A stretch of DNA of 51,563 nucleotides from an uncultured Archangium sp. (GTDB lineage Bacteria > Myxococcota > Myxococcia > Myxococcales > Myxococcaceae). Position numbers and translations under genes: made by a program. A model generated the notes under the pieces. It saw only the letters and a list, made by a program, of their open reading frames with translations, had not been told where the DNA came from and made no database searches. The stretch covers positions 1 through 51,563 of the forward strand of contig CAIVGN010000018.1 of assembly GCA_903905455.1 (NCBI GenBank). The letters run 5' to 3'. Shown in pieces: positions 1 to 51,563 of the stretch (the stretch's first letter is position 1; the number at the start of each line of letters is the position of its first letter).

Positions 1-541
1 CGCGCAGGTCTACGACGACGTCACCGCGTGGTGCCGCCAACAGCTGGCGCGCGGCGTGCGGCCCATCCTCCTCGCGTACTCCCTGGGCAAGTCGCAGGAG
101 GCCGTGCGCCAGCTCGCCGCCCGGGGCCTCAAGGTCTGCGCCCACCCCACCATCCACGCCGTGGGCCGCATCTTCGAAGAACTGGGCATGCCCGTCGGCG
201 CGCGCTGCTTCGACGGTACCTTCCAGGATGACGAGGTCGGGCTCTTTCCTCCCTTCCGGCGGGGGGACTCGCTGGCCGGCGTCAAAGACCGCGCGCTCGC
301 GGTGCTCACCGGCTGGGCCCTCGAGCCCTGGGGCGCCCGCCGCAGCGGCGCCGACATCGCCTTCCCGGTGTCGGACCACGCCGACTTCCCTGCGTTGCTC
401 TCGTACGCCGAGCGCAGCAGGGCCCGGGAGATCATCACCCTGCACGGGTTCGCCACGGAGCTCGCCGACGCCCTGCGAAAGCGCGGCCTCTTCGCCCGCG
501 CGGTCCACGAGCAGGTGCAGATGACGCTCGGCCTGCGCTGA
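1..541 (+). CDS. MBL-fold/beta-CASP exonuclease-like protein, C-terminal part
   Basis: This gene is cut by the left edge of the window; the reading frame is open from base 2, so about 179 C-terminal residues are visible. The run SDHADFPALL near the end, followed by a helix and an ITLHG strand, matches the C-terminal motif of the beta-CASP metallo-beta-lactamase nucleases, in particular the ligase-associated DNA exonuclease / YSH1-like group. The metal-binding HxHxDH motif would lie upstream and cannot be seen. A role in DNA or RNA end processing is inferred from the family. An in-frame GTG at 56 is internal to conserved sequence and is not the real start. The stop at 539-541 is 22 bases before the next gene. 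Confidence 0.75.
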   Translation, partial: AQVYDDVTAWCRQQLARGVRPILLAYSLGKSQEAVRQLAARGLKVCAHPTIHAVGRIFEELGMPVGARCFDGTFQDDEVGLFPPFRRGDSLAGVKDRALAVLTGWALEPWGARRSGADIAFPVSDHADFPALLSYAERSRAREIITLHGFATELADALRKRGLFARAVHEQVQMTLGLR

Positions 542-563
542 GCGGGGCTACAGTTCGGGGGCG

Positions 564-926
564 ATGACTGATGCCACCAAGGCCATGCGTTTGATGCTGC
601 TGGGCGCGATCGAGCGCGCGGTCGTCACCTCCATCGAGCTCGAGGGCCCCGATGGGCTCCACCTCGACGCCGCCCTCGCCGAGGCCGCCGGCTTCTTCGA
701 ACACGAGAAGCTCGACGTGCTCGACGTCACCACCGGCAACCGCTTCGCCTGCCAGGTGCGCTTCGCCAAGCCCGAGTCGGGCGACGTGGGGTTCACCGGC
801 GCCTCCGCCCACCTCGTGAAGCCCGGCGAGCTGGTCAGCCTCGCGAGCTTCGGGTGGATGAAGGCCAAGGCCGCCGCGAAGCACCAACCGCGCATCGTGA
901 CCGTCGACGACGAGAACCACGCGTGA
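564..926 (+). CDS. PanD-fold protein lacking the pyruvoyl-forming serine (probable pseudoenzyme)
   Basis: The 120-residue product aligns without gaps to aspartate 1-decarboxylase (PanD, which makes beta-alanine for pantothenate). Shared landmarks are a VT pair, AAGF, VTTGNRF and GASAH. The catalytic residues are not kept. Using E. coli numbering recalled from memory, the Gly24-Ser25 self-cleavage pair is Asp30-Gly31 here, Lys9 is Ala15, His11 is Glu17, Thr57 is Cys63, Tyr58 is Gln64 and Asn72 is Thr78; Arg54 is retained as Arg60. Self-processing and decarboxylation are therefore not expected. Met8 is an alternative start. The stop overlaps the GTG start of the HprK-like gene by 4 bases, implying translational coupling. 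There is no Shine-Dalgarno; a TACAGT box lies at 549-554. The fold assignment is secure, the function unknown. Confidence 0.8.
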   Translation: MTDATKAMRLMLLGAIERAVVTSIELEGPDGLHLDAALAEAAGFFEHEKLDVLDVTTGNRFACQVRFAKPESGDVGFTGASAHLVKPGELVSLASFGWMKAKAAAKHQPRIVTVDDENHA

Positions 927-1672
927 TTTCGCTGCGCTGCGCCGACCAGCTCATTCGGGTCGACCCGTCGATCTGCACCATGTCCACCGAGCGCGTGCAC
1001 TGGGGACGGTTCGTCGTGCCCGAGAGCGACGAGGTGCCCGCGCTGACGGTGCGGAGGCACGCGTCGCTCGAGGGGACGCTCATCGAGGCGCCGCTGGGGA
1101 AGTGTACTTTCCGGCTCGACGGTGACGTGCTCGACGTGGCCCTCGAGGACGGCCCGTTTCGCGGGGAGTTGGTGCTCCGGCTCGCGTGGTACCTCGTGGG
1201 GACCCGGCGCGGCGCGGTGCTCATTCACGCCTGTGCCTTGCGCGAGGGTGAGGTGGCCCTGGTCGCCGCGGGGAAGAGCGGGGACGGGAAGTCGACCCTC
1301 GCGCGCCTGGGCAAGGCCGCGGGTTTGGAGTTGCTCACCGATGAGGTGGTGATGCTCTTCCCTGACGGGCGGGTGAGCGGCACTCCTTTTCGCTCGGACT
1401 TCGACAACGCCGGGCAGCCGGGGATGGTCCGGGCGAAGTACTTCTTCGCGCTCGAGAAGGCCTCGGGTGAGGCGATGAAGCCGTTGGGGGCGCTGGCCGC
1501 CGCTCAGCTGGCGATGGCCCAGTGCTTTGACGTCGCCGAGGTCGCGCTGCCCAAGGGCGAGGTGCGACGGCGGTTGCTCGAGTTCTTGAGCAACGTCGAG
1601 GTGCGCACTCTCGCGTTCCGGAAGGATCCCGCAGCGGGGGTGTTTGTGCGGGGGGCGTTGGGGAGAGACTGA
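923..1672 (+). CDS. HprK-like serine kinase / P-loop protein
   Basis: The 249-residue protein has a single P-loop, AGKSGDGKST, at about residues 116-125. This is the GxSGxGKST form of HPr kinase/phosphorylase C-terminal domains and of the small HprK-like proteins found beside peptide-modification genes. LIHACAL just before it is also typical of the family. The HprK N-terminal domain is replaced by about 100 unassigned residues. GTG at 923 is chosen because it forms a GTGA overlap with the stop of the PanD-fold gene; the longer frame from 854 would overlap that gene by 70 bases. No PTS HPr protein is visible in the window, so the substrate is unknown. It converges on the pentapeptide-repeat gene across a hairpin repeat. 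Confidence 0.75.
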   Translation: MISLRCADQLIRVDPSICTMSTERVHWGRFVVPESDEVPALTVRRHASLEGTLIEAPLGKCTFRLDGDVLDVALEDGPFRGELVLRLAWYLVGTRRGAVLIHACALREGEVALVAAGKSGDGKSTLARLGKAAGLELLTDEVVMLFPDGRVSGTPFRSDFDNAGQPGMVRAKYFFALEKASGEAMKPLGALAAAQLAMAQCFDVAEVALPKGEVRRRLLEFLSNVEVRTLAFRKDPAAGVFVRGALGRD

Positions 1673-1692
1673 GCTTCGTGGCGAGAGATTGG

Positions 1693-1731
1693 CCCCTCAC
1701 CCCAACCCTCTCCCCGCTTGCGGGGAGAGGG
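1693..1731 (+). repeat. Dispersed palindromic repeat, copy 1 (possible bidirectional terminator)
   Basis: A CCCCTCACCCC lead is followed by a perfect 12-bp inverted repeat (arms 1706-1717 and 1720-1731, two bases between). It sits between the convergent HprK-like and pentapeptide-repeat genes. A second copy lies in opposite orientation at 26781-26820 with the same stem core and the same flanking lead. Placement and shape suit a REP-like element that could end transcripts from both sides. Confidence 0.7.
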
Positions 1732-1745
1732 AGCGCGCACGAGTT

Positions 1746-2963
1746 TCAGGCCGCGGGCGCCGGGCCGGCCATCGCCTCGACGTGCGCGGTGGCCTCGGCC
1801 AGGTACGCCAGGCGACGCAGGCGCACTTCGTCCGGCAGCTCGGCGAAGGCCTTGAAGGCGTCGATCAGCACCGCCCGGTTGCCGTTGCTGGCGATGTGCG
1901 CGAGGTCCTGGCTGGGCTCGGCGGAGTCCACCGCCTCCTCCCAGTTGTTGTCGGGCATGAAGCCCGCTTCCATCAGGGCGCTGAAGAGCTGCGCGGCCGC
2001 GAGCTTCATGCGCAGCTCGCCGAGCAGGTCCAGGGCTTCCGACGAGGCCTTGAGCTCGAGCAGCGCGCCGGTGATGCGGGGGTCGACGTCGCTGGTCGCG
2101 TCTTCCACTTCGACCGCTTCGCGCAGGTCGGTGTTGAGACCGTCGATGGCCGCCTCGCTGGGGATGACTTCTTCGCCGACCTCGCGCAGGTACATGACCG
2201 CCACCGCGGCGTCGCCGCCACCGGTCGCGATGACTTCCTTCGCCTTGGCCACGGCCTGCATGTCAGGCACCGGGCGCCGGCCCTCGAGGCGCGTCTTCAC
2301 GGCCTCGCGGTACTGGTGCTCGAGGCTCGCGCCGGGCGGCATGCGCACGGGCAGGGGGGGGCGCAGGCCGGGCACGTCGAGCACCCACGGCGGCGGGTTG
2401 GCGATCTGCTTGAGGCCACGGAAGAGGATGGTGCCGGCCGCGTCGCCGGGGCGGAACGGGGGCAGGTCGCTCTCGGGCGCCGAGGTGGCCATGCCCATCA
2501 CGGCCGCGCGCTGCTCGCGGGTGAAGCTGGTGACGCCGACCGCGGGGGGCGGAGGGGGCGGCGGCGCGTCTTCGCCGTCGAGGCCGGTCACCCGGTCCAT
2601 GTCGCAGTCGTCGAACTCGAGCTCCTCGAGGCCGGTGGCGTTGGTGAAGTCACAGCGCAGGAGCTTCAACTTCTCGAAGGTCGCCCCCGCCATGTTCGCC
2701 CCGCGGAAGTCGCAGTCTTGCAGGCGGCCCCCGTGGAAGTACGCGTTCGAGAGGTCGGCTTCCTTGAAGCTGACCTTCGAGAGGTCGCACTTTTCCCACT
2801 CGGTGCCGATCAACGTCAGCCCCGAGAGGTCGGCATTGGCCGAGAACAGCTGGGGGAACGTGGCTCCCGTGTGGTCGAGGGGAACCTTGTTGTCCTTGCG
2901 CAGCTGGTTCCACTGCTTGGAGCCCGCCTTGAGCAAGTCTTCGATGTTGAGCTGCTTTGCCAT
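1746..2963 (-). CDS. Pentapeptide-repeat protein
   Basis: The product is 405 residues from the ATG at 2961-2963. Residues about 35-130 carry pentapeptide repeats of the A(D/N)LSx type (ANADLSG, CDLSKVSF, ADLSNAYF, CDFRGANMAGATF), predicted to form a right-handed quadrilateral beta-helix. A proline-rich linker with seven consecutive prolines follows, then about 260 residues of mostly helical, acidic sequence with no motif I recognise. There is no signal peptide, so it is probably cytoplasmic. The open frame continues upstream to 3356 but would overlap the divergent pseudouridine synthase, so the internal ATG is preferred. A TAGAAG box lies 8 bases upstream of that ATG. Function unknown. Confidence 0.8.
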   Translation of the reverse strand: MAKQLNIEDLLKAGSKQWNQLRKDNKVPLDHTGATFPQLFSANADLSGLTLIGTEWEKCDLSKVSFKEADLSNAYFHGGRLQDCDFRGANMAGATFEKLKLLRCDFTNATGLEELEFDDCDMDRVTGLDGEDAPPPPPPPAVGVTSFTREQRAAVMGMATSAPESDLPPFRPGDAAGTILFRGLKQIANPPPWVLDVPGLRPPLPVRMPPGASLEHQYREAVKTRLEGRRPVPDMQAVAKAKEVIATGGGDAAVAVMYLREVGEEVIPSEAAIDGLNTDLREAVEVEDATSDVDPRITGALLELKASSEALDLLGELRMKLAAAQLFSALMEAGFMPDNNWEEAVDSAEPSQDLAHIASNGNRAVLIDAFKAFAELPDEVRLRRLAYLAEATAHVEAMAGPAPAA

Positions 2964-3032
2964 GGTGGCGGCTTCTACCGTCCCGCTGCGGCACCTTCCA
3001 CAACTGCGTTCCGCTGGGCTACAGGCTCCCCC

Positions 3033-4016
3033 GTGCTCGAGTACCGCGTCACCGAGGATCATGCCGGCGTCCGTCTGGACAAGTACCTGAAGAAGACGCT
3101 TGCCAGCGTGCCCTTCAGCCACCTGTTCAAGATGATCCGGGTGAAGAAAATCCGTGTGAACGGCAAGCGGGCGACCCCCGAACAGCCGCTGGTGGCCGGG
3201 GACGTCATCACCGTGCGGGGCACCGACGCCCAGCTGCTGGGGGACCGGGAGCGCAAGCCGCCGCCGCCGCCCGAGGTCGACCTCTCGGAGCTCAAGGTGC
3301 TCCACGAGGACGACTGGATCGTCATCATCGACAAGCCCTCGGGCATGGCCGCGCACACCGGCAGCGGCATCACCGGGGGCACGGTGGTCGACGTCATCCG
3401 TGCGTATTTAGGCAACAAGGCCGAGCGCAACGGCTTCTCGGCGAGCCCGGCGCACCGGCTGGACCGGGAGACCTCGGGGGTGATCGTCATCGCCAAGCGG
3501 CGCCCGGCGATGGTGCATTTCACCGAGGTCTTCACCGAGCACAAGGCGAAGAAGCGCTACCTGGTGATGGTCAAGGGCAAGCTCCAGCAGCAGGCGGGGC
3601 TCATCGACACCCCCTTGCCCGAGCACCAGCAGACCGCCGAGTCGCGCGAGCGCCGCGGGGTCAACATGCAGGAGGCCCGCACCCGCTACCAGGTGGTGTG
3701 CCAGACGGCCGAGGCCGCCTACGTCCAGTGCACGATTGAAACTGGCCGGACGCACCAGATTCGGCGACATTTCGCCTCGATCGGCCACCCGGTGGCGGGG
3801 GACCCGAAGCATGGGGACTTCGCGTTCAACCGGGAGGCCAAGTCAAAGTGGGGCCTCACGCGGCTGTTTCTGCACTCCACGCGCCTGGAATTCCCCCACC
3901 CGGAAGACGGGCGGAAGATGGTGGTTGAAGCGAAGCTCCCGGAGGAGCTCGTCGATGTCCTCAAGCGAGCAGGTCTCGAGGCGAAGCCGGCCGCCGGAGC
4001 GCGTTTAAATGACTGA
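3033..4016 (+). CDS. RluC/RluD-family 23S rRNA pseudouridine synthase
   Basis: The 327-residue protein has an N-terminal S4 RNA-binding domain (RLDKYL, residues ~10-75) and a pseudouridine synthase domain. The catalytic motif HRLDRETSGV starts at His141, placing the catalytic Asp at 144; GRTHQIRRH is the conserved second motif. It isomerises uridines in RNA; the RluC/RluD subgroup acts on 23S rRNA, but which sites cannot be told. The GTG at 3033 is chosen because homologous sequence begins directly after it and a TACAGG box lies 7 bases upstream. A frame open from 1644 would run through the pentapeptide gene. Its end overlaps the PBP start by 8 bases, suggesting an operon. Confidence 0.88.
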   Translation: MLEYRVTEDHAGVRLDKYLKKTLASVPFSHLFKMIRVKKIRVNGKRATPEQPLVAGDVITVRGTDAQLLGDRERKPPPPPEVDLSELKVLHEDDWIVIIDKPSGMAAHTGSGITGGTVVDVIRAYLGNKAERNGFSASPAHRLDRETSGVIVIAKRRPAMVHFTEVFTEHKAKKRYLVMVKGKLQQQAGLIDTPLPEHQQTAESRERRGVNMQEARTRYQVVCQTAEAAYVQCTIETGRTHQIRRHFASIGHPVAGDPKHGDFAFNREAKSKWGLTRLFLHSTRLEFPHPEDGRKMVVEAKLPEELVDVLKRAGLEAKPAAGARLND

Positions 4017-6579
4017 AGGGAAACTGCTGTTGGTCAACGTTCCGCAGAAGCGATGGTGGAAGGCGCCGTTCAAGCTGCTCGGCTTCTTCCTGATGACCGG
4101 GGTGACCGCGGCGGTGGTGGTCTACGCCTTCGTGTCCTGGAAGTACTCGGCGGGGCTGCCCGACATCCCCAAGGTGGACGAGTACCGGCCGCCGATCCTC
4201 ACCGAGGTGTACACGGTGGACGGGGTGCTCGCCGGCGAGTTCTACAACGAGCGCCGCAAGGTCGTGCCCTACGAGCGCATTCCCAAGCGACTGGTGCAGG
4301 CCTTCATCGCCGCCGAAGACGCCGACTTCTTCGACCACTTCGGGGTGGACCTGGTGGGCACCGCCCGCGCCGCCTTCAAGACGATCCTCAAGAAGGTCGC
4401 CGGCAAGGGCAAGGTGCAGGGCGGCTCGACGCTCACCCAGCAGACCGCCAAGGCGGTGCTGATCAGCGCCGAGGGCTACAAGGAATCCACGGCCAAGACC
4501 ATCAAGCGGAAGATCCGCGAGGCCCTGCTCGCGCGGCGGCTCGAGAGCGAGCTGACCAAGGAGGAGATCCTCTACCTCTACCTGAACAACGTCTACCTCG
4601 GGCACCACAGCTACGGGGTGCAGTCGGCGGCCGAGAACTACTACCGCAAGGACGTGAAGGACCTGACCCTGGCCGAGATGGCGCTGCTGGCCGGGTTGCC
4701 CCAGGCCCCCTCGAACTACTCGCCCTTCAAGGACGCCGAGAAGGCGAAGAAGCGGCGCCAGTACGTGCTGGGGCAGATGAAGGAGAAGGGGATGATCACC
4801 CTGGCCGAGTTCGACGAGGCGTCGAAGGCCGAGGTGAGCGTGTACCCGGTGGAGGACATCTTCCACCAGTTCTCGCCGTACTTCACCGAGGAGACCCGCC
4901 GCGACGTGGTCAACCGCTACGGCAACAGCGCGTTGCTCAACGACGGCCTCAAGGTCTTCACCACCATGGACAGCGAGAAGCAGCGCGCCGCGCAGGAGGC
5001 GGTGCTCTGGGGCCTGCTCGCGGTCGACAAGCGCCAAGGCTACCGCGGCCCGGTGATGCAGCTCTCCGCCAAGGCCGAGCAGGACAAGTTCATCGAGAAG
5101 TCGAAGAAGGTGATGGGGGCCAGCGAGATCGAGCCCGGCCGCTATTACGTGGGCCTGGTCTCGGCGATCTCCAAGGACGCGCTGACGGCCGACGTGACCA
5201 TCGGTAGCAAGGTGGCGAAGCTGCCCGCCCTGGGCATGCGCTGGGCCCGCGAGGTGAACGGCGAGCGCTACTACCCCACGGTGCTCATCAACAACGTCAA
5301 GCCGCTGAAGCTGGGCGACGTGATCATCGTGCGCGCGGTGAAGGACAAGAAGGGGCTGACCGACGACAAGGAAGCCTGGAGCGACTCGCTGGCCGCCGAG
5401 GTGCCCGAGGGCGTGGCGCTGGTGCGGCTCGAGCAGGAGCCCGAGCCGCAGGCGGCCATCGTGAGCATCGACCCGCACCGCCAGTACCTCTCGGCGATGG
5501 TGGGCGGCTACGACTTCGACGCCAACGAGTTCAACCGCGCCTTCCAGGCGTGCCGGCAGCCGGGCTCGAGCTTCAAGCCCATCGTCTACTCGGGCGCGAT
5601 CGAGAAGATGGGGTGGACCGAGGGCACCGTGCTCGTCGACTCGCCCATCGTCTACGACGACCCGGAGAACCAGAACCGGTGGAAGCCGGCGAACTACGAC
5701 GAGAACTTCAAGGGCGAGGTGCTGCTCAAGGAGGCCCTGGTCAACTCGATGAACATCCCCGCGGTGAAGACCTTCATCGAGCTGGCGCGCTTCCTCGGGA
5801 AGAAGAACGAGGTCATCGGCATCGCGGCGATCAACGACTACGCGCACTCGCTGGGCTTCTCCACGCCGCTCAACCCCGACTACTCGGCGGCCCTGGGCAG
5901 CTCCTGCGTGTACCCCTACGAGCTGGTGCAGGTGTACGCGACCATCAACCGCCTGGGCCTCAAGAAGCCGACGTACTTCGTGCGGAAGATCGAAGACCGC
6001 TTCGGGCGCATGGTGGAGGACCACACCGCCTACGACGACGCCTGGGCCTCGCTGCAGGACCGGGTGGCCTCGGGCTACGCGCGGCTCTTCGAGCCCGGCG
6101 AGCAGGTGATGGCCCCGGAGACGGCGTTCATCGTCACCGACCTCATGCGCGGCGTGGTGCAGGGCGGCACGGGCGCGGCGGCCCAGCGCCTGGGCAAGCC
6201 GGCGGCGGGCAAGACGGGCACCACCAACGACAGCTTCGACGCGTGGTTCACCGCCTTCACCCGCGACCTCGTGACCAGCGCGTGGGTGGGCTACGACCTG
6301 AACCCGCATCCCCTGGGCAAGTACGAGACCGGTGGTCGCGCCGCGCTGCCCATCTGGCTGGCCTACATGACCCGCGCGCTCGAGGGCCGCAGCCAGCCCG
6401 AGTTCGCGCCGCCTCCCTCGCTCGACCTGGTGCAGCGGCGCATCGACCGGAAGACCGGGCGCCTGGCCTCGAGCGGGAAGAACTCGATGACCCTGTGGTT
6501 CAAGCGCGGCACCGAGCCCGAGGACAGCGAGCCGGAGAAGGGCGCGGCCGACGCCAACACCTTCCTCCAGGTGCCGTGA
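4009..6579 (+). CDS. Class A penicillin-binding protein (PBP1A-like)
   Basis: The 856-residue protein has a cytoplasmic start, one membrane helix (~24-45), a GT51 glycosyltransferase domain and a transpeptidase domain. GT51 motifs are EDADFFDHFGVD with catalytic Glu103, and GGSTLTQQ. The transpeptidase motifs are SSFK with catalytic Ser520, SMN and KTGTT. About 150 residues between the domains suit the OB-like insert of PBP1A. It polymerises lipid II and cross-links glycan strands in the periplasm. The start overlaps the upstream pseudouridine synthase gene. All key residues are present, so it should be active. The assignment to PBP1A rather than another class A type rests on layout and size. 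Confidence 0.93.
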   Translation: MTEGKLLLVNVPQKRWWKAPFKLLGFFLMTGVTAAVVVYAFVSWKYSAGLPDIPKVDEYRPPILTEVYTVDGVLAGEFYNERRKVVPYERIPKRLVQAFIAAEDADFFDHFGVDLVGTARAAFKTILKKVAGKGKVQGGSTLTQQTAKAVLISAEGYKESTAKTIKRKIREALLARRLESELTKEEILYLYLNNVYLGHHSYGVQSAAENYYRKDVKDLTLAEMALLAGLPQAPSNYSPFKDAEKAKKRRQYVLGQMKEKGMITLAEFDEASKAEVSVYPVEDIFHQFSPYFTEETRRDVVNRYGNSALLNDGLKVFTTMDSEKQRAAQEAVLWGLLAVDKRQGYRGPVMQLSAKAEQDKFIEKSKKVMGASEIEPGRYYVGLVSAISKDALTADVTIGSKVAKLPALGMRWAREVNGERYYPTVLINNVKPLKLGDVIIVRAVKDKKGLTDDKEAWSDSLAAEVPEGVALVRLEQEPEPQAAIVSIDPHRQYLSAMVGGYDFDANEFNRAFQACRQPGSSFKPIVYSGAIEKMGWTEGTVLVDSPIVYDDPENQNRWKPANYDENFKGEVLLKEALVNSMNIPAVKTFIELARFLGKKNEVIGIAAINDYAHSLGFSTPLNPDYSAALGSSCVYPYELVQVYATINRLGLKKPTYFVRKIEDRFGRMVEDHTAYDDAWASLQDRVASGYARLFEPGEQVMAPETAFIVTDLMRGVVQGGTGAAAQRLGKPAAGKTGTTNDSFDAWFTAFTRDLVTSAWVGYDLNPHPLGKYETGGRAALPIWLAYMTRALEGRSQPEFAPPPSLDLVQRRIDRKTGRLASSGKNSMTLWFKRGTEPEDSEPEKGAADANTFLQVP

Positions 6580-6587
6580 GGGCAGAT

Positions 6588-6613
6588 TGCCTGCATTGCA
6601 TGCAGTGCAGGCA
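6588..6613. promoter_or_regulatory. 26-bp near-perfect palindrome, candidate operator of the FitAB-type pair
   Basis: The two 13-base halves are inverted copies with one mismatched position per half (12 of 13 match). A second inverted repeat, GCAGTGC-AG-GCACTGC (6602-6617), overlaps it. The site lies 17 bases before the antitoxin start and next to a TACACT box (6619-6624). Ribbon-helix-helix antitoxins usually repress their own promoter at such palindromes, so an autoregulatory operator is inferred. It could instead act as a terminator for the PBP gene, though no T-run follows. Confidence 0.6.
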
Positions 6614-6630
6614 CTGCCTACACTGCGCGC

Positions 6631-6870
6631 ATGGCCAGCCTGACCATCCGCAACCTCGATGACGACGTGAAGGAGCAGCTCCGGGTGCGGGCCGCGAAGA
6701 ACCAACGGTCGATGGAGGCCGAGGTTCGGGCGGTGCTCACCCAGGCGGTGCGCGGTACGGCCGACAGCGCGTCCTTCGTCGCGCGCTTTCGCAAGGCGCT
6801 CAAGGGCCACGAGGTCGAGCTGCAGTTGCCTTCGCGCGCTTCGGCGCGCAAGCCGCCTTCCCTGGGCTGA
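6631..6870 (+). CDS. FitA-like ribbon-helix-helix antitoxin
   Basis: This 79-residue protein begins MASLTIRNLDDDVKEQL, the short beta-strand and first helix of a FitA/Arc-type ribbon-helix-helix DNA-binding domain, followed by RSMEAEVRAVL. The C-terminal half, rich in basic residues, would wrap the toxin. It lies 3 bases upstream of a PIN-domain gene, the usual antitoxin-toxin order. It is expected to bind the palindrome at 6588-6613 and repress the pair, with stronger repression in complex with the toxin; this is family knowledge, not shown here. Confidence 0.85.
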   Translation: MASLTIRNLDDDVKEQLRVRAAKNQRSMEAEVRAVLTQAVRGTADSASFVARFRKALKGHEVELQLPSRASARKPPSLG

Positions 6871-6873
6871 CCC

Positions 6874-7293
6874 GTGCTGCTCGACACCAACGTCATCTCC
6901 GAGTTGATGCGGCCCGAGCCGGACCCCAGCGTGTTGCTGTGGTTCCAGGTTCGCCCCCGGGAGTCCGTGTCGCTCTGCTCGGTGACCCGCTTCGAGCTCT
7001 TCGCCGGGGTGATGGCGCTGCCGGTCGGCAGGCGCCGGACCTCGCTCCTCAAGTCGCTGGGCGACATTCTCGACGCCGAGTTCCGCACGCCATGCCTCCC
7101 GTTCGACCGCAACGCCGCAGAGGTGTGCGCGGAGATCGTGACCCATCGCCAGCGAATGGGCGCGCCGATGGACCTCGGCGACGCGCAGATCGCGGCCATC
7201 GCCCTGGTCAACGGGTTGCCCCTGGTGAGCCGGAACGTGAAGGACTTCGCCCGGGTGCCCGGCCTCGAGGTCATCAACCCCTGGGACGCCTGA
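6874..7293 (+). CDS. FitB/VapC-type PIN-domain toxin
   Basis: The 139-residue protein has the PIN nuclease layout: LLDTN at the N-terminus (first acidic residue Asp4), FELFAG in the middle, GDAQIAA and RNVKDF near the end. These acidic residues bind Mg/Mn in the RNase site. LISELMRP-like sequence after the first motif is characteristic of the FitB/VapC subgroup. The GTG start at 6874 follows the antitoxin stop by 3 bases. It probably cleaves RNA when released from its antitoxin; the target is unknown. All four acidic positions are present, so it looks intact. Confidence 0.87.
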   Translation: MLLDTNVISELMRPEPDPSVLLWFQVRPRESVSLCSVTRFELFAGVMALPVGRRRTSLLKSLGDILDAEFRTPCLPFDRNAAEVCAEIVTHRQRMGAPMDLGDAQIAAIALVNGLPLVSRNVKDFARVPGLEVINPWDA

Positions 7294-7338
7294 CTTCGCT
7301 GGCGAACGCCGGGCCAACCTTGTACCCGTCGCGCCGCG

Positions 7339-8655
7339 ATGGCGGCCCCCGGTGAACCCAACGAGCTGAGGGCCCTGTGGAAGCTGGCGCTGCCGCTCGC
7401 GCTGGCGCAGGCGGGTCAGGCGTTGATGGGCATCGTGGACACCGGGGTGCTCGGCCGGCTCAGCGCCGCGGCGCAGGCGGGCGCGGGCCTCGGCAACTCG
7501 TTGACCTTCACCTGCAGCTTCTTCGGCATGGGCGTGCTGCTGGCGCTCGACCCGCTGGTCTCGCAGGCCATCGGCTCGGGGCAGCTGGCGCGGGCGCGCA
7601 CCCACTACTGGCAGGGCGTGTGGCTGGCGCTGATGACCAGCGTGGTGGTGATGATCCCCATCGCGGGGCTGCCCTTCCTGCTGGAGCCCTTCGGCGTCGC
7701 GCCCACGGTGGCCGAGGCGGCGCGCACGTACATGTGGTGGCGGCTGCCGGGCGTGGCGGGGCTGATGCTCTTCGTCACCGCGCGCAGCTACCTCACGGGC
7801 ACCGGGCGGGTGGCCATCACCTTCTGGGCGATGGTGGTGGCGAACATCGCCAACTTCGCGCTCGACGTGGGCCTGGTGTTCGGCGCCGGCCTGGGGGTGA
7901 TGGGCGCGTCGCTGGCCACCGTGCTGTGCACGTGGCTGCAGCTGGGCGTGCTGTTCTTCGGCTTTGGCCCGGCGCCGGAGGGCACGCGGCGGCGCTTCGA
8001 TCGCGTCGAGGTGCTGCGCGCGTTTCGCATCGGAGCGCCCATCGGCCTGCACTTCATCGCCGAGTCGGGCGTCTTCTCGCTCACCGGGTTGCTCTCGGGG
8101 CGGCTGGGCGAGACGGCGGCGGCGGCGCACCAGGTGGCGCTCAACTGGGCGAGCCTCACCTTCTGCGTGGCCTCGGGCATCGGCAGCGCGGCGGCGACGC
8201 GGGTGGGCTGGGCCATCGGCCGGGGCGATTCCCCGGGGGCGCGGCGCGCGGGGCTGACCGCGTTCTCCAGCGTGGCGGTGTTCATGGCGCTGGCCTCGCT
8301 GGTGTTCGTGGTCTTCCCGCACACCATGGCGGGGTTGATGTCGAGCGACCCCGCGGTCATCCAGACGGTCATCGCGCTCTTCGTGGTGGTGGCGGTGTTC
8401 CAGGTCTCCGACGGGGTGCAGGCCGTGGGCGCGGGCGCGCTGCGCGGCACCGGGGACACGACCTTCACCTTCTGGGCGAACATCGTGGGGCACTGGTGCA
8501 TCGGCTTGCCCATCGCGTACTGGCTGGGCGTGCGCGGGCCGTACGGGGTGGTGGGCCTGTGGTGGGGCCTGTCGGCCGGGCTCACGGTGGTGGCGGTGAC
8601 CCTCGTCACGAGGTTCAACCGCTCGACGCGCGGGGAGATCGCGCGGTTGGCGTAG
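7339..8655 (+). CDS. MATE-family multidrug/metabolite exporter
   Basis: The 438-residue protein has about 12 hydrophobic segments in two similar halves, the arrangement of MATE (NorM/MdtK/DinF-type) cation antiporters. Supporting motifs are GQALMGIVDTGVLGRL in the first helices, an AAAAHQVALN helix at the start of the second half, and GALRGTGDT near helix 10. It would export drugs or metabolites in exchange for Na+ or H+; the substrate cannot be predicted. A TACCCG box precedes the ATG by 10 bases. The gene converges with the SDR gene, leaving only 3 bases between the two stops. Confidence 0.9.
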   Translation: MAAPGEPNELRALWKLALPLALAQAGQALMGIVDTGVLGRLSAAAQAGAGLGNSLTFTCSFFGMGVLLALDPLVSQAIGSGQLARARTHYWQGVWLALMTSVVVMIPIAGLPFLLEPFGVAPTVAEAARTYMWWRLPGVAGLMLFVTARSYLTGTGRVAITFWAMVVANIANFALDVGLVFGAGLGVMGASLATVLCTWLQLGVLFFGFGPAPEGTRRRFDRVEVLRAFRIGAPIGLHFIAESGVFSLTGLLSGRLGETAAAAHQVALNWASLTFCVASGIGSAAATRVGWAIGRGDSPGARRAGLTAFSSVAVFMALASLVFVVFPHTMAGLMSSDPAVIQTVIALFVVVAVFQVSDGVQAVGAGALRGTGDTTFTFWANIVGHWCIGLPIAYWLGVRGPYGVVGLWWGLSAGLTVVAVTLVTRFNRSTRGEIARLA

Positions 8656-8658
8656 GTC

Positions 8659-9414
8659 TCAGCGGAGCCGGCGCAACACGGCGGTGCGCAGCGGGCGCGG
8701 CAGGGCCTGGGCCGAGGCGATGAGCGAGCTGAGCTGCCAGGGGAAGGCGTAGACCTTCGCGCGGCGCAGCATCGCCCGGCCCATGCGCTCGACGGCGTCG
8801 TCGGTCTCGAGGAGAAAGGGCATCGCCTCGGGCTTGTTCTTCGCGGTCATCTCGCTCTTCACGAAGCCGGGGTGGATCGAGGTCACCGACAGGCCGTAGC
8901 GCTCGACGTCGAGGCGCAGCCCTTCGAGGAACATCGCCAGGTACGCCTTGGTCGCGCAGTACACCGAGCTCGAGGGCAGGGCCACGAGGCCGGCCAGCGA
9001 GCTGATGCCCACCAGGTGGCCGCGCTTGCGCTCGACCATGCCCGGCAGCGCGCCGCACAGCGTGGCCGTGGCGCCGGCGACGTTGACCTGCACCATGCGC
9101 GAGGTCGACTCCCAGTCGAGCCGCTTGACCCGCGTGTCGTCACCCACGCCGGCGTTGGCGATGACCAGGTCGAGGCCGCCGCACTCCGCGTCGAGTCGTC
9201 GCACGGTGGCGAAGGTGGCGTCCGAGTCGCTCACGTCGAGCTTCAGGGGGACGATGTTGGGGCCCGCTTCGGCGCGCAGGGCCTCGAGCTGGTCGAGCCT
9301 GCGGGCGGCGGCGTAGACCTTCACGTCGCGCTTCGCGAGCCAGGTGGCGAGGCCCCGGCCCAGGCCGCTCGAGGCGCCGGTCAGCAGGGCGGTCTTCCAG
9401 GGGGCGGTGCTCAT
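8659..9414 (-). CDS. Short-chain dehydrogenase/reductase
   Basis: The 251-residue product is a classical SDR: nucleotide-binding TGASSGLGRG at residues ~12-21, NAGVG in the middle, and a catalytic Ser followed by YCATK. The residue after the Rossmann beta2 strand region is basic (AARR), suggesting NADP(H). A hydrophobic C-terminal segment may associate with membrane. The start ATG overlaps the stop of the upstream lipoprotein gene by 4 bases. The substrate cannot be assigned; the HPGFVKSEMT substrate-loop start is common in the DltE/YdfG-like group. Confidence 0.85.
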   Translation of the reverse strand: MSTAPWKTALLTGASSGLGRGLATWLAKRDVKVYAAARRLDQLEALRAEAGPNIVPLKLDVSDSDATFATVRRLDAECGGLDLVIANAGVGDDTRVKRLDWESTSRMVQVNVAGATATLCGALPGMVERKRGHLVGISSLAGLVALPSSSVYCATKAYLAMFLEGLRLDVERYGLSVTSIHPGFVKSEMTAKNKPEAMPFLLETDDAVERMGRAMLRRAKVYAFPWQLSSLIASAQALPRPLRTAVLRRLR

Positions 9415-9827
9415 GGCGCGGGGATCTTCCCGCACGAGACGTAGAGGCCGATGTCGCGGGTGTCGTGCACGTTGATGATCCACGCGCCCGACTTGAAGGT
9501 GTCGAAGGGCGTGCCCATGGTGATCTCCGTGGTGCTCCCGTAGCGGTCGGCCTGGGAGGGCAGCGCCTCGAGCATGTCGAGTCCCACGCGCACCGCGCCG
9601 ACCTCGCCGCAGCTCCCCGCGTGAATGTGGGCCACCTGCGGGCCGGGGAAGGCCGGGGCGGAGGTCTCGACGGTGACGGTGATGCCCTTGCCGCCGCGAT
9701 CGAGGATCACCGCGAAGCCCGACTGGCCGCTGTTGTTGTCGGGGTTCATGGCCACGCGCAGCTCGCGGGGGCCACAACCGAGGGACACGAGGGAGAGCAA
9801 CACCGACCACGGCAGCAGGCGTTTCAT
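9411..9827 (-). CDS. Lipoprotein with CHRD/SOD-like HxHxG motif
   Basis: The 138-residue protein starts with a lipoprotein signal, LLSLVSLGCG, with the lipobox Cys at about residue 18, so it should be lipid-anchored in the cell envelope. The mature part has VAHIHAGSCG, a metal-like HxHxGxC motif of the kind seen in CHRD domains and Cu/Zn-SOD-like proteins, but the remaining SOD ligands are not evident. ATG at 9825-9827 is chosen because the signal peptide begins there; an upstream Met would add 16 non-hydrophobic residues. A TACATC box lies 7 bases upstream. It overlaps the SDR start, so the two are co-transcribed. Function unknown. Confidence 0.65.
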   Translation of the reverse strand: MKRLLPWSVLLSLVSLGCGPRELRVAMNPDNNSGQSGFAVILDRGGKGITVTVETSAPAFPGPQVAHIHAGSCGEVGAVRVGLDMLEALPSQADRYGSTTEITMGTPFDTFKSGAWIINVHDTRDIGLYVSCGKIPAP

Positions 9828-9871
9828 GGGGGGCGATGTACTCCAGGTGGGGTGGGAATGAGCGGGGCGCG

Positions 9872-10651
9872 TCACCGCCAGGCCTGCACGACGACCGGGG
9901 TGTAGCGCAGCGAGGCGTGCGGGGTGTGGAGCAGCGCGCGGATCTCGGCCGCGGCCCGGGCGATGAGCGGCGCGAGGTCGGCGCCCAGCGACTCGTCGAG
10001 GCCCTCGTAGATCTCCGCGAACTCGTCCACGAAGGCCTGAAAGAAGCGCGGCTCGGCGGCCGAGCCGACCAGTTGCTGGCGCTCGACGCGCAGGCGCTCG
10101 AACCCGGCCGCCGCGAAGACCTGTTCGACGCGGGCGCCGATGAACGGGTCACCGCCCCCTCGCACCTGGGCGTCGTTGAGCAGTCGCGTGAGGGTGGTCA
10201 CCGCTTCGCTGGGCGGGGTGAGCTGCAGCGTGGCGTTGTCCACCTCGACGAATTGACAGCAGGCGCCAGGCTTGAGCACCCGGCGCACCTCGCGCAGCAC
10301 CGCCACGGGGTCGCTGACGTGCTCCAGCAGCCAGCTGCAGTGCACGCGGTCGAAGGTGGCGTCGGCGAAGGGCAGGCCGGTGGCGTCGCCGCGAAGCACA
10401 GGCAGGGTGGGGTGGTTCTTCCGCGCGGCCCCCAGCTGGGTCGCCGAGAGATCGACGCCGACGACGTGGAGCCCGGGGCGTTGCAGGCGCGCGCCCATGG
10501 CCCCCACGCCGGTGGCGAGGTCGAGCACCCGCTGGCCCGCCTCGAGGCCGAGGGTGGAGAAGGTGAAGCCCGCGGTGAAGTCGGCCTGCTTCTCCAGCCG
10601 CGCCACCTCGCGCTCGTCGGTGCTCCCGTGGACGTAGCCCGCCTGGCTCAT
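9872..10651 (-). CDS. Class I SAM-dependent methyltransferase
   Basis: The 259-residue protein carries Methyltransf_11-type motifs: VLDLATGVGAMG (SAM-binding motif I), VVGVDLS (motif II acidic residue), GDATGLPFADATFDRV and an LKPG turn. This fits the UbiE/COQ5-like group acting on small molecules. The first 40 residues include a VHGSTDEREVARLEKQ helix seen in related uncharacterised methyltransferases. Its ATG overlaps the stop of the HDAC-family gene by 4 bases, so translation is probably coupled. The substrate is unknown. Confidence 0.85.
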   Translation of the reverse strand: MSQAGYVHGSTDEREVARLEKQADFTAGFTFSTLGLEAGQRVLDLATGVGAMGARLQRPGLHVVGVDLSATQLGAARKNHPTLPVLRGDATGLPFADATFDRVHCSWLLEHVSDPVAVLREVRRVLKPGACCQFVEVDNATLQLTPPSEAVTTLTRLLNDAQVRGGGDPFIGARVEQVFAAAGFERLRVERQQLVGSAAEPRFFQAFVDEFAEIYEGLDESLGADLAPLIARAAAEIRALLHTPHASLRYTPVVVQAWR

Positions 10652-11661
10652 GAGGTGCTCCGGTGCGCCGCGAGGGTGTCGGCGATGGCCTGCTGCACGC
10701 GCGGGCCCGCGCCCTTGGGAAACTCGTCGCGTCTTTGCCCGGCGAGCACCTCGGCGCAGGCGTGCACCGACTGCGAGAGCCCATCGAGATCGTAGCCACC
10801 CTCGAGCAACAGCACGAGCTTGCCCCCGCACGTCTCCTCCGCGAGCGACTTCACCGCGCTGCACATGGCCGCGAAGCCGCGCTCGGTCACGTCCATGCCG
10901 CCCAGGGGGTCGTCGCGGTGCGGGTCGAAGCCGGCGGACACGAGGACCAGGTCGGGCCGGTAGCGCTGCGCCAGGGGCAGGAACACGTCGTGGAACACCG
11001 CGCCGTAGTCGGCGTCGCCCAGGCCTCCGGGGAGCGCCACGTTCACCGTGTAGCCCGCGCCTGCGCCTTGACCGATCTCCCGGGGCGCGCCGCTGCCCGG
11101 ATAGAAGGGGAACTGGTGGCTCGAGCAGAAGAGCACGTCGCGCCGGGCGAAGAACGTCGACTGGGTGCCGTTGCCGTGGTGCACGTCCCAGTCGAGGATC
11201 AACACGCGCTGCGCCCCGGCGGCGAGCACGGCCTCGGCGGCCACCGCGACGTTGTTGAAGAGGCAGAAGCCCATGGCGTGGTCGGCCACCGCGTGGTGCC
11301 CCGGGGGCCGCACCAGGGCGAAGCCGTTGGTCACCTCGCCGCGCCACACGTCGAGGGCGAGCTGGGCGGCGCCGCCGGCAGCGAGCATCGCGGCGTTCGC
11401 GCTCCCCGGGCTCATCGCGGTGTCGGGGTCGAGCTGGGCGTCTTTTCCCGCGAGCGAGAGCACGTGCTCGACGTGGGTCAGGGCGTGCACCCGGGTGAGC
11501 TCTGCTTTGGTCGCGGCCCGGGGCACGCCGTGCTCGGTGCCGGAGATGGGGGCGCGCGCCAGCACCTCGTGAATCGCGCGCAGCCGCCCCGGGGATTCGG
11601 GGTGCATGGGCCCGGCGACGTGCTCGAGCCAGGCGGGGTCGGTGAGGAGCCTGGTGGTCAT
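10648..11661 (-). CDS. Histone-deacetylase-family (class II HDAC-like) deacetylase
   Basis: The 337-residue protein has the HDAC/acetoin-utilisation fold signatures: MHPESPGRL at the N-terminus, RPPGHHA (catalytic His pair, ~residue 121), GFCLFNN, ILDWDVHHGNGT (zinc ligands Asp and His), SAGFDPHRDDPL and LLLEGGYD. All expected zinc-site residues are present. Bacterial members remove acetyl groups from polyamines or protein lysines; which one applies here is open. The gene is embedded in a four-gene minus-strand run with 4-base overlaps on both sides. Confidence 0.9.
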   Translation of the reverse strand: MTTRLLTDPAWLEHVAGPMHPESPGRLRAIHEVLARAPISGTEHGVPRAATKAELTRVHALTHVEHVLSLAGKDAQLDPDTAMSPGSANAAMLAAGGAAQLALDVWRGEVTNGFALVRPPGHHAVADHAMGFCLFNNVAVAAEAVLAAGAQRVLILDWDVHHGNGTQSTFFARRDVLFCSSHQFPFYPGSGAPREIGQGAGAGYTVNVALPGGLGDADYGAVFHDVFLPLAQRYRPDLVLVSAGFDPHRDDPLGGMDVTERGFAAMCSAVKSLAEETCGGKLVLLLEGGYDLDGLSQSVHACAEVLAGQRRDEFPKGAGPRVQQAIADTLAAHRSTS

Positions 11662-12320
11662 GGGCAGGTCAGCCAGGTGCGCAGGAAGTCGCCGCTGCCG
11701 GTGTGGTCGGACTGGGTCAGCACCTGCAGCGCGGCGAGCTTCTCCCGGCAGTCGCCGCGGCCGGTCCCTCCACCGGTGCAGAACACCGAGCCATCCAGGC
11801 GGTGGAACGTGAACTCGGGCTGCACCAGGTAGCGGCAGTCAGGGCAGTGGGACTCGAGGGAGTAGAGCCACACGTCGCCCTTCGCCCGGAGGAGGGAGAG
11901 CGAGAGGGACCGTTCCCCGAGCGTCGAAAGGCGCGCGCACAAAGGCCCGCGGAACTGCGCCAACAGGCCCGCTTCGTTCTCGGTCGCAATCTGCGCCTCG
12001 AGCTTTCGTTTGACCGCGAGCTGTTCGGCTTCCTGCCGTTGCTGGGCTTCGAGGCGGGACTGATCCGCGTACAGCTCCCGCTCGCGCGCGGCCTGCGCCA
12101 ACCTCTCGCGCTCCTCCTCCGCCGCCTTCTGCTGGAGCCGGTTCATGGTCACGAGGCAGTCCCACGCGGAGCTGCGGCCCAGCGCGGCGTCGTGGCTGCG
12201 CTGGCCGGTGCGTTCTTCGTAGAGCTGCGCGCAGGTCTCCTCGTCGAGGGGCACCAGCACCAGCAGCGCGAACCCGGCCAGCAGCACCACGCCACCGAGG
12301 ATCAGGAGGGCGCGGATCAT
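11658..12320 (-). CDS. Membrane-anchored coiled-coil protein of unknown function
   Basis: The 220-residue protein starts with one hydrophobic helix (residues ~4-25), then a Cys-containing segment, a charged coiled coil rich in Glu/Arg/Gln (~65-115), and a globular C-terminal part. The C-terminal part has CPDCR and further Cys residues, suggesting a metal site or disulfides in an extracytoplasmic domain. I recognise no family. ATG overlaps the upstream gene stop and its own stop overlaps the HDAC-like start, both by 4 bases, so it is part of that operon. Confidence 0.65.
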   Translation of the reverse strand: MIRALLILGGVVLLAGFALLVLVPLDEETCAQLYEERTGQRSHDAALGRSSAWDCLVTMNRLQQKAAEEERERLAQAARERELYADQSRLEAQQRQEAEQLAVKRKLEAQIATENEAGLLAQFRGPLCARLSTLGERSLSLSLLRAKGDVWLYSLESHCPDCRYLVQPEFTFHRLDGSVFCTGGGTGRGDCREKLAALQVLTQSDHTGSGDFLRTWLTCP

Positions 12321-12931
12321 CGGGGCAGGAGCAGTTCGGCCGAGCCGTCGACGGGCAAGGAGAGCTCGACCTCTTCGAGGCCCAGGGGGCGCTGTTGCAC
12401 GGCGCAGTCGAAGCGCAGGTCCTTGAGCTGCACCCCGGCGGCGTCGCCCGCGAGGCTGCGCACGCGCTCGTGGAGGCGCTTGACCAGGGCGTCGCGGTGC
12501 ACTTCGGGCTCGGCGACGACGAACACCGGCAGGTCGCGACGCACCTCGAGGGCCGGTTTCTGCTTCTTGCCTTCGACCACCAGGGCGCGCAGCAGGTCGT
12601 CGACCTGGGCGAGCTTCTGCACCCGGTCCCAGAAGGGGGCGTCCTTGCCCAGGGGCACCACCAGGGTGGCGTGGAGCCGGGAGGGCGCGTTGGACAGCTT
12701 CCCCGGCTCCTGGGGGAGCGAGAAGTCGGTGGTGGTGAGGTGGGCGCCGAGCGGGGGCAGCAGCTCCTCGAGGCGGGCGGCGGCGCGGCGCAGCAGTGGC
12801 ACGGCGGCCGCGGCCGATTCGCTCTCGACCGAGACCACCAGGTGGAAGTGGGCCTGGTCGGGCCGGGCGAGCATGGTCACCGGAGGCAGGGGCGTGTGCG
12901 CGCGGTGGTCGCCGTAGAGTTTGCTGTTCAT
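12317..12931 (-). CDS. Unknown protein, possibly SIMPL-like
   Basis: This 204-residue protein is first in the four-gene minus-strand run. Alternating strands and helices, an N-terminal [11 protein letters not shown] strand, a conserved-looking LTTTDFSL and a later [18 protein letters not shown] helix resemble SIMPL/DUF541 proteins in order, but similarity is weak. There is no signal peptide from the chosen start. ATG at 12929-12931 gives the shortest sensible product; six extra residues are possible. It diverges from the chemoreceptor gene with 62 bases between the starts. Confidence 0.55.
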
Positions 12932-12954
12932 GGGCCGATGATGCCTCACGTTTC

Positions 12955-12983
12955 TTGAAGGCGCTGCCCTGCGCTGCCACAGT
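12955..12983 (+). promoter_or_regulatory. Candidate sigma70-type promoter of the chemoreceptor gene
   Basis: TTGAAG (12955-12960) and CACAGT (12978-12983) are 17 bases apart. The spacer is built from a direct repeat of GCGCTGCC. Expected transcription start is within a few bases of the GTG at 12994, so the mRNA would be nearly leaderless; no Shine-Dalgarno is visible. Confidence 0.4.
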
Positions 12984-12993
12984 CGTCGGCCAC

Positions 12994-15072
12994 GTGGCTG
13001 CGCGCTCTCAACGACCCGGGCTCACCGGCGCCATCATCGGCGTCCTTCTCGTCGCGCTCATCGTGCTGGTCGCGGTGCTCTTCGTGGTGGTGCCCAGCCA
13101 GGCCGACACCTACCTGACCGACACCCTGTGGGAGCGCGGCAAGGCCGTGGCCAAGGAGATCGAGCGCAAGGTGCCCATCGTGCCGCGCGAGTCGGTCGAC
13201 GCGGAGGCCTCGGCGGAGATCAACAACATCGTCGGCGGCGAGCGCGCCATCCGCAACGTGTGGGTGCTCGCCTGCTCGGGCGAGTGCCGGCCCCGGGACG
13301 TCATCGCCCAGAGCTCGGACAACGATCTCAAGACCACCGAGGAGATGCTCAAGCAGTTCAACGACCAGGCGCAGCGGGTGCAGATCCAGCTCGACTCCGG
13401 TGACCTGCTCGTCGCGGACCCGGTGCAGGTCAAGGGCGGCATGAAGGGCTTCGTGCTCGTGTCGCTCGACCGGGCGCGCATCGACGAGGGCCTGGGCTCG
13501 CTGCGCAAGACGCTGCTCATCGCGCTCATCGTCAGCGTGCTCATCTTCATGGCCCTGGTGGGCGTGCTCTCGCGGCTGTTGATCATCGGCCCCATCGCCA
13601 CCATGCGCGCCATGGCCATCCGTCTCGCGGAGGCCGACCTCTCGGGCCGGGTGGAGGGCGCGCCCACGCGCGAACTCGACGAGCTCGCCGAGTCGCTCAA
13701 CAGCATCGGCCAGGGGCTGCGCGACACCCTGGGCCGGGTGCGCGGCGTGGCCGAGAGCGTGGCCCAGGTCATCGACCAGATCTCCCGCAGCGCCTCGACC
13801 ACCACCAGCGGCGCCTCCACGGTGCTCACCCGCGTCGAGGAGACCTCGAGCGCGATGGTGGAGATGCTCAGCTCGCTCAAGGGCATCGCCGAGAACGTCG
13901 AGGTGCTCTACCAGTCGGCCGAAGAGTCGAGCTCCAGCATCATGGAGATGTCGACCACCAACGACGAGGTCGCCGCCAACGTGCAGAAGATGGCCGCCTC
14001 GGTGGACGAGACCACCAGCGCCATCGAGCAGACCACGTACTCCATCAAGGAAGTCGCGCGGAACGTCGAGGACCTGCTCAAGAACACCGAGACCACCAGC
14101 AGCTCGATCCGCGAGATGGACATCGCCATCGGCCAGGTCGAGACCAACGCCTACGAGACGGCGCGGCTCTCGGAGCAGGTGTCGAAGGACGCCGAGACCG
14201 GCATGGAGTCGATCCAGAAGACCATCGTGGGCATCGACCGCATCAAGGACTCGAGCAAGCAGGCCTCGTCGGTCATCGAGCAGCTGGGCCGGCGCATCGG
14301 GGAGATCGGCAACATCGTGGACGTCATCGACGACGTCGCCGAGCAGACCAACCTCCTCGCGCTCAACGCCGCGATCATCGCCGCCCAGGCCGGGGATCAC
14401 GGCAAGGGCTTCGCCGTGGTCGCCGACGAGATCAAGGACCTCTCGGAGCGCACCGCCGCGAGCACCAAGGAGATCGCCGACCTGATCCGCGCGGTGCAGG
14501 CCGAGTCGCGCAACGCCGCCGCCGCGATGAACACCGGCGTGCGCAGCGTCGAAGAGGGCGTGGTGCTCGGCCGCGAAGCCGAGAACGCGCTCAAGAAGAT
14601 CCAGGACTCCGCGAAGAACTCGACCCAGATGGTCAAGGCCATCGCAAGGGCCACGGTGGAGCAGGCTCGCGGCAGCAAGGACGTCACCGCCGCCGTCGAG
14701 CGCGTCCGCGCCACCATCGAGCAGATCAACAAGGCCACCAACGAGCAGGCCCGCGGCGGCGAGCAGGTGATGAAGGCCGCCGAGCAGATGAAGCTGCTGA
14801 CCCAGCACGTCAAGCGCTCGGTCGAAGAGCAGAGCCACGGCGGCAAGCAGATCAGCCGCAGCATCGAGAACATCAACGAGATGGTCACCCACTTGAACCG
14901 CGCGCAGAAAGAGCAGACCCGCGGCACCGAGCAGGTGCTCAAGGCCATCGAGACCATCCGCTCCGTGGCCGACCAGCAGAACCGCTCGGTGAAGCAGCTC
15001 GAAGAGGCCATCGACACGCTGCGCAACCAGGCCGACGTGCTGCGCGGCGAAGTGCGCCGCTTCCGGGTCTGA
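12994..15072 (+). CDS. Methyl-accepting chemotaxis protein
   Basis: The 692-residue protein has TM1 (~10-33), an extracytoplasmic sensor of ~135 residues containing two cysteines (ACSGEC), TM2 (~172-192), a HAMP domain, and a long cytoplasmic four-helix coiled coil. The signalling tip (~448-480) reads [12 protein letters not shown] then [12 protein letters not shown]. Compared with E. coli Tsr (from memory), the trimer-contact residues Glu385 and Arg388 are Ile and Gln. After the tip there are four consecutive 28-residue units, each starting (V/N/E/K)EQ then a Gly-containing turn. It should sense a periplasmic or membrane signal and act on CheA or a Frz/Dif-like pathway; no che genes are adjacent. 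GTG is the first start compatible with the hydrophobic N-terminus. Confidence 0.88.
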
Positions 15073-15075
15073 CGC

Positions 15076-16131
15076 TCAGGCCGAGAGGCGCTCGAGCACC
15101 CACTCGTTGCCGCCGATCATGAAGGCCCGGGCCGGGTGCGCCTCGGCCGCGGTCTTCCACTTCGTGAGCGCGGGCCGCCAGTCCTCCCCGCGGGCCCGCG
15201 CGATGCACGCGGTGAGCAGCTCGCAGTACCAGGGGGTGGACTGGGTGAGCTTGACCTCCGCGAGGCAGGCCTCGGCGTGTACCGCGTCTCCGTCGAGGGC
15301 CGAGAGGCACCCCAGCTGGTTGTAGACGTCGGTGTGCAGCCAGTCGGGTGACGCGTCGTCGAGCCGCTCGACCATCGAGCGCAGGCGGGGCCGGGCCAGC
15401 TCGGGCCTCCCGGCGTCGAGGCACGCGAAGCACCAGCCCAGCTCGAGCGCCTCCACTTCCCCCTCGGGCTCCGGGAGCAGCGCCTGGGCCGTGCGGAGGT
15501 CCAGCGACTGCGACAGGCGCTGGCCCTTCGAGAGGCCCTGCAGCGCGGCGGCGTTGAGCCAGTAGCCCAGCACCGCGCGCGGTTGGAGCAACTGGTCGAG
15601 ATCGGTGCCGCTGGCCGGGCGCGTGGGCAGCATCACCCCCGGCAAGAGCGAGGTCACCAGGGTGAAGGCGCCCATCACCACGAAGATGCCCAGGGGCGTG
15701 GCCAGCGAGGCGTCTGCGCCGGCGCGCCACGCGAGCGCGCCTGCGCCCGTGGCCACGAAGGTCATCAAGGGCCCGGCCATCGCCGCGCGCCGCAGCCGGG
15801 GCCCGAGGCGCTGTGCCCCGCGCGGGAGGGAGGAGACGCCGCCGCCGAGGTCGAGGCCCCGGTACACGCGCACCCGGGGGCCGGTGAAGTCGAGGGCCAG
15901 GGGCCCGAAGCGCACCCCGCGCACCTCGAAGTCCTGGCTGACGGCGGCGGCCCAGTGCGCGAGCTCGTGGAGCACGAGGTGCACCAGCCACGCGGCGAGG
16001 GAGGCGAGGGTCACCACCACCGTGGCCCGGGCGACGAGGGCGAAGCCGCGTTCCTGGCCGAGCACGAAGAGCCGCGAGAGCACCGCGCCGGCGGTGACGA
16101 TGAACAGCACTCTGCGCAGGCGACGATTCAT
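15076..16131 (-). CDS. M50-like membrane metalloprotease-type protein with soluble C-terminal domain
   Basis: The 351-residue protein has several hydrophobic segments in its first ~180 residues and an HELAH zinc motif at residues 55-59 inside the second one, the hallmark of site-2-protease-like M50 peptidases. A second, Asp-containing motif (SGTDLDQLL, ~190-200) sits where the third zinc ligand is expected, but is not the canonical NxxPxxxxDG. The C-terminal ~150 residues are helical with repeat-like Ala/Leu spacing, reminiscent of TPRs. A role in intramembrane proteolysis is inferred. ATG at 16129-16131 is preferred over one at 16194 that adds polar sequence. Its stop is 3 bases from the chemoreceptor stop. 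Confidence 0.65.
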   Translation of the reverse strand: MNRRLRRVLFIVTAGAVLSRLFVLGQERGFALVARATVVVTLASLAAWLVHLVLHELAHWAAAVSQDFEVRGVRFGPLALDFTGPRVRVYRGLDLGGGVSSLPRGAQRLGPRLRRAAMAGPLMTFVATGAGALAWRAGADASLATPLGIFVVMGAFTLVTSLLPGVMLPTRPASGTDLDQLLQPRAVLGYWLNAAALQGLSKGQRLSQSLDLRTAQALLPEPEGEVEALELGWCFACLDAGRPELARPRLRSMVERLDDASPDWLHTDVYNQLGCLSALDGDAVHAEACLAEVKLTQSTPWYCELLTACIARARGEDWRPALTKWKTAAEAHPARAFMIGGNEWVLERLSA

Positions 16132-16200
16132 GTCCGGGAGGAGCCCTCGGCGCACTGTCCCATGGCGGAGCGACGCATTTTCACTTAACCCCACGCTTCG

Positions 16201-17475
16201 ATGAAGCCGCCGTCCGACGCACCGCAGATGACCCGTGGGCAGTGGATCATCGTCCTGCTCATCGGCGCGGTGCAGTTCGTCAACATCCTCGACTTCGTGA
16301 TCGTCATGCCGCTGGGCCCCGACTTCGCCAAGGCGCTGGGGGTGCCCGAGTCGAACTTAGGCTACGTGGGCGGCGCCTACACCGGCGCGGCCGCCATCTC
16401 CGGCCTGCTGGGCAGCCTGTTCCTCGACTTCTTCGACCGGCGCAAGGCGCTGGCGGCGGCGATGTTCGGCCTGGTGGTGGGCACGGCGTCCGCGGGCCTG
16501 GCCTACGATCTCCCCACGCTCCTCGCGGCCCGCGTGGTGGCCGGCGCCTTCGGGGGCCCGGCGACCTCCATCGCCTTCTCGATCATCGCCGACGCCATTC
16601 CTTCTTCGTTGCGCGGGCGGGCCATGGGCACGGTGATGGGCGCGTTCTCCATCGCCTCGGTCTTCGGGGTGCCGCTGGGCCTGTGGGCCGCGGAGCACTT
16701 CGGCTGGCGCGCGCCGTTCATGGGCGTGGCCGCGGTGGGCCTGGTGGTGTGCGCGATGGCCATCTTCGCCCTGCCGCCGATGACCGGGCACCTCGAGCGC
16801 GCGAAGCAGAAGGTCGACGTGGGGGCGATGCTGCGCGACCCGCTGGTGCAGCTGAGCTACCTGATGACCGGGGTGGTGATGATGGCGGGCTTCGTGCTCA
16901 TCCCCAACATCGCGGCCTACCTGCAGATGAACCTCGGCCTGCCGCGCGACGCGCTCAAGTACGCCTACGGCGGCGGGGGCATCGCCAGCCTCATCACCAC
17001 CCAGCTGGGCGGCCGCGCGGTCGATCGCTTCGGCAGCTTCCGCGTGGGCACGGTGGGCGCGTTCTCGGTCATCGGGGTGGTGTTCGCCTTCTTCTACCTG
17101 CCGCACGAGGGGGTGCAGGTGTGGGTGGCCACCCTGGTGTTCGTGGGCTTCATGATCGCCAACGGCCTGCGCAACGTCTCGTACAACACGCTGACCACCA
17201 AGGTGCCGCCCCCGGAGCTGCGCGCCCGGTTCCAGTCGCTGCAGTCGGCGGTGCAGCACGGGGCCTCGGCCTTCGCCGCCGTGCTGTCGGCGCAGCTGCT
17301 GACCACCGTCGAGGTGACCCCGGGCCTCAAGCGCCTCGGGGGCATGGACCACGTGGCCCTGGTGAGCATGAGCTTGAGCCTGGTCATTCCCGGGCTGCTC
17401 TTCATCGTCGAGCGGGGGGTCCAGCGCCGGGCCGCCGCCGCCGAGGTGCGCCACGCGCAGGAAGCGCGCGGCTGA
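16201..17475 (+). CDS. MFS transporter, DHA1-type
   Basis: The 424-residue protein has 12 predicted membrane helices in two halves. The DFFDRRKALAAAM loop between helices 2 and 3 is the MFS motif A region (normally GxxxDRxGRR), and PSSLRGRAMGTVMGAF is the helix 4-5 region of DHA1 exporters of the AraJ/chloramphenicol-efflux type. DFVIVMPLGP in helix 1 is also typical. It would export small molecules using the proton gradient; the substrate is unknown. It is divergent from the M50-like gene. A TTA leucine codon, rare here, occurs at 16357. Confidence 0.9.
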   Translation: MKPPSDAPQMTRGQWIIVLLIGAVQFVNILDFVIVMPLGPDFAKALGVPESNLGYVGGAYTGAAAISGLLGSLFLDFFDRRKALAAAMFGLVVGTASAGLAYDLPTLLAARVVAGAFGGPATSIAFSIIADAIPSSLRGRAMGTVMGAFSIASVFGVPLGLWAAEHFGWRAPFMGVAAVGLVVCAMAIFALPPMTGHLERAKQKVDVGAMLRDPLVQLSYLMTGVVMMAGFVLIPNIAAYLQMNLGLPRDALKYAYGGGGIASLITTQLGGRAVDRFGSFRVGTVGAFSVIGVVFAFFYLPHEGVQVWVATLVFVGFMIANGLRNVSYNTLTTKVPPPELRARFQSLQSAVQHGASAFAAVLSAQLLTTVEVTPGLKRLGGMDHVALVSMSLSLVIPGLLFIVERGVQRRAAAAEVRHAQEARG

Positions 17476-17484
17476 CGGGTCTGG

Positions 17485-17514
17485 TTGATCAGCCTTGGCC
17501 GCGTGGGCTACAGG
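17485..17514 (+). promoter_or_regulatory. Candidate sigma70-type promoter before the charged-helix protein
   Basis: TTGATC (17485-17490) and TACAGG (17509-17514) are 18 bases apart. Only 7 bases separate the second box from the ATG at 17522, and there is no Shine-Dalgarno, so a leaderless transcript is inferred. The GGGCTACAGG context recurs at 3016-3025. Confidence 0.42.
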
Positions 17515-17521
17515 CGGCCCC

Positions 17522-19228
17522 ATGAAGAATCGTTTCCTCGCCCTGTCCGTCGCCGCCGCCCTCGCCGCCCCCACCGCGCTCGCGCAGGAAGAGGTCGGCG
17601 ACGTCGCCGGCCCCAAGTCGGCGGCCGGTGGTGAGGAGACCGCGGGTGGCCGCCGCAAGCCCATCACGCGCGACGACCGCACCCAGGCCCTCAAGGCCGA
17701 GGAAGAGCGCAAGAAGCGCGAGATCGAAGAGGGCAAGCGCCTCGAGGCCGAGAAGAAGCTCGCCGAGGCCGAGGCGAAGATGAAGGCCGCCGAAGAGGCC
17801 ACCGCCAAGATGAAGGCCGACGGCGAAGCGAAGGAGAAGGCCGCCGCCGAGGCCAAGAAGGCGAAGGACGCCCAGGACCTGGTCGACAAGAAGAAGGCCC
17901 AGGACGCCGAAGCCAAGCGCCTCGCGGAAGACGACAAGAAGCGCAAGGAAGACGAGAAGCGCCTCGGCGAAGAGAAGAAGAAGTTCGACGCCGAAGAGAA
18001 GAAGCGCCTCGCCGAAGAAGACAAGGTCAAGAAGGCCGAAGACAAGAAGCTCGCCGACGAGAAGAAGCGCGACGAGGACCTCGAGAAGCAGAAGAAGGTG
18101 GCCGAGGCGCGCGACGCCTCGCTGGCAGCGCAGAAGGCAGAGCTCGAGAAGAAGAAGGCCGAGCTCGAAGAGAAGAAGAAGCTCGCCGAAGAAGAGCGGG
18201 TGAAGAAGGCCGAAGAGGCGAAGCTCTCCGCCGACGAGCGAAAGAAGAAGGGCGAGACCGAGGCCTCCGAGAAGAAGGCCAAGGCAGAAGCCGACGCCGC
18301 CGAGGCGAAGGTGAAGGCCGAGTCCGTCGCCCTCGACGCGAAGTCGAAGGCCGACGAAGCCAAGGCGAAGAAGGACGCGGAGGCCGCCGAGAAGAAGTCG
18401 AAGGCCGACGCGGCGGTCGCCGACGCGAAGGCGAAGGCCGACGAAGCGAAGGCCAGGAAGGACGCGGAGCTCGCCGAGAAGAAGGCCAAGGTCGAGGCAG
18501 ATCGCCTCGCGAAGGAAGAAGAGAAGAAGCGCGCCGCCGAAGAGAAGCAGCGGCTCGCCGACGAGGCCCGCGCGAAGAAGGACTCGGTGTTCGCCGAGAA
18601 GAAGGCCAAGGCCGACGAAGAGAAGCGCCGCAAGGACGAGGAGAAGGCCGCCGCCGAGGAGGCCAAGCGCCTCGAGGTCGAGGGCAAGAAGCTCGACGAG
18701 CAGCAGAAGAAGGAAGCCGCCCGCCTCGCCGCCGAGGCCGCGAAGAACCAGCAGTCGGAGCTCTCCAGCCGCCGCGTGGTGAAGCCCGGCGAGACCCCGC
18801 CCCCCGCGCAGCCCGTCGCCACCACCACGGCCACCTCGGCCAACGCCTACCTCGGCGGCAAGGCGGCCGGCGGCCTGATGCCCGCGGCCACCGCAGATGA
18901 GGCCAAAAAGGACCCCCGCTTCGTCCCCGGCGCGATGGTCGAAGACGCCCGCGTGAAGGTGGTCTCGGTGGCCGAGAAGTTCCCGTACTACGGCATCGCC
19001 AACAACGGCTGCAGCTCGGGCCGCAGCTTCGTCACCGCCGAGCTGGTCTCGCCCTTCGACGGGCTGCCCACGGGCCTGCCGGTGGTGCTGCGCATCGAAG
19101 ACGCGAACCTCGGGCCTGCCCGTGCAGGCAGCTTCCTGGCGTTCTCGGGGCTGCGTCGCGCCGGCAAGGCGCCCGACGGCACGTTCGTCTATTGCGGCAA
19201 GGGCACTGCGTTCCCCGTTCGCCGCTGA
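17522..19228 (+). CDS. Secreted protein with a very long Lys/Glu/Ala charged helix
   Basis: The 568-residue protein has a signal peptide ending PTALAQ (cleavage near residue 22), a linker, then about 350 residues (~55-410) composed almost only of Lys, Glu, Ala, Asp, Arg and Leu with frequent AEEKKK-like repeats. Such sequence forms a single alpha-helix or coiled coil tens of nanometres long. A Pro/Thr-rich linker (~425-445) leads to a compact C-terminal domain (~460-568) with two Cys (NNGCSSG, VYCGKG) that may pair. I do not recognise the family; TolA-like spacer architecture is the closest analogy. The ATG at 17522 is chosen because the signal peptide begins there. It lies 29 bases upstream of tatB. 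Confidence 0.75.
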   Translation: MKNRFLALSVAAALAAPTALAQEEVGDVAGPKSAAGGEETAGGRRKPITRDDRTQALKAEEERKKREIEEGKRLEAEKKLAEAEAKMKAAEEATAKMKADGEAKEKAAAEAKKAKDAQDLVDKKKAQDAEAKRLAEDDKKRKEDEKRLGEEKKKFDAEEKKRLAEEDKVKKAEDKKLADEKKRDEDLEKQKKVAEARDASLAAQKAELEKKKAELEEKKKLAEEERVKKAEEAKLSADERKKKGETEASEKKAKAEADAAEAKVKAESVALDAKSKADEAKAKKDAEAAEKKSKADAAVADAKAKADEAKARKDAELAEKKAKVEADRLAKEEEKKRAAEEKQRLADEARAKKDSVFAEKKAKADEEKRRKDEEKAAAEEAKRLEVEGKKLDEQQKKEAARLAAEAAKNQQSELSSRRVVKPGETPPPAQPVATTTATSANAYLGGKAAGGLMPAATADEAKKDPRFVPGAMVEDARVKVVSVAEKFPYYGIANNGCSSGRSFVTAELVSPFDGLPTGLPVVLRIEDANLGPARAGSFLAFSGLRRAGKAPDGTFVYCGKGTAFPVRR

Positions 19229-19257
19229 AGGCCGGGTGCGCTACAAGCCGGGGCCAG

Positions 19258-19620
19258 ATGTTCAACATCGGCTCCGGCGAAATTGCCCTCATCGCGATCG
19301 TGGCCCTGCTGGTGCTGGGCCCCCAGCGCTTGCCTGAACTGGCCCGCGGCATCGGCAAGTTCATGCGCGAATTCCGCCGCCAGACGGACGAGGTGCGCGG
19401 CGTGGTGGAGCGCGAGTTCTACCGCATGGACGCCGAGCCCCCGAAGACGCACGCGCTGGTCAAGCCGTCGCCGGAGTCGGTGGCCCTGGGCGCGAACGTC
19501 GACCCCGAGATCCTGCCGGCGCCGGCCGAGCACGTCGAATCGCAGCTCACGAAGGGCATGCCCCAGGGTGAGCCGGTCGCCGTGGTGCCTCCGCCCGAAG
19601 ACCCGACCCCCAAGAGCTGA
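19258..19620 (+). CDS. tatB: Sec-independent translocase TatB
   Basis: The 120-residue protein starts MFNIGSGEIALIAIVALLVL with GPQRLPELAR right after it: a short membrane helix with the Glu at position 8 typical of TatB, the Gly-Pro hinge and an amphipathic helix. A TatA reading is possible, because some species have a bifunctional TatA/B. The C-terminal half is proline-rich. TatB with TatC forms the receptor for twin-arginine signal peptides. The tatC start is 3 bases downstream of its stop, so the two genes form an operon. A TACAAG box lies 10 bases upstream. Confidence 0.88.
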   Translation: MFNIGSGEIALIAIVALLVLGPQRLPELARGIGKFMREFRRQTDEVRGVVEREFYRMDAEPPKTHALVKPSPESVALGANVDPEILPAPAEHVESQLTKGMPQGEPVAVVPPPEDPTPKS

Positions 19621-19623
19621 CGC

Positions 19624-20862
19624 GTGGCCACCGCCGACTCGACCGACGAATTCCGCATGAGCTTGATGGAGCACCTGGGCGAGCTGCGCACCCGGCTGCT
19701 GCGCTTCACCATCGCCGTGCTGGTGCTGGGCTCGGCGTCGCTGATGTTCGCCCGCGAGATCTACGGCATCTTGATGCGGCCGGTGCTGCTCTCGCTGCCC
19801 AGCGACGCGGCCTCGCTCGTCTACACGTCGGCGATCGAAGAGATCAACGTGCTGATGAAGATCGGCCTCTACGCCGGGGTCTTCCTGAGCACGCCGGTGT
19901 TGCTGTGGCAGATCTGGGGCTTCGTCGCGCCGGGCCTGTACCAAAACGAGCGCAAGCTGGCCGGGCCCTTCATCATCTTCGGCACGCTCGCCTTCGTGGC
20001 CGGCGCGCTGTTCTGCTACTTCCTGCTGCTGCCGCAGATGTTCACCTTCCTGCTGCAGAAGGAAGACTCCGCGGCCATCACCCGGCGGCTCTCCACGGCC
20101 AAGCTCACCGAGCAGGACGCGGTGCGCTACCTGCGCCTGGGTGACTTCACCCGCGCCGCGGCCTGGGCCCGCACCGCCACCGGCTCGCTGACCGCGCCCG
20201 GCGAAGGGCAGACCACCGAGGGCGCGTTCGGGTTGACCCTCATTCCCAAGGCCGACGTCGACGTCCTGGCGCGCCTCGACGGGTTGGGGCGCCTCATCGA
20301 CGCCCTGTCGCTGGCGCGGGGCCCGGAGCTCTCGCAAAAGCTCATCGACGTCACCGACAAGCGCGGCGCCGCGGTGAAGGCCTTCGGCGAGCAGGAGTAC
20401 GGCAAGGCCAGCACGCTGCTCGACGAGGCCGCCACGCTGTTGGTGGCCGCGGCGAACGACAAGGGCGACGACGTCGCCGCGCTCTGGGAGCTCGAGAAGC
20501 TGCTGGGCGTGGGCCAGGCCCGCATCGATTCCATCAACTGGACCAAGCCCATGCTCTCGATGACCGAGCAGCTGACGCTGGTGCTGGTGCTGGAGCTGGC
20601 CTTCGGGGTCATCTTCGAGCTGCCCCTGGTGATGGCGGTCTTAGGCCTCGTGGGGCTGGTCTCGTCGGCCTTCCTCTTCAAGTACCAGCGGCACGCCTTC
20701 GTGCTGTGCCTGGTGGCCGCGGCGATCATCACCCCCACCGGCGACGCGGTGAACCTGGCGCTGATGGCCGGCCCGATGCTGCTTTGTTACGAGCTGGGCG
20801 TGGTGCTGGTGTGGCTCGTGGAGAAACGCCGCGCCCGCCAGGTGCCGCCTCCGCCGGCCTGA
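19624..20862 (+). CDS. tatC: Sec-independent translocase TatC with large periplasmic insertion
   Basis: The ends are canonical TatC: MSLMEHLGELRTRLLR in the N-terminal cytoplasmic region, STPVLLWQIWGFVAPGLYQNE between TM2 and TM3, FGVIFELP in TM4 and ITPTGDAVNL near TM5. At 412 residues it is far longer than the usual ~250. The extra ~145 residues lie between about 146 and 308, after TM3, and therefore in the second periplasmic loop. They are helical, with TPR-like spacing (LRLGDFTRAAAWA, YGKASTLLDEAATLL). TatC recognises twin-arginine signals. A TTA codon is at 20641. The GTG start follows the tatB stop by 3 bases. Confidence 0.92.
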   Translation: MATADSTDEFRMSLMEHLGELRTRLLRFTIAVLVLGSASLMFAREIYGILMRPVLLSLPSDAASLVYTSAIEEINVLMKIGLYAGVFLSTPVLLWQIWGFVAPGLYQNERKLAGPFIIFGTLAFVAGALFCYFLLLPQMFTFLLQKEDSAAITRRLSTAKLTEQDAVRYLRLGDFTRAAAWARTATGSLTAPGEGQTTEGAFGLTLIPKADVDVLARLDGLGRLIDALSLARGPELSQKLIDVTDKRGAAVKAFGEQEYGKASTLLDEAATLLVAAANDKGDDVAALWELEKLLGVGQARIDSINWTKPMLSMTEQLTLVLVLELAFGVIFELPLVMAVLGLVGLVSSAFLFKYQRHAFVLCLVAAAIITPTGDAVNLALMAGPMLLCYELGVVLVWLVEKRRARQVPPPPA

Positions 20863-21053
20863 ATAATCGGCCGGGAATATTCGCCGGGCAATGGCCCGGG
20901 ACAGGTCTCGTAGTGAGCGGCAGCACACGGCGCTGGTCGCACCACGGCGCCTCACCCCTCAGGGACCACACCTCGAAAGCATCGCAGCGTGAGCGTTGGC
21001 GCCAATGGGGGCGCCCGCGAGCGCCACCGGTGTGCCCCGCCCAGGAGCACCTC
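20863..21053. other. Intergenic region after tatC with several palindromes
   Basis: This stretch begins the 527-base gap between tatC and the aldolase gene. It holds a GC-rich hairpin, CCGGGC-AATG-GCCCGG (20884-20899), that could end the tat transcript although it lacks a T-run, and a perfect 10-bp palindrome TTGGCGCCAA (20996-21005). I see no coding signal here. An AATATT at 20876-20881 is locally AT-rich. Confidence 0.5.
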
Positions 21054-21227
21054 ATGTTCGCCAATCAAACGCGTGGTTTCGCCAGCATCGCCGCGGTCTC
21101 GCTCGTGATGAGCGGCTGGCTGGTCTCCGCCGGGTTCCTGGCGCAGGCCTGGCGGGCGAGTGATCACTTTTCCTGCGCTTGCGACACTCAGCGCCCGGAA
21201 ATGAAGCTGGAAAGGGCCTCGAAATAG
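21054..21227 (+). CDS. Possible small single-span membrane protein
   Basis: A 57-residue reading frame starts at an ATG with a good Shine-Dalgarno (AGGAG, 8 bases before the ATG). The product has a polar start (MFANQTRG), one hydrophobic helix (~9-32), and a short tail with a CAC pair of cysteines and several charged residues. The hydrophobic pattern, the Shine-Dalgarno and the absence of any gene on the other strand support it. I know no homologue. It is followed 36 bases later by a structured inverted-repeat element, so a regulated small membrane peptide is conceivable. Confidence 0.42.
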   Translation: MFANQTRGFASIAAVSLVMSGWLVSAGFLAQAWRASDHFSCACDTQRPEMKLERASK

Positions 21228-21262
21228 GTCCGTGGCCAGCGGGTTATAGAAACAGTCTGCAG

Positions 21263-21373
21263 CTCTGGACGGGTGGAAGCGTCGGAACTCCCAGGAATTT
21301 CCAGGACCCTGTGCGGGGGTGGTCTCCGCCACTGGAAACGAATCGCACCTCCGGCACCAACACCCGTCCAGAG
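21263..21373. other. 111-nt structured element with nested inverted repeats
   Basis: A perfect 13-bp inverted repeat (21263-21275 with 21361-21373) encloses 85 bases. Inside, 21311-21321 can pair with 21346-21357 with one mismatch and one bulge, and there is a smaller GGAA/TTCC pairing to the left. The element ends 16 bases from the aldolase stop and 36 bases after the small ORF. It could be a structured RNA, a transcript end shared by both strands, or a small mobile remnant; the strand of action is not evident. Confidence 0.5.
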
Positions 21374-21389
21374 TCCGTAGTTCTTCGCT

Positions 21390-22055
21390 TCAGGCAGGGC
21401 GGGGGCCGAGACCGGCCTTCTTGCGCGCCTCGAGCAACTTCGCCACGTCCGCGGCGGGCAGGGGCTGCACCGTGCCCAGGGCCTTCGCGTGGGTGAGGAT
21501 CTTCGCGTAGTGCTCGACCAGCTCCATGCGCAGCAGCGCCTGGCCCAGGTCGGCGCCCAGGGTCAGCGCCCCGTTGCCTGAGAGCAGCATGGCGTCGGCC
21601 AGGGCCGCGGCGGCTTCCACGCCCTTGAGCAGCTCCGGCGACTTCGGCATCGCGCGGGCCACGGTGGGGATGCGATCGCCCAGCGAGACGACGATCTCCG
21701 GCATGGCGATGGGCGACAGCTCGAGGCCCACCAGGCCGAAGGCCGTGGCGCAGGGCGGGTGGGCGTGAATCACCACCTCCACCTCGGGGCGCGCGCGGTA
21801 GGCGGCGAGGTGCAGCTCGAGTTCCGAGAAGGGCTTCTTGCGGCCCTCGAGCACCTTGCCGTCGAGGTCGACGATGAGCAGCGAGCCCTCGTCGACGTCG
21901 AGCTTGGAGAACGCGGTGGGGGTGATCAGCAGGCGGTCGCCGTGCAGCCGCACCGAGAGGTTGCCGTCGTGGTTGGCCACCCAGCCCATCTGGTGCAGCC
22001 GCCGCGAGGTGGCGACGAGCTGGGCGCGGACCTTCGGGAGCGGGGCGACGGGCAT
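21390..22055 (-). CDS. Class II aldolase/adducin-family protein with altered zinc site
   Basis: The 221-residue protein has the L-fuculose-1-phosphate aldolase fold: GNLSVR, ITPTAFSK, SELELH (catalytic Glu78) and HAHPP (zinc ligands His97 and His99). The third zinc ligand, His155 of E. coli FucA in a HHG motif, is replaced: the matching segment reads LLSGNG, with Asn161. Members cleave sugar phosphates to DHAP and lactaldehyde, and several work inside bacterial microcompartments. Here it is the last gene of a minus-strand run with two BMC pentamer genes, 12 bases downstream of the second. Activity is uncertain because of the Asn. Confidence 0.82.
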   Translation of the reverse strand: MPVAPLPKVRAQLVATSRRLHQMGWVANHDGNLSVRLHGDRLLITPTAFSKLDVDEGSLLIVDLDGKVLEGRKKPFSELELHLAAYRARPEVEVVIHAHPPCATAFGLVGLELSPIAMPEIVVSLGDRIPTVARAMPKSPELLKGVEAAAALADAMLLSGNGALTLGADLGQALLRMELVEHYAKILTHAKALGTVQPLPAADVAKLLEARKKAGLGPRPA

Positions 22056-22067
22056 GGGCGCTTCGGG

Positions 22068-22349
22068 TCACGCCTGGCGAGGGACGTCGATGGCGTCCAC
22101 CACCCCGACGATCAACGCGCGGATGGGGGCGGTCTTGTCTTGCAGCACCTGGCGCACGCCACCGCCTTCGTTCATCACCAGCACCAGGTCGCCCTTGCCG
22201 GCCGAGGAGCTGTTGTCGATGGCGAGGTAGCTCTTTCCCAGCGGCTGCGAGCGCTCGTCCAGGGGCTGCACCACGAGGATCTTGCGGCCCCGGAAGACCT
22301 CGAGCTTCTCGGACGCCACCACGGTGCCCAGCACGCGGCAGAGGTTCAC
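22068..22349 (-). CDS. EutN/CcmL-family BMC vertex protein (second of two)
   Basis: The 93-residue protein starts at GTG with NLCRVLGTVVASEK, then FRGRKILVVQPLD, AIDNSSSAGKGDLVLV and IVGVVDAIDV. This is the complete BMC-P (Pfam EutN_CcmL) pattern: an N-terminal beta-barrel, a hydrophobic loop and a VG(I/V)VD end. Such proteins form pentamers that cap microcompartment vertices. The GTG overlaps the stop of the preceding BMC-P gene by 4 bases, indicating coupled translation. Confidence 0.88.
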   Translation of the reverse strand: MNLCRVLGTVVASEKLEVFRGRKILVVQPLDERSQPLGKSYLAIDNSSSAGKGDLVLVMNEGGGVRQVLQDKTAPIRALIVGVVDAIDVPRQA

Positions 22350-22609
22350 GTGTCCACCTCGTCCACCAGGCCCACGATGGCGGCGTCCACCGGGACGAAG
22401 GTGAAATCGCAGGCGAGCGCGGCTTCGCGGCTGCCCTCGAGCATCACCAGGGAGCCGGGGCTGGCCGAGGCGAGATCCACGGCGACCTCCACCGGGCCCG
22501 AGGGCTGCTGGTGGTGATCGACGGGCTGCACCACGAGGAAGCGCGCGCCTTCGAGGCCGCTCACGCGACGGGTTGCGACGACGGAGCCGATGACACGACC
22601 TAAGTACAT
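22346..22609 (-). CDS. EutN/CcmL-family BMC vertex protein (first of two)
   Basis: The 87-residue protein begins MYLGRVIGSVVATRR, followed by GARFLVVQPVD, VAVDLASASPGSLVMLEGS and PVDAAIVGLVD, matching BMC-P/CcmL along its length. It differs clearly from its downstream neighbour, so the two are old paralogues that could form mixed or separate pentamers. ATG at 22607-22609 is chosen because conserved sequence begins there; 13 more in-frame residues upstream are unrelated. No BMC-H or BMC-T shell genes are in the window. A TTA codon follows MY at its start. Confidence 0.88.
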   Translation of the reverse strand: MYLGRVIGSVVATRRVSGLEGARFLVVQPVDHHQQPSGPVEVAVDLASASPGSLVMLEGSREAALACDFTFVPVDAAIVGLVDEVDT

Positions 22610-22651
22610 GGGGGACCGGAGAATCGGAGGGAACGCCCCCCGATGCAAACC

Positions 22652-24157
22652 CTAAGGCATCACCGCGACGCCCACCTTGAAGGGCAGCTCGACCTGGGTC
22701 TCGCCATCGGACCCCGGAAAGACGATGCGCTTGCCGGTGTTCATCATGCATTGGCCCCAGTCGGTGATCTCGTGCTTCTTGGGGTCCACCGAGGCGCTCT
22801 TGACCGTGCCCGAGGGCCCGACGGTGAGCACCACCGTCACGTTGCCCACGCCTAAGTTCGGGTTGCGGCGCAGCGCGGTGTCGATGCAGGTCTGGAAGGC
22901 CTTCGACTTGTCGGCCACCACCTTGCCCACCGCTTCGGGGGTGAGGCCCGACTGGTTGACCGCGTTGCCGCTGTTACCCGGGTCGTCGTCGTTCTTGCGC
23001 ACCTTGGGCACCGTCGTCTTGCGGTCGTCTTCGCCGTAGAAGGCCGCGAGGCCGGGGTCCTGCACCTTGGGGACGACCACCTCGGGCTCGTCTTGCTTGC
23101 CGGGCTTCACGGTGGCCCCGACGGGGACCTTGAGGCGGGCGGCGGCCAGCGCCTCCTTCTCGCGGCGCTGGCGCTCGAGCTCGGCCTTGCGCTTCTTGGA
23201 GTCGCCGGTGAGCAGGTCCTTGAGGCCCGCGGCGCCGGCGGCGGAGAAGAAGCTCTCCTGCACCTCTTCACCGTTCTCGTCGGTGCGGGTGACCATGGGC
23301 AGCTTGACGATCTCGAAGGTGTTGAGGATGTAGACCAGCGCCAGGGGGCCGACGACGAAGGCCATCACGCCCAGGGCGATCTTCCACGGGGGGTTGCGCT
23401 TGTTGACGCCGGCCTGGGCGATGAAGAAGCGCGTCGCCTCGCCGGGGGGCGGGGCGACCATGCCGTCGTCCTGCGAGAGCGCGGCGAAGGGGTCGAGGGT
23501 CGGGTCGGGCTCGGCCGCCGCCGCGGGCTCGGGCTGCGGTTCGCCCAGCTGGGGCTCGCGCCGGGGCACTTCATTGAGGCCGCTGACGTCGCCGAAGAGA
23601 TCGTTGAGCGGCTGGTGCGCGCGCTGCACCACCGCGCCGGCGCCGGTCTGCGCCTCGGGGCGGCTGGTGAGGCCGGGGCTGGGCACCTCGTTGGCCACCG
23701 CCACGTCGCGCTGCACGGCCGCGACCTGCTTCGAGGGGGGCCGGGCTGCCGGGGCTGGGCCGCCGGCGAACACCGCGCTGACCTCGGGCACGTCGGCGGC
23801 GCGCTTCCAGTCGCCCATGCCCGCCTTCCACAGGTAGGTGCGCAGCGTCACCTCGCCGCCGTTCACCCGGCGCTGCAGTTCGGCGAGATCGAAGGGGCCC
23901 TGCTGCTTGCCGCTGAGCATGGCGAACCACTGGGCGGTGGTGTCCAGCGGCGGCATGGCGCGCGTCGACTCGTCTTCCCACGGGCTGCGTTGGGGGGCCA
24001 CGACCCCGGCGCCCGGGGCCGCCTCCGCGCTGGCCGGGACGGAGACCGAGATCAGGTTCTGGCACTGCTTGCAGCGAATCTTGACGGACGCCTTCCCCAC
24101 GACCTTGTCGTCGGAGATGACGTACCGCTTGCCGCACTTGTCACAGGTGACGTTCAC
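22652..24157 (-). CDS. GltJ/AgmX-like zinc-ribbon, GYF, TonB-type envelope protein
   Basis: The 501-residue protein has four parts: an MJ0042-type zinc ribbon (Cys5, Cys8, Cys29, Cys32); a GYF domain (~80-125: WFAMLSGKQQGPFDLAELQ then WKAGMGDWKRA); a long Pro/Ala-rich cytoplasmic linker ending in one membrane helix (~265-285); and a periplasmic part ending in an AgmX/PglI-type C-terminal domain (TPEAVGKVVADKSKAFQTC to the end). GltJ of the Myxococcus gliding machine has this order, with the ribbon and GYF domains binding regulators at focal adhesions. This could be a paralogue with another role. GTG at 24155-24157 starts right before the zinc ribbon. The BMC-P genes follow 42 bases downstream on the same strand. 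Confidence 0.82.
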   Translation of the reverse strand: MNVTCDKCGKRYVISDDKVVGKASVKIRCKQCQNLISVSVPASAEAAPGAGVVAPQRSPWEDESTRAMPPLDTTAQWFAMLSGKQQGPFDLAELQRRVNGGEVTLRTYLWKAGMGDWKRAADVPEVSAVFAGGPAPAARPPSKQVAAVQRDVAVANEVPSPGLTSRPEAQTGAGAVVQRAHQPLNDLFGDVSGLNEVPRREPQLGEPQPEPAAAAEPDPTLDPFAALSQDDGMVAPPPGEATRFFIAQAGVNKRNPPWKIALGVMAFVVGPLALVYILNTFEIVKLPMVTRTDENGEEVQESFFSAAGAAGLKDLLTGDSKKRKAELERQRREKEALAAARLKVPVGATVKPGKQDEPEVVVPKVQDPGLAAFYGEDDRKTTVPKVRKNDDDPGNSGNAVNQSGLTPEAVGKVVADKSKAFQTCIDTALRRNPNLGVGNVTVVLTVGPSGTVKSASVDPKKHEITDWGQCMMNTGKRIVFPGSDGETQVELPFKVGVAVMP

Positions 24158-24232
24158 GAAACTGCCGGCCCTTCGCTGGCGCCCCTGCGGGGGCACCGGT
24201 GGAAACTGTTTCTGACACTACCCTTGGAAGCG

Positions 24233-24261
24233 TTGACTTGGAAACACGCGGCCACTAAGTC
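24233..24261 (+). promoter_or_regulatory. Candidate sigma70-type promoter of the FYDLN gene
   Basis: TTGACT (24233-24238) is followed after exactly 17 bases by TAAGTC (24256-24261). The ATG at 24271 is 9 bases further on and lacks a Shine-Dalgarno, so the transcript would have almost no leader. The divergent GltJ-like gene starts at 24157, leaving a 113-base shared control region. Confidence 0.45.
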
Positions 24262-24270
24262 GCGCGACCC

Positions 24271-24522
24271 ATGCCCGCTAAGGATCTCGGCTCCAAGCAC
24301 GTCTGCTTCAAGTGCAACGCGAAGTTCTACGATCTGAAGAAGCCCGACCCGCTCTGCCCGAAGTGTGGGGCTGATCAGCGCGAGGCGGCAGCCAAGCCCG
24401 AAGGCCGGCGCAGCCGCCTCTCGGCCACCCCGAAGATCGTCGAGCCGGTGGAGGCCGTGGAGAAGGACGAGACGGACGACGAAGACGAGGACGAGGACGA
24501 AGACGAGGACGAAGAGCCGTAG
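24271..24522 (+). CDS. FYDLN-acid family zinc-ribbon protein (TIGR02300-type)
   Basis: The 83-residue protein has an N-terminal zinc ribbon, CFKCNAKFYDLKKPDPLCPKC, of which the KFYDL and PDPLCPKCG portions name the family, followed by a basic stretch and a strongly acidic tail of alternating Glu and Asp (~68-83). The family is conserved in alpha- and deltaproteobacteria; its function is not established. It is a single-gene unit with its own candidate promoter and terminator. Confidence 0.88.
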   Translation: MPAKDLGSKHVCFKCNAKFYDLKKPDPLCPKCGADQREAAAKPEGRRSRLSATPKIVEPVEAVEKDETDDEDEDEDEDEDEEP

Positions 24523-24551
24523 TCTCCAGCTCCTGCAGCCCCGCTCCAGGC

Positions 24552-24597
24552 ACGCCGTCCCCGGCCCTCATCGAGGCTGGGGCGGCGTTTGTCGTTT
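24552..24597. terminator. Rho-independent-like terminator between convergent FYDLN gene and small ORF
   Basis: ACGCCG (24552-24557) pairs with CGGCGT (24583-24588), with further CCCC/GGGG and GCC/GGC pairing inside, and the right side continues into TTTGTCGTTT. This suits a terminator for the plus strand; the stem also serves the opposite direction without a clear T-run. Confidence 0.6.
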
Positions 24598-24731
24598 CAG
24601 GCCGGCCGGGGCGGCGGGGTCAGATCGCGGATGGCCTTGACGATCTGCGCCCAGGCGCTCTGGCTCAGTTGCTGCTCGCCCTGCGGCTTGCCCACCGCGG
24701 GGCGAGGTCGAAGTGGCTTGTTCCGTCCCAT
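24597..24731 (-). CDS. Possible 44-residue basic protein
   Basis: A short frame begins at ATG (24729-24731) with a good Shine-Dalgarno (GGGAG about 6 bases upstream on the minus strand). The product is basic at the start (MGRNKPLRPRP), has one predicted helix (SQSAWAQIVKAIRDL), and ends in prolines. It lies in a gap that otherwise has no gene, converges on the FYDLN gene, and shares its terminator. I know no relative. The Shine-Dalgarno and the helix are the main support. Confidence 0.42.
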   Translation of the reverse strand: MGRNKPLRPRPAVGKPQGEQQLSQSAWAQIVKAIRDLTPPPRPA

Positions 24732-24987
24732 GAAATTCTCCCGTGATGCCGTGAGACAAAGCCTCAGCAAGCGGCTTGCCACGCGACCTTGGTGACAACG
24801 CACCGCGCATTCATTCGATTTCCCCACTGCCCCGGCGGGTCAACGGCCACGGGTGATGTCGCCGTCGAGCCACGACCCTGACGCCGCTGTCAGCCGCCAG
24901 CGGTGATTCGTGGCCTGCGGCGTAAGTCGTGGATCGCCAAGAGCGTTTCAGCTATGGCCCGTTTCCGTCTTTCACGTTGGAGGAAGT

Positions 24988-25716
24988 TTGCGGGACAAAT
25001 TGCTGGCTCTCGCGGCGCTGCAGAAGGTCGATCTCGACATCGCGGCGCTGAAGAAAAACGCCGAGGCGTACCCCCGAGAGATGGCCGAACTCGAGAAGCA
25101 ACTGAACGCGGCGAAGGCCGCGGTCGATGCCGAGCGAACCAAGCTCGAGCAACTCGAGACCCAGAAGCGCACGCTCGAGCAGAACGTGAGCGAAGACAAA
25201 GACAAGGTGCGCAAGTGGGAAGGGCGCCTGTCCGAACAGCGCTCCACTCGTGAGTACTCCGCGCTCGCGCGCGAAATCGACATCGCCAAGAAGGGCCAGG
25301 TGACCATGACCGAAGAGGGTCAGGAGCTCGGCCGCCAGGCGCTGGTGCAGCGCGAGATGGTCAAGGCGAAGGAAACCGACTTCACCGCCCGCACCAAGAA
25401 CCTCGTGGACCGCATCGACGCCCTCAAGGCGAAGCTCGCCGAGGTCGAGGCGGAAGTCCGCAGCGTGGACCTCAAGCGCGCCGAGGCCGCCAAGGACGTC
25501 GAGGCCTCGCTGCTGCGTCAGTACGACGTGATCCGCAAGAAGCGCATGCCTGCCTTCGTTCCTGTCTCGCACCCCGGCACGTGCTCGGGCTGCCGCATGA
25601 ACATTCCTCCCCAGCGCTTCAACACGCTGGTGGCGACCCGGGGCATCGACACCTGCCCCTCATGTACGCGCATGATCTACGCGGCCGAGACGCTCGAGGC
25701 GCCGTCGGCGAAGTAA
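24988..25716 (+). CDS. C4 zinc-ribbon, coiled-coil protein (DUF164-type)
   Basis: The 242-residue protein consists of a long coiled coil (~5-185, heptads rich in Lys, Glu, Ala, Leu) and a C-terminal C4 zinc ribbon: CSGC at ~204 and CPSC at ~227. This is the CdsZ/DUF164 family, whose Helicobacter and related members bind nucleic acid or ribosome factors; the role here is not established. TTG at 24988 is chosen because a strong GGAGG lies 4 bases upstream and conserved sequence (LRDKLLALAALQKVDLDI) starts there. The RNase H gene follows 12 bases after the stop. Confidence 0.85.
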   Translation: MRDKLLALAALQKVDLDIAALKKNAEAYPREMAELEKQLNAAKAAVDAERTKLEQLETQKRTLEQNVSEDKDKVRKWEGRLSEQRSTREYSALAREIDIAKKGQVTMTEEGQELGRQALVQREMVKAKETDFTARTKNLVDRIDALKAKLAEVEAEVRSVDLKRAEAAKDVEASLLRQYDVIRKKRMPAFVPVSHPGTCSGCRMNIPPQRFNTLVATRGIDTCPSCTRMIYAAETLEAPSAK

Positions 25717-25728
25717 CGCCGACCCGGC

Positions 25729-26334
25729 ATGGCCACGAAGAGTTCCAAAGCGTTGTCCGGCCGTGCTCTCCAGGCGGCCGTCCTGCGTTTCATCGCCCGT
25801 GAAGAGCCGCTGGTGGCGACCCTCGGGGCGTTCCCGCAGATCGATCGCGTCAAGCTCCAGCGCGCCCTCGAAAAGGCCGCCGGGTTGCTCGAGGGCAACT
25901 CGGGTGAAGAGGTCGAGCTCCCGCCTTCCTACATTCGCCTGCGCCTCTATTCGGACGGCGCGGCGCGGGGAAATCCGGGGCCCGCGGGCGCCGGCGCGGT
26001 GCTCGTCGAGCCCAACGGCCAGGTGGTCGACAAGCTGGGCAAGTTCCTGGGGCATCAGACCAACAACTACGCCGAGTACCAGGGCCTTCTGCTCGGCCTC
26101 AAGCGCGCCCGCGAGCTGGGCGTGCGCGAGGTCGAAGTGTTCGCCGACTCGGAGCTGATGATTCGCCAGCTCGGGGGGCGCTACCAGGTGAAGTCGCCCA
26201 GCCTGCGCCCGCTGTACGAGGAGGCGCTCAAGGTGCTCAACGAGTTCGAGCGCGTGAAGCTGGTGCACGTGCCGCGCGAGATGAACCGCGCCGCCGACGA
26301 GATGTCCAACAAGGCCATCGAAGAGCGCATGTAA
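25729..26334 (+). CDS. RNase HI-like protein with N-terminal extension
   Basis: The 201-residue protein has an RNase H fold from ~residue 68. YSDGAARGNPGPAGAG carries the first catalytic Asp, NNYAEYQGL the Glu, and VFADSELM the second Asp, with the fourth acidic position in NRAADEMSN. The basic substrate-binding handle of E. coli RNase HI is missing, as in archaeal/Bacillus YpdQ-like members. The first ~65 residues are an extra helical region of unknown function. It cleaves the RNA strand of RNA-DNA hybrids. It is probably co-transcribed with the zinc-ribbon gene. Confidence 0.88.
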   Translation: MATKSSKALSGRALQAAVLRFIAREEPLVATLGAFPQIDRVKLQRALEKAAGLLEGNSGEEVELPPSYIRLRLYSDGAARGNPGPAGAGAVLVEPNGQVVDKLGKFLGHQTNNYAEYQGLLLGLKRARELGVREVEVFADSELMIRQLGGRYQVKSPSLRPLYEEALKVLNEFERVKLVHVPREMNRAADEMSNKAIEERM

Positions 26335-26365
26335 CTCCCTTGACCAGTGTGTTACGCCCGACCCC

Positions 26366-26771
26366 GGTCAGAGTAGTCCGGGTGAACGCCGGTCACTGCA
26401 GGTCGGGGTGACGGGAGGAAAGTCCGGGCTCCATAGGGCAGGGTGCTGGTTAATGGCCAGTCGGCGTGAGCTGCAGGAAAGTGCCACAGAAAACAAACCG
26501 CCTCTGGCAACAGAGGTAAGGGTGAAATGGTGCGGTAAGAGCGCACCGCGTCCCTGGTGACAGGGATGGCAGGGCAAACCCCACCCGGAGCAAGAGCCAA
26601 TAGGGGAGCGTCTCCTTTCCGCAAGGGATTGAGGCATGGGCGGCCCGTCCAACGCTCCCGGGTCTGCTCGCTAAAAGAAGTACGAGGGCGCCAGCAATGG
26701 CGACCCTGGATGAATGTTCATCGCCCGGGGCAACCCGGGGACAGAACCCGGCTTACAGGGCTACTCTGACC
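26366..26771 (+). ncRNA. rnpB: RNase P RNA, bacterial class A
   Basis: The ends pair as P1: GGTCAGAGTAG (26366 on) with CTACTCTGACC (to 26771). Universal landmarks are present in order: GAGGAAAGTCCGGGCTCC, CCACAGAAA, the GGTGCGGTAAGAGCGCACCGC stem, and ACAGAACCCGGCTTA near the 3' end. It is the catalytic RNA that trims tRNA 5' leaders. CGTTTTTGTT directly after P1 could end the transcript. Ends may be off by a few bases. Confidence 0.95.
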
Positions 26772-26780
26772 GTTTTTGTT

Positions 26781-26820
26781 CCCTCTCCCCGTTCCACGGG
26801 GAGAGGGCCAGGGTGAGGGG
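26781..26820 (-). repeat. Dispersed palindromic repeat, copy 2
   Basis: A perfect 12-bp stem (26781-26792 with 26796-26807, 3-base loop) is followed by a GGGTGAGGGG flank. Read on the minus strand it matches the 1693-1731 element: CCCCTCACCC lead, then the same stem core. It begins 9 bases after rnpB and could reinforce its terminator. Confidence 0.7.
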
Positions 26821-26874
26821 CCTTCGAAGTCTCCACGCTTGCATCGCGCGGCCACCCCACTAGAAGCCGCCCGC

Positions 26875-27423
26875 ATGCGTCCCTTGCTCGCGCTCCTGTT
26901 CCTGTCGCTGACCGGTTGCATCGTCGAGGCCCCGACGAAGGAAGGCACCCAGGCCACGGCGTTGAAGACGGCGTTGCCGCCGGCGCCTCCTGCGGAGATC
27001 AAGAGCGGGGCGAACTTCGGTGACGCCCTCGAGCTGACCTCGGTGATCCTGAACCCCAGCCGGGGCGAGGTCGGCCAGCCGGTGCGGGTGACGGCGAACT
27101 ACAAGGTGCTCAAGCAGCTGGACCGCGACTACCTCATCTTCGTGCACGTGGAAGACGTGGACGGCCGGCTGGATCGGCTCAACGTGGATCACCCGCCGCG
27201 GGCGAAGCCGACCTCGCAGTGGCAGGTCGGCGAAATCGTCCAGGACGTGTTCGACATCCCCATTCCGGCGACCATGCAGGTGCGGGGGTTGTCGTTGGTG
27301 ATGGGCTTCTGGGATCCCAAGAGCGATCAGCGGCTGACCATCGTGAACAAGGACCAGGTGCCCACCGACGGGCGCGATCGCCTGTTCGTGGCCAAGTTCC
27401 CGGTCGTGTCGGCGGCGCCGTGA
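26875..27423 (+). CDS. Lipoprotein of unknown function upstream of ftsY
   Basis: The 182-residue protein has a lipoprotein signal, LLFLSLTGC, with lipobox Cys at about residue 15. A Pro/Ala linker leads to a ~140-residue beta-rich domain (VGQPVRVTANYKVLKQLDRDY, then LIFVHVEDVDGRLDRLN). Its strand pattern resembles an immunoglobulin-like or FHA-less beta sandwich; I recognise no catalytic motif. ATG at 26875 fits the signal peptide; the longer frame would read through the repeat. The stop shares a base with the ATG of ftsY (TGATG), so the two are coupled. Confidence 0.75.
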   Translation: MRPLLALLFLSLTGCIVEAPTKEGTQATALKTALPPAPPAEIKSGANFGDALELTSVILNPSRGEVGQPVRVTANYKVLKQLDRDYLIFVHVEDVDGRLDRLNVDHPPRAKPTSQWQVGEIVQDVFDIPIPATMQVRGLSLVMGFWDPKSDQRLTIVNKDQVPTDGRDRLFVAKFPVVSAAP

Positions 27424-28871
27424 TGGTGACGCTGCTCGCCGACGTGGCGCCTTCCGCGTCTGACCCCTCGACGTTGATCACCGTGGGCGTGGTGCTCGTG
27501 CTGGTCGCGTTGATGGTCTTCGCGCTGCGCAAGGTGATGCGCCGCGGCCGGCCCCCGGAAGCGCCGAAGCTCCAGTCGCAGACGCAAGTCCCCCCGGAGC
27601 TGACGCCGAAGGTCGAAGCGCCGGCGCTGCCGAAGGTGACCTTGCCCCCCTCGGAGGCCGAGGCTGCGCGGCGGGCCGAGGCCGAGCAGGCGCGCGCGAA
27701 GGCGGCGGAGCTCGCGGCGCTCAAGGCGAAGGTGGGCACCGAGGCGCAGCAGCACCAGCTGCGCGACGATCTCGAGGCGGCCAAGCGCGAGGCCTACCGG
27801 GCCGAGAAGGCGCTGGAGGTCGAAGAGCGCGAGCGCAAGAAGCGGGAGCGTGAAGCGGCCGAGCGGCAGGCGGCCGAAGAGGCGCAGCGCTCGGTGGCCG
27901 AAGCGGCCCGCGTGGCGCAGGAGAAGAAGGACGCCACGCAGCGGAAAGTGGACGCCGAAGGTGGGCAGACCCTGTCGGCGGGCCTGGCGAAGACCAAGCG
28001 TGAAGGCTTCATGGCGCGGCTGGCCGGGCTGTTCGGCGGCGCGCCCCGGCAGGTCGACGAGAGCGTGCTGGCGGAGCTCGAAGAGGTGCTCTTCACCGCG
28101 GACATCGGGGTGAAGACGGCCTCGGCGCTGGTGGACCACGCGCGGGCGGCCTCGAAGTCGAAGGCCCTGGGCTCGGCGGAGTTGAAGGGCGTCATCCGTG
28201 AAGAAGTGCAGCGCATCGTCACCCTGAAGGCGAACCACGCGCTCAAGGGCGGCGGGCCTCCGCACGTGATCATGGTGGTGGGCGTCAACGGCGCGGGCAA
28301 GACCACGACCATCGGCAAGCTGGCGGCGAAGGCGCAGGCCTCGGGGCTGAAGGTGTTGCTGGCGGCGGGGGACACCTTCCGCGCGGCGGCGGCCGAGCAG
28401 CTCGACGTGTGGGCGGTGCGCGCGGGCGCGGAGCTGGTGAAGGGCAAGGACGAGGCGGACCCGGCATCGGTCATCTTCGAGGCGGTGAAGCAGGGCATCG
28501 AGAAGAAGGTGGACCTGGTCATCGCCGACACGGCGGGCCGACTGCACACCAAGGCCAACCTCATGGAGGAGCTCAAGAAGGTCAAGCGCGTGATCGACAA
28601 GGCGCTGCCCGGGGCTCCGCACGAGGTGTTGTTGGTGCTGGACGCGACCAACGGTCAGAACGCGATCATGCAGGCCCGGCAGTTCCACGACGCGGTGGGC
28701 ATCACCAGCATCGCGCTCACCAAGCTCGACGGCACGGCCAAGGGCGGGGTGATCATCGGCATCTGCGACGAGCTCAAGGTGCCGGTGGCCTGGGCGGGCG
28801 TGGGCGAGAAGGTGTCCGACCTCAAGGCGTTCGACCCGAAGGAATTCGTCGCGGCGCTGTTCGACGACTGA
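27423..28871 (+). CDS. ftsY: Signal recognition particle receptor FtsY, membrane-anchored form
   Basis: The 482-residue protein has an N-terminal membrane helix (~17-37), a long charged A domain (~40-180, Ala/Glu/Lys-rich), the N domain (~190-270) and a GTPase G domain. G motifs are GVNGAGKTTT (P-loop, ~286), DTAGRLHT (~369) and TKLDGTAKGG (~432). It docks SRP-ribosome complexes at the membrane. E. coli FtsY has no true membrane helix, so this anchor differs. The start ATG overlaps the lipoprotein stop. Confidence 0.95.
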   Translation: MVTLLADVAPSASDPSTLITVGVVLVLVALMVFALRKVMRRGRPPEAPKLQSQTQVPPELTPKVEAPALPKVTLPPSEAEAARRAEAEQARAKAAELAALKAKVGTEAQQHQLRDDLEAAKREAYRAEKALEVEERERKKREREAAERQAAEEAQRSVAEAARVAQEKKDATQRKVDAEGGQTLSAGLAKTKREGFMARLAGLFGGAPRQVDESVLAELEEVLFTADIGVKTASALVDHARAASKSKALGSAELKGVIREEVQRIVTLKANHALKGGGPPHVIMVVGVNGAGKTTTIGKLAAKAQASGLKVLLAAGDTFRAAAAEQLDVWAVRAGAELVKGKDEADPASVIFEAVKQGIEKKVDLVIADTAGRLHTKANLMEELKKVKRVIDKALPGAPHEVLLVLDATNGQNAIMQARQFHDAVGITSIALTKLDGTAKGGVIIGICDELKVPVAWAGVGEKVSDLKAFDPKEFVAALFDD

Positions 28872-28874
28872 CGG

Positions 28875-29264
28875 TCACCAGATGGTGCGGACCGCAGGTG
28901 ACGCGCGCAGGCGCTCGTCGGCGGTGATGAGCGGCACGTCGAGCTCGATGGCCGTCGCCGCGATGAGTTGATCGGCTGGATCTGCGTGAAAGTTCTGCGC
29001 GACGCGCACCGACCGGGCGGCGATGCGCGCGTCGATGGGAACGAGTTCGATCTCGAACTCGGCGAGGGCACTCTCGAGCCACCGGGCGACGTCGCCGAAG
29101 TCGACGGCGCGTAGCGACATCGCGGCGACCTCTCGCAGCGAGATGTCGGCGAGCAGCCTTCGATGGGCGTTCGACAACGCCTTTCGTGCAGGCTTCGACA
29201 GCTTCGAGGGCGCGCCGTCGAGCCAGACCAGGACGTGCGTGTCGAGAAGGACTACCGGATCCAC
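28875..29264 (-). CDS. VapC-type PIN-domain toxin
   Basis: The 129-residue protein carries LLDTHVLVWL (first Asp at residue 8), DISLREVA, DPADQLIAATA and LITADERL, the acidic PIN-domain set of VapC RNases. All look intact. The GTG start overlaps the end of the Phd/YefM-type antitoxin gene by 13 bases. It is a different PIN subgroup from the toxin at 6874-7293. Its stop faces ftsY with 3 bases between. Confidence 0.86.
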   Translation of the reverse strand: MDPVVLLDTHVLVWLDGAPSKLSKPARKALSNAHRRLLADISLREVAAMSLRAVDFGDVARWLESALAEFEIELVPIDARIAARSVRVAQNFHADPADQLIAATAIELDVPLITADERLRASPAVRTIW

Positions 29265-29464
29265 TCGGGTTCTCCGAAGTGCACGATGTCGCCGACGATT
29301 CTCGCGCGCTGGCGCACCGACTTCTTGCGCTCGAGCGGCACGACCCGGGCCACCGGCCGGCCGCGCTTGGTGACGACGAGCTCGGCGCGGCTGCGCTCGA
29401 CCTCGTCGAGCAGGCTCAGGCAGTCGGCCTTGAACTTCGCGGCAGCGATGGTTCGGGGTTTCAT
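29252..29464 (-). CDS. Phd/YefM-type antitoxin
   Basis: The 70-residue protein (MKPRTIAAAKFKADCLSLL, then LVVTKRGRPVARVVPL) has the Phd/YefM N-terminal DNA-binding fold with the KRGRPVA beta-hairpin. The C-terminal part is expected to neutralise the PIN toxin encoded just downstream. ATG at 29462-29464 is chosen as the usual start for the family; upstream in-frame ATGs would add 7 or 13 residues. It lies upstream of the toxin in the usual order. Confidence 0.84.
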   Translation of the reverse strand: MKPRTIAAAKFKADCLSLLDEVERSRAELVVTKRGRPVARVVPLERKKSVRQRARIVGDIVHFGEPEWIR

Positions 29465-29504
29465 GACCACTTCAGTTGGCCACATTGGCGGGTCTCCCTG
29501 CAAC

Positions 29505-29789
29505 TCAGTGGGCGGCAGTGGTGGCCAGGTCCCGGGGCTCGAGCACGTAGGGCAGCGGCTCGCGCAGCGACTCGACGAGGGCGGGCTTGATGAGCCCCAG
29601 CGCCCCGGCAGTGACCAGCAGGCTGTCAGCGAGCGTCAAGGTGCGTTGGAGCGCGTCAAAGTCCTCCGCGCGCAGCAGCGCCACGGCCGCGTTCTTGAGT
29701 AGCTCGCGCAGCCCGGGGTCTTCGATCAGCTCCGCGGCCCGGTAGAGGCGCGTGACGACGGCATCGAGGAAAGGGTCGCTCAAGGACAT
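29505..29789 (-). CDS. Small helical protein of unknown function
   Basis: The 94-residue product is all-helical in appearance (AVVTRLYRAAELI, LRELLKNAAVALLRAED, LADSLLVTAGALGLI) with no signal peptide or known motif. ATG at 29787-29789 gives a compact protein starting MSLSDPFLD; 17 more in-frame residues upstream look non-coding. It sits 40 bases upstream of the antitoxin gene on the same strand, with no clear link to it. Confidence 0.6.
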   Translation of the reverse strand: MSLSDPFLDAVVTRLYRAAELIEDPGLRELLKNAAVALLRAEDFDALQRTLTLADSLLVTAGALGLIKPALVESLREPLPYVLEPRDLATTAAH

Positions 29790-29853
29790 GCGCGACGGTG
29801 TCGCATGCGGGTCTGACAAGTGACCCGAGGCGGCCCGCAAGCCGTTGATCTCC

Positions 29854-30927
29854 CTACCGCCCCGCGGCGCGCAGCAGCAGCTCGGTCAGCGGCTGACTCC
29901 AGCGCGCGATGGAGTAGCGGTCGATGACGGTCTGTCGCCCGGCCGCGCCCACCCGTCGCCGCAGGTCGGCGTCTTCGATGAGCGCGGACAGTTGCTCGAC
30001 CCAATGCTCGTCGCTACCGGCGAGGAACCCATCGACGCCGGGGGTGACGATCTCCGTGTTCACCCCCACCGGGCTCATCACCGTGGCCGCGCCCATGGAC
30101 ATGGAGACCAGGCCCTTGAGGCCGCACTTGCCGCGGGTCCACTCGTCGTCGGGCAGGGGCATGAGGCCGATGTCCATCTGCCGCAGCAGGGCCAGCTCGG
30201 TCGGCGCGGTCCACGCTTCGCCCACGAGGCCCAAGGGGGCGTGGCGGAACGAGGGGTCGCCCATCACGCGGTAGGTGATGCGCTCGCCGTAGCGGGCCTT
30301 GAGGCGCTCCAGCACCGGGAGCAGGGGCTTCAGGTGCGCGAAGGTGGACGGGCTACCGCTCCAGCCGATGGTCACCGGGCCCGCCGAGGCCTTGTCGGGC
30401 GACGGCGCGAAGTGCGCGGTGTCCACGCAGGTGGGGATGACGTGGACGTTCTGCGAGTGCTGCCGGGCCCAGTCGGCGAGGTACGCGTTGCCGGCCAGCA
30501 CGGTGTGCGCGAGCCCGACGATGCGGGGGATCTTGTCGACGTTCTTGAGCCAGGCGAAGCGGCGGTTGGCGTCGGAGACGGCGTGGATCCAGATCGAGTC
30601 GTCGAAGTCGAAGACCACCGGGGCGCGGAGGTGGGCGAGCCACTCGCTCCACTCGTTGAGCATGAAGAAGGCTTCGCGCTGCACGAAGACCACGTCGGTC
30701 GGGCGCGTGAGGCTCAGGGCGCGGCGGGCGAAGGCGCGGGCGGCGATGCGGGCCTTCTTCACCGCCGAGACCGGGCCGTAGAAGTCGGCGGCCTCGGAGA
30801 CGCTCAGGGCCCCGGCGTAGTCGACCTCGATGCCGGCGCGGCGCAGGGCCGGCTCGAAGGCCTCGAAGCGGTAGCGCTGGCTGGGGGAGCGGTCTCGCCC
30901 ATGGACTCCGAGGAAGAGGAGCCGCAT
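29854..30927 (-). CDS. Glycosyltransferase, GT4-like
   Basis: The 357-residue protein has the two-Rossmann (GT-B) layout: an N-terminal VVFDFDDSIW motif, VIPTCVDTAHF linker, a C-terminal strand VTIGWSGSPST, and a nucleotide-sugar region with TRGKCGLKGLVSMSMG. The E-x7-E pair of classic GT4 enzymes is not obvious. It shares the FDFDDxI and RGKCG(L/F)K motifs with the product of 43541-44590, so these are paralogues. It would add a sugar to a lipid-linked oligosaccharide. The start is 1 base after the aminotransferase stop. Confidence 0.82.
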   Translation of the reverse strand: MRLLFLGVHGRDRSPSQRYRFEAFEPALRRAGIEVDYAGALSVSEAADFYGPVSAVKKARIAARAFARRALSLTRPTDVVFVQREAFFMLNEWSEWLAHLRAPVVFDFDDSIWIHAVSDANRRFAWLKNVDKIPRIVGLAHTVLAGNAYLADWARQHSQNVHVIPTCVDTAHFAPSPDKASAGPVTIGWSGSPSTFAHLKPLLPVLERLKARYGERITYRVMGDPSFRHAPLGLVGEAWTAPTELALLRQMDIGLMPLPDDEWTRGKCGLKGLVSMSMGAATVMSPVGVNTEIVTPGVDGFLAGSDEHWVEQLSALIEDADLRRRVGAAGRQTVIDRYSIARWSQPLTELLLRAAGR

Positions 30928-30928
30928 G

Positions 30929-32071
<1,143 letters not shown>

Positions 32072-32083
32072 AGCAGAGGGAAG

Positions 32084-32710
32084 TCAGCGGCGCGCGAGTG
32101 GCCGCGCAGGCACGCCGACGGCGGTGATGCCGCGGCCGATCTCCTTCAACACCACGGCGCCGCCCCCGATGACGCAGTCGTCACCGACGCGGGCGAGGTG
32201 GAGCAGGGTGGCCCCGATGCCGACGTGGGTGCGCTGCCCGACGTGGGCGCCGCCGCCGAGGGTCGCCGCCGGGGAAAGATGTGCGAAGTCGCCCACGCGG
32301 CATTCGTGCTCGACGATGCAGCCGGTATTCAAGATGACGCCCCGGCCCACGACGGCCTCGGCGTTGACCACCACGCGGGCCATGGCCACGGTCCCGACGC
32401 CCAGCCGCGCGCTCGGGGAGATCCACGCCGTGGCGTGAACGAAGGTGCCCACCGCGTGGCCGCTTCCCTCGACCTGCCCGGCCACCAGCTCTCGGCGGCG
32501 GTTGTCGCCGACAGCCAGGGCGATGAGCCGAGGGGGCTGGCCCCGCAGCCATTCCATGCCTCCCAACACAGGCAGGCCCAGCACCATGGTGCCGGGGTCG
32601 AGGCCATCATCGATGAACCCATCGACGTGGTGCCCGGACGATTGGACGGTCTCGGCGACGACGCGGCCGTGGCCTCCGGCACCGAAGACGAGAACAGGAG
32701 AGGAGGTCAC
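32084..32710 (-). CDS. PglD/NeuD-like sugar O/N-acetyltransferase
   Basis: The 208-residue protein has an N-terminal Rossmann-like part (VLVFGAGGHGRVVAE, GFIDD) and a left-handed beta-helix of hexapeptide repeats (VVNAEAVVGRGVILNTGCIVEHE form, then IGGGAVVLKEI). ECRVGDFAHLSPAA contains the catalytic-type His of PglD/NeuD. It would acetylate the 4-amino sugar made by the PglE-like enzyme using acetyl-CoA. The GTG start at 32708-32710 is only 20 bases from the divergent PglC-like start, so promoters must overlap coding sequence. Confidence 0.88.
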   Translation of the reverse strand: MTSSPVLVFGAGGHGRVVAETVQSSGHHVDGFIDDGLDPGTMVLGLPVLGGMEWLRGQPPRLIALAVGDNRRRELVAGQVEGSGHAVGTFVHATAWISPSARLGVGTVAMARVVVNAEAVVGRGVILNTGCIVEHECRVGDFAHLSPAATLGGGAHVGQRTHVGIGATLLHLARVGDDCVIGGGAVVLKEIGRGITAVGVPARPLARR

Positions 32711-32730
32711 GCTCGCAGTATACGGAGGGG

Positions 32731-33351
32731 GTGAACCGGGACCAGCAACTGCGCATCAAGCGGCTCGTCGACGTGGTGGGCGCCGCCACGGGGTTGGTGA
32801 TGGCCGCGCCGGCGATGGCCGCAGCCGCGCTCGCGGTGCGCGCGTCGATGGGCTCGCCCGTCTTCTTCCGCCAGGAACGCCCGGGGTTGGGTGGCCGGGC
32901 CTTCCGGCTCTTCAAGTTCCGCACGATGTCCGACGCGCGGGGCCCAGGCGGCGAACTGCTGCCCGACGAGCAGCGCCTCACGGCCGTCGGGAACTTCATT
33001 CGCAGCACCAGCCTCGATGAGCTGCCGCAGTTGCTCAACGTCCTCAAGGGCGAGATGAGCCTCGTGGGCCCGCGGCCGCTGTTGATGCGCTACCTGCCGC
33101 GGTACAGCGAACGCCAGGCGCGGCGGCACGACATGAAGCCGGGCATCACCGGGCTCACCGCGGTGCGCGGGCGCAATGCGCTCTCGTGGGCCGACAAGTT
33201 CGAGTTCGACGTGCGCTACGTGGAGGACTGGTCGTTGGCCCTCGATGCCCGGATTCTCCTCGAGACCGTGGGCCGGGTGCTGCGCCGGGGCGGCGTCTCG
33301 TCGAGTGGCCACGTGACGATGCCGGAGTTCCTGGGGAACGAGACCGAATGA
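32731..33351 (+). CDS. PglC-like phosphoglycosyl transferase
   Basis: The 206-residue protein has one N-terminal membrane or re-entrant helix (~10-35), then VFFRQERPGLGGRAFRLFKFRTM, LDELPQLLNVLKGEMSLVGPRP and KPGITGL, the signature blocks of monotopic phosphoglycosyl transferases, with the Asp-Glu pair in LDELPQ catalytic. Its short length fits PglC rather than the polytopic WbaP. It moves a phospho-sugar from UDP to undecaprenyl phosphate, the first committed step of the glycan. GTG is preceded by GGAGGGG at very short spacing. Its stop overlaps the next gene by 4 bases. Confidence 0.9.
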   Translation: MNRDQQLRIKRLVDVVGAATGLVMAAPAMAAAALAVRASMGSPVFFRQERPGLGGRAFRLFKFRTMSDARGPGGELLPDEQRLTAVGNFIRSTSLDELPQLLNVLKGEMSLVGPRPLLMRYLPRYSERQARRHDMKPGITGLTAVRGRNALSWADKFEFDVRYVEDWSLALDARILLETVGRVLRRGGVSSSGHVTMPEFLGNETE

Positions 33352-34502
33352 GCCCGCGGTTGGTGCACGTGCTCACCGTCGCCGACTCGCTGGTCTTCAT
33401 CGACACGGTGGTGCGGCGGGCGACCGAGCGGGGCTTCGAGGTGACGGTCATCACCTCCCCCGACGAGCGGCTCGAGGCGTTTGGCCGTCGCCTGGGGGTG
33501 CGCACCGTGCCCCTCGAGATGCCGCGGCGGGTGTCGCCCCTGCGCGATGGGCTGGCGTTGTCCGCGCTCCATCGTCAACTCGTGAGGCTGCAGCCGGACG
33601 TGGTGCACGCGGGGACGCCCAAGGGTGGCCTGCTGGGCATGCTCGCGGCCAGGGCGTGCGAGGTGCCGGTGCGCCTCTACCAGATGCGGGGCCTCGCCTA
33701 CGTCACCGCGCGGGGGCCGCTGCGGACGGTGCTGCAGGCCACTGAGCGCCTGAGCTGCGGCGCGGCGACGCGAATCATCTGCCAGAGCCGGTCCTTGCAC
33801 GCCCAGGCGCTCTCCGAGGGCCTCGTGAGCCCCGCGCGTTCCGAGGTGGTGTTGGAAGGCAGCAACGGGGTCGACGCCCTCGGCCGCTTCGAGCCCACCC
33901 AGCACCGTGAGGCAGGACGCGCGTTGCGCCGCCGCTTCGGCATCGGTGACGACGAGGTGGTCTTCGGGTTCGTGGGGCGCCTGGTTCGCGACAAGGGGGT
34001 CCCCGAGTTGATGGAGGCCTTCGAACGCCTCTGCGGGCTCCCCGGGCCGAAGCCGCGGTTGCTCATCGCCGGGCCCTTCGAGCCGCGCGATCCCGTGTCC
34101 GCCGACGTCAAGGCCAGGCTGGAGCAGCACCCCCAGGTGCACCTGCTGGGAGCGGTCTCCGAGGCGGCGCCGGTCTACGCGGCCAGCGACGTGGTGGTCT
34201 TGCCCTCACACCGCGAGGGCTTCCCCAACGTGCCCCTCGAGGCGGCGGCGATGGGGCTGCCGGTGATCACCACCCGGGTGCCGGGCTGCGTGGACGCGGT
34301 GGTCGAGGGCGTGACGGGCACCCTCGTCGGGGTGGACGACCCGGCGGCGCTCTGTGCGGCGATGGACAGGCTTCGCAGCGACCTGGGCTTGCGCGCGAGG
34401 CTCGGCGAGGCCGGGCTCCTGCGAGCGCGTGCCTCGTTCTCCCGCGAGCGCGTGGCCGACGCCATGGTCGACCTCTATGTGCGCGAGATGACTTCGAATT
34501 GA
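33348..34502 (+). CDS. Glycosyltransferase, GT4 family
   Basis: The 384-residue GT-B enzyme has VVHAGTPKGGLLG in the N-terminal domain, VVFGFVGRLVRDKGV at the start of the C-terminal domain, and PSHREGFPNVPLEAAAMGLPV, the E-x7-E-type donor-binding segment of GT4. It resembles PglA-type enzymes that add the second sugar onto a bacillosamine lipid, which fits its position between the PglC-like and PglF-like genes. ATG overlaps the PglC-like stop by 4 bases. The donor sugar is not predictable. Confidence 0.9.
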   Translation: MSPRLVHVLTVADSLVFIDTVVRRATERGFEVTVITSPDERLEAFGRRLGVRTVPLEMPRRVSPLRDGLALSALHRQLVRLQPDVVHAGTPKGGLLGMLAARACEVPVRLYQMRGLAYVTARGPLRTVLQATERLSCGAATRIICQSRSLHAQALSEGLVSPARSEVVLEGSNGVDALGRFEPTQHREAGRALRRRFGIGDDEVVFGFVGRLVRDKGVPELMEAFERLCGLPGPKPRLLIAGPFEPRDPVSADVKARLEQHPQVHLLGAVSEAAPVYAASDVVVLPSHREGFPNVPLEAAAMGLPVITTRVPGCVDAVVEGVTGTLVGVDDPAALCAAMDRLRSDLGLRARLGEAGLLRARASFSRERVADAMVDLYVREMTSN

Positions 34503-34571
34503 CGTAGCCGCGGCAGGGGCCTACGTGGGCATGAACTCCGACCGTTCGGTGGGGCACGAAGGGAGTTGATG

Positions 34572-36467
34572 ATGCAGGAGTCCACTCAGTGGCTGTTGCG
34601 GTACCGCCGCGTGGTCGCCGTGGCCGTGCACTTGCTGCTCTTCGTGCTCGCCCAGGCTGGCGCCTTCGGCTTGCGCTTCGAGTTCAGCATCCCCGGCGAG
34701 TACTTTCCGATCGCGTGGCTGTGGCTGGCTGCGAACGTGGCCATTCATCTCGCCGTCTTCGGCTCGTCGGGCATGTTCTCCGGGCTGTGGCGGTACACCG
34801 GGGCCCGCGACCTCGTCGCCCTGAGCCGATCCTCTGCGCTCTCGGCCCTCATCTTCTCGGTGTTCATCGTGCTCGGCGGATATCGGAACTACCCGCGCTC
34901 GATCCTGATCATCGATTTCCTGCTGACCATCATCCTCGTGGGCGGGTTGCGCTTCGGTGCGCGGTCCCTGTGGCAGCTCGCACAGTCGGTCGGTCAGAAG
35001 AAGCTCGGCGGTGAGCTCAAGCGGGTGCTGATCGTCGGCGCCGGGAACGCCGGCGAGATGATCGTTCGCGAGATGCAGAAGACGCACCGGGGCCGTTACT
35101 TCCCCGTGGGCTTCGTGGACGACAACCCCAACAAGCAGGGGGTCTCGATTCACGGCGTCACCGTCATCGGCCTGCTCGCCGATGCCGTGGCGCTGGTCGA
35201 GCGGGAGCGGGTCGACGAAGTGGTGATCGCCATCCCCTCCGCCCCCGGCAAGGAGATGCGGCGCATCGTCGACACCGTGACCCGCGCGGGCGTGCCCATT
35301 CGCACCATGCCGGGCATCGACCAGTTGATCAGCGGGCAGGTGACGCTCAACCAACTGCGCAGCGTGAACATCGAAGACCTCCTGGGCCGGGAGCCCGTGT
35401 CGCTCGACACCGAGTCCCTCAAGGCGCTCCTCGAAGGTCACGTGGTGCTGGTGACGGGCGCGGGTGGCTCGATCGGCTCGGAGCTGTGCCGCCAGGTGGC
35501 GCGCTTCGGGCCGAAGCAGTTGCTGCTGGTCGACCGCTCGGAGCCAGCCCTCTTCGAGATTCACCGCGAGCTGCGTGGCCGCCACCAGGGCCTCGACGTG
35601 GTGCCCTGCATCGCCGACATCTGTGACGCCGAGCGGGTGCGCGCGCTGTTCGCCCGGCATCGCCCCACGGTGGTGGTGCACGCGGCGGCGCACAAGCACG
35701 TGCCGATGATGGAGTGGAACCCCGGCGAGGCCATCAAGAACAACGTGGGGGGCACGAAGGTCGTCTCCGACGCGGCCAACGAGTTCGGGGTGCAGCAGTT
35801 CGTGATGGTGTCCACCGACAAGGCGGTCAACCCCACCTCGGTCATGGGCGCCACCAAGCGGGTCGCCGAGCTCTACGTGCAGGCGCTCAACCAGAAGAGC
35901 AAGACGCGCTTCGTCGCGGTGCGCTTCGGCAACGTGCTCGGTTCCGCGGGGAGCGTCATCCCCATCTTCAAGGAGCAGATCGCCGCGGGCGGTCCGGTGA
36001 CGGTGACCGACCCGGAGATGCGTCGGTATTTCATGACCATCCCCGAGGCGAGCCAGCTCGTGCTCCAGGCGGCGACCATCGGCCGGGGCGGCGAGATTTT
36101 CGTGCTCGACATGGGCGAGCCGGTGAAGATCGTCGACCTCGCGCGTGACCTCATCACCCTCTCGGGCCTCGTCCCCGACAAGGACATCGAGATCCGCTTC
36201 ACCGGGCTGCGGCCGGGCGAGAAGTTGTTCGAGGAGTTGTCGACGGTCGACGAGAAGGCCGAGAAGACCCGGCACCCGAAGATCTTCATTGGCCGGTTGC
36301 CTTCGCGTTCGCTGGAAGAGGTCACCCGCCAGGTGATGACGCTGCTCTCAGGTGTGAACGACCTCGACATCGACGCCGCGGTGCGGCGCATTCGCGACGT
36401 AGTGCCGGAGCTTCAGCGGGACATCACGCCGACCGCGCAGATCATTGCGTTGCGCCAGCGGGGATGA
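34572..36467 (+). CDS. PglF/CapD-like membrane UDP-sugar 4,6-dehydratase
   Basis: The 631-residue protein has four membrane helices (~13-130), a CoA-binding-like domain with VLIVGAGNAGEM, and an extended SDR domain. NAD-binding TGAGGSIG is at residues 295-302. The catalytic pair is Met425-Lys429 (MGATK), with Met in the usual Tyr position as in long-form dehydratases such as PglF and WbpM. It should convert UDP-GlcNAc to the 4-keto-6-deoxy sugar. ATG at 34572 has the best spacing from GGGAG; TTG and ATG codons just before it are alternatives. Its end overlaps the convergent membrane-protein gene by 26 bases. Confidence 0.9.
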   Translation: MQESTQWLLRYRRVVAVAVHLLLFVLAQAGAFGLRFEFSIPGEYFPIAWLWLAANVAIHLAVFGSSGMFSGLWRYTGARDLVALSRSSALSALIFSVFIVLGGYRNYPRSILIIDFLLTIILVGGLRFGARSLWQLAQSVGQKKLGGELKRVLIVGAGNAGEMIVREMQKTHRGRYFPVGFVDDNPNKQGVSIHGVTVIGLLADAVALVERERVDEVVIAIPSAPGKEMRRIVDTVTRAGVPIRTMPGIDQLISGQVTLNQLRSVNIEDLLGREPVSLDTESLKALLEGHVVLVTGAGGSIGSELCRQVARFGPKQLLLVDRSEPALFEIHRELRGRHQGLDVVPCIADICDAERVRALFARHRPTVVVHAAAHKHVPMMEWNPGEAIKNNVGGTKVVSDAANEFGVQQFVMVSTDKAVNPTSVMGATKRVAELYVQALNQKSKTRFVAVRFGNVLGSAGSVIPIFKEQIAAGGPVTVTDPEMRRYFMTIPEASQLVLQAATIGRGGEIFVLDMGEPVKIVDLARDLITLSGLVPDKDIEIRFTGLRPGEKLFEELSTVDEKAEKTRHPKIFIGRLPSRSLEEVTRQVMTLLSGVNDLDIDAAVRRIRDVVPELQRDITPTAQIIALRQRG

Positions 36468-37776
36468 GCGCGATGGCGGCGCGGCGAGTGGCTTCCTTCT
36501 CGTAGCGGAGCACCAGCAGCAGGATGAAGAAGAAGGGCATCATCGGCGCGCGGTAGCGGGACAGCGTGCCCATGTTGGTGGTGGCGAGTCCCGTGCCCAA
36601 GGCCAGGGCGAGCGTGAACACCGCGCAGAAGAGCATGGTCGGCGAGCCGCGGATCGCGCGGAAGATGCCGCCCAGCCCCCGTTCGCGGAGGATCTGCGCG
36701 AAGAGCAGGAGCAGAAAGCTCGCCTCGATGGCGTTGGCCAACTGCACTGCGTTGCGCGCCTCGAAGATCAAAGGGCGAAAGAGGGCGGTGAAAAGCGCGT
36801 AGGGGGCCAGGAGCAATTCGCCCGTGATGCCTCGGTCGACAACCTCGTCCGTGGGGCCCGTCGGACCTTCGATGGAGAAGTTCGAGCCACCTTCGATACC
36901 GACGCCGGCGTGGCGCTGGCGCGCGAATGAGGCGGTGGCGCTGTCGTTGTCGGCCTTGACGAAGAACCGATTGCCCAACACGAAGCCGCCGCTGCCGACG
37001 GCGAGGGCGGTGACGAGGGCGAAGGGCTTGAGCGCGGCCGAGTCGTTCGAGAAAAGCCGCGACCAGAAGTAGAAGAGCCCCGCGGAGATGCTCAGGGCCA
37101 TCAGCACGTAGGGCTTGATGACCGAGATGACCACTGCGGATACCACGACGAGGGCCACGGCCGCGCCTCGGCGATGCCCGCGGGAGAGCCACCGCAGACC
37201 GAGTACCGCAGGCCCAATCATGGTCATGACCACGGGTTCCTTGAGCAGCCCACACGACCAGAAGGCGGCAGTGGGCAGGAGCGTCGCGCCGATGAGGACG
37301 TAGGGCCGGAGCGGCGGCGAGAAGTCCTCGGACATCGCCCTGTAGAGCATCACCTTGGAAAGGTAGGACGTCACGGACAGCGAGAGCACGGCTGCGTAGA
37401 GGCTGTTGCCCACGAAGAAGAGCAGCAAGATGGCGATCGCCGACATCGACTGGGTGCTGCCGCCACCGGGCATGAACTCGATGGGCGCCGACAGTTCCAG
37501 CGAGCGAAAGAACCCCTCTACCAGTCCGGGAAAGAAGGTCCCGAAGTCGGAGCGCAGGGCATCGGCCATGGGGACCCCGGTCTCGAAGTAGCCCATCATG
37601 TCGCCGCCGCCGAAGTAGTACTTCACGAGCAGCACCTGGCCGAATCCCGACGCGATGTGGAGCGCGAAGGCCGCCGTCAGGATCTTTCCCTCCTGCGCCG
37701 AATGCCGGCGCAACACCAGGGCATGAACGCCGAGGCCGACCATGAGCACGATGGGTGCGAAGATGAAGTCTTCCAT
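36442..37776 (-). CDS. Polytopic membrane protein, polymerase-like
   Basis: The 444-residue protein has about ten hydrophobic helices, a periplasm-size loop (~285-315, including GIEGGSNFSIEG) and charged short cytoplasmic loops. Membership in a Wzy-like or glycosyltransferase family is suggested by topology and location only; no sequence motif is decisive. MSEDFSPPLRPYVLIGATLLP and a SGLLKEP-like turn are the best landmarks (WSCGLLKEPVV). It converges on the PglF-like gene with a 26-base overlap and diverges from the nucleotidyltransferase-fold gene with start codons that share bases. Confidence 0.72.
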   Translation of the reverse strand: MEDFIFAPIVLMVGLGVHALVLRRHSAQEGKILTAAFALHIASGFGQVLLVKYYFGGGDMMGYFETGVPMADALRSDFGTFFPGLVEGFFRSLELSAPIEFMPGGGSTQSMSAIAILLLFFVGNSLYAAVLSLSVTSYLSKVMLYRAMSEDFSPPLRPYVLIGATLLPTAAFWSCGLLKEPVVMTMIGPAVLGLRWLSRGHRRGAAVALVVVSAVVISVIKPYVLMALSISAGLFYFWSRLFSNDSAALKPFALVTALAVGSGGFVLGNRFFVKADNDSATASFARQRHAGVGIEGGSNFSIEGPTGPTDEVVDRGITGELLLAPYALFTALFRPLIFEARNAVQLANAIEASFLLLLFAQILRERGLGGIFRAIRGSPTMLFCAVFTLALALGTGLATTNMGTLSRYRAPMMPFFFILLLVLRYEKEATRRAAIALIPAGATQ

Positions 37777-38848
37777 GGTCTCCGGCGCTGAGTCTCCCGA
37801 CAGGGCACCCCTATTCGAAGTGCTGGCGTCTGTTCCAGCACAGCCACCGGGGTTGCGGGAAAGTCTCGCCTCGGTGGACGCCGCCGTGATGGTGGCCCAC
37901 GCCGCGCGCCACGGGCTCTCGGGGGTGGTGGCCGAAGCCGTGGTCGCCCAGGGTGTCGCCTCGGCGCTGCCCCCGGCGGACTGGGCTCAGTTGCAGGCGG
38001 ATGCGCGGGCCCAGTTCGCGCGGGGCATGAAGATCAAGCGCCTGACCTTGGCCGTCATCGACGCGCTGGCGGCGGAAGGCATCCGCCCCCTGTTGCTCAA
38101 GGGCTACGGACTGGCGTGCCGCCTGTACCCGGAGCAACCCCTGGCCCGGCCCTCGACCGACGTGGACGTGCTGGTGGCCCCCGACGAAATCCCTCGGACC
38201 CGCGCGGCGATGGCTCGCCTGAAGCTCACCGAGCAGCACGATGACTCGCTGGCTGACGTCTTCGAAGAGCACCACCACCTCTCCTTCGTCGGCCCAGGGG
38301 CGCTGGTGGAGATCCACTTCCGGCTCTTCTCGGGCTTCGGCGGCAACGTCTTCGACGATGCGGCGCTGCGGTCCAGGTTCCGTCCGGCCGAGTGCGAAGG
38401 GCGGGCCATCTCGCTGCTCGGCGCCGAAGACGAGTTTCTCTACCTCGCGACCCACGCGGCGAATCACTCCTTCCTGCGCATCTCGTGGCTGGTCGATCTC
38501 CAGCGCTACCTGGTCCTCGAGCCGACGCTCGACTGGGCCCGCATGGGGCGTGACGCACGCGAGGCTCGTTTTTCAGCCGCGGTGGGCGCGGCGCTGTGGT
38601 TGCTCGAGTCGGCGCTGGGTGTCTCGCTCCCGGGTGCGGCGGTGCGCGCCTTTGGCCTGCGGCGGTGGCGGCGCCTGGGTCATTCCCGGCTCTTCTCGCC
38701 GGGCCGGGTCGAGTCAGCCGAGTGGTCGGCGCACCGGCTGGGGGGCTTCGCGTTGCGGCTCTGGCTCGTGGACTCGCCTCGTGCTGGACTGCGCCACGCC
38801 TTCGACGGAGCGCTCCGCTTCGCCCGGCAACTCCGCGCGCGCGATTGA
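37775..38848 (+). CDS. Nucleotidyltransferase-fold protein (NTP_transf_5-like)
   Basis: The 357-residue protein carries RPLLLKGYGLACRLYP, then RPSTDVDVLV, the LLKG...R..sDiDlLV pattern of NTP_transf_5 proteins common in exopolysaccharide clusters, followed by EEHHHLSF and VEIHFRL. The chemical role of this family is not established. ATG at 37775 is preferred because it gives minimal overlap with the divergent gene; upstream ATGs at 37742, 37751 and 37763 would overlap it by up to 35 bases. The O-antigen-ligase-like gene starts immediately after its stop. Confidence 0.8.
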   Translation: MVSGAESPDRAPLFEVLASVPAQPPGLRESLASVDAAVMVAHAARHGLSGVVAEAVVAQGVASALPPADWAQLQADARAQFARGMKIKRLTLAVIDALAAEGIRPLLLKGYGLACRLYPEQPLARPSTDVDVLVAPDEIPRTRAAMARLKLTEQHDDSLADVFEEHHHLSFVGPGALVEIHFRLFSGFGGNVFDDAALRSRFRPAECEGRAISLLGAEDEFLYLATHAANHSFLRISWLVDLQRYLVLEPTLDWARMGRDAREARFSAAVGAALWLLESALGVSLPGAAVRAFGLRRWRRLGHSRLFSPGRVESAEWSAHRLGGFALRLWLVDSPRAGLRHAFDGALRFARQLRARD

Positions 38849-41317
38849 ATGGCGAAATCAGACGTCAGCAGGTGGTGGATCGCCGCGGAGGTGCTGCTGG
38901 GCTTGTCGCTTGTCGCGCTGCCGTGGAGCTTCGGCGGGGCCCCGGAGTGGACCTCGTGGCTGCTGGTGTCGCTCGCGTCGGCGGCGGTGCTCGCCTGGAG
39001 CGTCGGGGCCTCGAAGAACCACCGTCGCTGGGGGTGGCACCCCGTGCTCTTCCTGCCCGCGCTCGTCGGGCTGGTGGCCGTGGTGCAACTCGTGCCGTTG
39101 CCGCCGGGATTGCTCTCTCTGGTGAGCCCACCGGCCGCTGAGCTGCGCGACTTCAACCTCGTCCCCCTGGGCCTGACGCGCTGGCGCCCGGTGTCGATGG
39201 ACGTGCCGTCCACGCTGCGCGGCTTCTCGCGGGCGGTGTCGCTGGGCATGCTGCTCTTCGTGGCCCTCGAGTTGGGGCGGGTCTCCGGGGTGCGGCGGCG
39301 GCTGTTCGCCACGCTGGCGATGAGCGCCACGGCGACGGCGGTGTGCGGCTTCGTGCACCTCCTGGCCGGCCTCGATGAGCTCTTCGGGGTCGTGCAGTTC
39401 GGCGGCAACGTGCCCTTTCTCACGCCCTTCGGGAACACCAACCACCTCTCGGCGTGGCTGCTGCTGGGAGGGACGCTGGGCCTGGGGCTGTCGCTCGACA
39501 GCAAGACGCGCGACGAAGCGTTGGGGTGGGGGCTGTGCGCCTTTACCTGCGGCGTCGCGGTGTTCTTGTCGTACTCGCGCGGCGGCTCGGCGAGCTTCGT
39601 GCTCACCTGGTTGCTGGTGGGCGCCGCGCTGCTCGCATCGCGCGCCGGCAGCGTGCGGCAGGTGCTGCCCTGGGTGCTCATCGGCGCCACCATCATCGGC
39701 GCCGGCCTGTTGGCCTTCGACCAGCTCGTCGAGCGCGCTGACTCGCTGGCCTCGGTGGACAAGTTCAAGGCGACCAAGATTGCCCTGTGGCCGATGTTGG
39801 CCCACGGCGTCAGCCAGTACCCGTGGCTGGGCATGGGCCTGGGGGCCTTCGAACTCGGCTTCTCGCGCTTTCACGATCACGATCTGACCGTCACCTTCAC
39901 GCACCCGGAGACCCTGCCGCTGCAACTGGTGGCCGACCTCGGCGTGCCCGGTGCGCTGCTGCTGGCGTGCCTGGGCTTGTGGGTCGGCGGTCGCCTCTGG
40001 CCGCGGGTGCGCAAGTCGGCGCTCGATCGGACTGCGTTCCTCGCCCTGGTGGGCCTGTTGGTGCACGACGTGTTCGACTTCTCGCTCGAGCTCAACGCCG
40101 TGCCGGCCGCGGCGGCGGTGGTGCTCGGCCTGTTGGCTTCGCTCGATGACTCGAAGGATCGCTGGGCCGTGCGCGCCCGTGGCCTGACGCTGGCGGGGGC
40201 GACCTGTGCGGTGGCGATTCTCCCGCTCGCATGGGGGCTCCCGAGCCACCTCGCGGCGGAGCGGCAACTCGCGGGCGCGGTGCGCGAACGGCGGGCCCCG
40301 CCCGAGGTGCGCGCGCTGGGGCTCTCCCTCATTGATCGCCACCCTGCCGACTGGGTCCTGTACGCGAACCTGGCCGCCGACGTCGCGAGCCGGTCCGACC
40401 CGCACGAGGCCCTGGCCTGGGTCAACCGGGTGGTCTTCCTTCGACCTCGCGACACGCGGGCCCACGTGGACGCCGCCCGCGCGTTGCTGCGGCTCGAGCG
40501 GCCGATGCAGGCGCTCGCCGAGCTCAAGCTGGCGTGGTCGTACGGCGACCCTCGAACGCTCGAGCTGGGCCTCTCGCTCGCGGAGAAAGAGGGCGATTGG
40601 TCGCGCGTCTTGCTCGACCAGCCAGGGCACCTCGAGCTGGTGTGGAACACGCTGCTCAGCCGAGCTCGACCGGCCGATGCGCGCGCGGTGCTGCAAGCGG
40701 CCCTCGACTTTCCCCCCAGCGAAGCGGTGCGCGCCGAGGCCGCCTTGCTGGTGGTGCGCCACGACGCCGAACGGGGCAACCCCGCCGAGGCCCTCGCCGC
40801 CCTCGAGGCCCTGCCCCAGGACGTGCGCGAGCGCGCCGAACTCTCGACCGCGCGGGCGCAGCTGCTCTCGAAGCTGGCGCGCCCTGACGAGGCCGTCGCC
40901 GAACTCGAGCACCTCTTGAACCGGGAGCCGCAGAACGTGGTGGTGGGCTTTGCGCTCTCCGACCTGCTGGCCTCGCTGCGGCAGCACACCGCGTCGCGCG
41001 AGGTGCTGCAGCGGGTGCGACCCTTCGCCGGCACGCCGGCCCTGCGCTCCCTGGTGTTCCAGCGGGAGGCCGGACTGTGGCTGCTCGAGGAGAAGTGGCC
41101 CCGGGCGGCCGAGGCGCTACAGACGGCCTCGCGGATCGAGCCGGCGCGCCCCGACCTGCACTACCGCGCCGCGGACGTCTTCGAGCGCATGGGCAGCCTG
41201 CGTTCGGCCTTGGACGAGCTGCAGCGGGGCCTGGAGCTCGACAGCCCGGAAGGGGCCAAGGCCCGAGCGCCCCAGGTGCAGCGACTGGAAGCGGCCTTGG
41301 GGACCCCTCCCCTGTAG
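38849..41317 (+). CDS. O-antigen ligase/polymerase-like protein with TPR tail
   Basis: The 822-residue protein has about 12 membrane helices in residues ~10-470 and a soluble helical repeat region (~490-820). The membrane part has the Wzy_C/WaaL hallmarks: NTNHLSAWLLLGG, an SYSRGGSASF motif, and a long periplasmic loop with WLGMGLGAFE and a His-rich stretch (FHDHDLTVTFTH). The C-terminal part has TPR-type helices (PDEAVAELEHLLNREP, LDELQRGLELD). It would ligate or polymerise lipid-linked glycan. Its ATG directly follows the upstream stop codon, so the genes are coupled. Confidence 0.87.
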   Translation: MAKSDVSRWWIAAEVLLGLSLVALPWSFGGAPEWTSWLLVSLASAAVLAWSVGASKNHRRWGWHPVLFLPALVGLVAVVQLVPLPPGLLSLVSPPAAELRDFNLVPLGLTRWRPVSMDVPSTLRGFSRAVSLGMLLFVALELGRVSGVRRRLFATLAMSATATAVCGFVHLLAGLDELFGVVQFGGNVPFLTPFGNTNHLSAWLLLGGTLGLGLSLDSKTRDEALGWGLCAFTCGVAVFLSYSRGGSASFVLTWLLVGAALLASRAGSVRQVLPWVLIGATIIGAGLLAFDQLVERADSLASVDKFKATKIALWPMLAHGVSQYPWLGMGLGAFELGFSRFHDHDLTVTFTHPETLPLQLVADLGVPGALLLACLGLWVGGRLWPRVRKSALDRTAFLALVGLLVHDVFDFSLELNAVPAAAAVVLGLLASLDDSKDRWAVRARGLTLAGATCAVAILPLAWGLPSHLAAERQLAGAVRERRAPPEVRALGLSLIDRHPADWVLYANLAADVASRSDPHEALAWVNRVVFLRPRDTRAHVDAARALLRLERPMQALAELKLAWSYGDPRTLELGLSLAEKEGDWSRVLLDQPGHLELVWNTLLSRARPADARAVLQAALDFPPSEAVRAEAALLVVRHDAERGNPAEALAALEALPQDVRERAELSTARAQLLSKLARPDEAVAELEHLLNREPQNVVVGFALSDLLASLRQHTASREVLQRVRPFAGTPALRSLVFQREAGLWLLEEKWPRAAEALQTASRIEPARPDLHYRAADVFERMGSLRSALDELQRGLELDSPEGAKARAPQVQRLEAALGTPPL

Positions 41318-41367
41318 CATTCGCGTCAAATTGAACTCGGGGGCTCGCTGGTGGTACTCACCTCGGC

Positions 41368-43539
41368 GTGTCCGTGAGCCCCACATCAGCTGACGTCGTC
41401 TCTGGCGGTGGGATCGACCCGCGGTTCTACCTGCGCGTCCTACTGCGTCGGAAGTGGCTGATTCTGCTGGTCTTCGCCGTCGTGCTGGGCGGCGCCACGC
41501 TCTACACCACGCGCCAGCCGCGGGTGTACGCGGCGCAGATCAGCCTGATCATCGACTCGAAGGAGCCCCGGTTCCTCGACACGCAGATCCAGGACGTCAA
41601 CAGCGACACCGGCTCGTACTACTGGGCGAACAAGGAATACCTCGAGACCCAGTACCGCATCATCCAGAGCCGGGCGGTCTCGCAGCGGGTGGTCGAGCGC
41701 CTGGGCCTCGCCAGCGACCCCGACTTCCTCGGCCTCACGAAGGTCACCGACGAGAAGCGTCGCGCCGAGCTGATGGAGCACCGGGACCCGGTGGCCATGC
41801 TGCAGGCCAAGATCAAGGTCGAGCCCGTGAAGGACTCCCGGGTCTCGCTCATCAAGATCGAAGACAGCGAGCCCAACCGCGCTGCCCTGTTGGCCAACGA
41901 GGTGGCGCAGGCCTACGCCGACGAGGTGATGTCGCAGAAGTTGAAGCTCACCGAGAACGCCTCGAAGTGGCTCGACGAGCGTCGCGACAGCCTCTCCGAC
42001 GCCGCGCGCACCAGCGAGATGGCGCTCTACACGTTCCGCAAACAGCAAGACATCCTGGCCCTCGACGATCGCTCGAGCATGGTGTCGCTCAAGCTGCAGG
42101 AAACGAACAAGGCCCTCACCGAGTCGCAGCTGCGCATCGCGGGACTCCGGGCGCGCGTCGCCGCCATCCGCAGCGTGCAGGCCAACCAGGGCGTGGAAGA
42201 CCGCCTCTGGGCCGAGGCCCTGCCGGCGGCGCGCGAGAACCTCACGCTGGGTAAGCTGAAGGATCGAGTCTTCTTGCTGCGCAACGAAGTCACTGACCTG
42301 CAGTCGCGCTACCTCGACGATCACCCCAAGCTTCTCGAGGCGCGCGAGAAGCTCGCGGCCGGCGAAAAGGAGTTCGCGCGCGAGCTCTCGAACATCGTCA
42401 TCTCGTCCGAGGCCGAGCTCAAGGAGGCCACCGAGAAGGAGCGGATTCTCGGTGGCATGTTCGAAGTGGCGAAGGGCGAGGCCTTCGAGCTCGAGAAGAA
42501 GAAGGTCGAACTCGACAAGTACAAGCAGGACACCGACAACGCCAAGCGCCAGTACGACTCGGTCTACAAGCGCCTCAAGGACATCGAGCTCTCGGGCCTG
42601 CTGCGCACCTCCAACGTGCGGGTGCTCGATTCGGCGCGGCCGATGATGGCGCCCATTCGACCGAACGTGCCGCAGGGCGTGCTCATGGGCCTGGTCGGCG
42701 GGCTGGTGATGGGCCTCGCGCTGGCGCTGCTGCTGGAGTTCCTCGACTCGTCGATCTCCAGCCAGTCCGACATCGAGGAGCGCCTCGGCCTCACCTTCCT
42801 CGGCTTCGTACCGACCATTCCCGAGACCGCGGGCAGCAGCCCCGACCTGCACATTCACCGCGAGCCCAAGTCGCTCATCGCCGAGTGCATGCGCGCCATT
42901 CGCACCAACGTGCTCTTCATGTCGCCCGACAAGCCCTTCAAGCGCATGTTGGTGACGTCGAGCGGGCCGCAAGAAGGCAAGTCGACCACCACGATCAACC
43001 TCGGCATCGCCATGGCCCAGAGCGGCAACCGCGTGCTGATCGTCGACACCGACATGCGGCGCCCGCGCGTCCACAAGGCGTTCGGCGTGCCCAACGACGT
43101 CGGGGTCTCGTCGCTGATCCTCGGCGAGCAGAGCATCGACGACGCGATCAAGTCGACGGAGGTGCCCGGGCTGTTCGTGATGCCCTGCGGCCCCATCCCT
43201 CCGAACCCCGCCGAGCTGCTGCACACCAAGGCCTTCGCCGAGCTGCTCACCAAGCTGGGCGAGCGCTTCGATCGCATCATCCTCGACAGCCCGCCGGTGG
43301 GCGCCGTGGCCGACGCAGTGGTGCTGGCCACCCAGGTCGACGGCGTGGTGGTGGTGCTCAAGGCCGGCAAGACGAACCGCGACGTGGCGTTGCGCACGGT
43401 GCGCGCGCTGCGCGACGTGAAGGCCCCGCTCTACGGCGCGGTGCTCAACGACGTCGACCTCGAGCGCAGCAAGTACGGCGACTACTACTACGGCTACTCG
43501 TACCGCTATTACGGCGAAGGCGAGAAGAAGGGCGCCTGA
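41368..43539 (+). CDS. Wzc-type polysaccharide co-polymerase and tyrosine autokinase
   Basis: The 723-residue protein has TM1 (~30-50), a periplasmic Wzz domain and coiled coil (~55-430), TM2 (~440-460) and a BY-kinase domain. Kinase motifs are Walker A GPQEGKSTTT (~532), Walker A' VDTDMRRP, and Walker B ILDSPP. The C-terminal tail has a cluster of eight tyrosines (YGDYYYGYSYRYYGEG, ~703-718), the autophosphorylation site. It controls chain length and export of the polymer. The expected OPX/Wza partner is not in the window. GTG at 41368 is used; a second GTG two codons later is possible. Confidence 0.93.
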   Translation: MSVSPTSADVVSGGGIDPRFYLRVLLRRKWLILLVFAVVLGGATLYTTRQPRVYAAQISLIIDSKEPRFLDTQIQDVNSDTGSYYWANKEYLETQYRIIQSRAVSQRVVERLGLASDPDFLGLTKVTDEKRRAELMEHRDPVAMLQAKIKVEPVKDSRVSLIKIEDSEPNRAALLANEVAQAYADEVMSQKLKLTENASKWLDERRDSLSDAARTSEMALYTFRKQQDILALDDRSSMVSLKLQETNKALTESQLRIAGLRARVAAIRSVQANQGVEDRLWAEALPAARENLTLGKLKDRVFLLRNEVTDLQSRYLDDHPKLLEAREKLAAGEKEFARELSNIVISSEAELKEATEKERILGGMFEVAKGEAFELEKKKVELDKYKQDTDNAKRQYDSVYKRLKDIELSGLLRTSNVRVLDSARPMMAPIRPNVPQGVLMGLVGGLVMGLALALLLEFLDSSISSQSDIEERLGLTFLGFVPTIPETAGSSPDLHIHREPKSLIAECMRAIRTNVLFMSPDKPFKRMLVTSSGPQEGKSTTTINLGIAMAQSGNRVLIVDTDMRRPRVHKAFGVPNDVGVSSLILGEQSIDDAIKSTEVPGLFVMPCGPIPPNPAELLHTKAFAELLTKLGERFDRIILDSPPVGAVADAVVLATQVDGVVVVLKAGKTNRDVALRTVRALRDVKAPLYGAVLNDVDLERSKYGDYYYGYSYRYYGEGEKKGA

Positions 43540-43540
43540 C

Positions 43541-44590
43541 TCAGGCCCGCGGCGCGAGCTTCTGGAATACCTCGACGTAGCGCTCCACCACCGAGGTCAC
43601 CGAGTAGTTCGCGGCGGCGTGCGCGCGGCCCCGGGCACCCATCGCCGTCAGGGACTCGCCCGAGCTGAGCAGCCGCGTGAGCGCCGCGCCCCAGTCTTCG
43701 CCCGGCTTCACCAGGGCCCCGCCGCGACTGCCCTCGAAGATGTCGGGGTTGGCCCCCACCGCGCTCGCCAGCACCGGCACGCCGACCGCCATGTACTGGA
43801 TCATCTTGAAGCCGCACTTGCCGCGGGTGAGCTCGGTGTCTTCCAGCGGCATCAGGCCCACGTCGAAGCTCTGCAGGGCACGCAGCTCACCCACCTCGTT
43901 CCAGCGCCATTGCTCCACGCGCGGGTGGCCCACGTACTCGGGCACCACGGTGTTGCTGACGATGCGCAGGCGCGCGCGCGGGAGCCGCTCGAGGGCCGCG
44001 ACCAGCGAAGGCAGCGCCACGCGCAGGGAAGGCAGGTTCGAGGCGGTGCCGATCCACCCCACGATGAGCTCGTCGGTGGCCCGGGGACCGGACGCCGGAG
44101 CGTAGCGTTCGGTGTCCACCACGGAGGGGATGTAAGTCGTCTTCTCGGGGTGCCCGGCCATCTCCACGAGGTGCCGGTTTCCCGCGATGAGGTGGTCGGC
44201 GACGGAGGCCACGCGCTCGAAGGTGCGGCGGCGCCGCGCGTCGGCCGTGCCCCCCGGGCCGAGGTAGATGGCGTCATCGAAGTCGAAGACCATCGGGGTG
44301 CGCCGAAACGAGCGCAGCCACTCTGGCAGCCCGGAGACGGCCAGCGACGTCTTGTGCAGGAAGATGAGGTCTGCGCCCCCATCGGTCAGGAGGTGGCCGA
44401 CCCGCTTGAGCCGGCCCGCGAGCTTGTAGGCCGGGGCCCAGCGCCGCTCGAACACGTCGTTGTAGCGGGCGTCGTAGGCGAACCGCGCCTCGCAGTGAAT
44501 TCCCCGCCCCTCGAGGTGGGGGAAGAACTGCAGGCATCGGAAGCGACTTCCGGGGCTCTCAGGCCCATCGGTGAAGAAGAGGACGCGCAC
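43541..44590 (-). CDS. Glycosyltransferase, GT4-like
   Basis: The 349-residue GT-B protein has MVFDFDDAIYLG, VIPSVVDTERY-like linker (YIPSVVDTERYA), VGWIGTASNLPSL and TRGKCGFKMIQYMAVGVPVL. It is a paralogue of the product of 29854-30927, sharing the FDFDD and RGKCG blocks, and acts in the same cluster. The donor is unknown. The GTG start lies 16 bases after the asnB-like stop, so it is second in a two-gene minus-strand operon. It converges on the BY-kinase gene with one base between the stops. Confidence 0.85.
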   Translation of the reverse strand: MRVLFFTDGPESPGSRFRCLQFFPHLEGRGIHCEARFAYDARYNDVFERRWAPAYKLAGRLKRVGHLLTDGGADLIFLHKTSLAVSGLPEWLRSFRRTPMVFDFDDAIYLGPGGTADARRRRTFERVASVADHLIAGNRHLVEMAGHPEKTTYIPSVVDTERYAPASGPRATDELIVGWIGTASNLPSLRVALPSLVAALERLPRARLRIVSNTVVPEYVGHPRVEQWRWNEVGELRALQSFDVGLMPLEDTELTRGKCGFKMIQYMAVGVPVLASAVGANPDIFEGSRGGALVKPGEDWGAALTRLLSSGESLTAMGARGRAHAAANYSVTSVVERYVEVFQKLAPRA

Positions 44591-44606
44591 GAGGGCTGCC
44601 CTCCTA

Positions 44607-46544
44607 TTAGCTCAAACGATTGGCGGAGATCCACGCCTGGAACATGAGGATGTCCCACAGGTGGAATTCCCACGGCCTGCGTCCCTCGAGGTGCTCGGCC
44701 CACCGCGCGCGGACGACCTTCGCGTCGAAGAACCCTTCCTGCCGCAGCCGCCGCTCGTCGAGCAGCGACTCGGCCCAGGCGCGCAGGGGGCCGCGGAGCC
44801 AGTCTCCGAGCGGAATGCCGAATCCCATCTTCGGCCCGGACACGAGCGCGGGCGGGACGTAGCGCGCGAGCAGCTGGCGCAGCAGCCACTTCCCGGTCGA
44901 CCCGCGGACCTTGAGCTTGAGGGGGAGTCGCCAGGCGAACTCGACCAGCCGGTGGTCGAGCAACGGCTCGCGGGCCTCGAGGCTCACGGCCATCGAGGCG
45001 CGATCGACCTTGGTAAGGATGTCGTCGGGCAGGTAGCCCACGAGGTCGCGGATCATGAACTCGTGGGCCACGCCGCCGCGGCCCTGCAGCAACGGCGCGA
45101 GCTCGGGCGGGGGCGCGGAGACCTGCTGCAGCACCGAGTCTCCGGGCAGCCAGTGCGACGCAAACACGTGGTGCATCGCCTCCGGGCTGGCCACGCCGAG
45201 GGCCGCGGCGAGCTTGTGCATGCGGATGCCGGCGATGCGCGTCTCGGGCAGCAGGGGGCGGCCGCGCTCGAAGGTGCGGTCCCACTGGTCGGCGGAGCGC
45301 GAGGTGATGCGCTGGGCCAACGCCGCGCGCACCTTTCCCGGGAGCAGGTTCTCGGCCTTCCACAGCCGCGGGCCCCACACGTGGCGGGTGTAGCCGCCGA
45401 AGAGCTCGTCTCCACCGTCGCCGGACAGGGCCACGGTGACGTCGCGGCGCGCGAGCTTAGAGACGAGGAAGGTGGGGATCTGCGACGAGTCGGCGAACGG
45501 CTCGTCATACATGGTGGGCAGCAGCGGGATGACGTCGAGGGCGTCACGCGCGGTGACGGTGAGCGCGGTGTGGTACGTGTTGAGGTGGCGCGACACGGCG
45601 CGCGCGGCGGGACCTTCGTCGTAGCTGCTGAGTTCGTTCTGGATCGAGAAGGTGTGCACCGGCCGGCTGCTCTGGGCCTGCATCAGCGCCACCACGGTGG
45701 TGGAGTCGATGCCCCCCGAGAGGAAGGCCCCCAGCGGCACGTCGGCCACCATGCGCAGGCGCACCGCGTCGCGCAGCAGGGTGTCGAGGGCGTCGAGGGC
45801 CTCGGCTTCCGTGCCCACGAACGGTCGTTCGATGCCCTCACGCGCGACGGCCACCGCGTCCCAGTAGCGGGTGACGTGCGGCGTGGCGTGGGCTGCCGAG
45901 AAGGTGGCGATGGTGCCCGGCTCGAGCCGGTGGGTGCCCACGAAGATCGACTGGTCGCCCACCACGCAGTTCGCGCGCAGGTAGCCGGCCAGCGCGGTGC
46001 GCTCGATGGTGCGGTCGAAACCCGGGAAGTGGTGCAGCGCCTTGAGCTCGGAGCCGAAGGCGAGGCCATGAGGCGTGCGGGTGAAGTACAGCGGCTTGAT
46101 CCCCAGGCGGTCGCGCACCAGGTGGAGCTGGCGCTTCTCCAGGTCCCACAGGGCGAAGGCGAACATCCCGATGAAGCGGCCCACGGCGGCTTCCAGGCCC
46201 CAGGCCTCGATGGCCGCGAGCATCACCTCGGTGTCGGAGCTCCCGCGCCAGGCCGGCGCGCGACCCTCTTGCTCCAGCGTGCGGCGCAGCTCGACGAAGT
46301 TGTAGACCTCGCCGTTGAAGGTGATGACGAAGCGGCCCGAGGCCGAGTGCATCGGCTGCACGCCGGTGGGCGAGAGGTCGACGATGGCGAGGCGGCGGTG
46401 GCCGAAGTGGACGCCCGGCTCGGTGCTCCACGTCTCACCGCCGTCGGGGCCGCGGTGGCGCAGCGCCGTGTTCATTTGGGTGAGGACGACCTGGGGGTCG
46501 GTAGGGAGCCCGCGGGGGCTCCAGAAGCCGGTGATGCCACACAT
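44607..46544 (-). CDS. asnB: Asparagine synthase-like glutamine amidotransferase
   Basis: The 645-residue protein starts MCGITGFW with nucleophile Cys2 of a class II amidotransferase domain (HRGPDGGE, FNGEVYNF), followed by an ATP-pyrophosphatase domain with LSGGIDSTT (~272-280) and SGDGGDELFGGY. It is the AsnB form. In glycan clusters such enzymes often amidate a uronic acid (WbpS/WbqG-type) rather than make asparagine; that is inferred from context. The start codon lies in the loop of an 8-bp hairpin. It is first of two minus-strand genes, divergent from the GT4 gene at 46653. Confidence 0.9.
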   Translation of the reverse strand: MCGITGFWSPRGLPTDPQVVLTQMNTALRHRGPDGGETWSTEPGVHFGHRRLAIVDLSPTGVQPMHSASGRFVITFNGEVYNFVELRRTLEQEGRAPAWRGSSDTEVMLAAIEAWGLEAAVGRFIGMFAFALWDLEKRQLHLVRDRLGIKPLYFTRTPHGLAFGSELKALHHFPGFDRTIERTALAGYLRANCVVGDQSIFVGTHRLEPGTIATFSAAHATPHVTRYWDAVAVAREGIERPFVGTEAEALDALDTLLRDAVRLRMVADVPLGAFLSGGIDSTTVVALMQAQSSRPVHTFSIQNELSSYDEGPAARAVSRHLNTYHTALTVTARDALDVIPLLPTMYDEPFADSSQIPTFLVSKLARRDVTVALSGDGGDELFGGYTRHVWGPRLWKAENLLPGKVRAALAQRITSRSADQWDRTFERGRPLLPETRIAGIRMHKLAAALGVASPEAMHHVFASHWLPGDSVLQQVSAPPPELAPLLQGRGGVAHEFMIRDLVGYLPDDILTKVDRASMAVSLEAREPLLDHRLVEFAWRLPLKLKVRGSTGKWLLRQLLARYVPPALVSGPKMGFGIPLGDWLRGPLRAWAESLLDERRLRQEGFFDAKVVRARWAEHLEGRRPWEFHLWDILMFQAWISANRLS

Positions 46545-46566
46545 GGAGTGGCATCTTCCTATGCCA
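46533..46566 (-). promoter_or_regulatory. Competing leader hairpins over the asnB ribosome-binding site and start codon
   Basis: Read on the minus strand, TGGCAT-AGGAAG-ATGCCA puts the Shine-Dalgarno AGGAAG alone in the loop of a 6-bp stem (46549-46566). GATGCCAC-TCCATGT-GTGGCATC puts the ATG in the 7-base loop of a perfect 8-bp stem (46533-46555). Both stems need the same middle strand, so they cannot form together. The downstream arm encodes the conserved Cys-Gly-Ile, but the other arms are non-coding. A translation switch is inferred. Confidence 0.5.
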
Positions 46567-46652
46567 TGACTCCCCTTGCGGCGAGTCGGCTGTTGATTGA
46601 ACGCCGTCGCCGTGACGGGGCACAAAGGGGCCTGTGGTAGGAGCGGAACCCC

Positions 46653-47789
46653 GTGCGCGTCGGTCTCTACATTCCCCTCCTGGATGAGCGCCCAGCCGGT
46701 GTGGGGGTCTACATCGAAGAAGTGTGCAGCCGCCTCGTGGCGTTGCACCCCGACGTGATGATCTACACCGGGAGCCCCAACGCGAAACGCGCCTGGATCG
46801 ACCCTTCCCGGGTCCGCGAGTTCGGTCGCAGTGCGTTGCCGGTGGTGCCGCGCCTCGAGGGCCTCCGCCGTCGCGCTCGTCGGCTGCGCTGGCTTGGCAG
46901 TACGGCCAAGCATGACCTGCAGCGAGATGGGGTGGACGTCCTCTTCTCCCCGGTGCAGGAGGGCCCCTTGCTGGGTGAGGTACCAACGGTGATGGTGATG
47001 CACGACCTCACCGCGCTGAAGGTTCCCGAGGCGTATTCGCGAGCGACGGTGTGGCAGACCCGCTGGGTGGTGCCGCGGATGCTGGCGAGGTGCGCCCGGG
47101 TGGTCGCTGTCTCGCAGAACACGCGGAGCGACCTCCTCGAGGCGTTCAAGCTGGATCCGGCGCGCATCGAAGTGATCGGCGAGGGGTGTGACCGTGCGAT
47201 CTTCCGTCCTCGAAGTGCGGCGGACATCGCCGGCGTGAGGACCAGGCTCGGCATCAGTGGTCGGTACCTGCTGTACGCGGGCACCTTCAGCCGCCACAAG
47301 AACCTGAGCTCAGTAGCGACCGCCCTCCTCCAACTTCCGAGCGACGTTTCGTTGGTCTTGGTCGGGCGGAAGGACGCCGGGGCGTACGCCGAGTTCGAGG
47401 CACTGGTCCGCCAGCTCGGGCTTACCTCACGCGTTCACACGCCGGGCTACGTCACGCGCGATGAACTCGCCGTGCTCATGAGCGGGGCCTCGGTGTTCGT
47501 GTACCCGAGCCGCTACGAGGGCTTCGGCCTGGCGCCGCTGGAGGCGATGGCCTGCGGAGCTCCGGTTGTCGCTTCGCGAGTCGCTTCATTGCCTGAGGTC
47601 GTGGGCGAGGGGGGGCGGCTCCTCACTGAAGGCGAGGCGTGGGGTCCGGCCCTGCAGGCTGTTCTGGAATCCGCGCGCGCGGAGTGGTCCGCGCGCGCTG
47701 TCTCTCAGTCGAATCGCTTCCACTGGCACGACGCTGTCGCGAGGGTGTTGGCCTTGCTCCATGACGTGGTATCCCGGGGCGTTACGTGA
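46653..47789 (+). CDS. Glycosyltransferase, GT4 family
   Basis: The 378-residue GT-B enzyme has AGVGVYIEEV near the N-terminus (donor loop of GT4 mannosyltransferase-type enzymes), VMVMHDLTALK, YLLYAGTFSRHKNL and PSRYEGFGLAPLEAMACGAPVV with the E-x7-E pair. It is likely a mannosyl- or rhamnosyl-type transferase, but the donor is not certain. GTG at 46653 has a TAGGAG Shine-Dalgarno. It begins a plus-strand operon of four genes with 4-base overlaps. From here on third-position A/T is more frequent than in the genes to the left. Confidence 0.9.
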   Translation: MRVGLYIPLLDERPAGVGVYIEEVCSRLVALHPDVMIYTGSPNAKRAWIDPSRVREFGRSALPVVPRLEGLRRRARRLRWLGSTAKHDLQRDGVDVLFSPVQEGPLLGEVPTVMVMHDLTALKVPEAYSRATVWQTRWVVPRMLARCARVVAVSQNTRSDLLEAFKLDPARIEVIGEGCDRAIFRPRSAADIAGVRTRLGISGRYLLYAGTFSRHKNLSSVATALLQLPSDVSLVLVGRKDAGAYAEFEALVRQLGLTSRVHTPGYVTRDELAVLMSGASVFVYPSRYEGFGLAPLEAMACGAPVVASRVASLPEVVGEGGRLLTEGEAWGPALQAVLESARAEWSARAVSQSNRFHWHDAVARVLALLHDVVSRGVT

Positions 47790-48631
47790 GCCCGCGCCTC
47801 CCAGTGTCAGTCGTCATCAACACGCTCAACGAAGAGCGCAACCTGCCTTACGCGCTGCGCTCGGTGTGTGAGTGGGCCGATGAGATCGTGGTTTGCGACA
47901 TGCACAGCGACGATCGCACGGTCGAGATTGCCCGATCTCACGGTGCGACCGTCTGCTTCCATGAGCGTGTTGGCTTTGCTGACCCGGCACGTGCCTTCGC
48001 GATCAGCCAGGCCCGTCACGATTGGATCCTGGTTCTCGACGCCGACGAACTGATTCCTCGGCGGCTGAGCGAAGTGATCGCGGGCCTGATTCGGGGCGAC
48101 ACCGCAGATGTGTTCCGGCTCCCACGGCTCAACTACCTGCTCGGCGCTCCGCTCCGACACCTGGGGTGGGGGCCTGACCAAGACGCGCAACTGCGTCTCT
48201 TCAAGAAGAGCGCGATCAACGTCACCCCCGACATTCACAACTTCTTCCACGTCCGGCCGGGCGCTCGACAGGTGCAGCTCCGCTACGCCGAGGGCGAGGC
48301 GATCGTTCACTTCAACTACATCGACCTGTCCCACTTCATCGAGAAGCTGAATCGCTACGCTTCGATCGAGGCGAAGCAGGCCCATGGCCGTGGCGAGAAG
48401 GCCAGCTTCGGGCGTGCAGTGTGGGGTTCGATGCGGGAGTGGGCGTCGCGGTACGTTCGCAACGGGGGCCCGCAAGAAGGTTGGAGAGGCCTGTACCTGA
48501 CGGCCATGATGTCGATGTATCGCTTTGCCATTCAGGGAAAGCTCACCGAACTCGAGACCGGCAATGATGAGGTCTCGGTGCGCCGCCGCTACGAGGCCGA
48601 GGCGGAGAAGTACCTCGCTGAATACCGCTAA
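47786..48631 (+). CDS. Glycosyltransferase, GT2 family (WaaE/KdtX-like)
   Basis: The 281-residue GT-A enzyme has VSVVINTLNEERNL, EIVVCDMHSDDRTVE and WILVLDADELIP, with the DAD/DxD metal site. The NTLNEE start and WADEIVVCDMHSDD block resemble WaaE/KdtX beta-glucosyltransferases of LPS core. GTG overlaps the GT4 stop by 4 bases. It would transfer a sugar from a UDP donor on the cytoplasmic side. Confidence 0.87.
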   Translation: MSPRLPVSVVINTLNEERNLPYALRSVCEWADEIVVCDMHSDDRTVEIARSHGATVCFHERVGFADPARAFAISQARHDWILVLDADELIPRRLSEVIAGLIRGDTADVFRLPRLNYLLGAPLRHLGWGPDQDAQLRLFKKSAINVTPDIHNFFHVRPGARQVQLRYAEGEAIVHFNYIDLSHFIEKLNRYASIEAKQAHGRGEKASFGRAVWGSMREWASRYVRNGGPQEGWRGLYLTAMMSMYRFAIQGKLTELETGNDEVSVRRRYEAEAEKYLAEYR

Positions 48632-48649
48632 GAAACACCAGGAGACCAG

Positions 48650-49375
48650 ATGAACATCAAGTCACGACTGACTCACGCCATCATGCCTCCGCCTGTCGCC
48701 GTTCGGCACGCCGAATACTCCATGCTGCTGTCCGCGGACGACGAGCCGATGCGGCCCACTGAGCGACTGCTCGACGTCGCGCTCTCTGCCGTGCAGCACG
48801 CCCGCAAGGTCGACGTCAGCTCGCTGGCGGCTCGTGTGCCGACGGGAATCAACTACGCGGAGGTCTGGCCAGGTGAGCACTACAAGCTGCTCGCAGGCTT
48901 GGTGAAGGCGCTCAAGGCGAAGTCGGTAGTGGAGATTGGAACTGCAACCGGGCTGTCGGCGCTGACGTTGCTGCTCGAACTCCCCGCTGGCGGCAAGGTG
49001 ACGACGTTCGACGTGGTTCGCTGGCCCAACTACGTCGATGGCACCGTGCTGAACGAGCGCGACTTCTCCGATGGCCGCTTGGTTCAGGTCATTGACGACC
49101 TGCAGCAGCCCAGTGTGGTCGAGCGCCACCGCGAACTGCTTGAGAACGCCGACTTCATCTTCATCGACGCGGCGAAAGACGGCGTGATGGAGCAACGGTT
49201 CATCGACAACCTGAAGCCGCTGCGCTTCAAGAACTCGCCGATCGTGATGTTCGATGACATTCGAGTTTGGAACATGCTCGCGATTTGGCGACACCTTGAC
49301 CGACCGAAGCTCGACCTCACGTCATTTGGTCATTGGTCTGGCACGGGCCTTGTGGACTGGGCTCCAGCTCGGTGA
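48650..49375 (+). CDS. Class I methyltransferase (CmcI-like)
   Basis: The 241-residue protein has VVEIGTATGLSALTL (SAM motif I, ~93-107), KVTTFDVVRW (motif II Asp) and ADFIFIDAAKDG, the order seen in CmcI-type and O-methyltransferase_3-type enzymes. It may methylate the growing glycan or a sugar nucleotide. A strong AGGAG lies 5 bases before the ATG. Its stop overlaps the GTG of the next gene by 4 bases, so it is co-translated with the glycosyltransferase. Confidence 0.8.
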   Translation: MNIKSRLTHAIMPPPVAVRHAEYSMLLSADDEPMRPTERLLDVALSAVQHARKVDVSSLAARVPTGINYAEVWPGEHYKLLAGLVKALKAKSVVEIGTATGLSALTLLLELPAGGKVTTFDVVRWPNYVDGTVLNERDFSDGRLVQVIDDLQQPSVVERHRELLENADFIFIDAAKDGVMEQRFIDNLKPLRFKNSPIVMFDDIRVWNMLAIWRHLDRPKLDLTSFGHWSGTGLVDWAPAR

Positions 49376-50238
49376 CCACGCGAGTCGCGGTTGTCATTCT
49401 CAACTGGAATGGGTGGCGAGACACAGTCGCTTGTGTTGCGTCGGTTCGGAATCAGACCCCTCGTCCCGAGTGGATCGTCGTGGTCGACAACGCATCGAGC
49501 GATGAGTCCGAGGCTCAGCTGCGTGCCTTGGGTCCAGACATCACTGTGCTGCAAAGTGGCGCGAACCTCGGGTTCGCTGGCGGCAACAACGTGGGTATCC
49601 GTTGGGCGCTGGCTCGCGGAGCCGAGTCCGTATGGTTGCTCAACAACGACGCCACGGCCGAGGAAGGTGCCCTCGCTGCCCTGGTAGCGGTACAGCGGGC
49701 GCGCCCGCGAGCAGGTGTCATCGGCACGCGGATCTACGAGATGGCACGACCGACCGTGTTGCAGTGCTGGGGTGGCGGCTGGATCAATCTCTGGACAGGC
49801 CGGGCGCGCGAGTACGACGCGCAGGTCGCGGAATCCAAACTCGACTACATCAGCGGCTGCAGCGCGTACCTGACGCGCAGCGCCCTCGAGCAAGCCGGCC
49901 TGCTCGATGAGGGCTTCTTCATGTACTTCGAGGATGCCGAGCTCTCGCTGCGCTACCGGGCTCGAGGGTTCGAACTGGCTGTGGCGGACGACGCCAGGGT
50001 GCTGCACAAGGGCGGGGCCAGTTCGAGCCCGGGTCGTCGCCAACTCGGGTGGCGCACGCAATCGTTGCTCCGCATCCTGAAGCTCCACGCCCCGTCATTC
50101 GCCGCTTCGGTCGCGATTAGCACCGCGCTGAGAGGTGCCAGCATGCTGGCGCGGCGTGAGTTCGACCAAGCCCGCGCCCTTGCCGCCGACGTAAGCCACG
50201 GCGTCTCCCACGCAGACTGGCGACCGCGTCAGCGGTAG
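49372..50238 (+). CDS. Glycosyltransferase, GT2 family (rhamnosyltransferase-like)
   Basis: The 288-residue protein has VAVVILNWNGWRDT, IVVVDNASSDES, ANLGFAGGNNVGI and VWLLNNDA, the N-terminal GT2 set with NND as the DxD equivalent, then FFMYFEDAELSLRYRARGF, the typical acceptor-side ED(x)xD block of WcaA/rhamnosyltransferases. It would add a deoxyhexose to the repeat unit. GTG is coupled to the methyltransferase stop. Its last 10 bases overlap the convergent GT2 gene. Confidence 0.9.
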   Translation: MTTRVAVVILNWNGWRDTVACVASVRNQTPRPEWIVVVDNASSDESEAQLRALGPDITVLQSGANLGFAGGNNVGIRWALARGAESVWLLNNDATAEEGALAALVAVQRARPRAGVIGTRIYEMARPTVLQCWGGGWINLWTGRAREYDAQVAESKLDYISGCSAYLTRSALEQAGLLDEGFFMYFEDAELSLRYRARGFELAVADDARVLHKGGASSSPGRRQLGWRTQSLLRILKLHAPSFAASVAISTALRGASMLARREFDQARALAADVSHGVSHADWRPRQR

Positions 50239-51263
50239 CGCGCCTGGATGAGCTGGGCCTTGAGGCCCAGCAGCAGCTTGAGGATGAACGGCGGGGTGTG
50301 GGGCCGTAGCGCGTTGACCCACGCATAGCTGATGAAGCCGCGAGAGCATGAACGCAAGAGGAGCGCCCGCTCGGTCGGGAACGCGTCCCAGCACTGGCGA
50401 ATCCCATCGGCCACCTTTTCCCACGCGCCCATGGCCATGGCATTCCTGATCACCACTGACGCATGGATCACGCCCACTCGGTCGAACGGAATGTCGGCAG
50501 GACAGACTTCTCGCAGCACGTCGATACCTAGTTCCTTCATGGAAAAAGTCTTTTTCTTCCGATGTGACGTGAAGCTCACGCTCGTGGCGTGAACGCGGCG
50601 AAAAACCAACTGTTCGTTTACGTGGGCGATCGATCCTCGCTTTGCGAGTCTGAGCGCTGACTGCCAGTCTTCGACAGGAAGAGACTCGTCAAAGGCTCCG
50701 ACCTCCACCAATGCAGAGCGGCGAAACATCATGGTCATCGAGCGAATGTCACCTTCCAACAGGACGAGTTTTCGAAGCGCGTCGCCGTGAACGGGAGGCA
50801 GGTCAGTAGACGAGTCGTAGGCTGTCGGCCGGCCTTCCGGGTCGACGGAGACGTATTCCGAGTGCACCAGCACGTCCGAGGGGCCAGCGGCAGCGACTTG
50901 CTTGCTGACACGATCAGCACGGGCCCAGTCGTCCGCGTGCAGCATGCAGAGCCATTCGCCCTTGGCGTGCTTGAGTGCGAGGTTCATCGCCGCAGAAACC
51001 CCCTTGTGGTCACCCTTCACCACCTCCATGGGAATGGGCGATTCACTCTTGAGGCGAGTGAGCACGGCCAAGGTGTCGTCGGTCGATCCGTCGTCGACGA
51101 CGACCAAGTCGAGGGGCCGGTAGTCCTGCGCGAATGCGCTGCGGACTGCTTGCTCGATGAAGTGCCCGTAGTTGTAGGCGGGCATGCAAATGGTGACGAG
51201 CGGTCGTGGATTCACGGCATCCTCTGTAGTCGTGTGGCCGGACATGATCTTTGCTTCATGCAT
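50229..51263 (-). CDS. Glycosyltransferase, GT2 family
   Basis: The 344-residue protein has VTICMPAYNYGHFIEQAV, LVVVDDGSTDDTLAVL and WLCMLHADDWA, the GT-A motifs with HADD as the metal site, and LPVEDWQSALRLAKRG further on. ATG at 51261-51263 is used; Met7 at 51245 is an alternative. The 3' part is Phe/Ile-rich with no clear membrane span. It is alone on its strand at the right end, and locally AT-richer sequence (51300-51330) precedes it. Confidence 0.87.
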   Translation of the reverse strand: MHEAKIMSGHTTTEDAVNPRPLVTICMPAYNYGHFIEQAVRSAFAQDYRPLDLVVVDDGSTDDTLAVLTRLKSESPIPMEVVKGDHKGVSAAMNLALKHAKGEWLCMLHADDWARADRVSKQVAAAGPSDVLVHSEYVSVDPEGRPTAYDSSTDLPPVHGDALRKLVLLEGDIRSMTMMFRRSALVEVGAFDESLPVEDWQSALRLAKRGSIAHVNEQLVFRRVHATSVSFTSHRKKKTFSMKELGIDVLREVCPADIPFDRVGVIHASVVIRNAMAMGAWEKVADGIRQCWDAFPTERALLLRSCSRGFISYAWVNALRPHTPPFILKLLLGLKAQLIQARYR

Positions 51264-51492
51264 TCCCCCTGAGCGGGGACCGTTCTCGACAACTCGAACG
51301 GCTCCAATAGCCTGATTTTAGACGGAAGCACCTCCACCGAGTAGATAGAACCACGATGAATTCACCCTCTCCGGATCGCGCGGTAGCAGCAACTTCGCGG
51401 TGGACCCAAAATCCTACGCTGGGCGATCGGCTCGGGGGTGTCCTTCCGGTGAGCGTGCTTGGCGATCGCCACCGAGTCGGACAGCAGGCCGC

Positions 51493-51563
51493 TCAGAGCT
51501 GAGGCGCGGGCACGGCCACGGGCCGTAGCGCCGCGAGGGTCGCCTGGTAGCTCCACGGCATCC
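51493..51563 (-). CDS. Possible C-terminal end of a protein entering from the right
   Basis: A minus-strand frame is open from the window edge for 22 codons to a TGA at 51493-51495, reading PWSYQATLAALRPVAVPAP near its end. GC-ending codons support coding, and a glycosyltransferase C-terminus is plausible, but the piece is too short to assign. Between it and the GT2 gene (51264-51492) I see no convincing gene or terminator. Confidence 0.35.
   Translation of the reverse strand, partial: MPWSYQATLAALRPVAVPAPQL

Follow-up and report, generated by a model that had tools for sequence, protein, structure and literature searches.

The window, that is, the whole stretch of 51,563 nucleotides analyzed here, carries close to its beginning an open reading frame (positions 564 to 926, + strand) that starts with ATG, runs uninterrupted and encodes a protein of 120 amino acids with the PanD fold and without the self-cleavage site of PanD, as judged from PF02261, TIGR00223, an AlphaFold model and VIA-align. 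We refer to this protein as pseudo-PanD. Upstream of it lies the C-terminal part of a ligase-associated exonuclease-like protein (positions 2 to 541, + strand; TIGR04122, 8e-20, partial), which is cut by the contig start and was used as a marker of the locus. On the other side, the stop codon of pseudo-PanD overlaps through the letters GTGA (923-926) the gene of an HprK/PEPCK-like P-loop kinase homologue (positions 923 to 1672, + strand), and the coupling described in the earlier note on this DNA is thus real as far as the overlap is concerned. The kinase-like protein matches TIGR04352 at 6e-8, which is below the cut-off, shows PEPCK and HprK as its Foldseek matches, and presents an invariant GKSGDGKST-like P-loop and conserved Asp-Glu motifs. 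Further along the window (6631-7293, + strand), two adjacent small genes of 79 and 139 amino acids resemble an antitoxin and a PIN-domain (VapC-like) toxin, respectively; the same pair is located at the same place in genome G003 (L036).

The PF02261 profile matches pseudo-PanD over its positions 3-113, the whole length of the family, at 3e-22 and 79.1 bits (cut-off 25). The alignment to PanD of M. tuberculosis (2c45) contains no gaps, with residues 8-118 of the query on residues 2-112 of the chain; a gapless alignment to PanD had already been proposed from the sequence, and the correspondence to E. coli residues given in the earlier note agrees with it. The AlphaFold model reached a pLDDT of 96.5 and its best structural matches are uncleaved PanD forms (TM 0.92); the uncleaved form 1ppy superimposes on it over 114 residues with an rmsd of 0.7 (VIA-align Z 21.6). 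Both the profile and the double-psi barrel, the latter in a predicted model, place the protein in the PF02261 fold family. On the other hand, it scores 69.7 bits against the panD equivalog TIGR00223, far under the cut-off of 106 set for a functional panD.

A search of 195 genomes of the phylum gave a bimodal distribution of PanD scores, in which normal proteins score at least 128 bits and exactly eleven do not exceed 99 bits. These eleven, which we call dead PanDs, all belong to the family of the window and lack the serine. The earlier note had asked whether other genomes share the lost cleavage pair and whether a normal panD exists elsewhere in the same genome: eleven genomes of a single family have such a protein, and the PF02261 search of the window's genome gave pseudo-PanD as the only match. 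Likewise, no second PanD was detected beside the dead copy in the other genomes, each of which has one PF02261 match. Since ten other genomes encode the same type of protein, pseudo-PanD is neither a product of chance nor a sequencing error. A pattern scan of GTDB R220 with the dead-type motifs of this lineage, which dead PanDs of another origin could escape, found only normal PanDs outside the family; the dead-PanD records that it retrieved include MAGs labelled Archangium sp., Myxococcaceae and Myxococcales. In G004, which belongs to the same genus, no PanD match was obtained, the gene being either absent or missed by the assembly. Two PF02261 genes per genome were observed in G118 and G120 (genus g23), and both score as normal PanD.

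In the alignment with 2c45, the Gly24-Ser25 self-cleavage pair is replaced in the window protein by Asp30-Gly31 (codons 651-656, + strand), and Lys9, His11, Tyr22, Thr57, Tyr58 and Asn72 are replaced by Ala15, Glu17, Gly28, Cys63, Gln64 and Thr78. From the set Thr57, Tyr58, Lys9 and Arg54, only the arginine is retained, as Arg60 (codon 741-743, + strand). The altered positions and the retained arginine had been named correctly in the earlier note, to which the change of Tyr22 has to be added. Across the eleven dead PanDs, Ser25, Gly24, Tyr22, Tyr58 and Asn72 are retained in none, Lys9 in one, Thr57 in two and His11 in four; Arg54 is the sole examined residue of the substrate pocket that is retained in 11/11. 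Position 30 is Asp in nine of these proteins and position 31 is Gly in ten, and no conserved Ser, Thr or Cys was found near the cleavage site among the eleven, one of which has a deletion there. In normal PanD, Thr57 is required for activation, Arg54 binds the substrate carboxylate, Lys9 also lies in the substrate pocket, and Tyr58 is involved in reprotonation (PMC3975893). According to the titles of the structures, the variants S25A, H11A and T57V were deposited as unprocessed PanD. Given that the pyruvoyl-forming serine is a glycine and that the activating and catalytic residues are gone, pseudo-PanD should be unable to make the pyruvoyl cofactor, and these residues argue strongly for a protein devoid of both cofactor and decarboxylase activity. 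The dead PanDs show a combination expected of a pseudoenzyme, that is, catalytic residues lost and fold residues retained. The presence of Arg54 in all of them would fit a small bound carboxylate or a structural role.

Normal PanDs with all the catalytic residues were found at the same locus in four relatives (G030, G051, G057 and G018), in the order exonuclease-like protein, PanD, pentapeptide-repeat protein, RluD-type pseudouridine synthase and penicillin-binding protein, with an HprK-like gene nearby; the exonuclease-like neighbor is common to normal and dead PanD loci. Three of these four genomes share their genus with four dead-PanD genomes. In both the rpoB tree and the tree of the flanking genes, carriers of normal and dead PanD interleave: a single clade of normal-PanD genomes was rejected on the flanking-gene tree (p 2e-6), and the rpoB test on the mixed-state genus gave p 0.008. 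When the dead carriers were all tested on rpoB as a single clade, p was 8.5e-47, a value inflated by the PanD-less G004 placed inside them; the argument therefore rests on the two preceding tests. On the rpoB tree, irreversible loss would require about five losses, and plain parsimony four changes. The window gene is therefore best taken as a putative orthologue of ordinary panD, and since normal and dead carriers share the locus and interleave on these trees, it is probable that catalysis disappeared in situ on several occasions.

All eleven dead genes have intact frames, with no stop codon inside them (the two TGA that were counted in dead frames are true stops passed by the search). In the fold region, the dN/dS of dead pairs was 0.16 for G045/G135, 0.25 for G003/G005 and 0.27-0.30 for G009 with G135 and G045, within a full range of 0.16-0.55, compared to 0.07-0.10 in normal pairs. 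In the closer dead pairs, synonymous changes affect 20-45% of the sites and non-synonymous changes 4-16% (Fisher p 5e-6 to 1e-7); the weakest purifying signal is the one between the window gene and G003 (dN/dS 0.55, p 0.015). These values are, if anything, too high, because the high third-position G+C (0.78-0.97) makes synonymous change look small. The dead panD genes are under relaxed but real purifying selection. Such selection after the loss of catalysis, as expected for a pseudoenzyme, is observed in the closer pairs and is weaker in the window's own pair.

PanC and PanB are present in the dead-PanD genomes tested, which consequently appear to still make pantothenate and to need beta-alanine. 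Among 96 genomes of the family, amidases of TIGR01879 (hydantoinase/carbamoylase) were found in 10 of the 11 with dead PanD, in 10 of the 21 without PanD and in none of the 64 with normal PanD (Fisher 1.3e-11, with genomes treated as independent); only three to five contrasts are phylogenetically independent, and these all point the expected way but are too few for significance. Among the genomes tested, the dihydropyrimidine dehydrogenase PreA occurs in 10/11 dead, 1/9 normal and 6/6 PanD-less genomes, and dihydropyrimidinase in 9/11 dead and 1/9 normal genomes. G045, a dead-PanD genome that is 85% complete, has none of the three uracil genes tested, and its near-identical sister G135 has all of them. 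Contig C234 of the window's genome groups the genes of PreA, dihydropyrimidinase, a PreT-like protein and a nitrilase-type amidase with those of an NCS1 permease, a methylmalonate-semialdehyde dehydrogenase and a class III aminotransferase. From its gene content, this cluster is predicted to encode the reductive uracil pathway, which can supply beta-alanine. The third-step amidase is a putative assignment, as family scores do not settle the substrates of TIGR01879 proteins: for the two such proteins compared, the highest score is that of the allantoate amidohydrolase subfamily, and the nitrilase-type amidase on C234 is under its nearest curated cut-off. In Rhizobium etli, the uracil route supplies beta-alanine for pantothenate without panD, and its AmaB is of the same enzyme class as the TIGR01879 amidases (PMC7142369). 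There are good reasons to propose that uracil breakdown yields beta-alanine in dead-PanD genomes, the co-occurrence of the genes being an observation and the flux what we infer from it. The reductive uracil pathway of these bacteria would have made the loss of PanD catalysis possible, and metabolic replacement is the likely cause of that loss.

Some other genomes and candidates should be mentioned in relation to beta-alanine supply. A PanP-type PLP decarboxylase was discarded as a substitute, since none of 33 genomes gave a match over the TIGR03799 cut-off and weak PLP matches were uncorrelated with PanD status. Among the genomes with normal PanD, PreA and dihydropyrimidinase were found only in G034, which has no TIGR01879 amidase; the full uracil route may be absent from it or served by another amidase. 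G011, G015 and G026 have neither PanD nor a TIGR01879 amidase and nevertheless present PanB and PanC; other PanD-less relatives are likewise without this amidase. In L162 (contig C193 of G000), L177 and L178, a second TIGR01879 amidase is located beside a xanthine-dehydrogenase-like protein, a nitrilase-type amidase and an amidohydrolase, a neighborhood resembling a cluster for purine or hydantoin catabolism.

Only four positions are conserved in dead and normal same-locus PanDs and not in outgroups, and all four are lysines (6, 100, 102 and 106). Three of them fall in residues 100-106 (K-A-K-A-A-A-K; codons 861-881, + strand); at these positions all 11 dead PanDs and all 4 normal ones of the same locus have K or R, and six outgroup PanDs do not. 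The fourth, Lys6 (codon 579-581, + strand), belongs to an N-terminal extension and is present in the same 11/11 and 4/4, the outgroups having no residue there. In addition, most members have a lysine-rich C-terminal tail, which is absent from the window protein and from that of G001. Since these lineage-specific lysines are common to active and dead members, we consider with moderate confidence that a non-catalytic second function would predate the loss of catalysis; it is their conservation that is observed, and the function that it suggests. The simplest reading is that the second function of this PanD lineage is charge-based and would have been acquired while catalysis was still in place.

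Other explanations have to be weighed against these observations. As regards history, a single ancestral loss could have been followed in some relatives by restoration of a normal panD, through same-locus transfer or through loss of one of two tandem copies. The panD gene tree groups all dead copies, weakly (86/84) and on long branches, and the recurrence of Asp and Gly at positions 30 and 31 points in the same direction. However, flanks and rpoB put normal and dead carriers together, no genome was found with both copies, and a panD tree with the mixed-state genus held together was not rejected (p 0.28), this tree being too short and long-branched to settle one loss versus many. We regard a single loss as rather unlikely; in any case, it alters the history of dead PanD and not its function. 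With respect to function, pseudo-PanD could serve the overlapping HprK-like kinase homologue as its dedicated partner or substrate, as suggested by the GTGA overlap and by the presence of the kinase-like gene, with its conserved motifs, beside or near PanD in most loci. Yet this gene is linked to normal as well as to dead PanD and changes side between genera, being downstream of PanD in g1 but lying before the exonuclease gene in g5, and no copy of it was found in the regions retrieved from G006 and G045; for these reasons it was not taken as the partner, an arrangement that seems to us very unlikely. An activator of an active PanD paralogue, in the manner of a prozyme, was ruled out by the single PF02261 match in the genome.

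It could also be argued that the uracil pathway took over and left panD functionless, so that the dead copies are slowly decaying remnants, still open because the loss is recent or because of translational coupling to the neighbors. The dN/dS values, two to five times those of normal PanD pairs, the many PanD-less genomes of the family that also carry uracil genes, and the lack of a detectable PanD in G004 are all in agreement with decay, and it is the relaxed selection together with G004 that keeps this explanation a rival. Nonetheless, eleven frames without internal stops, in spite of the extent of synonymous change in the closer pairs, and the retention of the four lysines and of fold-core residues but not of active-site residues make decay unlikely. 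The earlier note had opposed decay on account of the intact frame and of the coupling to the next gene; the frame argument stands in 11/11 genomes, with dN/dS of 0.16-0.30, while the coupling is a weaker support than was held, because the same neighbor gene adjoins or lies near normal PanD too. At the other extreme, the protein could still make beta-alanine or another product by unusual chemistry, with processing elsewhere or with non-covalent pyruvate in the pocket. The fold and Arg54 are retained, and this is the sole PanD found in the genome. Had it also supported beta-alanine synthesis, the note's proposal of a non-enzymatic role would have failed; but the absence of a conserved Ser, Thr or Cys near the cleavage site, with a deletion in one member, the loss of Tyr58, Asn72, Lys9 and Thr57 in most or all members and the co-occurrence of another beta-alanine route make residual chemistry most improbable.

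A maintained non-enzymatic role, as the earlier note had proposed, is the best fit and is supported by the intact frames, the dN/dS of the closer pairs and the single PanD. We consider it probable that a panD orthologue became a pseudoenzyme, that the uracil route replaced its catalysis, and that what keeps the protein in place is an older, non-catalytic task. With the cleavage serine and the catalytic residues gone, no pyruvoyl cofactor would be formed, and dihydropyrimidine dehydrogenase, dihydropyrimidinase and carbamoyl-beta-alanine hydrolase would provide beta-alanine to the retained PanB and PanC. The folded, uncleaved, zymogen-like barrel would be retained for a task already present in the lineage. 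More tentatively, the protein might for this task use the lysine helix 100-106, together with the lysine-rich tail in most members, to bind a nucleic acid or an acidic partner, and Arg60 might perhaps hold a small carboxylate. It is conceivable, though we would not bet on it, that the PanD lineage of this family was bifunctional at an early stage and that its non-catalytic task matters enough for the protein to have survived about five independent losses of catalysis.

Pseudoenzymes are usually duplicates that persist beside a living copy. The dead PanD is noteworthy in that it took the place of the active gene instead of accompanying one: the sole panD copy lost its chemistry and the genome seems to have acquired another source of beta-alanine, apparently several times in one family. 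Normal, dead and absent PanD among close relatives constitute a natural experiment on a possible second function of PanD; if the bifunctional reading is true, PanD has a general moonlighting role, exposed here by natural separation-of-function variants. In practical terms, automatic annotation will label dead PanDs as aspartate decarboxylase, and beta-alanine synthesis will be misplaced in pathway models.

In the open-access literature, with most subscription journals outside its scope, we found no description of a retained dead PanD, but several known systems can be compared with it. Pseudo-PanD shares with the PanD zymogen (PF02261, TIGR00223) the fold over the 114 superimposed residues, the family, the locus of its active orthologues and Arg54; unlike the zymogen, it has lost the Gly-Ser pair and most catalytic residues, and scores below the panD equivalog cut-off. 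The AdoMetDC prozyme of trypanosomatids (PMC5201418) is likewise a homologue of a pyruvoyl decarboxylase that lost catalysis and was retained. However, the prozyme acts on a living paralogue, which it activates within the same cell, and the window's genome has no active PanD. A change of function within a pyruvoyl-enzyme family is also represented by the SpeD homologues that became ornithine or arginine decarboxylases; these self-process to a pyruvoyl enzyme (PMC10407285), whereas the dead PanDs lost the cleavage site. Finally, R. etli, through AmaB (PMC7142369), obtains beta-alanine from the uracil pathway in PanD's stead, as the genes suggest for the bacteria studied here; R. etli does so without any panD, whereas the myxobacteria keep a dead one.
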